Below, one piece after another: positions 1-44,831 of a stretch of DNA of 44,831 nt. The stretch's first letter is position 1; each line of letters begins with the position of its first letter. The DNA is from Sciscionella sediminilitoris (lineage in GTDB: Bacteria > Actinomycetota > Actinomycetes > Mycobacteriales > Pseudonocardiaceae). The notes beneath the pieces are model-generated. The model did not search any database. It worked only from the letters and a program-made list of their open reading frames with translations, and was not told where the DNA came from. A program made the position numbers and the translations under genes. The DNA is taken from contig NZ_JALM01000086.1 of the NCBI RefSeq assembly GCF_000737195.2, positions 1-44,831 of the forward strand. The letters run 5' to 3'.

Positions 1-19
1 CAACACAACCACTCACGAG
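1..19. repeat. Half copy of the 46-bp palindromic repeat (window edge)
   Basis: The first 19 bases equal the last 19 bases of the right arm of the palindrome seen complete at 21584-21629 (CAACACAACC then ACTCACGAG). The copy lies just beyond the 3' end of the sigma factor gene, which is transcribed towards it, so it could act as that gene's terminator. The missing part is the 8-bp centre and the left arm. Confidence 0.9.
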
Positions 20-35
20 CGTCGTTCAGGGCTTG

Positions 36-1706
36 CTAGGGGAGGGAGATGACGACCACGACCACGTGGTTGAGCAGGCCTTTTCGCTCGGAGCTCGGCG
101 CGGAGTCGGAGTGCTTGCCGAGGAGGGTTTCGCCGAGTGACCGGGTCGGCTCGGGGTCGGTCGAATCCCCCGAGTAGGAGTGCGAACGGTACGAACGGGA
201 TGAATAGGACTCGGAGGACGAGTCCGTGGAGGAGTTCGAATACGAGTACTCCGAGGAGCGTGTGGAGTCCGAGGACTCCGAGGATCCCGACGAGGAGTGC
301 GTGGGCTCGCCCCGGGATGTAGAGGTGAAGGTCGAGTTGTCCGGATCCGGGGTCCCGGGATGGCCGGGCAGTGTGGAATCGGGGACATGGCTGCTCTGCA
401 GGTGGGGGCCGCCCTTGTCGGACTCGACCGTCGCGGAGTGCGGCGGTTTCTCCTGCTGCTGTTGATGATGACCCGCCGGCTGGTCCCGGTTCTCCTGGGT
501 GTTCCCGGTGTCCGCGCGATCGGGACTCGATCGGTTGTGCCCGGCGTACTCCGCAGTGCGCTGAGTGTTCTGTTCCGTGGAGCGCTGGTGCGGGATGTGC
601 GGAACGGGCGCCTGGACGTTGTTCGGTGGCGCGTGCTTGGTCGGCGTGGGACTGGGCACCGGGCCCTTCGTGCCCGGGGTGCAGGTGGTGCACACCGGAA
701 GCACCTGGTCCCCGCGGCCGCCGGTGTAGTCGGGCGCGGATTCCACGACCGGACCGTGCAGCATCCCGCTCGCGACCAGTCCGAAAGCGCCGACCCCGAC
801 GACCGCGCTCGCGGTGAACGCGGCCTTCATCCGCCCGGTGAGCAGGGCGAGTTTGCCACCGAAACCGAGCACGGATCCGGCAGCGGTCTTCCCGGCTACC
901 GCGGTGCCGAGCCCGACGAGCGGCCCGACGTAGCTGGCGTGCGCCCGCAGCCCGGCGCACACATCGGCGAGCTCGGCGTGCAGTGCGGCGCAGGAATCGC
1001 ATTCCTCGAGGTGGTGAACGATCCTGCGGCGCTCGGATCCGCGCACCGAACCGGTGGTGAAGGCGCCCAGCTTGTCCACGACCGAGCGGCAGTCGACCGG
1101 CCCGCGCGCATCGGAGAGGTGCGCCTGCAGATAGGCAGCGCGCAGGCCGTCCCTGGCGCGCCTGGCCAGCGCCGCGGTCGCGTTCGCGGAGAGCCCGAGG
1201 TGGCCGCCGACCGCGGACGGGCGTTCCCCCTCGACCTCGACGCGCCAGAGCACATTGCGCCAGCGTTCGGGCAGGTTGGCGAACGCCCGCGCGATCAGGT
1301 GGCGTTCCACCGAGGACGTGCTGCGATCGCTGGCCGCCTCGACCCTGCTGGAGAGCTCCTCATCGGTGACCGGGACATCCCGGTGGCGCGCGGTCCACTC
1401 CATGGCGACCCTGCGGGTCACCGTGAGCAGGTAGGCGCGGGGATGCTCGATCCGCGCCGAACCCCTGCGCACGGCCTGCAGGACGCGGAAGAACGCCTCG
1501 GCGGCGAGATCGTCCGGATCGAGGGCATTGGCATAAGTACGCAGCGCATAGGAGCGGACCGCGTCGACGTGCCGCTGGAACAACTGCGCGAAGGCGAGTT
1601 CGTCCCCATCCCCCATATGGGCGAGCAACTCGCCGTCGTCGAGCTCGGTGTAATCGACAACGGATTCGGGTGCTCTCGTGACTGCCTCCTGTGGTGAGCG
1701 CAGCAC
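36..1706 (-). CDS. ECF-type sigma factor fused to zinc anti-sigma-like domain and membrane segment
   Basis: Predicted 556-aa sigma-70 family protein of the ECF type. Region 2 spans about residues 33-105 and region 4 about 135-195. A ZAS/zf-HC2-like zinc site follows at about 206-250 (C206, H232, C236 and C239, the H-x3-C-x2-C pattern). A hydrophobic segment lies at about 294-315. The rest is a long Ser/Thr/Pro-rich tail of about 240 residues ending in a short Val-rich hydrophobic stretch. I chose the GTG at 1706 because GAGGAGGTGG (1713-1722, minus strand) sits at proper distance; a GTG at 1748 would add 14 residues. ECF sigma factors normally have a separate anti-sigma partner; here the anti-sigma-like module is in the same chain, so control by membrane tethering is inferred. 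The target promoters are unknown. Confidence 0.85.
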   Translation of the reverse strand: MLRSPQEAVTRAPESVVDYTELDDGELLAHMGDGDELAFAQLFQRHVDAVRSYALRTYANALDPDDLAAEAFFRVLQAVRRGSARIEHPRAYLLTVTRRVAMEWTARHRDVPVTDEELSSRVEAASDRSTSSVERHLIARAFANLPERWRNVLWRVEVEGERPSAVGGHLGLSANATAALARRARDGLRAAYLQAHLSDARGPVDCRSVVDKLGAFTTGSVRGSERRRIVHHLEECDSCAALHAELADVCAGLRAHASYVGPLVGLGTAVAGKTAAGSVLGFGGKLALLTGRMKAAFTASAVVGVGAFGLVASGMLHGPVVESAPDYTGGRGDQVLPVCTTCTPGTKGPVPSPTPTKHAPPNNVQAPVPHIPHQRSTEQNTQRTAEYAGHNRSSPDRADTGNTQENRDQPAGHHQQQQEKPPHSATVESDKGGPHLQSSHVPDSTLPGHPGTPDPDNSTFTSTSRGEPTHSSSGSSESSDSTRSSEYSYSNSSTDSSSESYSSRSYRSHSYSGDSTDPEPTRSLGETLLGKHSDSAPSSERKGLLNHVVVVVISLP

Positions 1707-1901
1707 GATCGACCACCTCCTCGCATCCCCGACGGCCTTGTGAGCCACCTGCGATCATCCGATCGCGTCAAACATGCCACACGAATCGGCGATCTGGGCA
1801 GTGGAGAAAAATAAACAACCAAACCTTTACCAGTCGTATCAGCCTGGTCACAGCTGGGCGTCGATCGGCAAGCCGGGCGCGTCGGGCCCGCCGGGCCTCG
1901 T

Positions 1902-1907
1902 TACAGT
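1902..1907 (+). promoter_or_regulatory. Putative -10 box of a leaderless transcript
   Basis: TACAGT ends exactly 7 nt before the GTG at 1915, which has no Shine-Dalgarno sequence. This suits a leaderless actinobacterial mRNA. No convincing -35 is visible. Confidence 0.4.
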
Positions 1908-1914
1908 CCCTGCC

Positions 1915-2319
1915 GTGAACGCCAATACGACGACGCAGGACGAGCCGCAGTGTGGCGTCGACTGGCGTGTCGAGGCCCGTGCGGCGTTCCCGGAGCTCGA
2001 ATCCCTCTGCGGAGCCGAATGGTCGGTGCACGTGTTCCTCACCGAACTGCTCGACATCGTGCGCAAGGCGCACCGGGATGCGGACACCGAAACCCTCGAC
2101 CGCGCCTACGGTTTCGCCAAGTGGTGCCTCGACCAGCCGCGGCGATTCCTCGCCGACGCCGCGATCGTCAGCTTCTACGAACACCTCTTCGACGACTGGG
2201 AACTGCGCCACGAGATCGCCGAACGGCTCCCGGACCGGATAGCCGAGCGGGTGCGCCCGCTCTGGGAATGGCGGCTGCCCGTGGAACGGCTCGCCGAGGT
2301 GGATCAACTCCTCGGATGA
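1915..2319 (+). CDS. Small acidic protein of unknown function (possibly DUF7674-like)
   Basis: 134-aa protein, predicted cytoplasmic and mostly helical, with no signal peptide or membrane segment. Recognisable stretches are ELLDIVRKAHRDADTETLDR, then FAKWCLDQPRRFLADAA and VSFYEHLFDD. This helical layout reminds me of the DUF7674 family of small uncharacterised proteins, but I cannot confirm it. The frame stays open upstream to an ATG at 1774. The GTG at 1915 is preferred because the upstream residues look like non-coding sequence and a -10-like TACAGT lies 7 nt before it. It stands alone between the divergent sigma factor gene and a tRNA gene, so context gives no function. Confidence 0.6.
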   Translation: MNANTTTQDEPQCGVDWRVEARAAFPELESLCGAEWSVHVFLTELLDIVRKAHRDADTETLDRAYGFAKWCLDQPRRFLADAAIVSFYEHLFDDWELRHEIAERLPDRIAERVRPLWEWRLPVERLAEVDQLLG

Positions 2320-2369
2320 CGCCCCGCCTGCAGCGCGGGTTGTCGGCCCCGCTATGCTGACGGGGCAAT

Positions 2370-2445
2370 GCGGACGTAGCGCAGCTGGTAGCGCATCACC
2401 TTGCCAAGGTGAGGGTCGCGGGTTCGAGTCCCGTCGTCCGCTCCA
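2370..2445 (+). tRNA. tRNA-Gly (anticodon GCC)
   Basis: The acceptor stem pairs GCGGACG (2370-2376) with CGTCCGC (2435-2441). The anticodon arm CACCT-TGCCAA-GGTG carries GCC, and the T arm has the canonical GGTTCGAGTCC. The 3' CCA is encoded at 2443-2445. A -10-like TATGCT is at 2353-2358. Confidence 0.97.
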
Positions 2446-2461
2446 GAGTTCGGATAGTCAT

Positions 2462-2484
2462 GCCCCGGGGATGCCTGGGGCTTT
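2462..2484 (+). terminator. Probable terminator of tRNA-Gly
   Basis: An 8-bp stem (GCCCCGGG with CCTGGGGC, one G-U pair, 4-nt loop) is followed by TTT, 17 nt after the tRNA. Confidence 0.6.
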
Positions 2485-2502
2485 ACTCTTTCGCCATGAT
2501 TT

Positions 2503-2521
2503 GTGGGGGCCGAGCCCCCAC
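2503..2521. terminator. Perfect GC hairpin downstream of the tRNA
   Basis: GTGGGGGC (2503-2510), loop CGA, GCCCCCAC (2514-2521). It may be a second terminator or a common intergenic GC hairpin. No T-run follows. Confidence 0.45.
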
Positions 2522-2576
2522 GCCCCCACGGTGTGGAGCGCGCCGGAACCAGCGTGGAGGGATGCGGAGGGGTCTT

Positions 2577-2915
2577 GTGGTTTCTTTGGAGTGGGTTCGG
2601 GGTGTTGCACTCGAGTTGCCGGAGGCCACCGAGCGGGCGGCGTACGGGATTCCGTGTTTCCGGGTGCGGGACAAGATCTTCGCGGCGTACCGACAGGAGT
2701 GGCATGGCCTCGCCTGTCTGGTCAGCCCGGAGGACAAGCTCGCCCTGCCCCAGGAGGACCCGGAGACCTTCTCGGTCCCGGAGCACTACCGCAATTCCTC
2801 GATGGTGGTCGTGGACCTCGCCAGGATCGACCCCGACCACCTCACCGAAGTGCTCACCGAGGCCTGGCGGCTGCGCGCCCCGAAGCGCCTGCGTGAACGG
2901 TTCGACGCGGGCTGA
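2577..2915 (+). CDS. MmcQ/YjbR family DNA-binding-like protein
   Basis: 112-aa protein of the MmcQ/YjbR family, which has a double-wing fold proposed to bind nucleic acid; no firm role is known. Family features seen are the start SLEWVRGVALELPEATE, the FRVRDKIFAAY strand region, and the end SMVVVDLARIDPDHLTEVL followed by a basic helix. The GTG at 2577 is chosen because GGAGGGG (2566-2572) precedes it at good spacing; the ATG at 2562 would have the same purines inside its coding sequence. It is convergent with the S9 peptidase gene, and their stop codons abut. Confidence 0.85.
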   Translation: MVSLEWVRGVALELPEATERAAYGIPCFRVRDKIFAAYRQEWHGLACLVSPEDKLALPQEDPETFSVPEHYRNSSMVVVDLARIDPDHLTEVLTEAWRLRAPKRLRERFDAG

Positions 2916-4694
2916 TCACCGGCCGAGGCGCGCGGTGAGGAACTCGAGCGCCCGCGGATAGGCGTCCAGCCGGTTCACCCGCTTCGCCAGCCCATGCCCC
3001 TCATCGGCGTACACGCACAGCTCGCACGCTACTCCGCGGTTCCCGAGCTCGGTGTGCAGCTGCTCGGCCTCGGAGAGCGGGACCCGCGGATCGTTCGCGC
3101 CATGGATCACGAACAGCGGTGCCCGGATGTCGGCGATCCGGGACAGCGGTGAGATGGACTCCAGGAACTCCCGGTCCTCGGCAAGCGAACCGTACTCGCG
3201 CTCCCGCTGGGCGCGCCGGTACACCGAGGTGTTCTCCAGGAAAGTGACCAGCGAGGACATCCCGACGATGTCCACCCCGGCCGACCACAGCTGCGGCTGG
3301 AACGCGAGCCCGGCCAGCACCATGTACCCGCCGTAGGAACCGCCCCACAACGCCGCGCGGTCCAGGCCGAGGCTCGGCAGCCAGTCGTGCAGCGCGGCCA
3401 GATCGTCCACGGAGTTCATCCTGGCGCGCACATCATCGGCGGAGTACCAGGCCTTCCCGTAGCCGACCGAACCGCGCACGTTCGGCACCAGCACGGTGAA
3501 CCCGGCCGCGGCCAGGCCCTGGACGATCGGGTTGAAGTTGAGCGCCGACTGCCCCTCCGGTCCGCCGTGGATGAGCAGCACCGCCGCACCGGACAACGGT
3601 TCCGCGGTCGCGCTCGGCCGGTACACGTAACACGGGATGTCCCCGCCCGCGCCCGGAACCCAGTGGGTGTCCGGCACCGAGAGCCCGGCGAGCCCGCGCA
3701 GCGCGGCCGCGGAATCGGTGACCGCGCGCGTGGTCCCGCTGCCCGCGTCCACCACGAGCACGTCCCCGGGAATCTCCGGACCGGAAAGGGTGAGCGCGAC
3801 CGAACGCGAATCCGCGGCCCACACCGGTTCGGGCAGCGGGAAAAGCAGCCAGCCATCCGGAAGCGGGACCTCGCGCAGCGGGTTGCCGTCGGCATCGTGC
3901 ACGGCGAGCCGGGACACCCCGCCCACGTTGGTGTGCACCAGAAGCAGCGTGCCGTCCGGGGATGGCCAGCCGGTCACATCGTGCGCGTCATCGGTGACCA
4001 GCCATCGCCAGTCCCCGGTTTCCGGGGTGTAGCGCGCGATCCCGGTGAACTCGCGGTCCCGGTTCGTGGTGAGCACGAGCGAATCGCCGACCCAGTGCAC
4101 GGTGTGGTACTGCGCGCGCTCGAGTTCCCCGGTCAGTTCGGTGACCTCGCCGCCGCAGGCCAGCAGCAGCTGATCGGACATCGCGTACCTGCCCGGCCTG
4201 GTGAGCGCGACCCGGCGGCCATCGGTGTGCACGGCGGGATCCGCGGCCCAGCCACCACCGTCGTAGATCACCGATTCGGTGCCCGTGGCCAGCTCGTGCA
4301 CCACGATGTCGAAGTCCACCCCGTTGCGCCGGTTGGTGCGGTACACCATGCGCGTCCCGGTGACCTCGCCGATGCCGTGGATGTATGACGGATCGCGTAC
4401 CACGGCCTCCAGATCGTCCATTGTGGACGGAAGCGGGCTCGAATCCAGGTGCAGCCGGGAAATCTGCGCCCGCTCGTTGCCCCCGGTGTCGTGGCTGACC
4501 AGCACCGTGTCCGTGCCGGGGACATACCGCCCGCTGCACGCTCCGTCCAGCGTGGTCAGCTTGCGTACCGTGCCGTCGGTGCCGATCTCGACCAGCTGCG
4601 TGGTCCCCGATTCGTCGTGCCCGGCGAGCACCCGCCCGTCCGTGTGCACGTCGAAGGCGCGCCAGGTGGTCAGTTCGAGCAGTTCGCGCAGCAT
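2916..4694 (-). CDS. S9 family peptidase (prolyl oligopeptidase type)
   Basis: 592-aa serine peptidase with an N-terminal beta-propeller (about residues 1-330) and a C-terminal alpha/beta-hydrolase domain. The nucleophile motif GGSYGGY places Ser at 453. HGANDPRV gives Asp535 and DEGHG gives His567, so the triad looks intact. No signal peptide is visible, so it is likely cytosolic and cleaves short peptides or acyl-peptides. It begins immediately after the amidase stop codon on the same strand, which suggests co-transcription with that gene. The exact substrate cannot be read from sequence. Confidence 0.92.
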
Positions 4695-5534
4695 TCAGTG
4701 TTCCTTGTCGAGGTAGGCGAGGATGCCTGCGGTGATCGCGTCGGCGTAGTGCTGCCGTCCGGCACTGGAGGTGAAGGTGGCGGAATCGCTGGTGTTGCGC
4801 ATGTTCCCGCACTCGACGAGTACCGCGGGGCGGGTGGACAGGTTCAGTCCGCCGAGATCCTTGCGCGGGTAAATCCCGTTCTCGCCGAGATAGGTGGAGG
4901 TGGCGAGCCCGTCCCCGCGCATGGCATCGCGGACCGAACCGGCCAGCTGCGCGGAGGGCTCGCCCTGTTCGGCGTTCAGCGGCGGGGAGGGATAGGAGAC
5001 GTGGAAACCGTGCGCCTTCGCCGAGTTCGCCCCGTCCGCGTGCAGGGACACCACCGCATCGGCTTCGGCCTTGTTGCCGACCGCCGCGCGCTCGTTCACG
5101 CACGGCCCGACCCCGGAATCCGAATCGCGGGTGAGCACCACGCGCACCCCCTTCGCGGCCAGGCTCGCGCGGATCTTGGCGGCGAGGTCCCAGGTGAAGG
5201 CGTGCTCCGGATAACCGGCATTGGTCGAGGTTCCCGTGGTGTTGCAGGCCTTCAGGACGCCACGGCCCGCGGGCACCTTGCGGTTGATCTGTTCCGGGTG
5301 CTCGGCATTCCCGCCGTTGTGGCCCGGATCGAGCACCACGACCCGCTGCGGCTGCCGCGGCGCGCTGGGCGGTGCGCTGCTGCTCGGGGCGGGCGAACTG
5401 GTGCTCGAGGGTGCGGTGCTCGGGGCGGCGGCCGGACTGCTCGGGGCGGCCTTGTCCGCGGTGGTCCCGCACGCGCTGAGCAGCAGCGTGGTTCCCAGGG
5501 CGGCGAGCAGCGCAGGTCGGATCGGTTTCGACAC
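4695..5534 (-). CDS. N-acetylmuramoyl-L-alanine amidase, lipoprotein (Amidase_3; Rv3717-like)
   Basis: 279-aa zinc amidase that should cut the amide bond between MurNAc and L-Ala in peptidoglycan. A lipoprotein signal peptide ends in LSAC (Cys22), followed by an Ala/Ser/Pro linker to about residue 60. Zinc-site motifs are LDPGHNGG (His), [10 protein letters not shown] (Glu) and VSLHADG (His); the catalytic Glu is in VECGNMRN. The start is uncertain: GTG at 5534 gives the cleanest signal peptide, and a GTG at 5543 adds three residues. It is divergent from ybaB-recR, the same arrangement I recall for M. tuberculosis Rv3717-Rv3716c-Rv3715c, where the amidase is Ami1. The lipobox suggests membrane anchoring. 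Confidence 0.9.
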
Positions 5535-5618
5535 GCCGTACACGTTGCCACGGCCGGGGACGACTACCCTGGAAGACGCGCGCAAGACAGGCGCGCTCCG
5601 CCGACGAAAGGAGCCGGC

Positions 5619-5963
5619 ATGGACGGTCAGATGCCCGGCAACATGCAGGGCTTGCTCGCGCAGGCACAGCAGATGCAACAGCAGATGCTCGCCGCGCAGG
5701 AAGAACTCGCCAACAGCGAGGTCACCGGGACCGCCGGTGGCGGAATGGTCAGCGCGACCGTCAGCGGTTCTGGCGAACTGAAGTCGTTGTCCATCGACCC
5801 CAAGGTCGTCGACCCGGAAGACACCGAGACGCTCGCCGATCTCGTCGTCGCCGCCGTGCGGGACGCGAACGCGAGCGCGCAGAAGCTCACCGAGGAGAAG
5901 CTCGGACCGGTCGCCGGCGGGCTCGGCGAACTCGGTGGCGGGCTCGGCCTCCCGGGCATGTAG
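5619..5963 (+). CDS. YbaB/EbfC family nucleoid-associated protein
   Basis: 114-aa YbaB/EbfC protein, a small dimeric DNA-binding protein usually found directly upstream of recR. The N-terminal helix is rich in Gln and Met ([16 protein letters not shown]). The conserved core [21 protein letters not shown] follows, then [21 protein letters not shown]. The C-terminus is Gly-rich. The ATG at 5619 follows AAAGGAG (5607-5613). RecR starts 3 nt after the stop, so the pair forms an operon with the P-loop kinase. Confidence 0.95.
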
Positions 5964-5965
5964 CG

Positions 5966-6562
5966 GTGTACGAAGGACCGGTCCAGGACCTGATCGATGA
6001 GCTCGGCGCCCTTCCCGGAGTCGGGCCGAAGAGCGCCCAGCGCATCGCCTTCCACCTGCTCGCCACCGATGCGGCGGACATCAACCGGCTGATCACGGCA
6101 CTGCAGCAGGTCGCGAAGGGTGTGCGGTTCTGCGAGATCTGCGGCAACGTCGCGGCCGAGGAGACCTGCCGGATCTGCGGCGACGCGCGCCGTGATCCGC
6201 TGCTGGTCTGCGTCGTCGAGGAACCCAAGGATGTGCTCGCGATCGAGCGCACCAGGGAGTTCAAGGGGCGCTATCACGTGCTCGGCGGCGCGCTCGACCC
6301 GCTTTCCGGGGTCGGGCCCGATCAGCTGCGGATCAAGGAACTGCTCGGCAGGATCGGCAGGGACGAGATCACCGAGGTGATCATCGCGACCGATCCGAAC
6401 ACCGAGGGCGAGGCCACGGCCACCTATCTGGTGCGCATGCTGCGCGATTTCCCCGGGCTGAGCGTCACCCGGCTCGCTTCCGGTCTCCCGATGGGCGGGG
6501 ACCTCGAGTTCGCCGATGAGCTCACCCTCGGTCGCGCGTTCACCGGCCGCCGTGCGGTGTGA
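5966..6562 (+). CDS. recR: Recombination mediator protein RecR
   Basis: 198-aa RecR, which loads RecA at gaps together with RecF/RecO. In order: the N-terminal helix-hairpin-helix ([20 protein letters not shown], about 12-31), the four-cysteine zinc site (C56, C59, C68, C71), the Toprim domain (about 80-175) with [12 protein letters not shown] and [12 protein letters not shown], and a C-terminal [14 protein letters not shown] motif. Length is normal for the family. It starts with GTG 3 nt after ybaB and overlaps the next gene by 4 bp (GTGA). Confidence 0.98.
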
Positions 6563-7110
6563 CTGAGCTCGAACGGGCCGCGGCCGCGGTGCGCGCCGCC
6601 CCTGCCCGGCTCGGTGGCACCCGCCTCGTGGTCATCGACGGGCCATCGGGCTCGGGCAAGACCGTGTTCGCCACCCGGCTGCGGGAACTGCTCGGCTGCG
6701 TGCTCGTGTCCACCGACGACTTCGCCACCTGGGATGAGCCCTTCGCCTGGTGGCCGCGGCTGCACGAAGGCGTGCTCGAACCGCTGTGCCGGGGTGTTCC
6801 CGGCGGGTACCAGTGCGTGGAGTGGAGCGAGGGCGCGCCCTTTCCCGGGAGGTGGCGCACCGTCGAGGTGCCGGAAACCCTGATTCTGGAGGGGGTCTCC
6901 GCTGCCCGGCGCGCCGTCGCCGACCGGGCCAGCCTCACCGTGTGGATCAGCTACGGCACCCCGGAACAGCGGCTCGCCCGTTCGGTGGCCCGCGACGGGG
7001 AGGACCAGCGCGCCAACCTCGCCGCGTGGCAGCGCACCGAGGCCGGATGGTTCGCCGTGGACCGCCCCGAATCCCGCGCTGATTTGGTCGTGCGCGGTTG
7101 TGTTGGTTAG
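6559..7110 (+). CDS. P-loop kinase, uridine-kinase-like
   Basis: 183-aa NTPase with a Walker A motif GPSGSGKT (28-35), a following [11 protein letters not shown] segment and LILEGVSA, as in uridine kinase-like proteins of actinobacteria. The phosphorylated substrate is unknown. The GTG start overlaps the recR stop (GTGA), so translation is probably coupled. The last codons (V-R-G-C-V-G-stop) are encoded by the degenerate palindromic repeat at 7087-7132. The repeat has therefore replaced or supplied the natural C-terminus. The P-loop lies far from this end, so activity need not be lost. Confidence 0.85.
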
Positions 7111-7132
7111 AACCAACATTTCCGCTCACAAG
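7087..7132. repeat. Degenerate copy of the 46-bp palindromic repeat
   Basis: The left arm ends GGTTGTGTTGGTT, the centre is AG rather than CT, and the right arm is AACCAACATTTCC then GCTCACAAG. Only the inner 8 bp (TGTTGGTT/AACCAACA) plus scattered outer positions still pair. Relative to the other copies the centre reads as the reverse orientation. It covers the end and stop codon of the kinase gene. Confidence 0.8.
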
Positions 7133-7166
7133 GGGGATATTCGCAGCTCAGTGGCCTGCTTGCGGG

Positions 7167-7172
7167 TACTGT
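7167..7172 (+). promoter_or_regulatory. Putative -10 box of a leaderless transcript
   Basis: TACTGT ends 7 nt before the ATG at 7180, and no Shine-Dalgarno sequence is present. Confidence 0.4.
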
Positions 7173-7179
7173 CCGGATC

Positions 7180-7608
7180 ATGGACTGGACCCTCGAGGTG
7201 GTTGTGCTCCCCGTCAGCGATATTGAGCGATCGATCGAGTTCTATCGCGACCGGGTCGGTTTCGAGCTCGATCATGACACGGTCACCGAGCACATGCATG
7301 TCGTGCAGCTGACCCCGCGCGGATCGGGGTGCTCGATCGTCTTCGGTGACCTGCCCGCGCAGACCGAGATGCAGCCGGGTTCGCTGAAGGGGCTCCAGCT
7401 CTGCGTCGCCGATGCCACGGCCGCACGTGCGGAGCTCGCCTCGCGTGGGGTCGAGGTGAGCGAGCTGCAGCGGTTCGGTGAGCAGGACGGCAGCACCTTC
7501 TTCGGGTTCGCCGATCCGGACGGCAACACCTGGGCGGTGCAGGAGCTCAAGGTCCGCGCGAGCAAACCGCTGATCCCGGCGGAAGCGCGCGGCCGATTCG
7601 CCGGATAA
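7180..7608 (+). CDS. VOC superfamily (glyoxalase-like) protein
   Basis: 142-aa vicinal-oxygen-chelate fold protein built of two beta-alpha-beta-beta-beta units. The first includes VVVLPVSDIERSIEFYRDRVGFEL and the second includes LCVADATAARAELASRGVEV and FGFADPDGNTWAVQEL. The usual C-terminal metal-ligand region (DPDGN..W.VQE) is present. Substrate is unknown; the family includes glyoxalase I, dioxygenases and antibiotic-binding proteins. It is transcribed alone, probably from a leaderless promoter, because the kinase upstream is cut off by the palindromic repeat. Confidence 0.88.
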   Translation: MDWTLEVVVLPVSDIERSIEFYRDRVGFELDHDTVTEHMHVVQLTPRGSGCSIVFGDLPAQTEMQPGSLKGLQLCVADATAARAELASRGVEVSELQRFGEQDGSTFFGFADPDGNTWAVQELKVRASKPLIPAEARGRFAG

Positions 7609-7667
7609 CGGCACCGGCCAAGTACCGAGGGTAACTGTGCGGGGGCCTATGAATTCACCATTCACAG

Positions 7668-7697
7668 TTGACCGAGGGTGATCTCATCGCGTGATAC
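7668..7697 (+). promoter_or_regulatory. Candidate promoter of the peptide ABC importer operon
   Basis: TTGACC (7668-7673) and TGATAC (7692-7697) are 18 nt apart, about 145 nt before the binding-protein start. No operator was recognised. Confidence 0.4.
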
Positions 7698-7841
7698 CCC
7701 GTGTGCGCTGCGCAGATTTTCGGGCCCGTGTGTCCGGATCGTAACCGGCGACCGGATCCTGGGAACGGGTTCAGGCATTACAGTGCGCCATCAAGGTACG
7801 AACACGTACTGCGATCCAGCCTTGTGTTCAAAGGGGTACAC

Positions 7842-9512
7842 ATGCAGATGGACAGGAAGCGTCGCTGGGTTGCCGCGGCCGGTACTGCGGGCGCAGTGCT
7901 GCTCGTGGTCTCCGGCTGTGCGCAGTCCGAACGGGGAAGCGGCGGGGACAACGGCGCGACCCTGAATTTCGGCCAGGCGAGCGCGCCGAAACTGTTCGAC
8001 CCGTTCTACGCCACCGATGGCGAGACGTTCCGGATCACCGAGCAGATGTTCGACAATCTGGTCGAGTTCAAAACGGGTGGCAGCGAGGTCAGGCCGGGAT
8101 TGGCCACCGACTGGCAGCCGAGCGACGGCGGTAAGACCTGGTCGTTCAATCTGCGCAAGAACGTGAAGTTCACCGACGGCACCGCGATGGACGCGACCGC
8201 GGTCTGCAAGAACTTCGAGCGGATGTACAACCAGAAGGGCGCGGGGACCTCGAACGCGGTATCCCAGTACTGGAACGACAACTTCGGCGGATTCGCGGAC
8301 AAGAAGCAGCCTTCGCTGTACGCGGGGTGCGAGGTCAAGAGCCCGACCCGGATGGCGCTGAAACTGACCAAGGCGTCCTCGAAGATGCCCGATATTCTCG
8401 GCCTCGCGTCCTGGGCGATCCAGAGCCCGACCGCGATGGACAAATACCACGCCAACGACGTGAAAGCCGAGGGCGACAGCTTCACCTATCCGGATTACGC
8501 GACCAAACATCCCACCGGAACGGGCCCGTTCAAGTTCAGCAAGTACGACCAGGCCAACGGCACGGTCGAGCTGGTGCGCAACGACAACTACTGGGGCGAG
8601 AAGCCGAAACTCGCCAAGATCGTGTTCAAGATCTACAAGGACACCGCGGGCACCAGGCAGGCGCTGCAGGCCGGGGAGATCGACGGCTACGATCTGCCGC
8701 AGCCGCAGGACTATCAGTCCTTGCGCGATCAGGGGAACAAGCTGCTCGAGCGGGAACCGTTCAACATCATGTATCTGGGCATCGACCAGAAGAACAACCC
8801 GAAGCTGCGCGATCTCAAGGTCCGCCAGGCCATCGCGTACGCGATCAACCGCCCGCAGCTGGTGAAGTCGCAGTTCCCGGACAAGGCGGTGGTGGCCAAG
8901 GAAATGCTGCCGCCGAGCATCGCGGGATTCAATCCGAACGTTCCCGAGTACAACTACGATCCGAACAAGGCCAAGCAGCTGCTCAAGGAAGCGGGCGCGG
9001 AAGGTCTCACGGTGAATTTCTACTGGCCGAGTGAGGTCACCCGGCCGTATCTGCCGAGCCCGCGTGATCAGTTCACCGCGATGAAGGGTGACCTGGAAAA
9101 GGCCGGTATCAAGGTGGTCGAGAAGAGTGAACCGTGGAACGGCGGCTATCTCGACGATGTCGAGGGACACAAGCCGGACCTTTTCCTGATGGGCTGGAAC
9201 GGCGACTTCAACAATGCCGACAACTTCTTCTCGCAGTTCTTCAATACCCCGACCAACCGGTTCTACGCGGCGGCTTCCCCTTGGGGTGCCTCGCTTTCCG
9301 AGCGGGTCAAGCAGCTCGACGCGACCGCGGACAAGGCGGCGCGGGAGCAGGGGTACAAGGAGCTGAACGGGCAGATCCAGAAGGATTATCTGCCCGCGGT
9401 CCCGATCGTGTCCGCGCCCTCGTACATCGCGGTCAAGGACAATATCAAGGGACTGGTGCCGAGCCCGCTCTCCAATGAGAAATTCGAGCTGGTGACCAAG
9501 AGCGGAAGCTGA
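7842..9512 (+). CDS. Peptide-type ABC importer, substrate-binding lipoprotein (SBP family 5)
   Basis: 556-aa extracellular binding protein of the SBP_bac_5 family, which captures oligopeptides or related ligands for a Dpp/Opp importer. The lipoprotein signal peptide ends VVSGC (Cys26). Typical features are DPFYATDGETFRITEQMFDN, the family region DWQPSDGGKTWSFNLRKNVKFTDG, and ATKHPTGTGPFKF. The ATG at 7842 follows AAGGGG (7831-7836). It is the first gene of a five-gene operon; the first permease starts 3 nt later. Ligand specificity cannot be told from sequence. Confidence 0.93.
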   Translation: MQMDRKRRWVAAAGTAGAVLLVVSGCAQSERGSGGDNGATLNFGQASAPKLFDPFYATDGETFRITEQMFDNLVEFKTGGSEVRPGLATDWQPSDGGKTWSFNLRKNVKFTDGTAMDATAVCKNFERMYNQKGAGTSNAVSQYWNDNFGGFADKKQPSLYAGCEVKSPTRMALKLTKASSKMPDILGLASWAIQSPTAMDKYHANDVKAEGDSFTYPDYATKHPTGTGPFKFSKYDQANGTVELVRNDNYWGEKPKLAKIVFKIYKDTAGTRQALQAGEIDGYDLPQPQDYQSLRDQGNKLLEREPFNIMYLGIDQKNNPKLRDLKVRQAIAYAINRPQLVKSQFPDKAVVAKEMLPPSIAGFNPNVPEYNYDPNKAKQLLKEAGAEGLTVNFYWPSEVTRPYLPSPRDQFTAMKGDLEKAGIKVVEKSEPWNGGYLDDVEGHKPDLFLMGWNGDFNNADNFFSQFFNTPTNRFYAAASPWGASLSERVKQLDATADKAAREQGYKELNGQIQKDYLPAVPIVSAPSYIAVKDNIKGLVPSPLSNEKFELVTKSGS

Positions 9513-9515
9513 TTC

Positions 9516-10523
9516 GTGCTTCGTTATACCGTTCGACGACTTGGACAAATGGTCGTCGTGTTGTTCGTGCTCTCGATACTGCTGTTCGCCTGGTTGCGTT
9601 CGCTGCCGGGTGGTCCGGTCTCCGCACTGCTCGGGGACCGGGCCACTCCGGCCGCACGTGCCGAGCTGACCAAAACGCTCGGCCTCGACCGGCCGATTTT
9701 CCTGCAGTACTTCGACTTTCTCGGCCGGGCGGTGCGCGGTGACTTCGGTCAGTCGACCGCCGTGCAACCGGGAAGCAGCGCGATGCAGATTCTCGTGCAG
9801 CGCTTTCCGGCGACGCTGGAACTCAGCGTGGTCGCGATCATCCTGGCGATCCTGTTCGGCATTCCGCTCGGCTATATCGCCGCGCGGCGCCGGGGCGGTA
9901 TATGGGACAACCTCTCGATCGGCGGTTCGCTGCTCGGGGTGGCGGTCCCGGTGTTCTTCCTGGCATTCCTGCTGAAGTACCTGTTCGCGGTGAAGGCCGG
10001 GATCCTGCCTTCCGCGGGGCGCCAGGACGCGATCGATGCCACACGGATCACCGGGTTCTTCATCCTGGACGGGATCCTGACCCAGGAATGGGATGCCGCA
10101 TGGAATGCCCTGGAGCACCTGATCCTGCCCGCGGTGGCGCTGGCCACGATTCCGTTCGCGGTGATCTTCCGGATCACCAGGGCCGCCGTGCTGGACGTGC
10201 AGCAGGAGGATTTCGTGCGCACGGCCGAATCGAAGGGCCTGCGAATCCCGATCATCCGGCGGCGGCACATTCTGCGCAACGCGATGCTGCCGGTGGTGAC
10301 GACGATCGGTATCCAAATAGGACAGTTGCTGGCCGGAGCGGTGCTCACCGAGCGGGTGTTCGCCTATCCCGGAGTGGGCGACGCGCTCGCGACGGCGTTC
10401 CAGCGCAAGGACTATCCGCTGCTACAGCTGCTGATCATCGCGGCCGCGCTGGTCTACGTGGTGGTGAACCTGATCGTCGATCTGTCCTATGCCTACATCG
10501 ATCCACGGATCAGGACCAGGTGA
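9516..10523 (+). CDS. Peptide-type ABC importer, permease DppB/OppB
   Basis: 335-aa inner-membrane permease. The N-terminus is the classic LRYTVRRLGQMVVVLFVLS segment, and about six membrane helices follow. A large loop (about 45-100) contains LGDRATPAARAELTKTLGLD. The coupling-helix (EAA) region reads VRTAESKGLRIPIIRRRHILRNAM and is followed by the usual C-terminal helices. It starts with GTG just after the binding protein and pairs with the next permease to form the channel. Confidence 0.94.
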   Translation: MLRYTVRRLGQMVVVLFVLSILLFAWLRSLPGGPVSALLGDRATPAARAELTKTLGLDRPIFLQYFDFLGRAVRGDFGQSTAVQPGSSAMQILVQRFPATLELSVVAIILAILFGIPLGYIAARRRGGIWDNLSIGGSLLGVAVPVFFLAFLLKYLFAVKAGILPSAGRQDAIDATRITGFFILDGILTQEWDAAWNALEHLILPAVALATIPFAVIFRITRAAVLDVQQEDFVRTAESKGLRIPIIRRRHILRNAMLPVVTTIGIQIGQLLAGAVLTERVFAYPGVGDALATAFQRKDYPLLQLLIIAAALVYVVVNLIVDLSYAYIDPRIRTR

Positions 10524-10536
10524 GGGGAGGGCATCG

Positions 10537-11472
10537 ATGGTACTGACACGGAAAAAGGACCGGGTCGACGCGCTCGCCTCGACCAGCACCGAAGGGCGCA
10601 GCCTCGCCGCCTCGGCGTTCCGGCGGTTGCGGCGCAGTCCGGTGTTCCTCACCGGTGCGGTGATCACGGCACTGTTCGTACTGATCGCGCTGTTCTCTCC
10701 GCTGCTGGCCCCGCACGATCCGGCCGTGCAGATCCCGGAGCTGATCAAGCAGACGGTGCGCGCGCGGAACCAGTTCGCCCCGCCGCAGGGCAGTTATCTG
10801 CTCGGCGGTGATCAGCTCGGCCGGGATCTGTTCTCCCGCCTGCTCGTCGGCTCGCAGCAGACGCTGCTGGTCGGGGTGCTGGCCACGCTGATCGGGCTGA
10901 CCGGCGGACTGATCCTCGGCACGCTCGCCGGTGCGACCGCGGGCTGGGTGGACACGACCGTGATGCGGTTCGTGGATGTACTGCTGTCCATCCCGAACCT
11001 GCTGCTCGCGGTGACGATCAGCGCGCTTTTCCTGCAGGCCAACCAGTTCACCGTGATCGTGGCGGTGGCGATCGTGCAGATCCCGGTGTTCGCCAGGTTG
11101 TTGCGCGGCACCATGCTCGCGCAGCGGGCCAGCGATCACGTGCTCGCGGCGCGCGCGCTCGGGGTGAAACGCAGCGGGATCGTGTTCCGGCACATGCTGC
11201 CGAACTCGCTCGGCCCGGTGTTCGTGCAGGCGACCATCGTGCTCGCCACCTCGATCATCGACGCGGCCGGGCTTTCCTTCCTCGGCCTCGGTAATCCGAA
11301 CGACGATAGCCCGGAATGGGGGCAGATGCTCTCCAATGCCCAGCAGTACATCACCAGCGGGCACGCGGATCTCGCGTTCTGGCCCGCCTGCGCGATCGTG
11401 GTCGTCGCGCTCGGGTTCACGTTGATGGGCGAATCCGCGCGGGACGCGCTCGATCCCAAGAACAGGAGGTGA
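10537..11472 (+). CDS. Peptide-type ABC importer, permease DppC/OppC
   Basis: 311-aa permease of the DppC/OppC type. A cytoplasmic N-terminus (about 35 residues) leads to FRRLRRSPVFLTGAVITALF. The conserved LAPHDP and LLGGDQLGRDLFSRLL stretches follow, then the EAA region AARALGVKRSGIVFRHMLPN and LGLGNPNDDSPEWGQML. The ATG at 10537 follows GGGGAGG (10524-10530). The stop codon overlaps the Shine-Dalgarno of the next gene (AGGAGGTGA), a sign of translational coupling. Confidence 0.94.
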   Translation: MVLTRKKDRVDALASTSTEGRSLAASAFRRLRRSPVFLTGAVITALFVLIALFSPLLAPHDPAVQIPELIKQTVRARNQFAPPQGSYLLGGDQLGRDLFSRLLVGSQQTLLVGVLATLIGLTGGLILGTLAGATAGWVDTTVMRFVDVLLSIPNLLLAVTISALFLQANQFTVIVAVAIVQIPVFARLLRGTMLAQRASDHVLAARALGVKRSGIVFRHMLPNSLGPVFVQATIVLATSIIDAAGLSFLGLGNPNDDSPEWGQMLSNAQQYITSGHADLAFWPACAIVVVALGFTLMGESARDALDPKNRR

Positions 11473-11478
11473 TTCCCG

Positions 11479-12462
11479 GTGTCGCTGCTCGAAGTAGAGG
11501 ACCTCACCGTCACCTTCGCCCAGAAAGGCGAGCGTCCCTTCACCGCGGTGGACAAGGTCTCGTTCACCGTGGAACCGGGACAGACCGTCGGTCTCGTCGG
11601 CGAATCCGGCTGCGGGAAATCGGTCACCTCGCTGGCGATCATGGGGCTGCTGCCCAAACGCGGGAACACGGTCAGCGGTTCGGTGCGGTTCGCGGGCACC
11701 GAGCTGCTTTCGTTGAGCGACAAACAGCTGCGGGATCGGCGGGGAAGCGATCTGGCCATGGTGTTCCAGGATCCGCTCACCTCGCTCAATCCGGTGGTGA
11801 CCATCGGCCTGCAGGTCGCCGAGGTGCTGGAGCGCCACGAAGGGCTCAAGCGCAAGGCGGCGCTCGCCAGGGCCGCCGAACTGCTCGACCAGGTCGGCAT
11901 CCCGGACCCGCACCGGCGCGTCGGCGAATACCCGCACCAGCTCTCCGGCGGGATGCGCCAGCGTGCCCTGATCGCGATCGCCCTTGCGTGCCAACCGAAA
12001 CTGCTCATCGCCGATGAGCCGACGACGGCGCTGGACGTGACCATCCAGGCACAGATCCTCGCGCTGTTGCGGCAACTCGTCGCCGGTACCGATACCGCGC
12101 TGATCATGATCACCCACGATCTCGGGGTGGTCGCCGGGCTCTGCGATGAGGTCAACGTGCTCTATGCGGGCCGGGTGGTGGAGCGCGGGGAACGGCACGA
12201 ACTGTTCGCCGCACCACGGCATCCCTATACGAACGGCTTGCTCGCCTCCATACCGCGACTCGATGCCCCGCGCGGTGAGCGGCTGCATCCGATCACCGGT
12301 TCGGTCGGCGACAACATCCCGTGGTCCGGCGGCTGTGCCTTCGCACCCCGGTGCTCGAACGCGATCGAGGTGTGCACCGAGACCGCGCCGGATCTGATCG
12401 ACACCGAGGGGCGGCTGCTGCGCTGCCACAACCCGGTCGCACTGGTGAAGGGGGAATCGTGA
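11479..12462 (+). CDS. Peptide-type ABC importer, ATPase DppD/OppD
   Basis: 327-aa ABC ATPase. Walker A GESGCGKS is at 41-48, the Q-loop is in VFQDPLTSLNP, the signature LSGGMRQR is at 155-162, Walker B LLIADEP is at 175-181, and the H-switch is His213. The C-terminal oligopeptide-transporter extension carries the usual cysteines (CAFAPRCSNAIEVC). The GTG at 11479 follows AGGAGG. Its TGA stop (12460-12462) lies inside the GTGA that begins the inserted linker repeat, so the usual overlap with the partner ATPase gene is replaced by overlap with the repeat. Confidence 0.95.
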   Translation: MSLLEVEDLTVTFAQKGERPFTAVDKVSFTVEPGQTVGLVGESGCGKSVTSLAIMGLLPKRGNTVSGSVRFAGTELLSLSDKQLRDRRGSDLAMVFQDPLTSLNPVVTIGLQVAEVLERHEGLKRKAALARAAELLDQVGIPDPHRRVGEYPHQLSGGMRQRALIAIALACQPKLLIADEPTTALDVTIQAQILALLRQLVAGTDTALIMITHDLGVVAGLCDEVNVLYAGRVVERGERHELFAAPRHPYTNGLLASIPRLDAPRGERLHPITGSVGDNIPWSGGCAFAPRCSNAIEVCTETAPDLIDTEGRLLRCHNPVALVKGES

Positions 12463-12540
12463 GCGAGCTTGCGAGCGAACCAAAGACACAGCAGTCCCGG
12501 CGAACGGCCGGACCGAGCGCTAGCGAGGTGCGGTTGTGAG
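12459..12540 (+). repeat. GTGAG-bounded linker repeat inside the ABC importer operon
   Basis: An 82-bp unit lies between the two ATPase genes. It begins and ends with GTGAG and aligns with 18431-18510 (shared blocks GCGAACC, GAAGACACAGC-like, CCGAGCG, GAGGTG). It is open in frame: GTG at 12459 to TGA at 12537-12539 would encode a 26-residue peptide. It overlaps the upstream stop by GTGA and the downstream start by GTGA, so ribosomes can pass across. I think it is a repeat that tolerates or mimics coupled translation rather than a true gene. Confidence 0.7.
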
Positions 12541-13576
12541 TTTGGTCGAGGTCGATGACCTGAAGGTCCATTTTCCCATCAGACAAGGGGTCTTCTTCGA
12601 CCGCACGATCGGTCACGTGTACGCGGTGGACGGGGTGAGCCTGTCCATCGAGCGCGGCGAGACCTACGGCCTCGTCGGGGAGTCCGGCTGCGGGAAGTCC
12701 ACCCTCGGGCGGGCGATGCTGCGCCTTGTCGAGCCGACCGCGGGCACGACGAGGGTGGACGGCACGGATCTGGGCACTCTGGCCGCCGAGCCGCTGCGCC
12801 GGTTCCGCCGCAGGCTGCAGATGATCTTCCAGGACCCACTGTCCTCTTTGGATCCGCGGCAGTCGGTGGAGGCGCTGCTCACCGAGGGCATGCGCGCGCA
12901 CGGGCTCGCCACGGACAAGTCGGCAACGGCGCGGCGGCTGCGTGAACTGCTGGATGCGGTCGGGCTCGGGGCGAACGCCCTGCGCAAATACCCGCACGAG
13001 TTCTCCGGCGGGCAGCGCCAGCGCATCGGTATCGCCCGCGCGCTCGCGCTCGATCCGGACGTGATCATCGCGGACGAACCCGTTTCGGCGCTCGATGTCT
13101 CGGTGCAGGCGCAGGTGATCAACCTGCTGGACGATCTGCAGCGGGAGTTCGGGCTGACCTATCTGGTGATCGCGCACGATCTGGCCGTGGTGCGGCACAT
13201 CTCGGACCGGATCGGGGTGATGTATCTCGGCGGGGTCGTGGAGGAGACCACCTCGGAACAGCTGTACCGGGAACCACTGCACCCGTACACGAAGGCGCTG
13301 TTGTCCGCGATTCCGGTGCCCGATCCGGTCACCGAGGACAGCCGCGAGCAGATCCTGCTCACCGGGGACCTGCCCTCACCCTCGGCGCCGCCGCCCGGTT
13401 GCCGCTTCCACACCCGATGCCCGTGGCGCCAGGAAACCCGGTGCGCCGAGGAACGTCCCGAACTGGTCGAGTTCGCCCCGGGGCACCGGGTCGCCTGCCA
13501 CTATGCGAAGGAGATCGCGGCGGGCGAGATCACTCCGCACACAGTCCCCGTGCAGGACTCGGTCAGCCCTGCATAG
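12536..13576 (+). CDS. Peptide-type ABC importer, ATPase DppF/OppF
   Basis: 346-aa ABC ATPase and partner of the preceding one. It shows GESGCGKST (Walker A), the Q-loop in [14 protein letters not shown], the signature [15 protein letters not shown], Walker [13 protein letters not shown], and the C-terminal oligopeptide-transporter extension with [15 protein letters not shown]. The GTG start lies in the GTGAG that ends the linker repeat. Its 3' end overlaps the convergent lysozyme-like gene by 14 bp, and no separate terminator is visible. Confidence 0.95.
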
Positions 13577-14102
13577 CGCCGATGATCTCGCGCGCCTTGT
13601 CCTCGTTCTGGTCGTAGCGGTCCGGGTAGGCCGAACGCTGCACGCTCTGCGCGACCTGACCGGCGGACCAGCCCGGGTTGTTCGCCGCGTTGGTGATGGC
13701 CTGGTCGAGATAGGCATTGGTGGCGTAGACCGGATCCTGGACCTGCTCCGGGGTGCCCCAGCCCGCGCTCGGCCGCTGCTGGAACACCCCGAGCGAATCG
13801 GCGTCCCCACAGGGCAGATTGTTCACGTGCGACTCGACCCAGGCGGTCTCGAAGGTGGAAAGCATGACGCGGTCGTCCACGCCCCGGCCGACCGCGGTGT
13901 CGTACACCGTCTTGGCCACCGATCTGTCGTAATCGGACGGGATCGAGTCGCAGTTCTTCAGCTTCAGCATCGTCGCCGGGATGTGCGTCCCCGGTTCGAG
14001 CGGGTTCGACGGAGTCGTGGCCGCGAACCCGAACTGTCCGGATAACGCGATCGCCGCCGCTGCCCCGAGGCCAACGGCCGCGGTTCGAATGCTTGCCCTC
14101 AT
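13563..14102 (-). CDS. Secreted lysozyme/transglycosylase-like protein
   Basis: 179-aa exported protein with a signal peptide (about residues 1-28, ending near FGFAATTPS). The mature part contains [12 protein letters not shown], then [20 protein letters not shown] and [13 protein letters not shown]. This pattern of a Glu followed by SLG-FQQRPS-GWGT is common in actinobacterial lysozyme-fold domains of cell-wall proteins, so peptidoglycan cleavage or binding is likely but not proven. The ATG at 14102 has AAGGGAG at good distance; a GTG at 14108 overlaps that site. Two cysteines in the mature part could form a disulfide. Confidence 0.75.
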
Positions 14103-14331
14103 CAGCACTCCCTTGTGTCGGTTCCGACAGTCCCGGCGACTGTCCGATGTGGACGCTAAACGGCGGAACCCGGTGAGTACAGGGGTGTTCAGGATTAGGC
14201 AGCCGAATTCCGCTCGGTCCCCCGCTGGTGGGAGGACGATCGGAGGGGTCCGGTAAGCAGTCGAATCCGAAGAGTGTCCGTTATGTTCCGAGCGCGAATG
14301 AACCGTGACGCTGCGAACCGATGTGGAGTGC

Positions 14332-15384
14332 CTAGACGGTCGGGGCGAGGGCCTCGGCGATCTCGTAGGTGTTCAGTGCGGCGCCCTTGCGCAGGTTGTC
14401 CCCGCACACGAAGAAGTCGAGCGTGTTGGTGAAGTCCAGCGCCTGGCGCACCCGGCCGACGTAGGTCGGGTCCTCGCCGACCACATCCGCGGGAGTGGGG
14501 AACCGCTGCTGTTCCGGATCGTCGACGAGCACGATCGAGGGCTGGGCCTCGAACACCTTGTGCGCCTGCTCGACGGTGACCGGCTGGGCGAAGGTGGCGT
14601 GCACGGCGAGGGAATGCGTGGTGACCACGGGAACCCGGACGCAGGTCGCGGAGACCTTGAGGTCGGGGATGCCGAGGATCTTGCGGGCCTCGTTGCGGAC
14701 CTTGAGCTCCTCGGAGTACCAGCCGTCGCCCTTGTAGGAACCGGCCGAGGGCACCACGTTGAGTGCGAGCGGGGCGGGGAACGGCGAGTCGTCACCGAGC
14801 CCGGCGACCGCTTCGCGGACATCCCCGGCGCGCACGCCGAGCCCCTTGCCAGCCACGGCTTCGAGTTCGGCGTAGAGCCGGTCCACGCCTTCCTTACCCG
14901 CGCCGGAAACCGCCTGGTACGAGGCGACGACCAGTTCGGTGAGCCCGAACTCCCGGTGTAGTGCGCCGAGTGCGGCCATCATGGACAGCGTGGTGCAGTT
15001 CGGGTTGGAGATGATGCCGCGCGGGCGCTCGCCGATCTTGTCGACGTTGACCTCGGGCACCACGAGCGGGACATCGGCGTCCATCCGGAAAGCTCCGGAG
15101 TTGTCCACCGCGATGGCCCCGCGCTCGGCGGCGACCGGGGCCCACTGCGCGGAGATCTCGTCCGGCACGTCGAACATGGCGATGTCGACGCCGTCGAAGG
15201 CCTCCGGGGAGAGCTCCACGACGGTCTGCTCGGTGCCCCGCACGGTCAGCTTCTTGCCCGCCGAGCGCGCCGAGGCGATCAGCCGGATCTCGCCCCACGG
15301 CACGGATTCCCGCGCATTGATGATGTCGATCATGACCGAACCGACGGCGCCGGTCGCGCCGACGAGTGCCAGTACTGGTGCCAT
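14332..15384 (-). CDS. asd: Aspartate-semialdehyde dehydrogenase
   Basis: 350-aa enzyme that reduces aspartyl phosphate to aspartate semialdehyde with NADPH, on the route to lysine, diaminopimelate, threonine and methionine. It shows the NADP-binding LVGATGAVG (7-15), the active-site cysteine Cys130 in [21 protein letters not shown], and the C-terminal helix region. Length is usual. It lies 3 nt downstream of lysC in the same transcription unit, an arrangement shared by mycobacteria and corynebacteria. The 222 bp beyond its start-distal neighbour (14109-14331) show no clear further gene. Confidence 0.98.
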
Positions 15385-15387
15385 GGC

Positions 15388-15906
15388 TTACCGCCCGCTT
15401 CCCGCGTAGACGACGGCCTCTTCCTCGCCGCCGAGTTCGAATGCCTCGTGGATCGCGCGCACCGCGTCGTCGAGCTGCGAGTCGCGGATGAGCACGGAGA
15501 TCCGGATCTCCGAGGTGTTGATGATCTCGATGTTCACCCCGGCCTTCGCGAGCGCCTCGCAGAAGCTGGCCGTGACGCCCGGATGCGAGCGCATGCCCGC
15601 GCCGACCAGGGAGACCTTGCCGACGTGGTCGTCGTAGAGCACCTGGCCGAAGCCGAGCTCATCGCGTGCGCGCTCCAGCGCGGTGACCGCCTTCGGGCCG
15701 TTGGCCTTGGACAGGGTGAAGGTGATGTCGGTGCGACCGCTCGAGGTGCTGGACACGTTCTGCAGCACCATGTCGATGTCGATCTCGTTGTCCGCGACGA
15801 TGCGGAAGATGCTCGCCGCGATGCCCGCGTGGTCGGGCACCCCGGTCACGGTGACCTTGGCCTCCGAGTTGTCGTGCGCGACTCCGGTGATCAGTGCCTG
15901 TTCCAC
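15388..15906 (-). CDS. lysC: Aspartate kinase beta subunit (internal in-frame start)
   Basis: An in-frame GTG at 15906 (codon 250) is preceded by GAGGAG with 6 nt spacing. It would make a 172-residue protein holding both ACT domains. In C. glutamicum the beta subunit also starts near residue 250 and has 172 residues, so this is very likely a genuine second product. The Shine-Dalgarno doubles as the codons for Glu-Glu in the alpha chain. Confidence 0.7.
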
Positions 15907-16653
15907 GGGGATCTCCTCGACGGATCCGGTGACGATGGTTCCGGGTTTGGTGCTGTACGACGAACGGACGTGCAGCGGGATGCCGTACCTGCGGGCGTAC
16001 TCGACCGAGCGCAGGTGCAGGATCTTCGAACCGGACGCGGCCAGTTCGAGCATCTCCTCATAGGGCACGGTCTCCAGCCGGCGCGCGTTCGGCACGATGC
16101 GCGGATCCGCGGTGTAGACACCGTCCACATCGGAGTAGATCTCGCACACATCGGCATCGAGTGCCGCGGCGATCGCGACCGCGGTGGTGTCCGAACCGCC
16201 CCGGCCGAGCGTGGTGACGTTCTTGGTGTCCTGGGAGACGCCCTGGAATCCGGCCACGAGCGCGATGTAGCCGTTGTCCAGTGCCTCGGTCACCCGGCCG
16301 GGAGTCACCTCGACGATCCGTGCGTTGCCGTGCACCGATGTGGTGATCACGCCCGCCTGGGATCCGGTGAACGACCACGCCTCGGCGCCCTTCGCGCTGA
16401 TCGCCATGGCCACGAGCGCGTTCGAGATGCGCTCACCCGCGGTGAGCAGCATGTCCATCTCGCGCTCCGGCGGGACCGGGTTGACCTCCTGGGCGAGGTC
16501 GAGCAGCTCATCGGTGGTGTCACCCATCGCCGAGCAGACCGCGACCACGGAGTTGCCCTGCTTCTTCGTGGCGACGATCCGATCGGCGACCCGTTTGATG
16601 CGATCCGCGCTTTCCAGCGACGAACCGCCGTACTTCTGCACGACGAGCGCCAC
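15388..16653 (-). CDS. lysC: Aspartate kinase (alpha subunit, full length)
   Basis: 421-aa aspartokinase that phosphorylates aspartate. The kinase domain carries the N-terminal [36 protein letters not shown] and [15 protein letters not shown]. Two ACT domains (about 265-421), containing [18 protein letters not shown] and [17 protein letters not shown], should sense lysine and threonine. The GTG at 16653 follows GGAGGT. The total length of 421 residues equals that of Corynebacterium glutamicum LysC as I know it. An internal start at 15906 should also yield a separate beta subunit. The enzyme is probably an alpha2-beta2 heterotetramer. Confidence 0.97.
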
Positions 16654-16695
16654 GACGGCGATACCTCCACGAAGTCGGTTACGTCCTCGGCGGAG

Positions 16696-16724
16696 AGCCT
16701 ACCTGCTCCATTGACCTCGACCAA
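16696..16724 (-). promoter_or_regulatory. Promoter of lysC-asd
   Basis: On the minus strand, TTGGTC (16719-16724) and TAGGCT (16696-16701) are 17 nt apart, about 40 nt upstream of the lysC start. It overlaps the divergent promoter of the VOC gene. Confidence 0.55.
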
Positions 16725-16741
16725 GCTTGAGGTTCTAACCT
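16711..16741 (+). promoter_or_regulatory. Promoter of the divergent VOC gene, probably leaderless
   Basis: TTGACC (16711-16716) is followed by TCTAACCT, with possible -10 boxes at 16734-16739 or 16736-16741. The second, TAACCT, ends 7 nt before the ATG at 16749. Confidence 0.5.
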
Positions 16742-16748
16742 CGGCCGC

Positions 16749-17153
16749 ATGGGTACTGAACAGTGGCCGGTGGCCCAGGTCCGGATCGCGCGGCCCACCG
16801 ACAAGCTCGCTGACGTGGTGGAATTCTATTCCGGAACGCTCGGTCTCCCGGTGCTGTTCCGGAATGCGGACGCCGGCTACGAAGTGGTCGGTATCGGTTT
16901 ACCGGGTGTCGACTATCACCTCGAGTTCACCTCCCACGTGGCGGGCAGCCCGGGGGAGGCGCCGAGCGGGGAGCATCTGCTCGTGCTCTATTTCCCGGAT
17001 GCGCCGAGCCGGGATGAGGTGTCCGGGAAGCTCGAGCGGGCGGGGCACCGGCCGGTGGAGCTGGACAACCCGTGGTGGGCCGAGCACGGCGCACTGGCCT
17101 TCGAGGACCCGGACGGCTGGCGGGTGGTGCTCGTGCCCAGCGCGTTCGCCTGA
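16749..17153 (+). CDS. VOC superfamily (glyoxalase-like) protein
   Basis: 134-aa glyoxalase/bleomycin-resistance fold protein. The first module includes RPTDKLADVVEFYSGTLGLPVLF and ends with YHLEFTS. The second includes HLLVLYFPDAPSRDEVSGKL and ends with FEDPDGWRVVLVP. The N-terminal metal-binding His is not obvious, and a Glu is present in HLEF. It is divergent from lysC, from a promoter overlapping the lysC one. Substrate unknown. Confidence 0.88.
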   Translation: MGTEQWPVAQVRIARPTDKLADVVEFYSGTLGLPVLFRNADAGYEVVGIGLPGVDYHLEFTSHVAGSPGEAPSGEHLLVLYFPDAPSRDEVSGKLERAGHRPVELDNPWWAEHGALAFEDPDGWRVVLVPSAFA

Positions 17154-17255
17154 GCGGGGTGGCCCGCGGTGTCACAATCGAGCATGGGGAGGCGGGCTTT
17201 CGTGACTGCGCGTTAGCCTGACGGGCCGAAGGCGTAATCAGCGGAGGGAACGCGA

Positions 17256-18422
17256 GTGGACGCAGCGGCCGATACGGAAGCGAACGCCCCGGCGAGCGAC
17301 ACCCTGCGGCGCGTCTACCACCTCGCCGCTCCCGCGCTGCTCTACCTGCTGTTCCGCGCGGTCGGGGTGCTGCTGCTCTCCTGGTTCGCCCCCGGCTCGG
17401 TGCCGAACGCGCTCACCAAATGGGACGGCCAGTGGTACCTGGGCATCGCGGCGGGCGGGTACTCCGGGGTTCCCGGGTACCTCACCGACGCGCACGGGAT
17501 GCGCAGCCCGGAGACCCCGATCGCGTTCTTCCCTGGCTATCCCTCGGTGGTGCACCTGCTCGGCTACCTTCCCGGGGTCGGGTTGCTCGGTGCGGGCCTG
17601 CTCGTCTCGCTCGCTTCCGGGGTGGGGCTCGCCTACGGACTGCTGCGGCTCGGTGAAGCACTGCCCAAACACGGCTCGCGCACCATCGGCATGCTGCTGG
17701 TCGCCCTGGTCGGCGCGATGCCCATGTCGATCGTGTTCTCCATGGCCTACGCCGAGGCGATGTTCTGCGCCCTCGCGGTGTGGTCCCTCGTCTTCCTGCT
17801 GCGCAGGCAGTGGGTGCTCGCCGGGCTGCTCTGCTCGTTCGCCGGACTGGTCCGGCCCTCCGGGCTCGCCCTCGCCGCCGCGGTGATGCTCGCGGCCCTT
17901 GCCGGGGTCATCCGTTCGCCGCGGAGCTGGCGCATCTGGCTCGGTGGCCTGCTCGCCCCGATCGGGGTGGTCGGTTATGCGGCCTATGTCGGCGCGCGGA
18001 TGGGATCGGTTTTCGGGTACCCGATGCTGCAACGGATGGGCTGGGACACCTACTTCGACTGGGGCATCTCCGGGGTTCGGTTCGCCATCACCGCGCTGAC
18101 CACCCAGCGCAATGCCTTCGAGGTGATCACCGTCGGGCTCGCCCTTGCCGCGCTGGTGCTGTTCGCGGTCGCGATCTACCGGCGGCTGCCCTGGCCACTG
18201 CTCGTGTACGCGGCCGGGATCCTGGTGATGGACCTGGGCATGAACGGGCTCATGGGCGCGCGGGCCCGGCTGCTGCTGCCCGCGTTCGTGCTCCTCATCC
18301 CGGTCGCGGTCGGCCTGGCCAAGCGCAGCAGGCCCACCGCGATCTGCACCGTGCTCGGGTTGCTGCTCGCCTCCGGATGGCTCGGCGCCTATGCCCTCAA
18401 CGTCTGGCCCTACGCGATCTGA
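17256..18422 (+). CDS. Polytopic membrane glycosyltransferase (GT-C, PIG-V/mannosyltransferase-like)
   Basis: 388-aa membrane protein with about ten hydrophobic segments. The early extracytoplasmic loop contains TKWDGQWYLGIAAGGY (Asp57) and, further on, IAFFPGYPSVVH. This W-D-x-x-WY-x-IA-x-GY plus FFP-x-YP layout is typical of GT-C enzymes related to PIG-V that use polyprenyl-phosphate-linked sugars. The acceptor is unknown. The GTG at 17256 follows GGAGGG (17243-17248). The composite repeat at 18431-18548 begins 8 nt beyond its stop. Confidence 0.8.
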   Translation: MDAAADTEANAPASDTLRRVYHLAAPALLYLLFRAVGVLLLSWFAPGSVPNALTKWDGQWYLGIAAGGYSGVPGYLTDAHGMRSPETPIAFFPGYPSVVHLLGYLPGVGLLGAGLLVSLASGVGLAYGLLRLGEALPKHGSRTIGMLLVALVGAMPMSIVFSMAYAEAMFCALAVWSLVFLLRRQWVLAGLLCSFAGLVRPSGLALAAAVMLAALAGVIRSPRSWRIWLGGLLAPIGVVGYAAYVGARMGSVFGYPMLQRMGWDTYFDWGISGVRFAITALTTQRNAFEVITVGLALAALVLFAVAIYRRLPWPLLVYAAGILVMDLGMNGLMGARARLLLPAFVLLIPVAVGLAKRSRPTAICTVLGLLLASGWLGAYALNVWPYAI

Positions 18423-18430
18423 GAAATGTC

Positions 18431-18510
18431 GTGAGCCGGGCTCGCGAGGCGAACCGAAGACACAGCCGTGGTCACGCGCGAGGGCCGAGCGTCGGGGAGG
18501 TGCTTGTGAG
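18431..18510 (+). repeat. GTGAG-bounded linker repeat (second copy)
   Basis: An 80-bp unit related to 12459-12540, with matching GTGAGC start, GCGAACC, GAAGACACAGC, CCGAGCG, GAGGTG and TTGTGAG end. Its last bases run into the palindrome at 18503-18548. The GTG at 18431 is in frame with the nitroreductase through both repeats, giving a 42-codon extension that I do not believe is used. Confidence 0.65.
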
Positions 18511-18548
18511 TGGTTGTGTTGGTTCTAACCAACACAACCACGCACGAG
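18503..18548. repeat. 46-bp palindromic repeat
   Basis: Arms of 22 nt lie around a central CT. The inner 15 bp are perfect. Mismatches are at arm position 3 (T opposite G, a wobble pair in RNA) and position 7 (GTGAG in the left arm against GCGCAC-type in the right). The right end abuts the Shine-Dalgarno AGGAGG of the nitroreductase. It separates that gene from the glycosyltransferase. Confidence 0.95.
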
Positions 18549-18556
18549 GAGGATTC

Positions 18557-19114
18557 GTGCACGAACTGATGGCGGCGCGATGGAGTCCGCGGGCACTCGA
18601 CCCGGAGGCGGTGGTCGGCACGGAATCGCTGCACGCCCTGCTCGAAGCGGCGCGCTGGGCTCCGTCCTACGGCAACACGCAGCCCGCCCGATTCGTGCTC
18701 GGCAGGCGTGCGGACCCGGCGTTCCAGGCGATCCTGGATGCGCTCGCTCCGGGGAATCAGCGCTGGGCACACCGGGCCGCGCTGCTGCTCGTGGGTATCG
18801 CGGTGCGGCGCAACGAGAAGGGCGAGGTGCCCTACGCGGAGTACGGCCTCGGCCTCGCGGTGGAGAACCTCGTGCTGCAGGCGGTGCACGAGGGACTGGT
18901 CGCGCACCAGATGGCCGGGTTCGATCCGGAAGCGGTGCGCGCCGCCTTCGCGGTCCCGGATTGGGCGAGCCCGCTGGTCGCGATCGCGGTCGGCCGCCTC
19001 GGACCGGTGGACCTGCTCCCCGAGGACAAGCGGGACCGCGAACGAGCCCCCCGCAAGCGGCTGGAGCTTGGCGAGCTCGCGTTCGGGCGGACCTGGGGCG
19101 AACCCGCTCTCTAG
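18557..19114 (+). CDS. Nitroreductase family protein (FMN)
   Basis: 185-aa FMN-dependent nitroreductase-like protein. The N-terminal ELMAARWSPRALDPE and LLEAARWAPSYGNTQPARF motifs form the flavin-phosphate region, and GLAVENLVLQAVHEGLVAHQMAGF is the usual core. The C-terminus contains VAIAVGRLG. It is likely cytosolic and reduces quinones or nitro compounds with NAD(P)H. The GTG at 18557 follows AGGAGG (18548-18553), which overlaps the edge of the palindromic repeat. It is convergent with the membrane protein gene (4-bp overlap). Confidence 0.9.
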   Translation: MHELMAARWSPRALDPEAVVGTESLHALLEAARWAPSYGNTQPARFVLGRRADPAFQAILDALAPGNQRWAHRAALLLVGIAVRRNEKGEVPYAEYGLGLAVENLVLQAVHEGLVAHQMAGFDPEAVRAAFAVPDWASPLVAIAVGRLGPVDLLPEDKRDRERAPRKRLELGELAFGRTWGEPAL

Positions 19115-19521
19115 GCGAACCGCTTGAGGATGCGGGCCACGAGCGCGCTGACGATGAGCCAGAAGATCGCCGCGATGCCGTAGTTGACGAGCACCGCGAG
19201 CTTGGCGTCGTCCGGGGTGAACAGGTCCTTGAACCCGATCGCGACCGTGTCCGCGAAGCTGCGGACGAACCCGGTGATGCCGTTGTTGGGGTTGGCCTCG
19301 CCGATGACCAGGATGATGTGCACGACGAGCACGACGGCGAAGATCACGCCGACCCAGCGCACGAGGCCCGCGACCAGATTGATGATCGGGGCGCGGAGCT
19401 CGAGCGCACGCTGACCGGCCGACTTGCCGACGGGCTTGGCGACGGTGGTCTTCGGCTCCTCCGTTGCCGCCTCTCTCGCGGCCGCGGCCTCGTTGTCGGG
19501 CTTCTGTTCGTGCGCTGCCAT
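19111..19521 (-). CDS. Small membrane protein of unknown function
   Basis: 136-aa protein. A charged, Ala/Glu-rich cytoplasmic N-terminus (about 1-45) is followed by a membrane segment WVGVIFAVVLVVHIILVIG and a loop GEANPNNGITGFVRSFADT. That loop leads to GFKDLFTPDDAKLAVLVNYG and a second membrane segment ending RILKRFA. This N-P-N-N-G loop with a two-helix layout recurs in small actinobacterial membrane proteins, but I do not know a function. It is divergent from leuA and its leader. Confidence 0.8.
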   Translation of the reverse strand: MAAHEQKPDNEAAAAREAATEEPKTTVAKPVGKSAGQRALELRAPIINLVAGLVRWVGVIFAVVLVVHIILVIGEANPNNGITGFVRSFADTVAIGFKDLFTPDDAKLAVLVNYGIAAIFWLIVSALVARILKRFA

Positions 19522-19635
19522 GCGCGCAGTCTTACACGCTGAACGGCGGATGGCTACTCAGCCGTAACAACAAATTGATGACCGTCCCCAGCAGGGTGAT
19601 TCCGCCCCCGTTTCACGAGGACGGGTTCGGGCGGG

Positions 19636-19641
19636 TACGGT
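19636..19641 (+). promoter_or_regulatory. Putative -10 of the leuA promoter
   Basis: TACGGT ends exactly 7 nt before the GTG (19649) of the leader peptide, so the transcript may begin at that codon. A weak TTCACG 18 nt upstream could be the -35. Confidence 0.4.
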
Positions 19642-19648
19642 CGAAGAC

Positions 19649-19690
19649 GTGGCACGTGCCCTCCTGCTTCGCTGCCGCGACGAGGTCTGA
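19649..19690 (+). CDS. leuL: Leucine leader peptide of the leuA attenuator
   Basis: 13 codons, M-A-R-A-L-L-L-R-C-R-D-E-V, with three consecutive leucine codons (CTC CTG CTT, 19661-19669). It has no Shine-Dalgarno sequence but a -10 box 7 nt upstream. The last five codons form the left arm of a terminator hairpin. A ribosome stalled at the leucine codons would cover that arm and let transcription reach leuA. This is the normal logic of Leu attenuation described in actinobacteria. Confidence 0.7.
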   Translation: MARALLLRCRDEV

Positions 19691-19718
19691 CCAGACCGGC
19701 GCCTCGCCGCGGAGTTTT
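19675..19718 (+). terminator. Attenuator terminator of leuA with alternative antiterminator pairing
   Basis: The left arm at 19675-19685 (CCGCGACGAGG) pairs 10 of 11 bases with 19702-19712 (CCTCGCCGCGG) and is followed by TTTT at 19715-19718. The loop segment 19694-19701 (GACCGGCG) is perfectly complementary to 19723-19730 (CGCCGGTC) and may form an antiterminator when the left arm is blocked. A smaller hairpin, GGTCTG/CAGACC, lies inside the loop. Confidence 0.65.
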
Positions 19719-19722
19719 GTGA

Positions 19723-21564
<1,842 letters not shown>

Positions 21565-21567
<3 letters not shown>

Positions 21568-21629
21568 CCTGGACAAACGGGTGCTCGTGAGTGGTTGTGT
21601 TGGTTCTAACCAACACAACCACTCACGAG
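21565..21629. repeat. Extended palindromic repeat (19-bp extension plus perfect 46-bp palindrome)
   Basis: The palindrome spans 21584-21629, with two 22-nt arms that are perfect complements around CT. The left 19 bp (TGACCTGG..AAACG..) match the extensions at 32546 and 44794 with identical spacing. The TGA is the leuA stop codon. The right arm contains the TGA (minus strand 21625-21623) that ends the convergent fucosidase gene. It can therefore serve as a shared two-way terminator, though no T-run follows on either side. Confidence 0.95.
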
Positions 21630-23125
21630 TGCTTTGTCGGGAATGTGAAGGTGTAGGCGTACTTGCTGGTGGTCGAGGCGGGGCCTTCCTCGGGGAGGGT
21701 GACCACGAGTTTGCCTGTTGACCGCGACCAGGGCAGTGACGGTCCGTGGTGGCCGAGCAGACGGATGGGTGCGTGCGCGGCGATCGGGACGGGTGCGTTC
21801 ACCTCGAGGGTTCGCCCCGGCCAGCCGAGGCTGATGATGTGGAAGGCCCCGGGTGTGGTGGTGAACCGCAGCTTGCCTTCGGCCTGGGTGCTCCAGTAGC
21901 GGGAACGGTAGATCGCCGGGCCGTTGATTCGCAGCCAGTCGCCGATGCTCTCCAGGCGTTCGACCATGACTCGGGGAATGGTGCCGTCCGCGCGCGGGCC
22001 GATGTCCAGCAGCAGGTTGCCGTTCTTGCTGACGCTGTCCACGAGGGTGTGCACCAGGTTCTCCGCAGTGGCGTACTCGCTGATCGGGGTGGCCGCGTTG
22101 TAGCCGAAGGAGTGTGGGTCGATGCCCCGGGTGCCCTCCCATTTCTTCGCGTGGAACGGCGGGTTCGGTTCGTACTCCGGGGTGGTGAAGTCGGCGACCT
22201 CGACCCCCATCCGGTCGTTGACCACGACTTCTTTGCCGCGCTGTGCCGCGCGGTTGTAGTAGTGGGCCAGCAGCGGGAGGCTGTTGTTCGGCCCGCCGAT
22301 ATCGCCCCACAGGATGTCGGTGTCGTAGCGCTCGATCAGTTCGACCATCTGCCGGACCTGGAGTTCCTCGACGTAATCGCGGATCGGGGTCGCTCCGGTG
22401 TAGGGCAGCGGTTCGCCGGTGTAGTACTGCTTCGGGGCGCCACCGGGGAAGTTGTCCTGGTACCCCGGATAGGCCGGGTTGTACCACTCGGGAAGCGAGT
22501 AGTAGGTGCCGCGCTTGAGGCCGGGTGCGCTGGTCCGCGCCGCCTGGAACAGTTCGCCGAGCAGGTCGCGCCGTGGACCGAGCCTGGTCGAGCTGCGCCC
22601 GCTCGCCGCGGTGTCGAACAGGGCGAACCCGTCGTGGTGCTTGGTGACGAACACGAAGTAGCCGGCCCCGGCACGTTCGAACAACCGCACCCAGGAGTGC
22701 GGGGCGAACCGTTCGGCGGTGAACCCGGCGATGAAGTCGTCGTAGGCCGCTCGCGGTCCGTAGGTGTCCAACTCGTGTCGAAACGTCGGATCACTGCGGT
22801 CGTTCATCTGCGACCAGTACCATTCGGCGTACTCTTTGCCGACCGGTGCCCATGCGGGGACCGAATAGAGCCCCCAGTGCACGAAGATGCCGAACTTGCG
22901 GTCGTCGAACCAGTCGGGCAGCGGGTGGCCGCGCAGCGAGTCGACGGTGGGTGTGTACGGCCCGGTCGAGGTAGGTACCCAGCTCTTTTGCCCGGCGAAG
23001 GCCGGTGTGGCCGGGGAGCCGAACAGGGCACCGGCGGCGAGTCCGCCCGCCGCGAGGCCACCTGCGGCGAGCAACCGCCTCCTGTCGAACGGAGCGGGAC
23101 GCGAATGCGGTTCGTGCGCGGTCAT
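21623..23125 (-). CDS. Tat-exported alpha-L-fucosidase (GH29), single catalytic domain
   Basis: 500-aa secreted glycoside hydrolase that should release L-fucose from glycans. A twin-arginine signal (DRRRLLAAGG, 14-23) precedes a GH29 barrel with IFVHWGLYSVPAW, FVTKHHDGFALFD and the proposed nucleophile Asp275 in DILWGDIGGP. A C-terminal beta domain follows (about 400-500). GGAGGAG precedes the ATG at 23125. The stop codon lies inside the palindromic repeat. A fucose-regulon operator-like site is at 23161-23175 upstream. Confidence 0.93.
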   Translation of the reverse strand: MTAHEPHSRPAPFDRRRLLAAGGLAAGGLAAGALFGSPATPAFAGQKSWVPTSTGPYTPTVDSLRGHPLPDWFDDRKFGIFVHWGLYSVPAWAPVGKEYAEWYWSQMNDRSDPTFRHELDTYGPRAAYDDFIAGFTAERFAPHSWVRLFERAGAGYFVFVTKHHDGFALFDTAASGRSSTRLGPRRDLLGELFQAARTSAPGLKRGTYYSLPEWYNPAYPGYQDNFPGGAPKQYYTGEPLPYTGATPIRDYVEELQVRQMVELIERYDTDILWGDIGGPNNSLPLLAHYYNRAAQRGKEVVVNDRMGVEVADFTTPEYEPNPPFHAKKWEGTRGIDPHSFGYNAATPISEYATAENLVHTLVDSVSKNGNLLLDIGPRADGTIPRVMVERLESIGDWLRINGPAIYRSRYWSTQAEGKLRFTTTPGAFHIISLGWPGRTLEVNAPVPIAAHAPIRLLGHHGPSLPWSRSTGKLVVTLPEEGPASTTSKYAYTFTFPTKHS

Positions 23126-23160
23126 GGACTCCTCCAGGTGTGTCCCCCGTGGATCCTGTC

Positions 23161-23175
23161 ATTCGTCCGATGTAT
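23161..23175. promoter_or_regulatory. Operator-like site of the fucose regulon (fucosidase 1)
   Basis: ATTCGTC-C-GATGTAT matches the pattern ATACATC-N-GATGTAT at 12 of 14 arm positions. It lies 36 bp upstream of the fucosidase start (minus strand). Confidence 0.55.
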
Positions 23176-23305
23176 CTCCGGCAAAATACTGTGGCAGGGC
23201 GCTATGTTCGGCGTCAAGCGTCCTATTCATCGGGTCAATGTGGGTATCGAACCCTCCAAAATCAGTGAGCGGCCAGGAATTGCCGCGCTATCACCAGGAT
23301 GGCCG

Positions 23306-23335
23306 TTGCGTACCCAGACATCGGAGGTTTACGGT
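23306..23335 (+). promoter_or_regulatory. Promoter and operator-like site of the sugar porter gene
   Basis: TTGCGT (23306-23311) and TACGGT (23330-23335) are 18 nt apart. Between them AGACATC-G-GAGGTTT (23316-23330) matches the ATACATC-N-GATGTAT pattern at 11 of 14 positions. A bound regulator would block RNA polymerase. Confidence 0.5.
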
Positions 23336-23369
23336 GCGGGCGTCGTGCTGACGCGGCGAGAGGACAAGG

Positions 23370-24728
23370 ATGTCGAACGTCTCCACGGAGCAGTCCGCGG
23401 TCCGGGAACCGATTCCGAGGTTCGTCTACCTCGTCGCGGTTCTCGGTGGCATGTCCGGGATCCTGTACGGCTACGACTCGGGCTCCATGTCCGGTGCGCT
23501 TCCGCTGGTCACCAAGGACTTCGGGCTCAGTTCGACCGGTCAGGGCCTGGTCACCAGCATGCTGTTGTTCGGTGCGCTGCCCGCGATCGTCGGTGCCACG
23601 CTGGCAGCACGCCGCTTCGACCGGAGGCATCTGCTCATGGTGGCCGGAGCGGTGTTCACTCTCGGTTCGATCGGCTGTGCGCTCGCCCCGAACGCGGGCA
23701 CCCTGATGGTGTTCCGCTTCGTGCTCGGTACCGCGTGCGGGATCGCGAACCAGTTCGGCCTGATCTACCTCAGCGAGCTCGCCCCGAAACGCATTCGCGG
23801 ACTGCTCACCGCGCTCTATCAGCTCGCGGTGAATATCGGGATCCTCGGCGCGTACGTGGTCGGCAGCGTGTTCGCCTCCTCGGGGGCGTGGGAGTGGATC
23901 CTCGGACTCGGCGCGCTCCCCGCGCTGGTGTTCGGTATCGGCATCACGATCTCCCCGGCGAGCCCGCGCTGGCTGCTGATGCGCGAGCGGGAAGCGCAGG
24001 CGCGCGCGGTGCTCGGCAGGCTGCGCGCCAGCGGGGTCGAGGAGGAACTGCGCGAGATCCAGGGCAGCCTGCGCAGGCAAAACGCCGGATTCCGGGACCT
24101 GCTGGGCACTTACCGGCCCGCCGTGGTGATGGCGCTGATTCTCACCTTCTTCCAGGTGTTCACCGGGATCAACTCGGTCGTCTACTACGCGCCGATCATC
24201 TTCGAGGACGCGACCGGCAGCGGTACTTCGGCGGGCACCATCGCCAACTACGGCGTGGGGACCGCGCTCGTGCTCTCCACGGCCGTCGCGCTCCCGCTGA
24301 TCGAACGACTCGGCCGGGTTCCGCTGCTGACGGCGAGCCTGGCCGGGCAAGTGCCGCCGATGATCGTGCTCGCCATTTTCCCGCACGTGACCTGGCTGGC
24401 GATCGTGTGCGTGTTCGTCTACACCTGCGCGTTCGGCTTCGGTCTCGGCCCGGTGTTCTGGCTGTTCTGCCCGGAGATCCTGCCGCTGCGTGCACGGGCT
24501 CTCGGCATGGGCGTCATCACCTTCACCCAGTACCTGTTCAACTCCCTTTCCGCGCTGGTCTTCCCGAGCGTGCTCGCCTGGTCCGGCAGTGCGGTCTTCG
24601 GGTTTTTCGCGGTCCTCTCGGCAATCGCGGCCTGGTACATCCGTGCCCGGGTTCCGGAGACCAAGGGCCGCTCACTCGAGGAGATCGAGGGCTACTGGCG
24701 AGACCGGGCCGCGGCCACGGCAAGCTGA
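23370..24728 (+). CDS. MFS sugar porter (probable L-fucose or fucoside uptake)
   Basis: 452-aa transporter with 12 predicted helices of the sugar-porter family. Signature pieces are [14 protein letters not shown] in helix 1, the loop [18 protein letters not shown] after helix 4, PASPRWLLM between the halves, [16 protein letters not shown] in helix 7, and [13 protein letters not shown] at the C-terminus. It is unrelated in motif to the E. coli fucose permease FucP. Fucose as substrate is inferred only from position between a fucosidase gene and the regulator and from the operator-like site upstream. Confidence 0.9.
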
Positions 24729-24761
24729 CCCGATAATGAGTGTGCACAGAACATCGCCCAT

Positions 24762-24797
24762 ATTCCAACGATCGTGAGAATCAACGATCGTTGGAAT
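24762..24797. promoter_or_regulatory. Perfect inverted repeat upstream of the GntR gene, probable operator
   Basis: ATTCCAACGATCGT (24762-24775), 8-bp spacer, ACGATCGTTGGAAT (24784-24797). The right part also contains the 12-bp palindrome CAACGATCGTTG. It ends about 30 bp before the regulator start, so autoregulation is likely. It differs from the 15-mer found at the other fucose promoters. Confidence 0.65.
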
Positions 24798-24827
24798 GAT
24801 GCAGGGTGGAGAGTAAGGGGAGCGCGG

Positions 24828-25502
24828 TTGCCGGTCACCGACGAGGCCATCGAAAAGATCAAGGGCATGATCGTCTCCGGCGAGCTGCGGCCCGGTGACC
24901 GGTTGCCGAAGGAGCCCGAGCTCGCCCGCCAGCTCGGCCTTTCCCGCAGTTCGCTGCGGGAGGCGGTGCGGGCGCTCTCGCTGATCCACGTGCTCGATGT
25001 GCGTCAGGGCGATGCGACCTATGTGACCAGTCTGGAGCCTTCGCTGCTGCTCGGGGCGATGAGCTTCGTGGTGGACTTCCACCAGGACGACACGGTGCTG
25101 GATCTGTTGCAGGTGCGCGGAATCCTGGAACCGGCGGCCACCGCGCTCGCGGCGCAGCACATGGACGCCGAGCAGCTGCAGCGATTGCGCACGGTGCTGG
25201 ACGCGGTGGACGAGTCGCCGACCGTGGAGGAACTGGTACAGAACGATCTGGAGTTCCACCGGTTGATCGCGGACGGTTCGGGGAACACGGTGCTGTCCTC
25301 GATGCTCGACGGGATCTCGGGCCCGACCGCGCGGGCGCGGGTGTGGCGGGGGATCACCGAGGAGGACGCGGTGCGCCGCACCCACGAACAGCACGAGATG
25401 ATCTACGCGGCGATCGCGGCGCGCCAGCCGGATCTGGCCCGCTCCTGGGCGACGGTGCACGTTGCCGGGGTGGAGCAGTGGCTGCGCAGCACCCTGGCCT
25501 GA
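24828..25502 (+). CDS. GntR family regulator, FadR/FCD subfamily (probable fucose repressor)
   Basis: 224-aa regulator. The N-terminal winged helix (about 5-70) contains DRLPKEPELARQLGLSRSSLREAVRAL. The all-helical FCD ligand domain (about 85-220) contains VRGILEPAATALAA, NDLEFHRLIAD and HEQHEMIYAAI, where conserved Asp/His residues usually bind a metal and an organic acid. A TTG at 24828 is chosen because AAGGGGAG lies 5 nt before it and the upstream frame runs through the operator. The effector may be a fucose-pathway acid such as fuconate (inference). Confidence 0.92.
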   Translation: MPVTDEAIEKIKGMIVSGELRPGDRLPKEPELARQLGLSRSSLREAVRALSLIHVLDVRQGDATYVTSLEPSLLLGAMSFVVDFHQDDTVLDLLQVRGILEPAATALAAQHMDAEQLQRLRTVLDAVDESPTVEELVQNDLEFHRLIADGSGNTVLSSMLDGISGPTARARVWRGITEEDAVRRTHEQHEMIYAAIAARQPDLARSWATVHVAGVEQWLRSTLA

Positions 25503-25505
25503 GGA

Positions 25506-27347
25506 TCAGCGCGATCGCAGGTAAAGGCCGAGGCTGGAGATCCGCGGCCGGGCCCGCGCCGAACCGATTTCCAGGCGCAGCGCCCGGATGCCTTCCTCGT
25601 GCACCGGGAGGATGCGCGCGTAGCCGATCGTGGTCCCCTCGGCGAGACGTGACCAGTGCACCCCGTCCGTACTCGCGTGCACGGCGAAGGATTCCACCCG
25701 CTGGCCGTGCGTGATGTCCTCGCCGATCCGGATGCGATCGAAGCGCAGCGGCCTGTCGAAACCGAGCTCCAGCAGGTTGTCCGGCCCGGGGCGCCATGCG
25801 GTGTGCAGCCGCCCGGATGTGAGTGCCCGGACGGTTTCCCGTGGTGCGGCCGCGGTCTCGGCAAGCAGATCGTGTCCGTAGCAGGTGCGCAGTGCGGTAC
25901 CGAATTCGGCGAGTGCGCGCACGTCGTTCTCCTCGATCCTGCCGTGCACGTCCGGTCCGGCGTTGAGCAGGAGCACCGCATTGCGGCCGACCGTGGTCTC
26001 GTAGCGATCCAGGAGTTCGGGCACGGTTTTCGGCTGTTCTCCGGCATGCCAGAACCAGTGATGCCCGCGAAGGCAGACGTCGGCCTCGGCGGGGAACCAT
26101 TCCAGGTACCGGGTGCGCGGGTCTTCGAGCACGGCGCGGGAGGCGATGTCCGGGGCGGGCTTCGCCGGATCGTAGGCGGTGGCATCGTGCTCGGGAAAGT
26201 CGTTGCCCACCAAGGGATCCTTGGCGGTGCGTGGATCGAGCTCGGTGGGGATGACGCTCCATTCGGTTTCGCGCGCGATGCCGTCCTCATTGCCGACCCA
26301 GCGGATCCCGGCCGGTCCGCCGAACACGAGGGTGCTCGGGGAGAGTTCGGCGATGAGCCGGAACCACTCCGCGAAGTCGTACTCCTGCTCGATTCCGTAG
26401 TCCCGCCAGGGATTCGCGCCGTCCAGCCAGAGTTCGTCGATGGGGCCGTACTCGGTGAGCAGTTCGTAGAGCTGGTTGAGGTAGTAGGCGTTGTAGTTGT
26501 CTGCGGTGACCGTGCGCCAGGGCGCGCGATCCTCGCCGGGAACCGGGGTGGGGATCGGGCGCGGGACGCGCGGGCTGCGGTCGCCGTACCGGCCCATTCC
26601 CGCGGGACGACGCGCCCGGTCGGCATAGGTGGCCTGTTCCTCGATGCTGAGCGGTTGTCCCGAATCGTGTTTGGCGACGATCGTGCGCACGAACCCGGCA
26701 TGCCAGTCGTGGGGCAGTTCGGCGCCGTCCGCGGGGGAGAGGTAGACGCCGACCCGCAGTCCGTTGCGCCGTGCGGAGTCCACATATGACCGCAGGAGGT
26801 CACCCTGTGGATTCGGTTGCCCGGCCCGCCGAGCCTGCCAGTACGCCGACTGATCGTGCCCGCGGCGTGCCGCAGCCCGGTCCCGGGCCGGATCGGCCCG
26901 CGGTGTCCACCATGGACTGGCGATGATCGAATGGTTGGTGTAGCGGCTCGGATAGAGCACGAAGCCGTCGTGGTGTTTCACGGTCAGCATGACCTGTTTC
27001 GCACCTGCCGAAGCATAGGCGCGCATCCACTGCTCGATCTCGACACGGTCCGGGGCGAACCAGGCCTCGTCCTCGGTGCCCGAACCCCACTCCCGGTCGG
27101 TGAAGGTGTTCATGCCGAAATGGGTGAACGCGGTGATTTCCCTGCGCTGCCAGGCGAGTTGTTCCGGGCGGGGTGCCACGTGTGCGGCCTTGGCCAGCCT
27201 GCGGGCCGCCGGATCGCCTGGCGCGACCTGCCGGACCGGTCCATTGTGGACTGGTGCCGCCGCCGCGGGAGCCCCGGTCAGCAGTGCCGCGATACCGGCC
27301 GTACCACCGGCGAGCATCGTTCGCCGGGACAACTCCGAACCTGCCAT
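25506..27347 (-). CDS. Tat-exported alpha-L-fucosidase (GH29) with C-terminal discoidin-like domain
   Basis: 613-aa secreted enzyme. A twin-arginine signal (SRRTMLAGG, 7-15) is followed by a GH29 barrel with ITAFTHFGMNTFTDREWG, LTVKHHDGFVLYPS and the nucleophile candidate Asp309 in DELWLDGANPW. A C-terminal beta-sandwich of about 130 residues resembles an F5/8 type C carbohydrate-binding module (FAVHASTDGVHWSRL). It differs strongly from fucosidase 1, so the two probably act on different linkages. Last gene of the three-gene minus-strand operon, 12 bp after the SDR. Confidence 0.93.
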   Translation of the reverse strand: MAGSELSRRTMLAGGTAGIAALLTGAPAAAAPVHNGPVRQVAPGDPAARRLAKAAHVAPRPEQLAWQRREITAFTHFGMNTFTDREWGSGTEDEAWFAPDRVEIEQWMRAYASAGAKQVMLTVKHHDGFVLYPSRYTNHSIIASPWWTPRADPARDRAAARRGHDQSAYWQARRAGQPNPQGDLLRSYVDSARRNGLRVGVYLSPADGAELPHDWHAGFVRTIVAKHDSGQPLSIEEQATYADRARRPAGMGRYGDRSPRVPRPIPTPVPGEDRAPWRTVTADNYNAYYLNQLYELLTEYGPIDELWLDGANPWRDYGIEQEYDFAEWFRLIAELSPSTLVFGGPAGIRWVGNEDGIARETEWSVIPTELDPRTAKDPLVGNDFPEHDATAYDPAKPAPDIASRAVLEDPRTRYLEWFPAEADVCLRGHHWFWHAGEQPKTVPELLDRYETTVGRNAVLLLNAGPDVHGRIEENDVRALAEFGTALRTCYGHDLLAETAAAPRETVRALTSGRLHTAWRPGPDNLLELGFDRPLRFDRIRIGEDITHGQRVESFAVHASTDGVHWSRLAEGTTIGYARILPVHEEGIRALRLEIGSARARPRISSLGLYLRSR

Positions 27348-27359
27348 GGCTTCCGCTCC

Positions 27360-28085
27360 CTACTTGCGCAACCGCAAACCCTGCATTCCTCCGTCGACGG
27401 CGAGTTCGGCCCCGGTCGTCGCGGCATTGCGCGGGCTGGCGAGGTAGGCGATCGCCGAGGCCACCTCGCGCGCGCTGACCAGCCTGCCCATGGGCTGCCG
27501 CGCCTCGAGTGCGGCGCGTTCGGCAGTGGGATCCGGTGCCGCGTCGAGCAACCGGCCGATCCACGGGGTGTCCGCGGTTCCCGGATTCACGCAGTTGACC
27601 CGGATTCCCTCACCGACGAGGTCCGCGGCCATGGCACGGCTCATCGCGAGCACCGCACCCTTACTCGCGGAGTACAGCACGCGGTCCGGAAGCCCGGCGG
27701 TGGCCGCGATCGAACCGGTGTTCACCACCGCGGCGTTCGCGGACTCGCGCAGATAGGGCAGTGCGGCGCGCAGCACCCGGACCATACCGAGCACGTTCAC
27801 GTCGAGCACCTGCCGCCACTGCTCGTCATCGTTGTCCGCGATCCCGCCCTGTGCACCGATTCCGGCGTTGTTGACCAGGATGTCGATGCCGCCGAGATCA
27901 CGCGCGGCCGCATCCACCGCGGCGCGGACGGCTGCGTCATCGGTGACATCGGCGCGGTATCCGGTCTCGGTCTCCCGGTCGAGCACCGCGACCGCGGCGC
28001 CCGATTCGGCGAGCAGTTCCGCCGTGGCCGCACCGATTCCGGATGCTCCGCCGGTGATCAGGGCACGCAACCCGGTGAATTCCAT
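27360..28085 (-). CDS. SDR, probable 2-keto-3-deoxy-L-fuconate dehydrogenase
   Basis: 241-aa classical short-chain dehydrogenase: TGGASGIG (11-18), NNAG (72-75), Ser125, Tyr138 and Lys142 as catalytic residues. The expected reaction is oxidation of 2-keto-3-deoxy-L-fuconate to the 2,4-diketo acid with NAD. The ATG shares one base with the stop of the fuconate dehydratase (TAATG), so translation is coupled, and GGAGGT precedes it. The alternative, that it is the L-fucose dehydrogenase, is less likely because the aldo/keto reductase in the plus-strand operon suits that step. Confidence 0.85.
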   Translation of the reverse strand: MEFTGLRALITGGASGIGAATAELLAESGAAVAVLDRETETGYRADVTDDAAVRAAVDAAARDLGGIDILVNNAGIGAQGGIADNDDEQWRQVLDVNVLGMVRVLRAALPYLRESANAAVVNTGSIAATAGLPDRVLYSASKGAVLAMSRAMAADLVGEGIRVNCVNPGTADTPWIGRLLDAAPDPTAERAALEARQPMGRLVSAREVASAIAYLASPRNAATTGAELAVDGGMQGLRLRK

Positions 28086-29386
28086 TACCGTACCTCCGTC
28101 CACTTCGGTCCATCGGGAAACCGGTACGCGGCAACGGATTCCGGATGCATGGCCGCGCCGAAACCGGGCTCGGCCGGGACGAGGTAGCGCCCGGATTCGA
28201 TACGTACCGGTGTGATGAAGTGTTCGTGCAGGTGATCCATGTACTCGATGGCGCGCTGCTCGGTGGTTCCGGAGACGGCGAGGTAGTCGAACATGGAGAG
28301 GTGCTGCACCTGTTCGCACAGCCCGACCCCACCCGCGTGCGGGCAGACGGGAACACCGAATTTGGCCGCCAGCAACAGGATCGCCAGGTTCTCGTTGATC
28401 CCGCCGACCCGGCAGGCGTCCAACTGCACCACATCGAGCGCCTCGGACTGCAGGAACTGCTTGAACATCACCCGGTTCTGCACGTGTTCCCCGGTGGCCA
28501 CGCGCATCGGGTGCACGCCCTTGCGGATCGCCGCGTGCCCGAGCACATCGTCCGGGGCGGTGGGTTCCTCGATCCAGTATGGCTCGAATTCGGCGAGCGC
28601 GCGCAGCCAGCCGATCGCGTCCGGCACCCCCCACACCTGGTTGGCGTCGATCGCGATGCGCACCTTGTCCCCGACGGTTTCCCGTGCCAGGCGCAGCCTT
28701 CGCCGGTCCGCGTCGAGGTCGGCGCCGACCTTCAGCTTGATCAGGTCGAAGCCCTCGGCGACCGCCTCGGTGCAGCGGCGCACCAGTTGCGCATCGTCGT
28801 AACCGAGCCAGCCGGGAGTGGTGGTGTAGGCGGGGTAGCCGTCCGCGCGCAGTCGCTCGGTGCGCTCGGAGCGTCCGATCGCGGCCGCACGCAGCAGATC
28901 CAGGGCCTCATCCGGGGTCAGCGCGTCGGTCAGGTAGCGGAAATCGACCGTGTCCACCAGTTGCTCGGGGGAGAGTTCGGCGAGGAACTGCCAGCCAGGT
29001 TTCCCCGCTCGGCGAGCGGCGAGGTCCCAGGCCGCGTTGATCACCGCCCCTGCGGCCATGTGCATCGCACCCTTTTCCGGACCGAGCCAGCGCAACGGGC
29101 TGTCCCAGACCAGCCTGCGGGCGAAACCACCGAGGTCCGCGGTGATCTCCTCCACGGAACGGCCGAGCACCAGCGGTTCGAGGGCGCGCAGCGCGGCGAG
29201 CTCCACCTCGTTGCCCCTGCCGATGGTGAACACGAGGCCGTGGCCGCGTTCCCCGGCGGATGTGCGCAGGACACAGTAGGCGGCCGAGTAGTCCGGCGCC
29301 GGGTTCATCGCGTCCGAGCCGTCGAGTTGCCGCGAGGTCGGGAACCGGACATCCTCGGTCTCCAGGGCCTCGATCACGTCCGCCAT
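28085..29386 (-). CDS. L-fuconate dehydratase (enolase superfamily)
   Basis: 433-aa enzyme of the mandelate-racemase branch of the enolase superfamily. Lys217-x-Lys219 (KLKVG), Asp247 (IDAN), Glu273/274 (IEEPT), Glu300 (TGEH) and His350 (PHAGG) fit the residues known for Xanthomonas L-fuconate dehydratase nearly one for one. The N-terminus, with [26 protein letters not shown], is also typical of this family. It removes water from L-fuconate to give 2-keto-3-deoxy-L-fuconate. The ATG at 29386 is preferred to the GTG at 29392 by distance from AAGGAG. First gene of its operon. Confidence 0.94.
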
Positions 29387-29403
29387 GCCCACGCTCCTTC
29401 ACC

Positions 29404-29418
29404 AAACATCTGATGTAT
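29404..29418. promoter_or_regulatory. Operator-like site of the fucose regulon (dehydratase operon)
   Basis: AAACATC-T-GATGTAT matches the ATACATC-N-GATGTAT pattern at 13 of 14 positions. It lies 17 bp upstream of the minus-strand dehydratase start, probably covering the transcription start (TGGACA - 18 nt - TAGAAA upstream on that strand). Confidence 0.65.
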
Positions 29419-29470
29419 TTCTAGCTGCACCGAGGCGTTCCTGTCCAGTTTCCCGACAGAGCTGAGCCCG

Positions 29471-29500
29471 TTGACTTGATACATCTGATCTCTGTACCGT
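29471..29500 (+). promoter_or_regulatory. Promoter with internal operator-like site, fucose plus-strand operon
   Basis: TTGACT (29471-29476) and TACCGT (29495-29500) are 18 nt apart. ATACATC-T-GATCTCT (29479-29493, 12 of 14 positions) fills the spacer exactly. The ATG at 29510 is only 9 nt past the -10, so the transcript has almost no leader. Confidence 0.65.
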
Positions 29501-29509
29501 CCTGGGGTT

Positions 29510-30358
29510 ATGAGGTTCCTGCGCATCGGTGCGGTCGGCGCCGAACGGCCCGCGGTACTCGACGAGGCGGGGCGCTGCTGGGATGTGTCCGGGGTACTCG
29601 GGGACATCGACGGCGCGGCGCTCGCCGATGGCGGGCTGGACCGGGCGGCCCGTGCGCTGGCCGAGGGGAAGCTGCCGGAGCTCGATCCGGCCGGGCAGCG
29701 CATCGGGGCGCCGATCGCGCGGCCGGGCAAGGTCGCCTGCATCGGGCTGAACTATTCCGATCATGCGGCGGAAACCGGGGCGAACCCGCCCGCCGAACCG
29801 GTGCTGTTCTTGAAAACCAGCGATACCGTGATCGGCCCGAACGATGAGGTACTCGTGCCGAGAGGCAGTGAGCGCACCGATTACGAGGTGGAGCTCGCGG
29901 TCGTGATCGGTGCGACGGCGCGCTATCTGCGCGATGAGTCCGAGGCGGCGGCGGTGATCGCCGGGTACGCGATCGCCAATGATGTGAGTGAGCGCAGTTT
30001 CCAGCTGGACCGCGGTGGCCAGTGGGACAAGGGCAAGTGCTGCGAGACGTTCAATCCGCTCGGTCCGTGGCTGGTGACTCCGGACGAAGTGGGCGATCCG
30101 CAGCGGCTCGGCATGCGGCTGTGGGTCAACGGGGAACAGCGCCAGGACGGGACCACCGCGAACATGATCTTCGGGGTGCACCACATCATCTGGTATCTGA
30201 GCCAGTTCCTGGTGCTGCGGCCCGGCGATGTGGTCAACACCGGAACCCCGGCCGGAGTTGCGCTCGGCCGCGGTGGCCCCTTCCTGCGCGCCGGGGACGT
30301 GGTCGAGCTGGAGATCGACCGGCTCGGCCGGGCCAGGCAGGTGTTCGGCGCGGCATGA
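29510..30358 (+). CDS. FAH-family hydrolase, probable 2,4-diketo-3-deoxy-L-fuconate hydrolase
   Basis: 282-aa member of the fumarylacetoacetate hydrolase family. The core contains KVACIGLNYSDHAAETG (74-90), the metal ligands Glu126 and Glu128 in DYEVELAVVIG, then YAIANDVSERSFQ, KGKCCETFNPLGPW and VVNTGTPAGVALG. In the L-fucose and L-rhamnose diketo pathways this family splits the diketo acid to pyruvate and L-lactate, which is the inferred role here. It overlaps the next gene by ATGA. Confidence 0.9.
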   Translation: MRFLRIGAVGAERPAVLDEAGRCWDVSGVLGDIDGAALADGGLDRAARALAEGKLPELDPAGQRIGAPIARPGKVACIGLNYSDHAAETGANPPAEPVLFLKTSDTVIGPNDEVLVPRGSERTDYEVELAVVIGATARYLRDESEAAAVIAGYAIANDVSERSFQLDRGGQWDKGKCCETFNPLGPWLVTPDEVGDPQRLGMRLWVNGEQRQDGTTANMIFGVHHIIWYLSQFLVLRPGDVVNTGTPAGVALGRGGPFLRAGDVVELEIDRLGRARQVFGAA

Positions 30359-31302
30359 GCGGGCGGCACCGGGTCGAGCGCGAGCTCGGCCGCAGCGGGG
30401 TTTCGGTGACCCAGCTCGGTTTCGGTACCGCGCCCATCGCCGGGCTGTACGCCGAGGTCGAACCCGAACTGGCCGCGGCGACCCTGGAGGCGGCCTGGAA
30501 AGCGGGGATCCGGCATTTCGACACCGCACCGCACTATGGGCTCGGGCTTGCCGAACGCAGGCTCGGTGCCTTCCTGGGTGAGCAGCAGACCGGCGCGGTG
30601 GTGTCCACGAAGGTCGGACGATTGCTGCGGCCCGGCCGGGCGCGGCAGGGGGACGCCGAGTTCTGGGGCACCCCGGATCTGGTGCGGGTGCGCGATTACC
30701 GCACGGAGGGGGTGTACGCCTCGGTCGCGGAAAGCCTGGAGCGCACCGGGCTCGAGCGGTTCGACATCCTGTTGATCCACGATCCCGATGAGCACTGGGA
30801 ACAGGCGATCGACGAGGCCTACCCGGCGCTCGAGCGATTGCGCGCCGAAGGTGCCGTGCGGGCGATCGGGGTGGGGATGATGCAGGCCGAGATGCCCGCG
30901 CGGTTCGTGCGCGAGACCGATATCGACTGCGTGATGCTCGCCGGCCGGTACAGCCTGCTCGACCGTACCGGCGCGGACGAACTGCTCCCGCTGTGCGCGC
31001 AGCGGCAGGTCGGGGTGCTGGTGGCCGGAGTGTTCAACGGCGGCATCCTCGCCGATCCGGCCGAGGGGGCCCGGTTCGACTACCGGCCCGCCGATCCGGC
31101 CACGCTCGAGCGGGCGCGCGAACTCGCCGCGGTGTGTGCCCGGCACGGGGTTCCGCTCGCGGCCGCGGCCATTCAGTTCCCACTGCGCCATCCGGCCGTC
31201 ACCTCGGTGGTCGTCGGAGTGCGCACTCCGGAGGAACTACGTCTGGATGTCGAACTTCTGAATGTTGACATTCCGCAGGTCGTCTGGGCGGAGCTCGCAT
31301 GA
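30355..31302 (+). CDS. Aldo/keto reductase, probable L-fucose dehydrogenase
   Basis: 315-aa aldo/keto reductase with the full tetrad Asp56, Tyr61, Lys86, His142 (FDTAPHYG, STKVGR, LLIHDPDEH). It belongs to the branch that includes D-threo-aldose/L-fucose 1-dehydrogenase, as judged by TAPHYGLGLAERRLGAFL and GRYSLLDR. Expected reaction: L-fucose plus NAD(P) to L-fucono-lactone. Both ends overlap neighbours by ATGA, so the operon is tightly coupled. Confidence 0.88.
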   Translation: MSGRHRVERELGRSGVSVTQLGFGTAPIAGLYAEVEPELAAATLEAAWKAGIRHFDTAPHYGLGLAERRLGAFLGEQQTGAVVSTKVGRLLRPGRARQGDAEFWGTPDLVRVRDYRTEGVYASVAESLERTGLERFDILLIHDPDEHWEQAIDEAYPALERLRAEGAVRAIGVGMMQAEMPARFVRETDIDCVMLAGRYSLLDRTGADELLPLCAQRQVGVLVAGVFNGGILADPAEGARFDYRPADPATLERARELAAVCARHGVPLAAAAIQFPLRHPAVTSVVVGVRTPEELRLDVELLNVDIPQVVWAELA

Positions 31303-32123
31303 TCGACGCGCACCATCACGTCTGGGACCTGGGCGTACGACCACAGGAGTGGATCGACCCGGGCACGATGGGCCCGATCCTGCGGGATTTCCCGGTCACC
31401 GAACTCCTGCCGCAGGCCGCCGCCGCTGGTGTGGACCGGACCATCCTGGTGCAGACGGTGACCGTGCCCGAGGAGACCCCGGAACTGCTCGCCATCGCCG
31501 AACGGACCGAACTGGTCGCCGGGGTCGTCGGCTGGGTCGACCTGACCGCCCCGGATATGGCCGAGCGGCTGGCCGCGGTGCACGGACCGCTGCTCAAGGG
31601 GATCCGGCACCAGGTGCAGGGCGAGCCCGATCCGGACTGGCTCGGCCGCGCGGATGTGCGGAACGGACTGCGCGCGGTCGCCGCGGCCGGACTGGTCTAC
31701 GAACTGCTCGTGCTGCCGCACCAAGTGCCCGCCGCGATCGAGGTGACGCGTGCGCTGCCCGAGCTGACCTTCGTGCTCGATCACCTCGGCAAACCACCGA
31801 TCGCCTCGGGCGGCTTCGAGCCCTGGGCGGCCCGGATCCGGGTGCTCGCGCAGGCCCCCAATGTGTACGCGAAGCTCTCCGGCCTGGTCACCGAGGCGGG
31901 CACAGCGGACCGGGCCACGATCCAGCCCTATGCCTCCCATGCGATCGAGGTGTTCGGGCCGGACCGGTTGCTGTTCGGCTCGGACTGGCCGGTGTGCCTG
32001 CTCGCCGCCGACTACCCGCGGGTCGTCGAACTCACCGGGCAGCTGCTTGCCGGGCTCGGACCTGCCGAACGCGAACGTGTCTGGACCGGAACCGCCGCGC
32101 ACGTCTACCGGATCGGAGCCTGA
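31299..32123 (+). CDS. Amidohydrolase, probable L-fuconolactonase
   Basis: 274-aa metal-dependent hydrolase of the COG3618 type. The N-terminal DAHHHVWD (His5-His7) starts the metal site. LDHLGKPPI and LFGSDWPV complete the pattern seen in L-fuconolactonase and related lactonases. It should open the lactone made by the preceding dehydrogenase. It starts in an ATGA overlap and is followed 2 nt later by the mutarotase. Confidence 0.9.
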   Translation: MIDAHHHVWDLGVRPQEWIDPGTMGPILRDFPVTELLPQAAAAGVDRTILVQTVTVPEETPELLAIAERTELVAGVVGWVDLTAPDMAERLAAVHGPLLKGIRHQVQGEPDPDWLGRADVRNGLRAVAAAGLVYELLVLPHQVPAAIEVTRALPELTFVLDHLGKPPIASGGFEPWAARIRVLAQAPNVYAKLSGLVTEAGTADRATIQPYASHAIEVFGPDRLLFGSDWPVCLLAADYPRVVELTGQLLAGLGPAERERVWTGTAAHVYRIGA

Positions 32124-32125
32124 TC

Positions 32126-32548
32126 ATGCTGCGCTACCCGCTGTTGCATCCGCCGCTGCTGCGCGCCCTGGCCACCGCGGGGCATGGCTCCAAGGTGCTC
32201 ATCGCCGATGCCAACTACGCGCACGACGCGAACGCCCACCCGCGTGCCGAGCGCATCCACCTCAACCTGCGCCCCGGACTGGTCGCCGCCGACGACATCC
32301 TGGAAACCCTGCTCACCGCAGTCCCCGTGGAGTCGGTTCAGGTGATGAGCCCGGATGACGGCACAACCCCGGCCGTGTTCGCTCGTTACCGGGACCTGCT
32401 CGGCCCCGAACTCCCGCTGCGGCCACTGGAACGGTTCGCCTTCTACGAACGCTGCCGCGAGCCCGACCTCACCGTGTGCATCGCCTCCGGTGACGACCGC
32501 CTCTACGCCAACATCCTGCTCACCCTGGGCTACCTCGCACCGCGCTGA
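32126..32548 (+). CDS. fucU: L-fucose mutarotase (RbsD/FucU family)
   Basis: 140-aa protein of the RbsD/FucU family, which interconverts the alpha and beta anomers of L-fucose. It shows LLRALATAGHGSKVLIADANY (a GHG-type catalytic His and the conserved ADAN), VQVMSPDD and RFAFYERCREPDLTVCIASGD followed by YANILLTLG, where the Tyr is typical. It is the last gene of the operon. Its TGA stop (32546-32548) is the first triplet of the extended palindromic repeat. Confidence 0.93.
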   Translation: MLRYPLLHPPLLRALATAGHGSKVLIADANYAHDANAHPRAERIHLNLRPGLVAADDILETLLTAVPVESVQVMSPDDGTTPAVFARYRDLLGPELPLRPLERFAFYERCREPDLTVCIASGDDRLYANILLTLGYLAPR

Positions 32549-32610
32549 CCAGGGTAAACAGCCCCTTGTGCGTGGTTGTGTTGGTTCTAACCAACACAAC
32601 CACGCACGAG
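32546..32610. repeat. Extended palindromic repeat at the end of the fucose operon
   Basis: The palindrome spans 32565-32610, with 22-nt arms around CT and one mismatch at arm position 3 (T opposite G). It is of the GTGCGTGG type. The 19-bp left extension reads TGACCAGG..AAACAG.. with the same spacing as the copies at 21565 and 44794. It is well placed as the operon terminator and forms the right border of the fucose island. Confidence 0.95.
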
Positions 32611-32670
32611 CCCATCTGTCACCCGTTCGGTGGCGGCTGCGCCAGGGTCGTTAACCTGGTCGGCAGGATC

Positions 32671-33294
32671 GTGATACCGAATCGCGATCAAAACGCGGGG
32701 AGCGAGCTCATTCCGGGAACGACGTTTGCCATCCTGACGACTCTGTTCGTGGTCGCCGCGGTGCCGTTCGCCCCGACCGAGGCGGTACTGATCTCGGCGA
32801 GTGCGCTGGCCGCGGGTGGCACGCTCTCGTTCCCCTTGGTGCTCGTGGTCGGCGCGCTCGGCTGCGCGACCTCGGACCTGGTGAATTACGGAATCGGGCG
32901 GTTCATCGGTCCGCTCGCGGTCACCAGGGCGCGGCGCCGCAAGGCCTCGGCCGCGGTGCTCGACTGGGTATCCGAGCGCATCCACACCAGGCCGGTGCTG
33001 ATCCTGGTCGCGGCGCGGTTCCTGCCGATGGGCGGGATCCTGGCCGCGGCACTGTGCGGAACGACCCGGTTCCCGATGCGCAAGTTCCTGCCGATCTCGT
33101 TGCTCGGCGCCGGGATGTGGACGGTGTACGCCGCGTTGCTCGGCTACCTCGGCACCTCGATCACCGGCCGCCCGCTGCTGGGCATCGGTGTCGGCCTCGG
33201 CCTGGCGATGCTGCTCGCCGCGGTCTCGGGCCTGATCGGCAAGCGCCTGCCGCGGCGCAATCTCGCCCGCACGCTGGAGACCTCGGCTTCCTGA
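32671..33294 (+). CDS. DedA family membrane protein
   Basis: 207-aa membrane protein of the DedA/SNARE-associated family, which is tied to lipid scrambling or undecaprenyl-phosphate recycling and to membrane homeostasis. After a 15-residue N-terminus come hydrophobic segments. The family region includes FAPTEAVLISASALAAGG, GCATSDLVNYGIGRFIG and VLILVAARFLPMGGILAAALCG, where the conserved Arg and Gly residues are present. The GTG at 32671 is chosen because anything further upstream would be read from the palindromic repeat. No strong Shine-Dalgarno is seen. It is convergent with the lipoprotein gene. Confidence 0.82.
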   Translation: MIPNRDQNAGSELIPGTTFAILTTLFVVAAVPFAPTEAVLISASALAAGGTLSFPLVLVVGALGCATSDLVNYGIGRFIGPLAVTRARRRKASAAVLDWVSERIHTRPVLILVAARFLPMGGILAAALCGTTRFPMRKFLPISLLGAGMWTVYAALLGYLGTSITGRPLLGIGVGLGLAMLLAAVSGLIGKRLPRRNLARTLETSAS

Positions 33295-33304
33295 CCTCCC
33301 CCGG

Positions 33305-33778
33305 CTAACCGTGCTCGGTGCCGAAGTGGGCGCGCGTCTGGTGCCGGTTGTGCCCGATGTGCGCGCGTAGCCGGTCGGCCTTGCCGGAGACGAGGTCACC
33401 GAGCGTCCGCTTGATCCGGGACTGTTCGGCTCGCGCTGCGCTGCTGAGCTGGCCTGCGTATCCGGCCAGTTTCCCCTGGGCAGTCCAGGTCTCTGCCTTC
33501 CCAAGTTCGGCGGTGACGGCTTCGACCGTGCCTGCCTCGAGCCGCTGGCCGGTGAGCCTGCCGAGCTGCTCGGCAGTGAAGGTCACCACGGTGCGATAGC
33601 CATTCTCGTACTCGATGGTGAAGGCGGATCCACTCGCGGGTGGCTGGGTGGTGCTGCTCGCGGCCGTGCTGGAGGGCGCCGCCTGGTGGTCGCCCGCATG
33701 CCCGGATGGCGCACCGCCGCATCCCGCAACGGCGAGTGCGCCGATGATCAGCAGCGCGGGCAGTGCCGTCCGGTTCAT
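33305..33778 (-). CDS. Small lipoprotein of unknown function
   Basis: 157-aa predicted lipoprotein: signal peptide ending VAGC (Cys20), a Ser/Thr/Pro linker to about residue 50, then a mixed alpha/beta domain starting AFTIEYENGYRTVVTFTAEQ and a basic helical C-terminus ending with several His residues. I do not recognise the domain. The start ATG directly follows the stop of the upstream DedA gene (TAG-ATG), so the two are probably made together at the membrane. Confidence 0.78.
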   Translation of the reverse strand: MNRTALPALLIIGALAVAGCGGAPSGHAGDHQAAPSSTAASSTTQPPASGSAFTIEYENGYRTVVTFTAEQLGRLTGQRLEAGTVEAVTAELGKAETWTAQGKLAGYAGQLSSAARAEQSRIKRTLGDLVSGKADRLRAHIGHNRHQTRAHFGTEHG

Positions 33779-34435
33779 CTAGTTCGCCGGCTGGTCCTGC
33801 TCGGCGCGGCGCTTCTCCGCGTACGCCTTGACGAGGCTGTTCATCTTGCGCTTGAGCAGCAGACCGATGGCGATCCCGGCGAGCACGGCGACCCCGAGTC
33901 CGATGTAGGAGAAGCGCTTGAGGAACACCTCGGCTGCCTGGCCGAGGTAGTAGATGGCCGCGGTGGTGCCCGCCGCCCAGGTGATCCCGCCGAGCACGTT
34001 CGCGAACAGGAACCGCGGGTAGGGCATGCGCAGCGCACCGGCGAGCGGCCCGGCGAAGATCCGCAGGATCGCGATCCACCGGCCGAAGTACACCGCGAGC
34101 GCGCCCCATTTGCTGAAGATGTGCTCGGCATAGGCGACGTGGTCCTCACCGAAGTGCCGGGGGAATTTCTTGCCCAGCCAGTCGAACAGCTTGTGCCCGA
34201 ATTTGCGGCCCAGCGCGTAGCCGATCGAGTCACCGACGACAGCGCCGATCACCCCGGAGAGCGCGATCCATTCCCAGGCGACGTTGAGCTCGGCCCGCGC
34301 GGACAGCAGTGCCGCGCTGACCAGGACGATCTCGCCGGGAATGGGGATGCCGAGGCTTTCGATCCCGACCACGACACCGACGAGCAGGTACACGGCGAGG
34401 TGCGGGATGTGGATAAGCCACGCGTCGATGTTCAT
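33779..34435 (-). CDS. DedA family membrane protein
   Basis: 218-aa DedA protein with four to five membrane segments. Typical motifs are IESLGIPIPGEIVLVSAALL, IGAVVGDSIGYALGRKFG and the conserved YFGRWIAILRIFAGPLAGAL region with its essential-type Arg residues, followed by FLFANVLGGITWA. It is closer to classical DedA than the other copy at 32671. The ATG at 34435 follows AAGGGG. It is followed without a gap by the small lipoprotein gene. Confidence 0.92.
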   Translation of the reverse strand: MNIDAWLIHIPHLAVYLLVGVVVGIESLGIPIPGEIVLVSAALLSARAELNVAWEWIALSGVIGAVVGDSIGYALGRKFGHKLFDWLGKKFPRHFGEDHVAYAEHIFSKWGALAVYFGRWIAILRIFAGPLAGALRMPYPRFLFANVLGGITWAAGTTAAIYYLGQAAEVFLKRFSYIGLGVAVLAGIAIGLLLKRKMNSLVKAYAEKRRAEQDQPAN

Positions 34436-34514
34436 GTGCCCCCTTCGGGTTGTGGACAACCGTGCGTCAGTCTGCCCGATACCGGCGAAAAGCTGATCGG
34501 GGACATCCCGGATT

Positions 34515-35177
34515 TCACCGCCGGACCACGGCGTAGATGAAGCCGTCGTAGTTCTTTCCGCTCACCGTCTGCAGCGCGGTGGCCTCGATCCGCGGGTGGG
34601 CGGCGAGCAGTTCGTAGCTGCCGCGGACACCCTGGATGTCCGGATCCTCGGTCTCCTCGTCGAGCACCGCGCCCGCACGGACAACGTTGTCCACGATGAT
34701 CACGGTTCCCACCCGGGACAGGCGCAGTGCCCAGCCGAGGTATTCGGGGTTGTTCTTCCGGTCCGCGTCGATGAACACGAGGTCGAACGGGCCGACCGAT
34801 TCGGCCTCCAGTTTGGGCAGCGCGTCCAGTGCGGGCCCGACCTCGAGCCGCACCCGGTCGGCGACCCCCGCGGCCTGCAGGTTCGACCAGGCGAGCTCGG
34901 CGTGCCTCGGGTCCGCCTCCAAGGTCACCACGCGCCCCTGTTCGCCGATTCCCTCGGCGAACCAGATCGTCGAGTACCCGGCAAGCGTGCCGATCTCCAG
35001 CACCGAGCGGGCCCCGATGGAACCCGCGATCAGGGAGAGGAACTTGCCCATTCCGGCGGTGACGGCGATCGGCGGTAGTCCCGCGTCCTCCGCGGCAGCC
35101 CTGGCCGGCGCCGCCGGGTCGGAATCGATCAGCGCGCCGTCGATGAACTGGTCCACCTGGCTCCACAGTTCTCGCAT
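34515..35177 (-). CDS. SAM-dependent O-methyltransferase (Methyltransf_3 type)
   Basis: 220-aa class I methyltransferase of the catechol/caffeoyl-CoA O-methyltransferase type. The SAM-binding VLEIGTLAGYST (59-70), LEADPRHAELAW, and the metal-binding FDLVFIDADRKNN (Asp137/Asp139) are present. Small single-domain members of this family occur widely in actinobacteria and their substrates are usually unknown. It is predicted cytosolic and transcribed in the same direction as the DedA gene. Confidence 0.92.
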   Translation of the reverse strand: MRELWSQVDQFIDGALIDSDPAAPARAAAEDAGLPPIAVTAGMGKFLSLIAGSIGARSVLEIGTLAGYSTIWFAEGIGEQGRVVTLEADPRHAELAWSNLQAAGVADRVRLEVGPALDALPKLEAESVGPFDLVFIDADRKNNPEYLGWALRLSRVGTVIIVDNVVRAGAVLDEETEDPDIQGVRGSYELLAAHPRIEATALQTVSGKNYDGFIYAVVRR

Positions 35178-35200
35178 GGATCCATTGGACCACGGTCGGT

Positions 35201-35770
35201 CTACCGTGCATCGACCGTCGCCTCGAAGCGGATTCCCGCGGGCACCACGGACGGGGCGCCGATACGGGCCTCGGGTGGCAGGAACGGCAGCCGCACGGTC
35301 AGCGGGCCGATATCGCTGAGCGTCTGGTCCTCGGGGTGAGCACGGACCTGAACGGCCGCGCCGTCCCGCGCCACCATGGCCCGATAGTGCCGGTTCCCGA
35401 GGGCGAAGGCCGGGGAGTTGGTGCTCGCCGTCGGTTGCGCGCCCGCCGCGAAGTTCCGCACGGTGATGACATAGCTCAGCTTGCGCGCGTGCTGCCCGCG
35501 AAGGTCCACAGTGGACGCGATGGCGTGGATGTCCGCGGTGTTGTCCACGGTCTCGCCGAGGAAATCGATCTGCTCGGACTCGTGCGCGACTTCCTGGAGA
35601 ATCCTGGGGAACCCGTGCAGTTCCACATCGGTCAGCCGGGCGCCGCGCAGTGCCTGTTCGCCGAAGCGCTGCGCGGCGGCACGCAGCGCGCCGACGCCGA
35701 AGATCTCCGCCACGGCAAGGCCCGCGCCGAGCAGGATGACGAGGCCGAGGCCGAGATAGACGCCTTTCAT
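35201..35770 (-). CDS. LmeA-like phospholipid-binding protein (DUF2993)
   Basis: 189-aa protein with a single N-terminal membrane anchor or signal (about 1-22), followed by a DUF2993 domain. It shows FGEQALRGARLTDVELHGFPRILQ, a stretch typical of LmeA, the mycobacterial periplasmic phosphatidylinositide-binding protein needed for lipomannan elongation. The C-terminus has paired beta strands. A role in envelope lipid handling is inferred from family only. It lies between the O-methyltransferase and an MFS transporter gene on the same strand. Confidence 0.82.
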   Translation of the reverse strand: MKGVYLGLGLVILLGAGLAVAEIFGVGALRAAAQRFGEQALRGARLTDVELHGFPRILQEVAHESEQIDFLGETVDNTADIHAIASTVDLRGQHARKLSYVITVRNFAAGAQPTASTNSPAFALGNRHYRAMVARDGAAVQVRAHPEDQTLSDIGPLTVRLPFLPPEARIGAPSVVPAGIRFEATVDAR

Positions 35771-35822
35771 CGGTGGTCCCTTCCGGTAATCGGTGCGCGG
35801 ACCACTTTCCTGGGTGCGCTAG

Positions 35823-37043
35823 TCAGCCCGCATCGATCTGCGGTCGCACCTCGGGTGCCCCTCTGGGCTGATCCCGACCCCGAGACATCTGCAGGATTCC
35901 CCCGACCCCGGCGAGCAGCAGCCCGCCCGCCCCGGACGCGACGAAGCCCCACACCGGACCGGCCGCGTCGAGCACGGCACCGATCAGCGGCTGGCCGATG
36001 GCGAGCCCGAGGGTGTTCGCCGAGGCCGCGAGGCCCATCGCCTCACCGCGCGCCTGCACCGGAGCCAGCGCCATGACCCGTTCGTTGTAGGTGGCGATCG
36101 TCGGGGCACAGGCGAGATTGCTGGGGAACCAGACGATGGCGAGCACCCACCAGTCGTGCCCGGCGAGCCCGACCGGAACGGTGAGCCCGGCGAGCACGAG
36201 CAGCAGGATCACCGGGGAGATTCCGCTCGGCCGCGCCCCGTAGATGATCCCGCCGGTCGCGGATGCCACGCACATCAGCGCGACGACCAGACCCGTCCAG
36301 CCGACCTCGCCGCCCTCGCGCAGCATCGCGACCGCGGCGAGCTCCGCCCCGGTGAGGGTGAACATCGCGCCGATCCCGATGGCGAACATCCCGATGATCG
36401 GCCCGCGCAGCCAGGTGCGCCGCGGTGGGCGGGCCTCCTCGACCTGTTCGTCCCCGCGCCGGATGCTCGGGTTGAGCACGCCGAGCGCGATCGCGGCGAG
36501 CACCATCGCGGCCCCGACCGCGATCATCGCGATGTTCGTGGAAAGCGTGGTACACAACCAGACCCCGAGCGCGGGCCCGATCATGTAGGTCAGCTCGACC
36601 GAGATGGAGTCGAGCGAAAGGGCCGAGCGGCGCTGCGCGATCGGCACCAGTGCGGCGACCGCCTGCCTGCCGACCGACATCACCGGCAGGGCGAGCACCC
36701 CGCTGACGAACGCGGCGGGCAACAGCGCGCCGTAGGGCAGCATCCAGGCGAAGCCCCAGAACGCCGCCTCGGCTGCCGCGGTCACCACGAGCAGCTTGTA
36801 CAGGCCCGCCGAATCGAGCACCCTGCCGAGCAACGGCGAGCCGACCGCGACCCCGATCGTCACCGAGGCGGCGGCGAACCCCGCAGCGGCGTAGCCGTGT
36901 TTGAGGCCGAGCACCACGTGCAGGGTCATCACCATGCCCGTCGCCACGAGCGGGATGCGGGCGAACATCAGCGTGGCGAACAACGTCACCGCTCCCTTGG
37001 CGGCGAACACTTCCCGATACGACCTCAGCGACACACCCTCCAT
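35823..37043 (-). CDS. MFS transporter, 12 helices
   Basis: 406-aa major facilitator with about 12 membrane helices. It begins SYREVFAAKGAVTLFATLMFARIPLV, has GSPLLGRVLDSAGLYK in the conserved loop 2-3, a central basic loop (RRGDEQVEEARPPRRTWLRG), and ends with a short hydrophilic tail containing SRGRDQPRG. It resembles uncharacterised exporters of actinobacteria. The substrate is unknown. The ATG at 37043 is preferred to a TTG six codons upstream. It is divergent from the fur-katA operon. Confidence 0.85.
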   Translation of the reverse strand: MEGVSLRSYREVFAAKGAVTLFATLMFARIPLVATGMVMTLHVVLGLKHGYAAAGFAAASVTIGVAVGSPLLGRVLDSAGLYKLLVVTAAAEAAFWGFAWMLPYGALLPAAFVSGVLALPVMSVGRQAVAALVPIAQRRSALSLDSISVELTYMIGPALGVWLCTTLSTNIAMIAVGAAMVLAAIALGVLNPSIRRGDEQVEEARPPRRTWLRGPIIGMFAIGIGAMFTLTGAELAAVAMLREGGEVGWTGLVVALMCVASATGGIIYGARPSGISPVILLLVLAGLTVPVGLAGHDWWVLAIVWFPSNLACAPTIATYNERVMALAPVQARGEAMGLAASANTLGLAIGQPLIGAVLDAAGPVWGFVASGAGGLLLAGVGGILQMSRGRDQPRGAPEVRPQIDAG

Positions 37044-37094
37044 TCTGGTACGCAGGTGCAAGCGGGTTCCGGCCGCACCTCCGGGCGAGTTAAC

Positions 37095-37112
37095 TTGACT
37101 AATTCCAGAAAA
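37095..37112 (+). promoter_or_regulatory. FurA-box-like promoter element of fur-katA
   Basis: TTGACTAATTCCAGAAAA matches the AT-rich element overlapping the -35 region of furA promoters of mycobacteria and streptomycetes, as I remember it. It lies about 20 bp upstream of the fur start, so Fur autoregulation is likely. A clear -10 is not seen. Confidence 0.6.
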
Positions 37113-37132
37113 CGTGATGTGGTTGGGGCATC

Positions 37133-37618
37133 ATGGTTCCCTCGATCCACTACGCAGACAACGCGGATGTCGAACGACTCCGCGCGGCCGGTCTGCGGGT
37201 CACCGCGCCCCGGCTCGCGGTGCTGCGCTGGCTCGCCGATCACCCGCACACCACGGCGGATCAGGTCGCCGGCGGGGTGCGCGATGAACTCGGCACGGTG
37301 TCCACGCAGGCGATCTACGACGTGCTGCACGCGTGCAATCGCGCGCGGCTGGTGCGCCGGATCGAACCGGCCGGGCATCCCGCGAGGTACGAGACGCGAA
37401 CCGGGGACAATCACCATCACCTGGTGTGCCGGGGCTGCGGCCGTACCGAGGATGTGGACTGCACGGTCGGTCCGGCGCCCTGTCTCGAACCGGCCGACAC
37501 CGCGGGCTTCAGCCTCGACGAGGCCGAGGTGATCTTCTGGGGCTACTGCCCGGACTGCCGCCGTGTACGGGAAATCGACGGAACACCCACCACGATGATG
37601 AAGGAGGCATCGGCGTGA
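37133..37618 (+). CDS. Fur family peroxide-type regulator
   Basis: 161-aa Fur protein (FurA/CatR type). The winged helix spans about 15-75 ([39 protein letters not shown]). The metal region is [12 protein letters not shown] (His94-96, Cys99, Cys102), and a second pair is Cys139/Cys142 in YCPDC, forming the structural zinc site. Such proteins repress a neighbouring catalase gene until peroxide oxidises the metal site. Its stop overlaps the catalase start (GTGA), so the two are translated together. Confidence 0.93.
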
Positions 37619-39054
37619 CTGCCGCCAAGCCAACCACCACGAACGCCGGTATTCCGGTAGGCAGCGATGACCATTCGCTCACCGCGGGCACGAACGGCCC
37701 GATCCTGCTGCAGGACCACTACCTGATCGAGAAGCTGGCCCAGTTCAACCGGGAGCGCGTGCCGGAGCGGGTCGTGCACGCCAAGGGCGGTGGCGCGTTC
37801 GGTTTCCTCGAGGTCACCGAGGACGTCAGCCAGTTCACCAAGGCCGCGCTTTTCCAGAAGGGTGCCAAGACCGACTCCCTGGTGCGGTTCTCCACCGTCG
37901 CGGGCGAGAACGGTTCCCCGGACACCTGGCGGGACCCGCGCGGTTTCGCGATGAAGTTCTACACCGAAGAGGGCAACTACGACCTCGTCGGGAACAACAC
38001 CCCGGTGTTCTTCATCCGGGACACCATCAAGTTCCCCGACTTCATCCACTCGCAGAAGCGCCGCGCGGACACCCACCTGCGGGACAACAACATGCAGTGG
38101 GACTTCTGGTCGCTCACCCCGGAGTCGGCGCACCAGGTGACCTGGCTGATGGGGGATCGCGGGCTGCCGGATTCCTGGCGGAACATGAACGGCTACGGCT
38201 CGCACACCTACCTGTGGGAGAACGCCGGCGGCGAGAAGTTCTGGGTCAAGTACCACTTCAAGACCGACCAGGGCATCGGCTACCTCACCCAGTCCCAGGC
38301 CGATGAGCTCGCCGGAACCGATGCGGACTACCACATCCGGGACCTCTATGACGCGATCAAGCGCGGGGACCACCCGAGCTGGACCGTGTACGTGCAGGTC
38401 ATGCCGTACGAGGACGCGGCGGACTACCGGTTCAACCCGTTCGACCTGACCAAGGTGTGGCCGCACGGCGACTACCCGCTGATCAAGGTCGGCCGCTGGG
38501 TGCTCAACCGCAACCCGGAGAACTACCACACCGACATCGAGCTCGCCTCGTTCGAGCCGTCCAACCTGGTGCCCGGAATCGGGACCTCCCCGGACAAGAT
38601 GCTGCAGGGCCGGCTGTTCGGTTACGCGGACGCGCACCGCTACCGCATCGGCACGAACTACATGGACCTTCCGGTCAACCGTCCGCAGTCCCCGGTGCAC
38701 TCGTACGCCAAGGACGGCGCGATGCGGTTCCAGAACACCGGCGACCCGGTGTACTCGCCGAACTCCTTCGGCGGGGCGCGCGCGGCCGTGAACGACGATG
38801 TGGCGACCTACGGCATCGAGCAGGAGATCGTCCGCTCCGCCTACCGCCTGCACTCCGAGGACGACGACTTCGGTCAGCCGAACACCCTGGTGAACAAGGT
38901 GATGAACGAGGAAGAGCGCGAGCGCCTCATCGGCAATGTGACCGGGCACCTCTCCGGCGGCGTGGAAGGCGAGGTCCTCGACCGTGCGCTGCAGTACTGG
39001 CGCAATGTCGACAAGACGATCGGCGACCGGATCGCGAGCAGCTTCGGCAAGTGA
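37615..39054 (+). CDS. katA: Monofunctional heme catalase
   Basis: 479-aa small-subunit catalase. Catalytic His55 is in [11 protein letters not shown], the distal Asn in [14 protein letters not shown] (127/128), and the proximal heme ligand Tyr337 in [12 protein letters not shown]. Length and motifs fit clade 3 enzymes, with no C-terminal flavodoxin-like domain. The GTG start overlaps the fur stop, and AAGGAGG precedes it. It decomposes hydrogen peroxide in the cytosol and should be induced through the upstream Fur protein. A strong terminator follows. Confidence 0.97.
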
Positions 39055-39483
39055 TCCTTCCGCGTTCGCGGTAGCCACAACGGCCCGGTGACCTCCATGG
39101 TCGCCGGGCCGTTCGGTTGTCCGGGCGCGGTTGCCCGGCAGGGTGCGTGATTTTAGCGGTTACCAATCCGTATTGTTATTCCTACTGGAAAGGAAAGTGC
39201 GATCGAGGTACGCACGATCGGGGCTCCCGTCGAATAATTCGTTCGGGGAAATTGATTCCCTGCCGCGGTGACGGTTTCCACCCGTGTGGGTTCAGCACGC
39301 GCACAATCGCGATTACGCGTCACACGCCAGGGGAGTACCCGAACCGATAGTGAGTGAATATCGCGGTAGCGCACCGTATTCGAAAAAGGCGTGACGCATT
39401 TTCCCGGGGGTGGTGCGCGGGTCGAGTGCGGCCGCAAGATATGTGCCGTCCACGACGTTTTTCCGAACCCCGGGAGGGCATCG
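39055..39483. other. Long intergenic region without a recognised gene
   Basis: 429 bp between katA and a secreted-protein gene. After the catalase terminator it is clearly richer in A/T than its surroundings. It contains a few weak hairpins (for example GGGAA-ATTGA-TTCCC near 39260) and a possible -10 TATTGT at 39171-39176. That could give a leader RNA of about 300 nt for the secreted protein. I looked for the ydaO/c-di-AMP riboswitch common before actinobacterial cell-wall genes and did not find its conserved blocks. No open frame looks real. Confidence 0.5.
39079..39113 (+). terminator. Terminator of fur-katA
   Basis: AACGGCCCGG (39079-39088) pairs perfectly with CCGGGCCGTT (39104-39113), extended inward by a T-G pair and GACC/GGTC around a 5-nt loop. 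It starts 25 nt past the catalase stop. Confidence 0.8.
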
Positions 39484-39975
39484 GTGTCCACGAAACCTTT
39501 GATGAAGGCGCTGGTCGCGACCACGACCGCCGCTGTCATCGCCGTATCGGGCGTCAGCGTAGCGAGCGCGGCGCCACAGGCCGGAAGCGGGGTGGCCACG
39601 AGTTCGACCCACGTTCTCGACAAGGGCACGGCGAAAAAGCTGTGGCACGAACTGACTTCGGCGGCCGAGCAGCGGGACGCCCCTACGGTGAAACAGACCG
39701 CGAGCCACATCCTCGACGGTCTCCCGCAGACCCGTTCGCCTGCCCAGGCGAAGGAGTTCACCAAGGCGCGCTCCCTGACCGCGAAGTTGCCCGATCGTAC
39801 GCTGAAAGCAGGTGGTAGCAATCCATTGTGCGGGCTGATCGCCTCGGTTGCCGGTGTGGTCGGCAACCTGTTGAACAGCCTGCTCGGTGCCGGGCTTCCG
39901 TTGCCCGATGTGGGCAAACTGTGCGCCTCGGTACCCGGCGCACCGGATCTGCCGAAGCCGGTCCCGGCAGGCTGA
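39484..39975 (+). CDS. Small secreted protein with NPLC motif, paralogue A
   Basis: 163-aa exported protein. The signal peptide spans about 1-30 (MKALVATTTAAVIAVSGVS, cut near ASA-AP). The mature part is a helical stretch followed by GGSNPLCGLIAS, a hydrophobic helix, LPLPDVGKLC and a Pro-rich tail. It shares the frame SP-x-QA..AR..K..A-x-NPLC...LPD..C with the next gene, so the two are paralogues. The two cysteines probably form a disulfide. The GTG at 39484 follows GGGAGGG (39472-39478). I do not know a function; an envelope or surface role is a guess. Confidence 0.75.
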   Translation: MSTKPLMKALVATTTAAVIAVSGVSVASAAPQAGSGVATSSTHVLDKGTAKKLWHELTSAAEQRDAPTVKQTASHILDGLPQTRSPAQAKEFTKARSLTAKLPDRTLKAGGSNPLCGLIASVAGVVGNLLNSLLGAGLPLPDVGKLCASVPGAPDLPKPVPAG

Positions 39976-40000
39976 GAACCGAAACTCACTCCCATACCGC

Positions 40001-40030
40001 GAGGGGCGCCCGTCGATTCGGGCGCCCCTC
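40001..40030 (+). terminator. Strong terminator between the two secreted-protein genes
   Basis: GAGGGGCGCCCG and CGGGCGCCCCTC form a perfect 12-bp stem with a TCGATT loop, 25 nt after the stop of paralogue A. No long T-run follows. Confidence 0.8.
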
Positions 40031-40108
40031 CTTCGGGTGGTTTCGGCTTGCTGGATCAATTTCGTGCGATAGGTTCCGGCGCAGTCGTCATCAATAGGGA
40101 GTATCGAT

Positions 40109-40519
40109 ATGTGGAAACGGACCATCGCGACCGCGGCCCTTACCGCCCTGACCTTCGGCACCTTCGGTGCGGTGGGTGCGGCGACGGCGAGCGCGCAGGA
40201 GCAGCCGGTGAACCCGGTCGCCGTGGTGCAGCCCGCCGCCGATCAGGCGCACAGCCTGCAGGACAAGGCCCGCGCGCTGCTCGGCAAGCTCGAAGCGGTC
40301 AAGCTTCCGGCGAACTCCCCGAAGCAGGCGCAGGTCGACGCGGCGCGCTCGATGCTGAACTCGGTGCTCGCACAGCCGAAGGTCACCGCGGGCAACCCGC
40401 TCTGCGATGTGGTGAACACCGTGCTGAACACCGCCTACGAGCTGATGCTCAAGATCGGCATCCCGAACGGCCCGGACATCGGCCTGCCCGACTTCCCGAA
40501 CCCCTGCCGCGGCATGTGA
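40109..40519 (+). CDS. Small secreted protein with NPLC motif, paralogue B
   Basis: 136-aa exported protein. The signal peptide spans about 1-29 (ending TASAQEQ). The mature part begins with a helical section (SLQDKARALLGKLEAVKLP), then SPKQAQVDAARSML, AGNPLCDVVNTVLN, and GLPDFPNPC close to the C-terminus. The layout matches the preceding gene, with two cysteines in similar places. The ATG at 40109 has GGGAG about 10 nt upstream. Its own transcription unit is likely because a strong terminator separates it from paralogue A. Confidence 0.75.
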   Translation: MWKRTIATAALTALTFGTFGAVGAATASAQEQPVNPVAVVQPAADQAHSLQDKARALLGKLEAVKLPANSPKQAQVDAARSMLNSVLAQPKVTAGNPLCDVVNTVLNTAYELMLKIGIPNGPDIGLPDFPNPCRGM

Positions 40520-40531
40520 GCAGGCAGCGGT

Positions 40532-41425
40532 TCAGCGCAGGGCCGCGAGCAACTTCTCGGCGTGATCGAGGGTTTGTTCCGGTTCCCCGGTCACACTCTG
40601 CAGGTTGACCAGCACATGCTCGATTCCGGTTCCGTCGAGTAGCCCGCCGGTGAGCGCGATGACCGTATCGAGGTCCGCGCTTGCCGGCGGGTTGATCCGC
40701 AGCACCGTCTCGATGCGCGCGGGATCCCGGCCCGCCGCGCGCGCCTGCTCGTCGATCCGCTCCCGCCGCTCGCGCAGTAGCCGGATGGTGTCCGGCTCGG
40801 CATCGGTCACCATGGGCAGCCAGCCGTCCGCGCGTTTCCCGATCCGGTCGAGCGCCGCATCGCCGAACGCCGAGAGGTAGACCGGCGGATGCGGTCGCTG
40901 CGCGGGCCGCAGTTCCTCCCGGGTCGCCGGGACGGTCCACAACTGCCCCGTGTACTCCGCGGTGCTCTCCGTCCACAGGGTTTCCAGCGCGTCCAGGCTC
41001 TCGTCGAGCCGTTTGCCGCGCCGTTCGAACGGCACTCCCATGGCCGCGTACTCCTCTGGGGACCAGCCGATGCCGAAACCCGCGAGCAACCGTCCCGCGC
41101 TGATCAGGTCGATCGTGGTCAGGATGCGGGCCAGGAACGCGGGCGGGTACAGCGGGGAGACCAGCACATTGCTGCCGAGCCGGACCCGGTCCGTGTGTGC
41201 CGCGGCCACGCTGAGCAGCGCGAACGGATCGAGCCGCTGCCGGTACTGCTTCGGGATCCCGGAGGTTCCCGGATAGGGCACGGACGGCTGCGCCGGGGCG
41301 ATCAGCCGCTCGGCGACCCACAGGCTGTGCACCCCCAGCTGTTCCGCTCGGTCGGCGAACCAGCCGACCCGGTCCGCGTACTGTGCGTGTGCGCCGAACT
41401 GCGGCAGTGAGATCCCAAGCTCCAT
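40532..41425 (-). CDS. Luciferase-like (LLM class, probably F420-dependent) oxidoreductase
   Basis: 297-aa TIM-barrel flavin or F420 enzyme of the LLM family. Motifs are MELGISLPQFGAHAQ, WVAERLIAPAQPSVPYPG, VRLGSNVLVSPLYPPAFLAR, GRLLAGFGIGWSPEEYAAMG and a C-terminal GTGIEHVLVNLQ. This subgroup in actinobacteria mostly uses F420 rather than FMN, but the cofactor cannot be settled from sequence. The ATG at 41425 gives the usual family start. The gene ends 12 bp from the convergent secreted protein gene. Confidence 0.88.
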   Translation of the reverse strand: MELGISLPQFGAHAQYADRVGWFADRAEQLGVHSLWVAERLIAPAQPSVPYPGTSGIPKQYRQRLDPFALLSVAAAHTDRVRLGSNVLVSPLYPPAFLARILTTIDLISAGRLLAGFGIGWSPEEYAAMGVPFERRGKRLDESLDALETLWTESTAEYTGQLWTVPATREELRPAQRPHPPVYLSAFGDAALDRIGKRADGWLPMVTDAEPDTIRLLRERRERIDEQARAAGRDPARIETVLRINPPASADLDTVIALTGGLLDGTGIEHVLVNLQSVTGEPEQTLDHAEKLLAALR

Positions 41426-41468
41426 GTGATCACGAACACGGCGCACCCGCTCCGGCATTCCCGGACCG

Positions 41469-42203
41469 CTACGCGTTGACCCCGCCGTCCACGGTGATCG
41501 CGGTACCGGTGATGACCTTGCCGCCATCGCCTGCGAGGTGGGCGACCGTGGCGGCGATGTCCTCGGCGGCGCCGTAGTGCCCGATCGGGATGCTCGCCAG
41601 TTTGCTCTGGTCGGCCCCGCTGGCCGGGTTCATCTCGGTGTCGGTGTTCCCGGGGTGCACCAGGTTGGCGGTGATGCCGCGCGGGGCGAGGTCACGCGCG
41701 ATGGCCTTGGTGAACCCGCTCAGCGCGGATTTGCTCGTCGCATAGCTGGTCAGTCCCTCGGTGCCGACGTATTCGGCGAGGCAGCTGCCGATGCTGATGA
41801 TGCGCCCGCCGTCGCCGAGGTGGTCCACCGCCGCGCGCACGGCCACGAACACCGAACGCAGGTGCACGTCGATGGCCTCGTCGAACTGGTCAAGCCCGAT
41901 CTCGTCGATGCGCCCGGTCGGGAAGATTCCCGCGCTGTTGACCAGGATGTCGAGCCTGCCGAACTCGTCAACGGTACGGGTGACGGCATCGCGCACCGCG
42001 GCCATGTCCCGCGCGGGTGCGGGGATCGCGCGGCTTTTCCGGCCCAGCGCACCGATCTTGCCCGCCACTTCCTGGGCCCGCTCGGCCGAGCTGTTGTAGG
42101 TGAGCGCGACATCCGCCCCCTCCTCGGCGAGCCGGGTCGCGATGGCCGCGCCGATTCCCCTGCTGCCGCCGGTGACGAGCGCAACCTTACCTGCAATACC
42201 CAT
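41469..42203 (-). CDS. SDR family oxidoreductase
   Basis: 244-aa classical short-chain dehydrogenase (FabG-like). Cofactor motif TGGSRGIG (11-18), NSAG (89-92), and catalytic Ser140, Tyr154 and Lys158 are present. NADP is suggested by the Arg after TGGS and by the absence of an acidic residue at the end of strand 2 (TYNSS). GAGGAG precedes the ATG at 42203. It is divergent from the TetR gene, whose product probably represses it. Substrate unknown. Confidence 0.9.
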   Translation of the reverse strand: MGIAGKVALVTGGSRGIGAAIATRLAEEGADVALTYNSSAERAQEVAGKIGALGRKSRAIPAPARDMAAVRDAVTRTVDEFGRLDILVNSAGIFPTGRIDEIGLDQFDEAIDVHLRSVFVAVRAAVDHLGDGGRIISIGSCLAEYVGTEGLTSYATSKSALSGFTKAIARDLAPRGITANLVHPGNTDTEMNPASGADQSKLASIPIGHYGAAEDIAATVAHLAGDGGKVITGTAITVDGGVNA

Positions 42204-42287
42204 CTGAACTCCTCGTAATTCTGCAACGGTCACTGCACAATGGATAGCATCGACTAGGCTAGGAGGTCAACAACGGAGAGGAGCGCC

Positions 42288-42899
42288 ATGCCAGCACCCG
42301 GCCGGCCACGCGGATTCGACCGCGACGCGGCACTGCGTTCGGCGCTGCGCCTGTTCTGGGAGCGTGGCTACGAGGCCGTCTCGATCAGCGAACTCACCGA
42401 GGCGATGGGGATCGGCGCGCGCAGCCTGTACACGGCCTTCGGCTGCAAGGAGGAGCTGTTCCGGGAAGCGGTGGAGCTCTACGGATGCACCCCGGGGCTG
42501 GGCACCGCGACCGAGCGGGCACTCGAGACGGCACCGAGCGCGCGCGCCGCGATCGAGGCGATGTTGCGCGACAACGCGGAGATCTACGCCGATCCGGAAA
42601 GTCCGCGCGGCTGCATGGTGGTGCTCTCGGCCACGAATGTCAGCGCGGACAACGAATCGGTGCGGCTGTTCCTCGAGCAGCGGCGGCGCGCGGTCGGCGA
42701 ATCGGTGCGCGCCCGGCTCGCCGCGGCCGAAGGGGAGATCCCCGCCTGTGCTGATCTCGACGCGCTCGCCGACTACGCGATGACCGTGCTCTTCGGCTTG
42801 TCCGTGCAGGCCAAGGACGGTGCCTCGGTGGCAGGGCTGCACAAGGTGATCGATGCGGCGATGCTCGGCTGGGACGGCATGATCAGAGCTTGCGCATGA
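42288..42899 (+). CDS. TetR family transcriptional regulator
   Basis: 203-aa repressor. The N-terminal helix-turn-helix (about 8-55) reads RGFDRDAALRSALRLFWERG, then SISELTEAMGIGARSLYTAFGCKEELF. The helical C-terminal half includes PRGCMVVLSATNVS, common in regulators of adjacent SDR genes. GGAGAGGAG precedes the ATG. It is divergent from the SDR; the 84-bp gap (42204-42287) has a -10-like TAGGCT at 42255-42260 but no clear palindrome. The 3' end overlaps the convergent MarR gene by 17 bp. Confidence 0.93.
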   Translation: MPAPGRPRGFDRDAALRSALRLFWERGYEAVSISELTEAMGIGARSLYTAFGCKEELFREAVELYGCTPGLGTATERALETAPSARAAIEAMLRDNAEIYADPESPRGCMVVLSATNVSADNESVRLFLEQRRRAVGESVRARLAAAEGEIPACADLDALADYAMTVLFGLSVQAKDGASVAGLHKVIDAAMLGWDGMIRACA

Positions 42900-43281
42900 T
42901 CCGGTCGAGGGTGGCGAGGTCATCCGGGTCGAGCGCGCTCAGCTCCGGGGGAGGCGCGAACAGGATCGCCTCGGCCTTCTCCACGACCCGTTTTCCGGCC
43001 TCGGTGATGGTGACGAGCTTGCGCCTGCGGTCCTCGGGATGCGCCTCGCGGGTCACGAGTCCGCGTTCCTCGAGGGCGTTCACGATCAGTGTGGTGTAGG
43101 GGCGGTCGTTGACGAGCATCCGGGAGAGTTCGCCGAGGGTGACCGGTTCACGGGCGATCCAGCGCAGCGCCTTGACCCGGACGAACGGCAGATCGGTGGC
43201 CTCGCTGACCTCGCGCCTGCGCTCATGGCGGTCCATCGTGAAGCCGCGCATGAGCAGCCATACCTCGGTGGGTGTCGTCAT
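42883..43281 (-). CDS. MarR family transcriptional regulator
   Basis: 132-aa MarR protein. The winged helix contains LGELSRMLVNDRPYTTLIVNALEERGLV and the wing REAHPEDRRRKLVTITEAGKRVV. Helices at both ends form the dimer. The ATG overlaps the stop of the MFS gene (ATGA), so it is made with the transporter and probably represses it through the site at 44723-44754. The effector is presumably an exported drug-like compound. Confidence 0.93.
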   Translation of the reverse strand: MTTPTEVWLLMRGFTMDRHERRREVSEATDLPFVRVKALRWIAREPVTLGELSRMLVNDRPYTTLIVNALEERGLVTREAHPEDRRRKLVTITEAGKRVVEKAEAILFAPPPELSALDPDDLATLDRIMRKL

Positions 43282-44708
43282 GCGGACCGGACCTCGCTTG
43301 GCTCCTGGGGAACGACGGCTGCGGCGCTCGCGACGGCCCTGCGGCCGGTGGTCAGGAGCGCGAGCACCACGATAGCCACGCCGATCGCGGCCATGATCCA
43401 CCACGTCAGCCTGCTCGCGTCGACGAAACCGCTGCCGAACGGGCCGGTGATGTTCGAGGTCACCACCGAGCCGAGGACCGCGACCCCGAGCGAGGCGCCG
43501 ACCTGCCTGCTCGTGGAGGCGACCGCGGCCGCGGTACCCGCCTGCGCGCGCGGCATTCCGGAGACGGCCGCGTTCGTGATCGGGGCGTTGACCATGCCGA
43601 ACCCGATACCGAACAGCAGGTAGGCCACGCCGAGGTAGAGCAGCGAGGTCTGGGTGCCGATCCCGGTGAGCATGATCCCGCCGCCGAGGATGCTCGCGCC
43701 CGCGATGAGCAGCGGGATCCGCGGCCCGACGCTGCCGACGATCCGGCCGGAGAGCGGCGCGAAGATCGCGTTCGCCGCGGCCATCGGAATGGTGAGCAGC
43801 CCCGCGTGCAGCGCCGAGAATCCGCGCACCGACTGCAGATACATCATGTTGAGGAACAGGAATCCGGACAGCGCGGCGAACGCGCAGATGGCGATCAGCG
43901 TGGCCCCGGAGAACGGGATGCTGCGGAAGAACCGCGGATTGAGCAGTGGTTCGGCGATCCGGCGCTCGTAGCCGATCAGGAACACGAGCGCGGCGAGGGC
44001 CACCGCGAAACAGCCGAGGATCAACGGGCTCGTCCAGCCGGTGTGCGGGCCCTCGATGATGCCGAAGGTCAGGCCGAGCAGCACGAGCATCACCGAGACC
44101 TGGCCGACCGGGTCGAGCCTGCGGGCGTGCTGGGCGCGCGATTCGGGCACGAACAGGGCCACGAGCAGCACCGCGAGCGCGGCGATCGGGACGTTGATCC
44201 AGAACACCGAACGCCAGCTCACCGCGTCCACGAGCACCCCGCCGAGCACCGGTCCGAGCGCCATGCTCAGCCCGATCACCCCGCCCCAGACGCCGATCGC
44301 GTTCGCCCGCTCGCGCGGGTCGGTGAAGGTGTTCGTGATGATCGACATGGCCACCGGGTTCAGCATCGAGCCGCCGATCGCCTGCAGCGCGCGGAACGCG
44401 ATGAGCAGGCCGGTGTTCGGGGCAATGCCGCAGAGCAGCGAGCCGATGCCGAACAGCACGAGGCCGATCTGGAAGGTGCGCTTGCGGCCCACCCGGTCGG
44501 CAACCGAACCGGAGAGCATCAGCAGGCTCGCGAGCACGATCGTGTAAGCGTCGATGGTCCACTGCAGGCTGGACAGCGAGGAACCGAGCTCGCGTTTGAT
44601 GGACGGCAGCGCGAGGTTCACGATCGTGTTGTCCAGCCCGACGATGAACAGGCTCATGCAGCAGATCGCGAGGATGAGTAGCCGCCGACGGCGCGAGAGC
44701 TCGCTCAA
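43278..44708 (-). CDS. MFS multidrug exporter (DHA2/EmrB-QacA type)
   Basis: 476-aa drug:proton antiporter of the 14-helix DHA2 type. Motif C-like GLSMALGPVLGGVLVD, motif A GSVADRVGRKRTFQIG, and the start LFIVGLDNTIVNLALPSIKREL are clear. The C-terminal helices end in a charged tail. The start codon appears to be TTG (44708), with GGAG 5 nt upstream. It is co-transcribed with the MarR regulator gene. Confidence 0.93.
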   Translation of the reverse strand: MSELSRRRRLLILAICCMSLFIVGLDNTIVNLALPSIKRELGSSLSSLQWTIDAYTIVLASLLMLSGSVADRVGRKRTFQIGLVLFGIGSLLCGIAPNTGLLIAFRALQAIGGSMLNPVAMSIITNTFTDPRERANAIGVWGGVIGLSMALGPVLGGVLVDAVSWRSVFWINVPIAALAVLLVALFVPESRAQHARRLDPVGQVSVMLVLLGLTFGIIEGPHTGWTSPLILGCFAVALAALVFLIGYERRIAEPLLNPRFFRSIPFSGATLIAICAFAALSGFLFLNMMYLQSVRGFSALHAGLLTIPMAAANAIFAPLSGRIVGSVGPRIPLLIAGASILGGGIMLTGIGTQTSLLYLGVAYLLFGIGFGMVNAPITNAAVSGMPRAQAGTAAAVASTSRQVGASLGVAVLGSVVTSNITGPFGSGFVDASRLTWWIMAAIGVAIVVLALLTTGRRAVASAAAVVPQEPSEVRSA

Positions 44709-44722
44709 CCCGGCTCCAATCG

Positions 44723-44754
44723 TTGTAGTTCTACAATCATTAACATGCTACAAC
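44723..44754. promoter_or_regulatory. MarR-type operator upstream of the MFS-marR operon
   Basis: TTGTAG-TT-CTACAA (44723-44736) is a perfect 6-2-6 inverted repeat. A further half site CTACAAC (44748-44754) also pairs with GTTGTAG at 44722-44728. The site lies 14-46 bp upstream of the MFS start. Confidence 0.7.
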
Positions 44755-44793
44755 TAACTGACCGTGCTGGCACTGTGTCCTGAGTAACCACGT

Positions 44794-44831
44794 TGACCTG
44801 GGGAAACGCGTGCTCGTGAGTGGTTGTGTTG
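44794..44831. repeat. Half copy of the extended palindromic repeat (window edge)
   Basis: The extension TGACCTGG..AAACG.. (44794-44812) and the first 19 bases of the left arm (44813-44831) match the copy at 21565. The window ends three bases before the end of the arm, the mirror image of the cut at the other window end. Confidence 0.9.

Follow-up and report, generated by a model that had tools for sequence, protein, structure and literature searches.

Palindromic units behind stop codons around dnaA in two species of Sciscionella

The window and its palindromes

The window, that is the whole stretch of 44,831 nucleotides analysed here, is the entire contig C86 of a 7.42-Mb Sciscionella genome assembled in 215 contigs (G000). 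It was compared with Sciscionella marina (G001, with contigs and coordinates identical to those of G041). Copies of a 46-bp palindrome are distributed along it, and two of them follow leuA, identified by PF00682, PF22615 and PF08502, and a gene of the RbsD/FucU family (PF05025). Six copies had been described from the letters of the window alone: three full, one degenerate and two halves, with arms of 22 nt around CT and, at three of them, an exactly spaced 19-bp left extension. Re-reading of the sequence confirmed each of these elements, which lie among the following features.

1..19: right half-palindrome at the contig start; corresponds to S. marina C4:128526
7087..7132: degenerate 46-bp palindrome; apex AG, not CT; 6 mismatches to the consensus
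7133..7624: segment of ~0.5 kb adjoining the palindrome at 7087, absent there in S. marina
7180-7608, plus strand: glyoxalase-family gene within the 7133..7624 segment
18436..18463, minus strand: part of a second short repeat (GTGTCTTCGGTTCGCCTCGC...) found at palindromes
18503..18548: complete 46-bp palindrome, 80 nt past a predicted gene end, without the TGACC extension
21565..21583, plus strand: 19-bp extension; TGA at 21565-21567 is the leuA stop codon
21584..21629: complete 46-bp palindrome, 22 nt arms around CT
21630..32564: block of ~10.9 kb between two direct copies of the extension-plus-palindrome unit
32546..32564, plus strand: 19-bp extension; TGA at 32546-32548 ends the RbsD/FucU-family gene
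32565..32610: complete 46-bp palindrome, 22 nt arms around CT
44794..44812, plus strand: 19-bp extension; no predicted gene ends here
44813..44831: left half-palindrome at the contig end

The extension reads TGACC.GG..AAAC..... and begins at 21565, 32546 and 44794; Pfam bore out the assignment of its TGA as the stop codon of the two genes named above. A 28-bp core of the palindrome, searched with up to 3 mismatches, matched four times in the window and not once in 100 dinucleotide shuffles of it. RNA folds of the complete window copies lay far below those of shuffled sequences (z = -7.9, -6.6 and -4.8), with a smaller departure for the degenerate copy (-2.0). When the window was searched with Rfam 15 at gathering score, a tRNA was the only match, the palindromes matching no known RNA family.

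Because the window is a whole contig, its two half-palindromes are contig ends, at which the assembly broke inside a palindrome. Contigs C24 and C99 of G000, like C86, end inside palindromes, and five copies have central Ns; the repeat is therefore a main cause of assembly breaks in the origin region of this genome.

Distribution around dnaA

A consensus search of the whole genome and of related species, which the sequence-only reading had proposed, found about 50 loci across G000 and S. marina, nearly all of them in ~282 kb around dnaA. With contigs ordered by synteny, the copies span from -94 kb (a G000 copy) to +187 kb of dnaA, and dnaA sits among palindrome copies in both species. Listed at up to 10 mismatches, there are 44 copies in G000 and 46 in S. 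marina, which together represent 50 distinct loci. A covariance-model search of both strands, with 150 candidates scored per genome, gave 90 and 92 matches in the two genomes, and the matches listed (about 150 of the 182) revealed no place beyond those already known. Half-arm matches with at most 1 mismatch fell on 9 of the 215 contigs of G000, and two contigs hold all but two of such places in S. marina. Between 120 and 200 kb of S. marina C24 there was no copy at up to 10 mismatches, and beyond this interval no half-arm match. One stray copy, orthologous in both species (C36:184796 / C46:319398), lies outside the domain; save for this copy the motif is, as a domain marker is, repeated and limited to one chromosomal domain.

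Among named genomes the exact core was found in Sciscionella marina DSM 45152 alone, on two scaffolds (G000 is possibly outside that collection). At up to 2 mismatches the core occurred in 2 of 297 genomes of the family, G000 and S. marina, which are syntenic and mostly 93-96% identical over long stretches.

As a stand-in for oriC we used dnaA together with three near-consensus parS sites within ~9 kb of it. A single region would cover dnaA by chance in ~3% of cases, and the two species do not provide independent observations; the link to the origin that the positions of the copies indicate is therefore suggestive, not proven. The domain is lopsided about dnaA, and spacing within it was not significantly even (CV 0.77; 5.4% of random sets were as even).

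Insertion directed by the replication strand was considered and rejected, as the orientation of the extension had no clear bias among the copies scored (right, 11 plus and 9 minus; left, 6 plus and 3 minus). Genome-wide, the extension motif matched 36 times in G000 and 30 times in G041, with 15 matches in each lying outside the domain; the reversed pattern matched 3 times in either genome.

Stop codons, gene ends and hairpin anatomy

Tabulation of distances to stop codons showed that 69 of 90 copies have a stop codon between -12 and +60. The palindrome starts exactly 16 nt past a stop codon at 20 of the 50 loci and 14-17 nt past one at 25 of them, and a TGA inside the palindrome arm ends a gene at 5 loci. 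It had been claimed that complete copies lie at or just beyond the 3' end of a gene. Within the window this held: the distance is 16 nt for the copies at 21584 and 32565 and 80 nt for that at 18503, and the copy at 7087 overlaps a predicted gene end by 24 nt. Of the 50 loci it applied to most, with a stop from -7 to +59 nt at 39 and no stop up to +59 nt at 11. Genes were called by a simple codon-usage finder, which is unreliable for start positions and short genes. By these calls, the 3' end is the closer one for 25 of the 28 tandem copies in S. marina, at a median of 16 nt. Among gaps of 46 bp or more, a copy is present in 11 of 17 between convergent genes, in 26 of 94 between tandem genes and in 7 of 49 between divergent ones (convergent versus divergent, p = 1.7e-4). 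Copies between divergent genes make up 7 of the 46 in S. marina. At S. marina C4:121066 the finder missed a gene end that it called 16 nt away in G000.

Stops at 14-17 nt mostly share an upstream base: CTGA is found in 23 of 26 such stops, compared with 37.8% of 344 predicted genes in the portions of S. marina C4 and C24 that were analysed (p = 1.3e-7). The 23 distinct genes with a stop at this distance were compared with proteins encoded around dnaA in 11 relatives, and 10 were matched. Eight of the 10 have a natural C-terminus, ending within a few residues of the relative's end, so that their stop is ancestral and has the unit behind it. The other two end differently, and both are weak matches (25-38% identity).

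The flanks of the palindrome are rich in T at +4 to +9: T accounts for 54 of 156 bases on the far side and, on the opposite strand, for 81 of 156 on the near side, against a background of 18.1%. On the near side the tract arises through the CAAAC of the extension. The same T tract is seen on sides without an upstream gene end, as expected if the hairpin works both ways. These tracts are short and start ~3 nt past the stem, not directly at it. A simple terminator scan of 17-34 kb flagged the palindrome at 21584 and not that at 32565, with 1 of 3 complete copies recovered, and the scan returned 6 sites in total versus 6.5 in shuffles. Covariation between the arms was above that of column shuffles; of 47 copies, 17 fail to pair at arm position 12 and 14 at position 13.

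A hairpin near the 3' end, T tracts on two sides and a preference for convergent gaps are shared with intrinsic terminators, and a survey reported the same gene-end preferences for stable intergenic stem-loops (excerpt of PMC1590033). Unlike terminators, the Sciscionella palindrome is one base-constrained sequence at ~50 places, with offset T tracts and regional confinement. E. coli REPs are reported to affect translation only when less than 16 nt from the stop (excerpt of PMC12306157); by analogy, a unit at exactly 16 nt would occupy the nearest spacing that is free of a REP-like effect on translation.

Two-species history, constraint and rival readings

Partners at the same place in G000 were found for 40 of the 46 S. 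marina copies, 35 of them complete and 5 with central Ns. Four of the remaining copies correspond to G000 contig ends, one is deleted, and for one (C24:20483) the half-arm scan gave no match at the G000 counterpart, which may be N-filled or absent. In the other direction, 4 of the 44 G000 copies are without a separate complete partner in S. marina.

G000 C24:10945: deletion in the S. marina comparison
G000 C46:25164: copy split by an insertion
G000 C86:32565: merged through loss of the block between two copies
G000 C153:10171: other sequence in S. marina

The S. marina counterpart of the window palindrome at 18503 is degenerate, with part of an arm replaced by another sequence, and at the 44794 locus S. 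marina has kept the extension, lost the palindrome and carries the second short repeat.

The units had been described as mobile-looking and as elements that may insert at stop codons. Comparison of orthologous sites revealed no lineage-specific insertion among the copies compared (a set without S. marina C24:20483), and two sites that appeared empty were palindrome deletions that keep the extension and an arm stub. Active insertion was rejected on these grounds, both sites representing collapse and not a pre-insertion state. The sequence-only reading had itself named a lack of empty orthologous sites as telling against it, and with none found current mobility is not sustained. Earlier copying must still be invoked to account for ~50 similar units.

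Several rearrangements have a palindrome at their edge. The block at 21630-32564 is delimited to the base by its two direct copies and has an alpha-L-fucosidase gene at one end and the RbsD/FucU-family gene at the other, and S. marina has at this locus one copy of the unit and no block. Together with the ~0.5 kb glyoxalase segment, this 10.9-kb block accounts for two of the 5 palindrome-edged synteny breaks among 26 in the domain contigs (p = 6e-4 on a rough null; some breaks may be assembly differences). The second short repeat (GTGTCTTCGGTTCGCCTCGCAAGCTCGG and flanks) was seen in the window at 18436-18463 on the minus strand and in S. marina at C24:63029, C4:161922, C4:146544 and C4:107004; in the fetched contigs, 4 of these 5 places are within ~45 nt of a palindrome and the fifth is where the other species has one. 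At C4:1238 / C24:5130 of S. marina (G041) a palindrome is split at its apex by a sequence with pieces of an rve integrase-core gene at both contig ends (Pfam), and by its look this sequence is probably an insertion sequence.

We tentatively favour the reading that the units are bidirectional 3'-end hairpins or terminators that were copied near the origin before the species split and no longer appear to move. It builds on the observed sequence, location, stop spacing, T tracts, orthology and constraint (see below), from which we infer termination, a mechanism of copying and a reason for confinement. Each ~65-bp unit would consist of a 15-bp conserved segment at the upstream gene's own stop (C-TGA-CCWGSNCRAAC), ~5 variable bases and the 46-bp palindrome. 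Its transcript would form a hairpin of ~22 bp, 16 nt behind the stop codon and T-rich at +4 to +9 on both sides, which could act as a bidirectional transcription terminator or as a hairpin that protects the 3' end. Units would have been copied to ~50 places, mostly just behind stops and less than ~190 kb from dnaA, before the species split; since then they would have persisted, flipped at the apex, sometimes collapsed by deletion and come to mark the edges of gene gain and loss, with no sign of movement. Of the earlier proposal of portable terminators or structured RNA elements, this retains the association with stops and 3' ends, the terminator-like anatomy on two strands and the repeated unit of extension and palindrome, but not portability, as no insertion was observed among the copies compared.

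Constraint on the arms was assessed in 34 orthologous pairs. The ten most conserved folded positions, selected from the same data as tested, differ between the species in 3 of 680 comparisons, whereas other arm positions differ in 100 of 816 and element-free intergenic DNA in 831 of 15,680 (5.3%). The pair of the window palindrome at 18503, part of whose arm is replaced by another sequence, was left out, and its inclusion changes the first count to 6 of 700. In a simulation with equal rates, the ten lowest positions had ~30 differences, with a minimum of 17 in 20,000, compared with the 3 observed. The arm bases that are kept are 4-6, 8, 10, 15-17, 19 and 20, while pairing at 12-13 is not kept. 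Gene conversion among copies or template switching within the palindrome could, like selection, yield shared changes. Against the terminator reading stand the short, offset T tracts and a scan that returned no more sites than shuffles, the copies between divergent genes, the 11 loci with no stop up to +59 nt, the lost pairing at arm positions 12 and 13 and, in genus g16 (see below), the lack of a clear gene-end preference. Nor does it explain confinement near dnaA or the ten near-frozen folded positions, and for this reason a protein site of the origin domain is kept as a strong rival.

According to this rival, which we regard as possible but on balance unlikely, the palindromes are duplex sites bound by a sequence-specific protein, dimeric or tetrameric, by which the origin region is marked or organised as at parS, ram or matS sites, and gene ends are occupied because a large site is least harmful there. 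Confinement of the copies to -94..+187 kb of dnaA in both species is consistent with it, as are the low rate of change at the ten positions relative to intergenic DNA and to the rest of the arm, and the keeping of particular bases where pairing at 12-13 is lost. The same positions were, however, picked from the data in which they were counted, and the lopsided region, the chance cover of dnaA and the non-independence of the species weigh on the link to the origin. Nor does a protein site explain the exact coupling to stop codons. Repeated sites limited to an origin-proximal region are also a feature of parS (ParB) and ram (RacA): parS sites can be dispersed across 10 to 650 kb (excerpt of PMC7174722), and ram sites are placed left of oriC (excerpt of PMC9564211). 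The Sciscionella palindrome differs from both in being of other sequence, much longer and tied to stop codons, and its binder is only hypothetical. It was rejected as a parS site, since it is unlike the TGTTTCACGTGAAACA-type 16-mer and the three near-consensus parS sites near dnaA are separate from it.

A family-wide set of origin palindromes was also rejected. In 11 genomes from 11 other genera, scanned for at most 60 kb on each side of dnaA (in two genomes the scan covered a total of just 80 and 40 kb), no 10-mer was common to two palindromes and there was no repeated palindrome family near dnaA, which counts against a protein site; one of these genomes had repeated parS 14-mers near dnaA. 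A search for other palindrome families outside the domain in S. marina yielded 27 palindromes in 895 kb, including the stray copy, with a single repeated 10-mer that was common to just two.

Should the palindromes prove to be protein sites, they would represent a new type of marker of the origin domain in actinobacteria. A combined reading, in which ~50 sites form a genus-specific address code of the origin for a hypothetical protein marking ~280 kb and double as 3'-end hairpins that would keep transcription from running through the protein sites, seems to us rather improbable. The copies form one family that is origin-confined, has a base-exact tie to natural stops and is partly frozen across a species split, and such repeats border places where blocks of genes have been gained or lost. 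A single organism can thus serve to test how a repeat comes to be restricted to one domain of the chromosome, and whether such hairpins are retained for termination or for protein binding.

Related palindromes were sought in 397 genomes of the order. The model matched 29 of them at E <= 1e-4, counts being floors as at most 15 candidates were scored per genome; 11 of the 29 belong to genus g16, which also gave the strongest matches after G000. The g16 palindromes have the same length, the outer GTGAGTGG and the apex GGTT-CT-AACC as in Sciscionella, and their middle is variable, with several subfamilies that are mostly unlike that of Sciscionella. In the g16 genome G085 a looser pattern gave 60 matches on one strand and 63 on the opposite one, with some palindromes counted twice. 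The 85 listed places extend across 9.5 Mb, with no more than 8 in any 290 kb (KS p = 0.07), and 46 of them have fully complementary 8-nt middles. In contrast to the Sciscionella copies, these palindromes are chromosome-wide, a further point against an origin-marking protein site, and the TGACC extension was not seen beside the 16 g16 loci compared. The same loci, in 17 rows, gave no clear gene-end preference (6 tandem, 4 divergent, 3 convergent and 4 inside predicted genes). T made up 38% at +4 and +5 of g16 flanks.

The palindromes might also be selfish REP- or MITE-like hairpins without host function that spread near the origin by local transposition or ectopic copying and are now fossil, the survivors standing behind stops as harmless there; we consider this quite doubtful. 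In favour of it are the copied unit, whose left boundary is sharp and falls at the stop codon, and g16, which has subfamilies and, at loci L154 and L160, a palindrome at the centre of a longer inverted repeat whose ends resemble GAATGTCCGATT...AATCGGACATT, a form similar to a MITE. The palindromes are themselves targets, as seen from the rve-bearing insertion at the S. marina apex and the second short repeat nearby. Yet no polymorphic insertion or pre-insertion site was found among the copies compared, and constraint exceeds that of other intergenic DNA. MITEs have terminal inverted repeats, a target-site duplication and empty sites; the Sciscionella unit is a single palindrome. Searches of a plasmid collection and, for the g16 form, of a phage collection gave no match. 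Y1 transposase (PF01797) was absent from G000, G041 and the g16 genomes G016 and G055, and present in 8 of 60 genomes of the family.

REPs of E. coli and others are likewise short intergenic palindromic hairpins, often just behind stop codons; the Sciscionella unit is longer (46 bp, perfect or nearly so), confined to one chromosomal stretch and set at a fixed 16-nt spacing. REPs are described as palindromes of 20-40 bp that carry GTAG or CGTC as a tag at one end and are associated with RAYTs, some types being without a dedicated transposase (excerpt of PMC3733652), so the missing Y1 alone does not exclude a REP-like element. A REP/RAYT system was rejected because neither tag was present in the aligned copies or the consensus flanks and no Y1/RAYT transposase was found in either Sciscionella genome. 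The literature searched, partly at the level of titles and abstract beginnings, held no description of the Sciscionella palindromes.

Two changes within the palindromes were seen between the species. The apex is flipped between CT and AG at 9 of 35 loci, faster than ordinary substitution, and at G000 C46:32830 the palindrome interior is inverted relative to S. marina.
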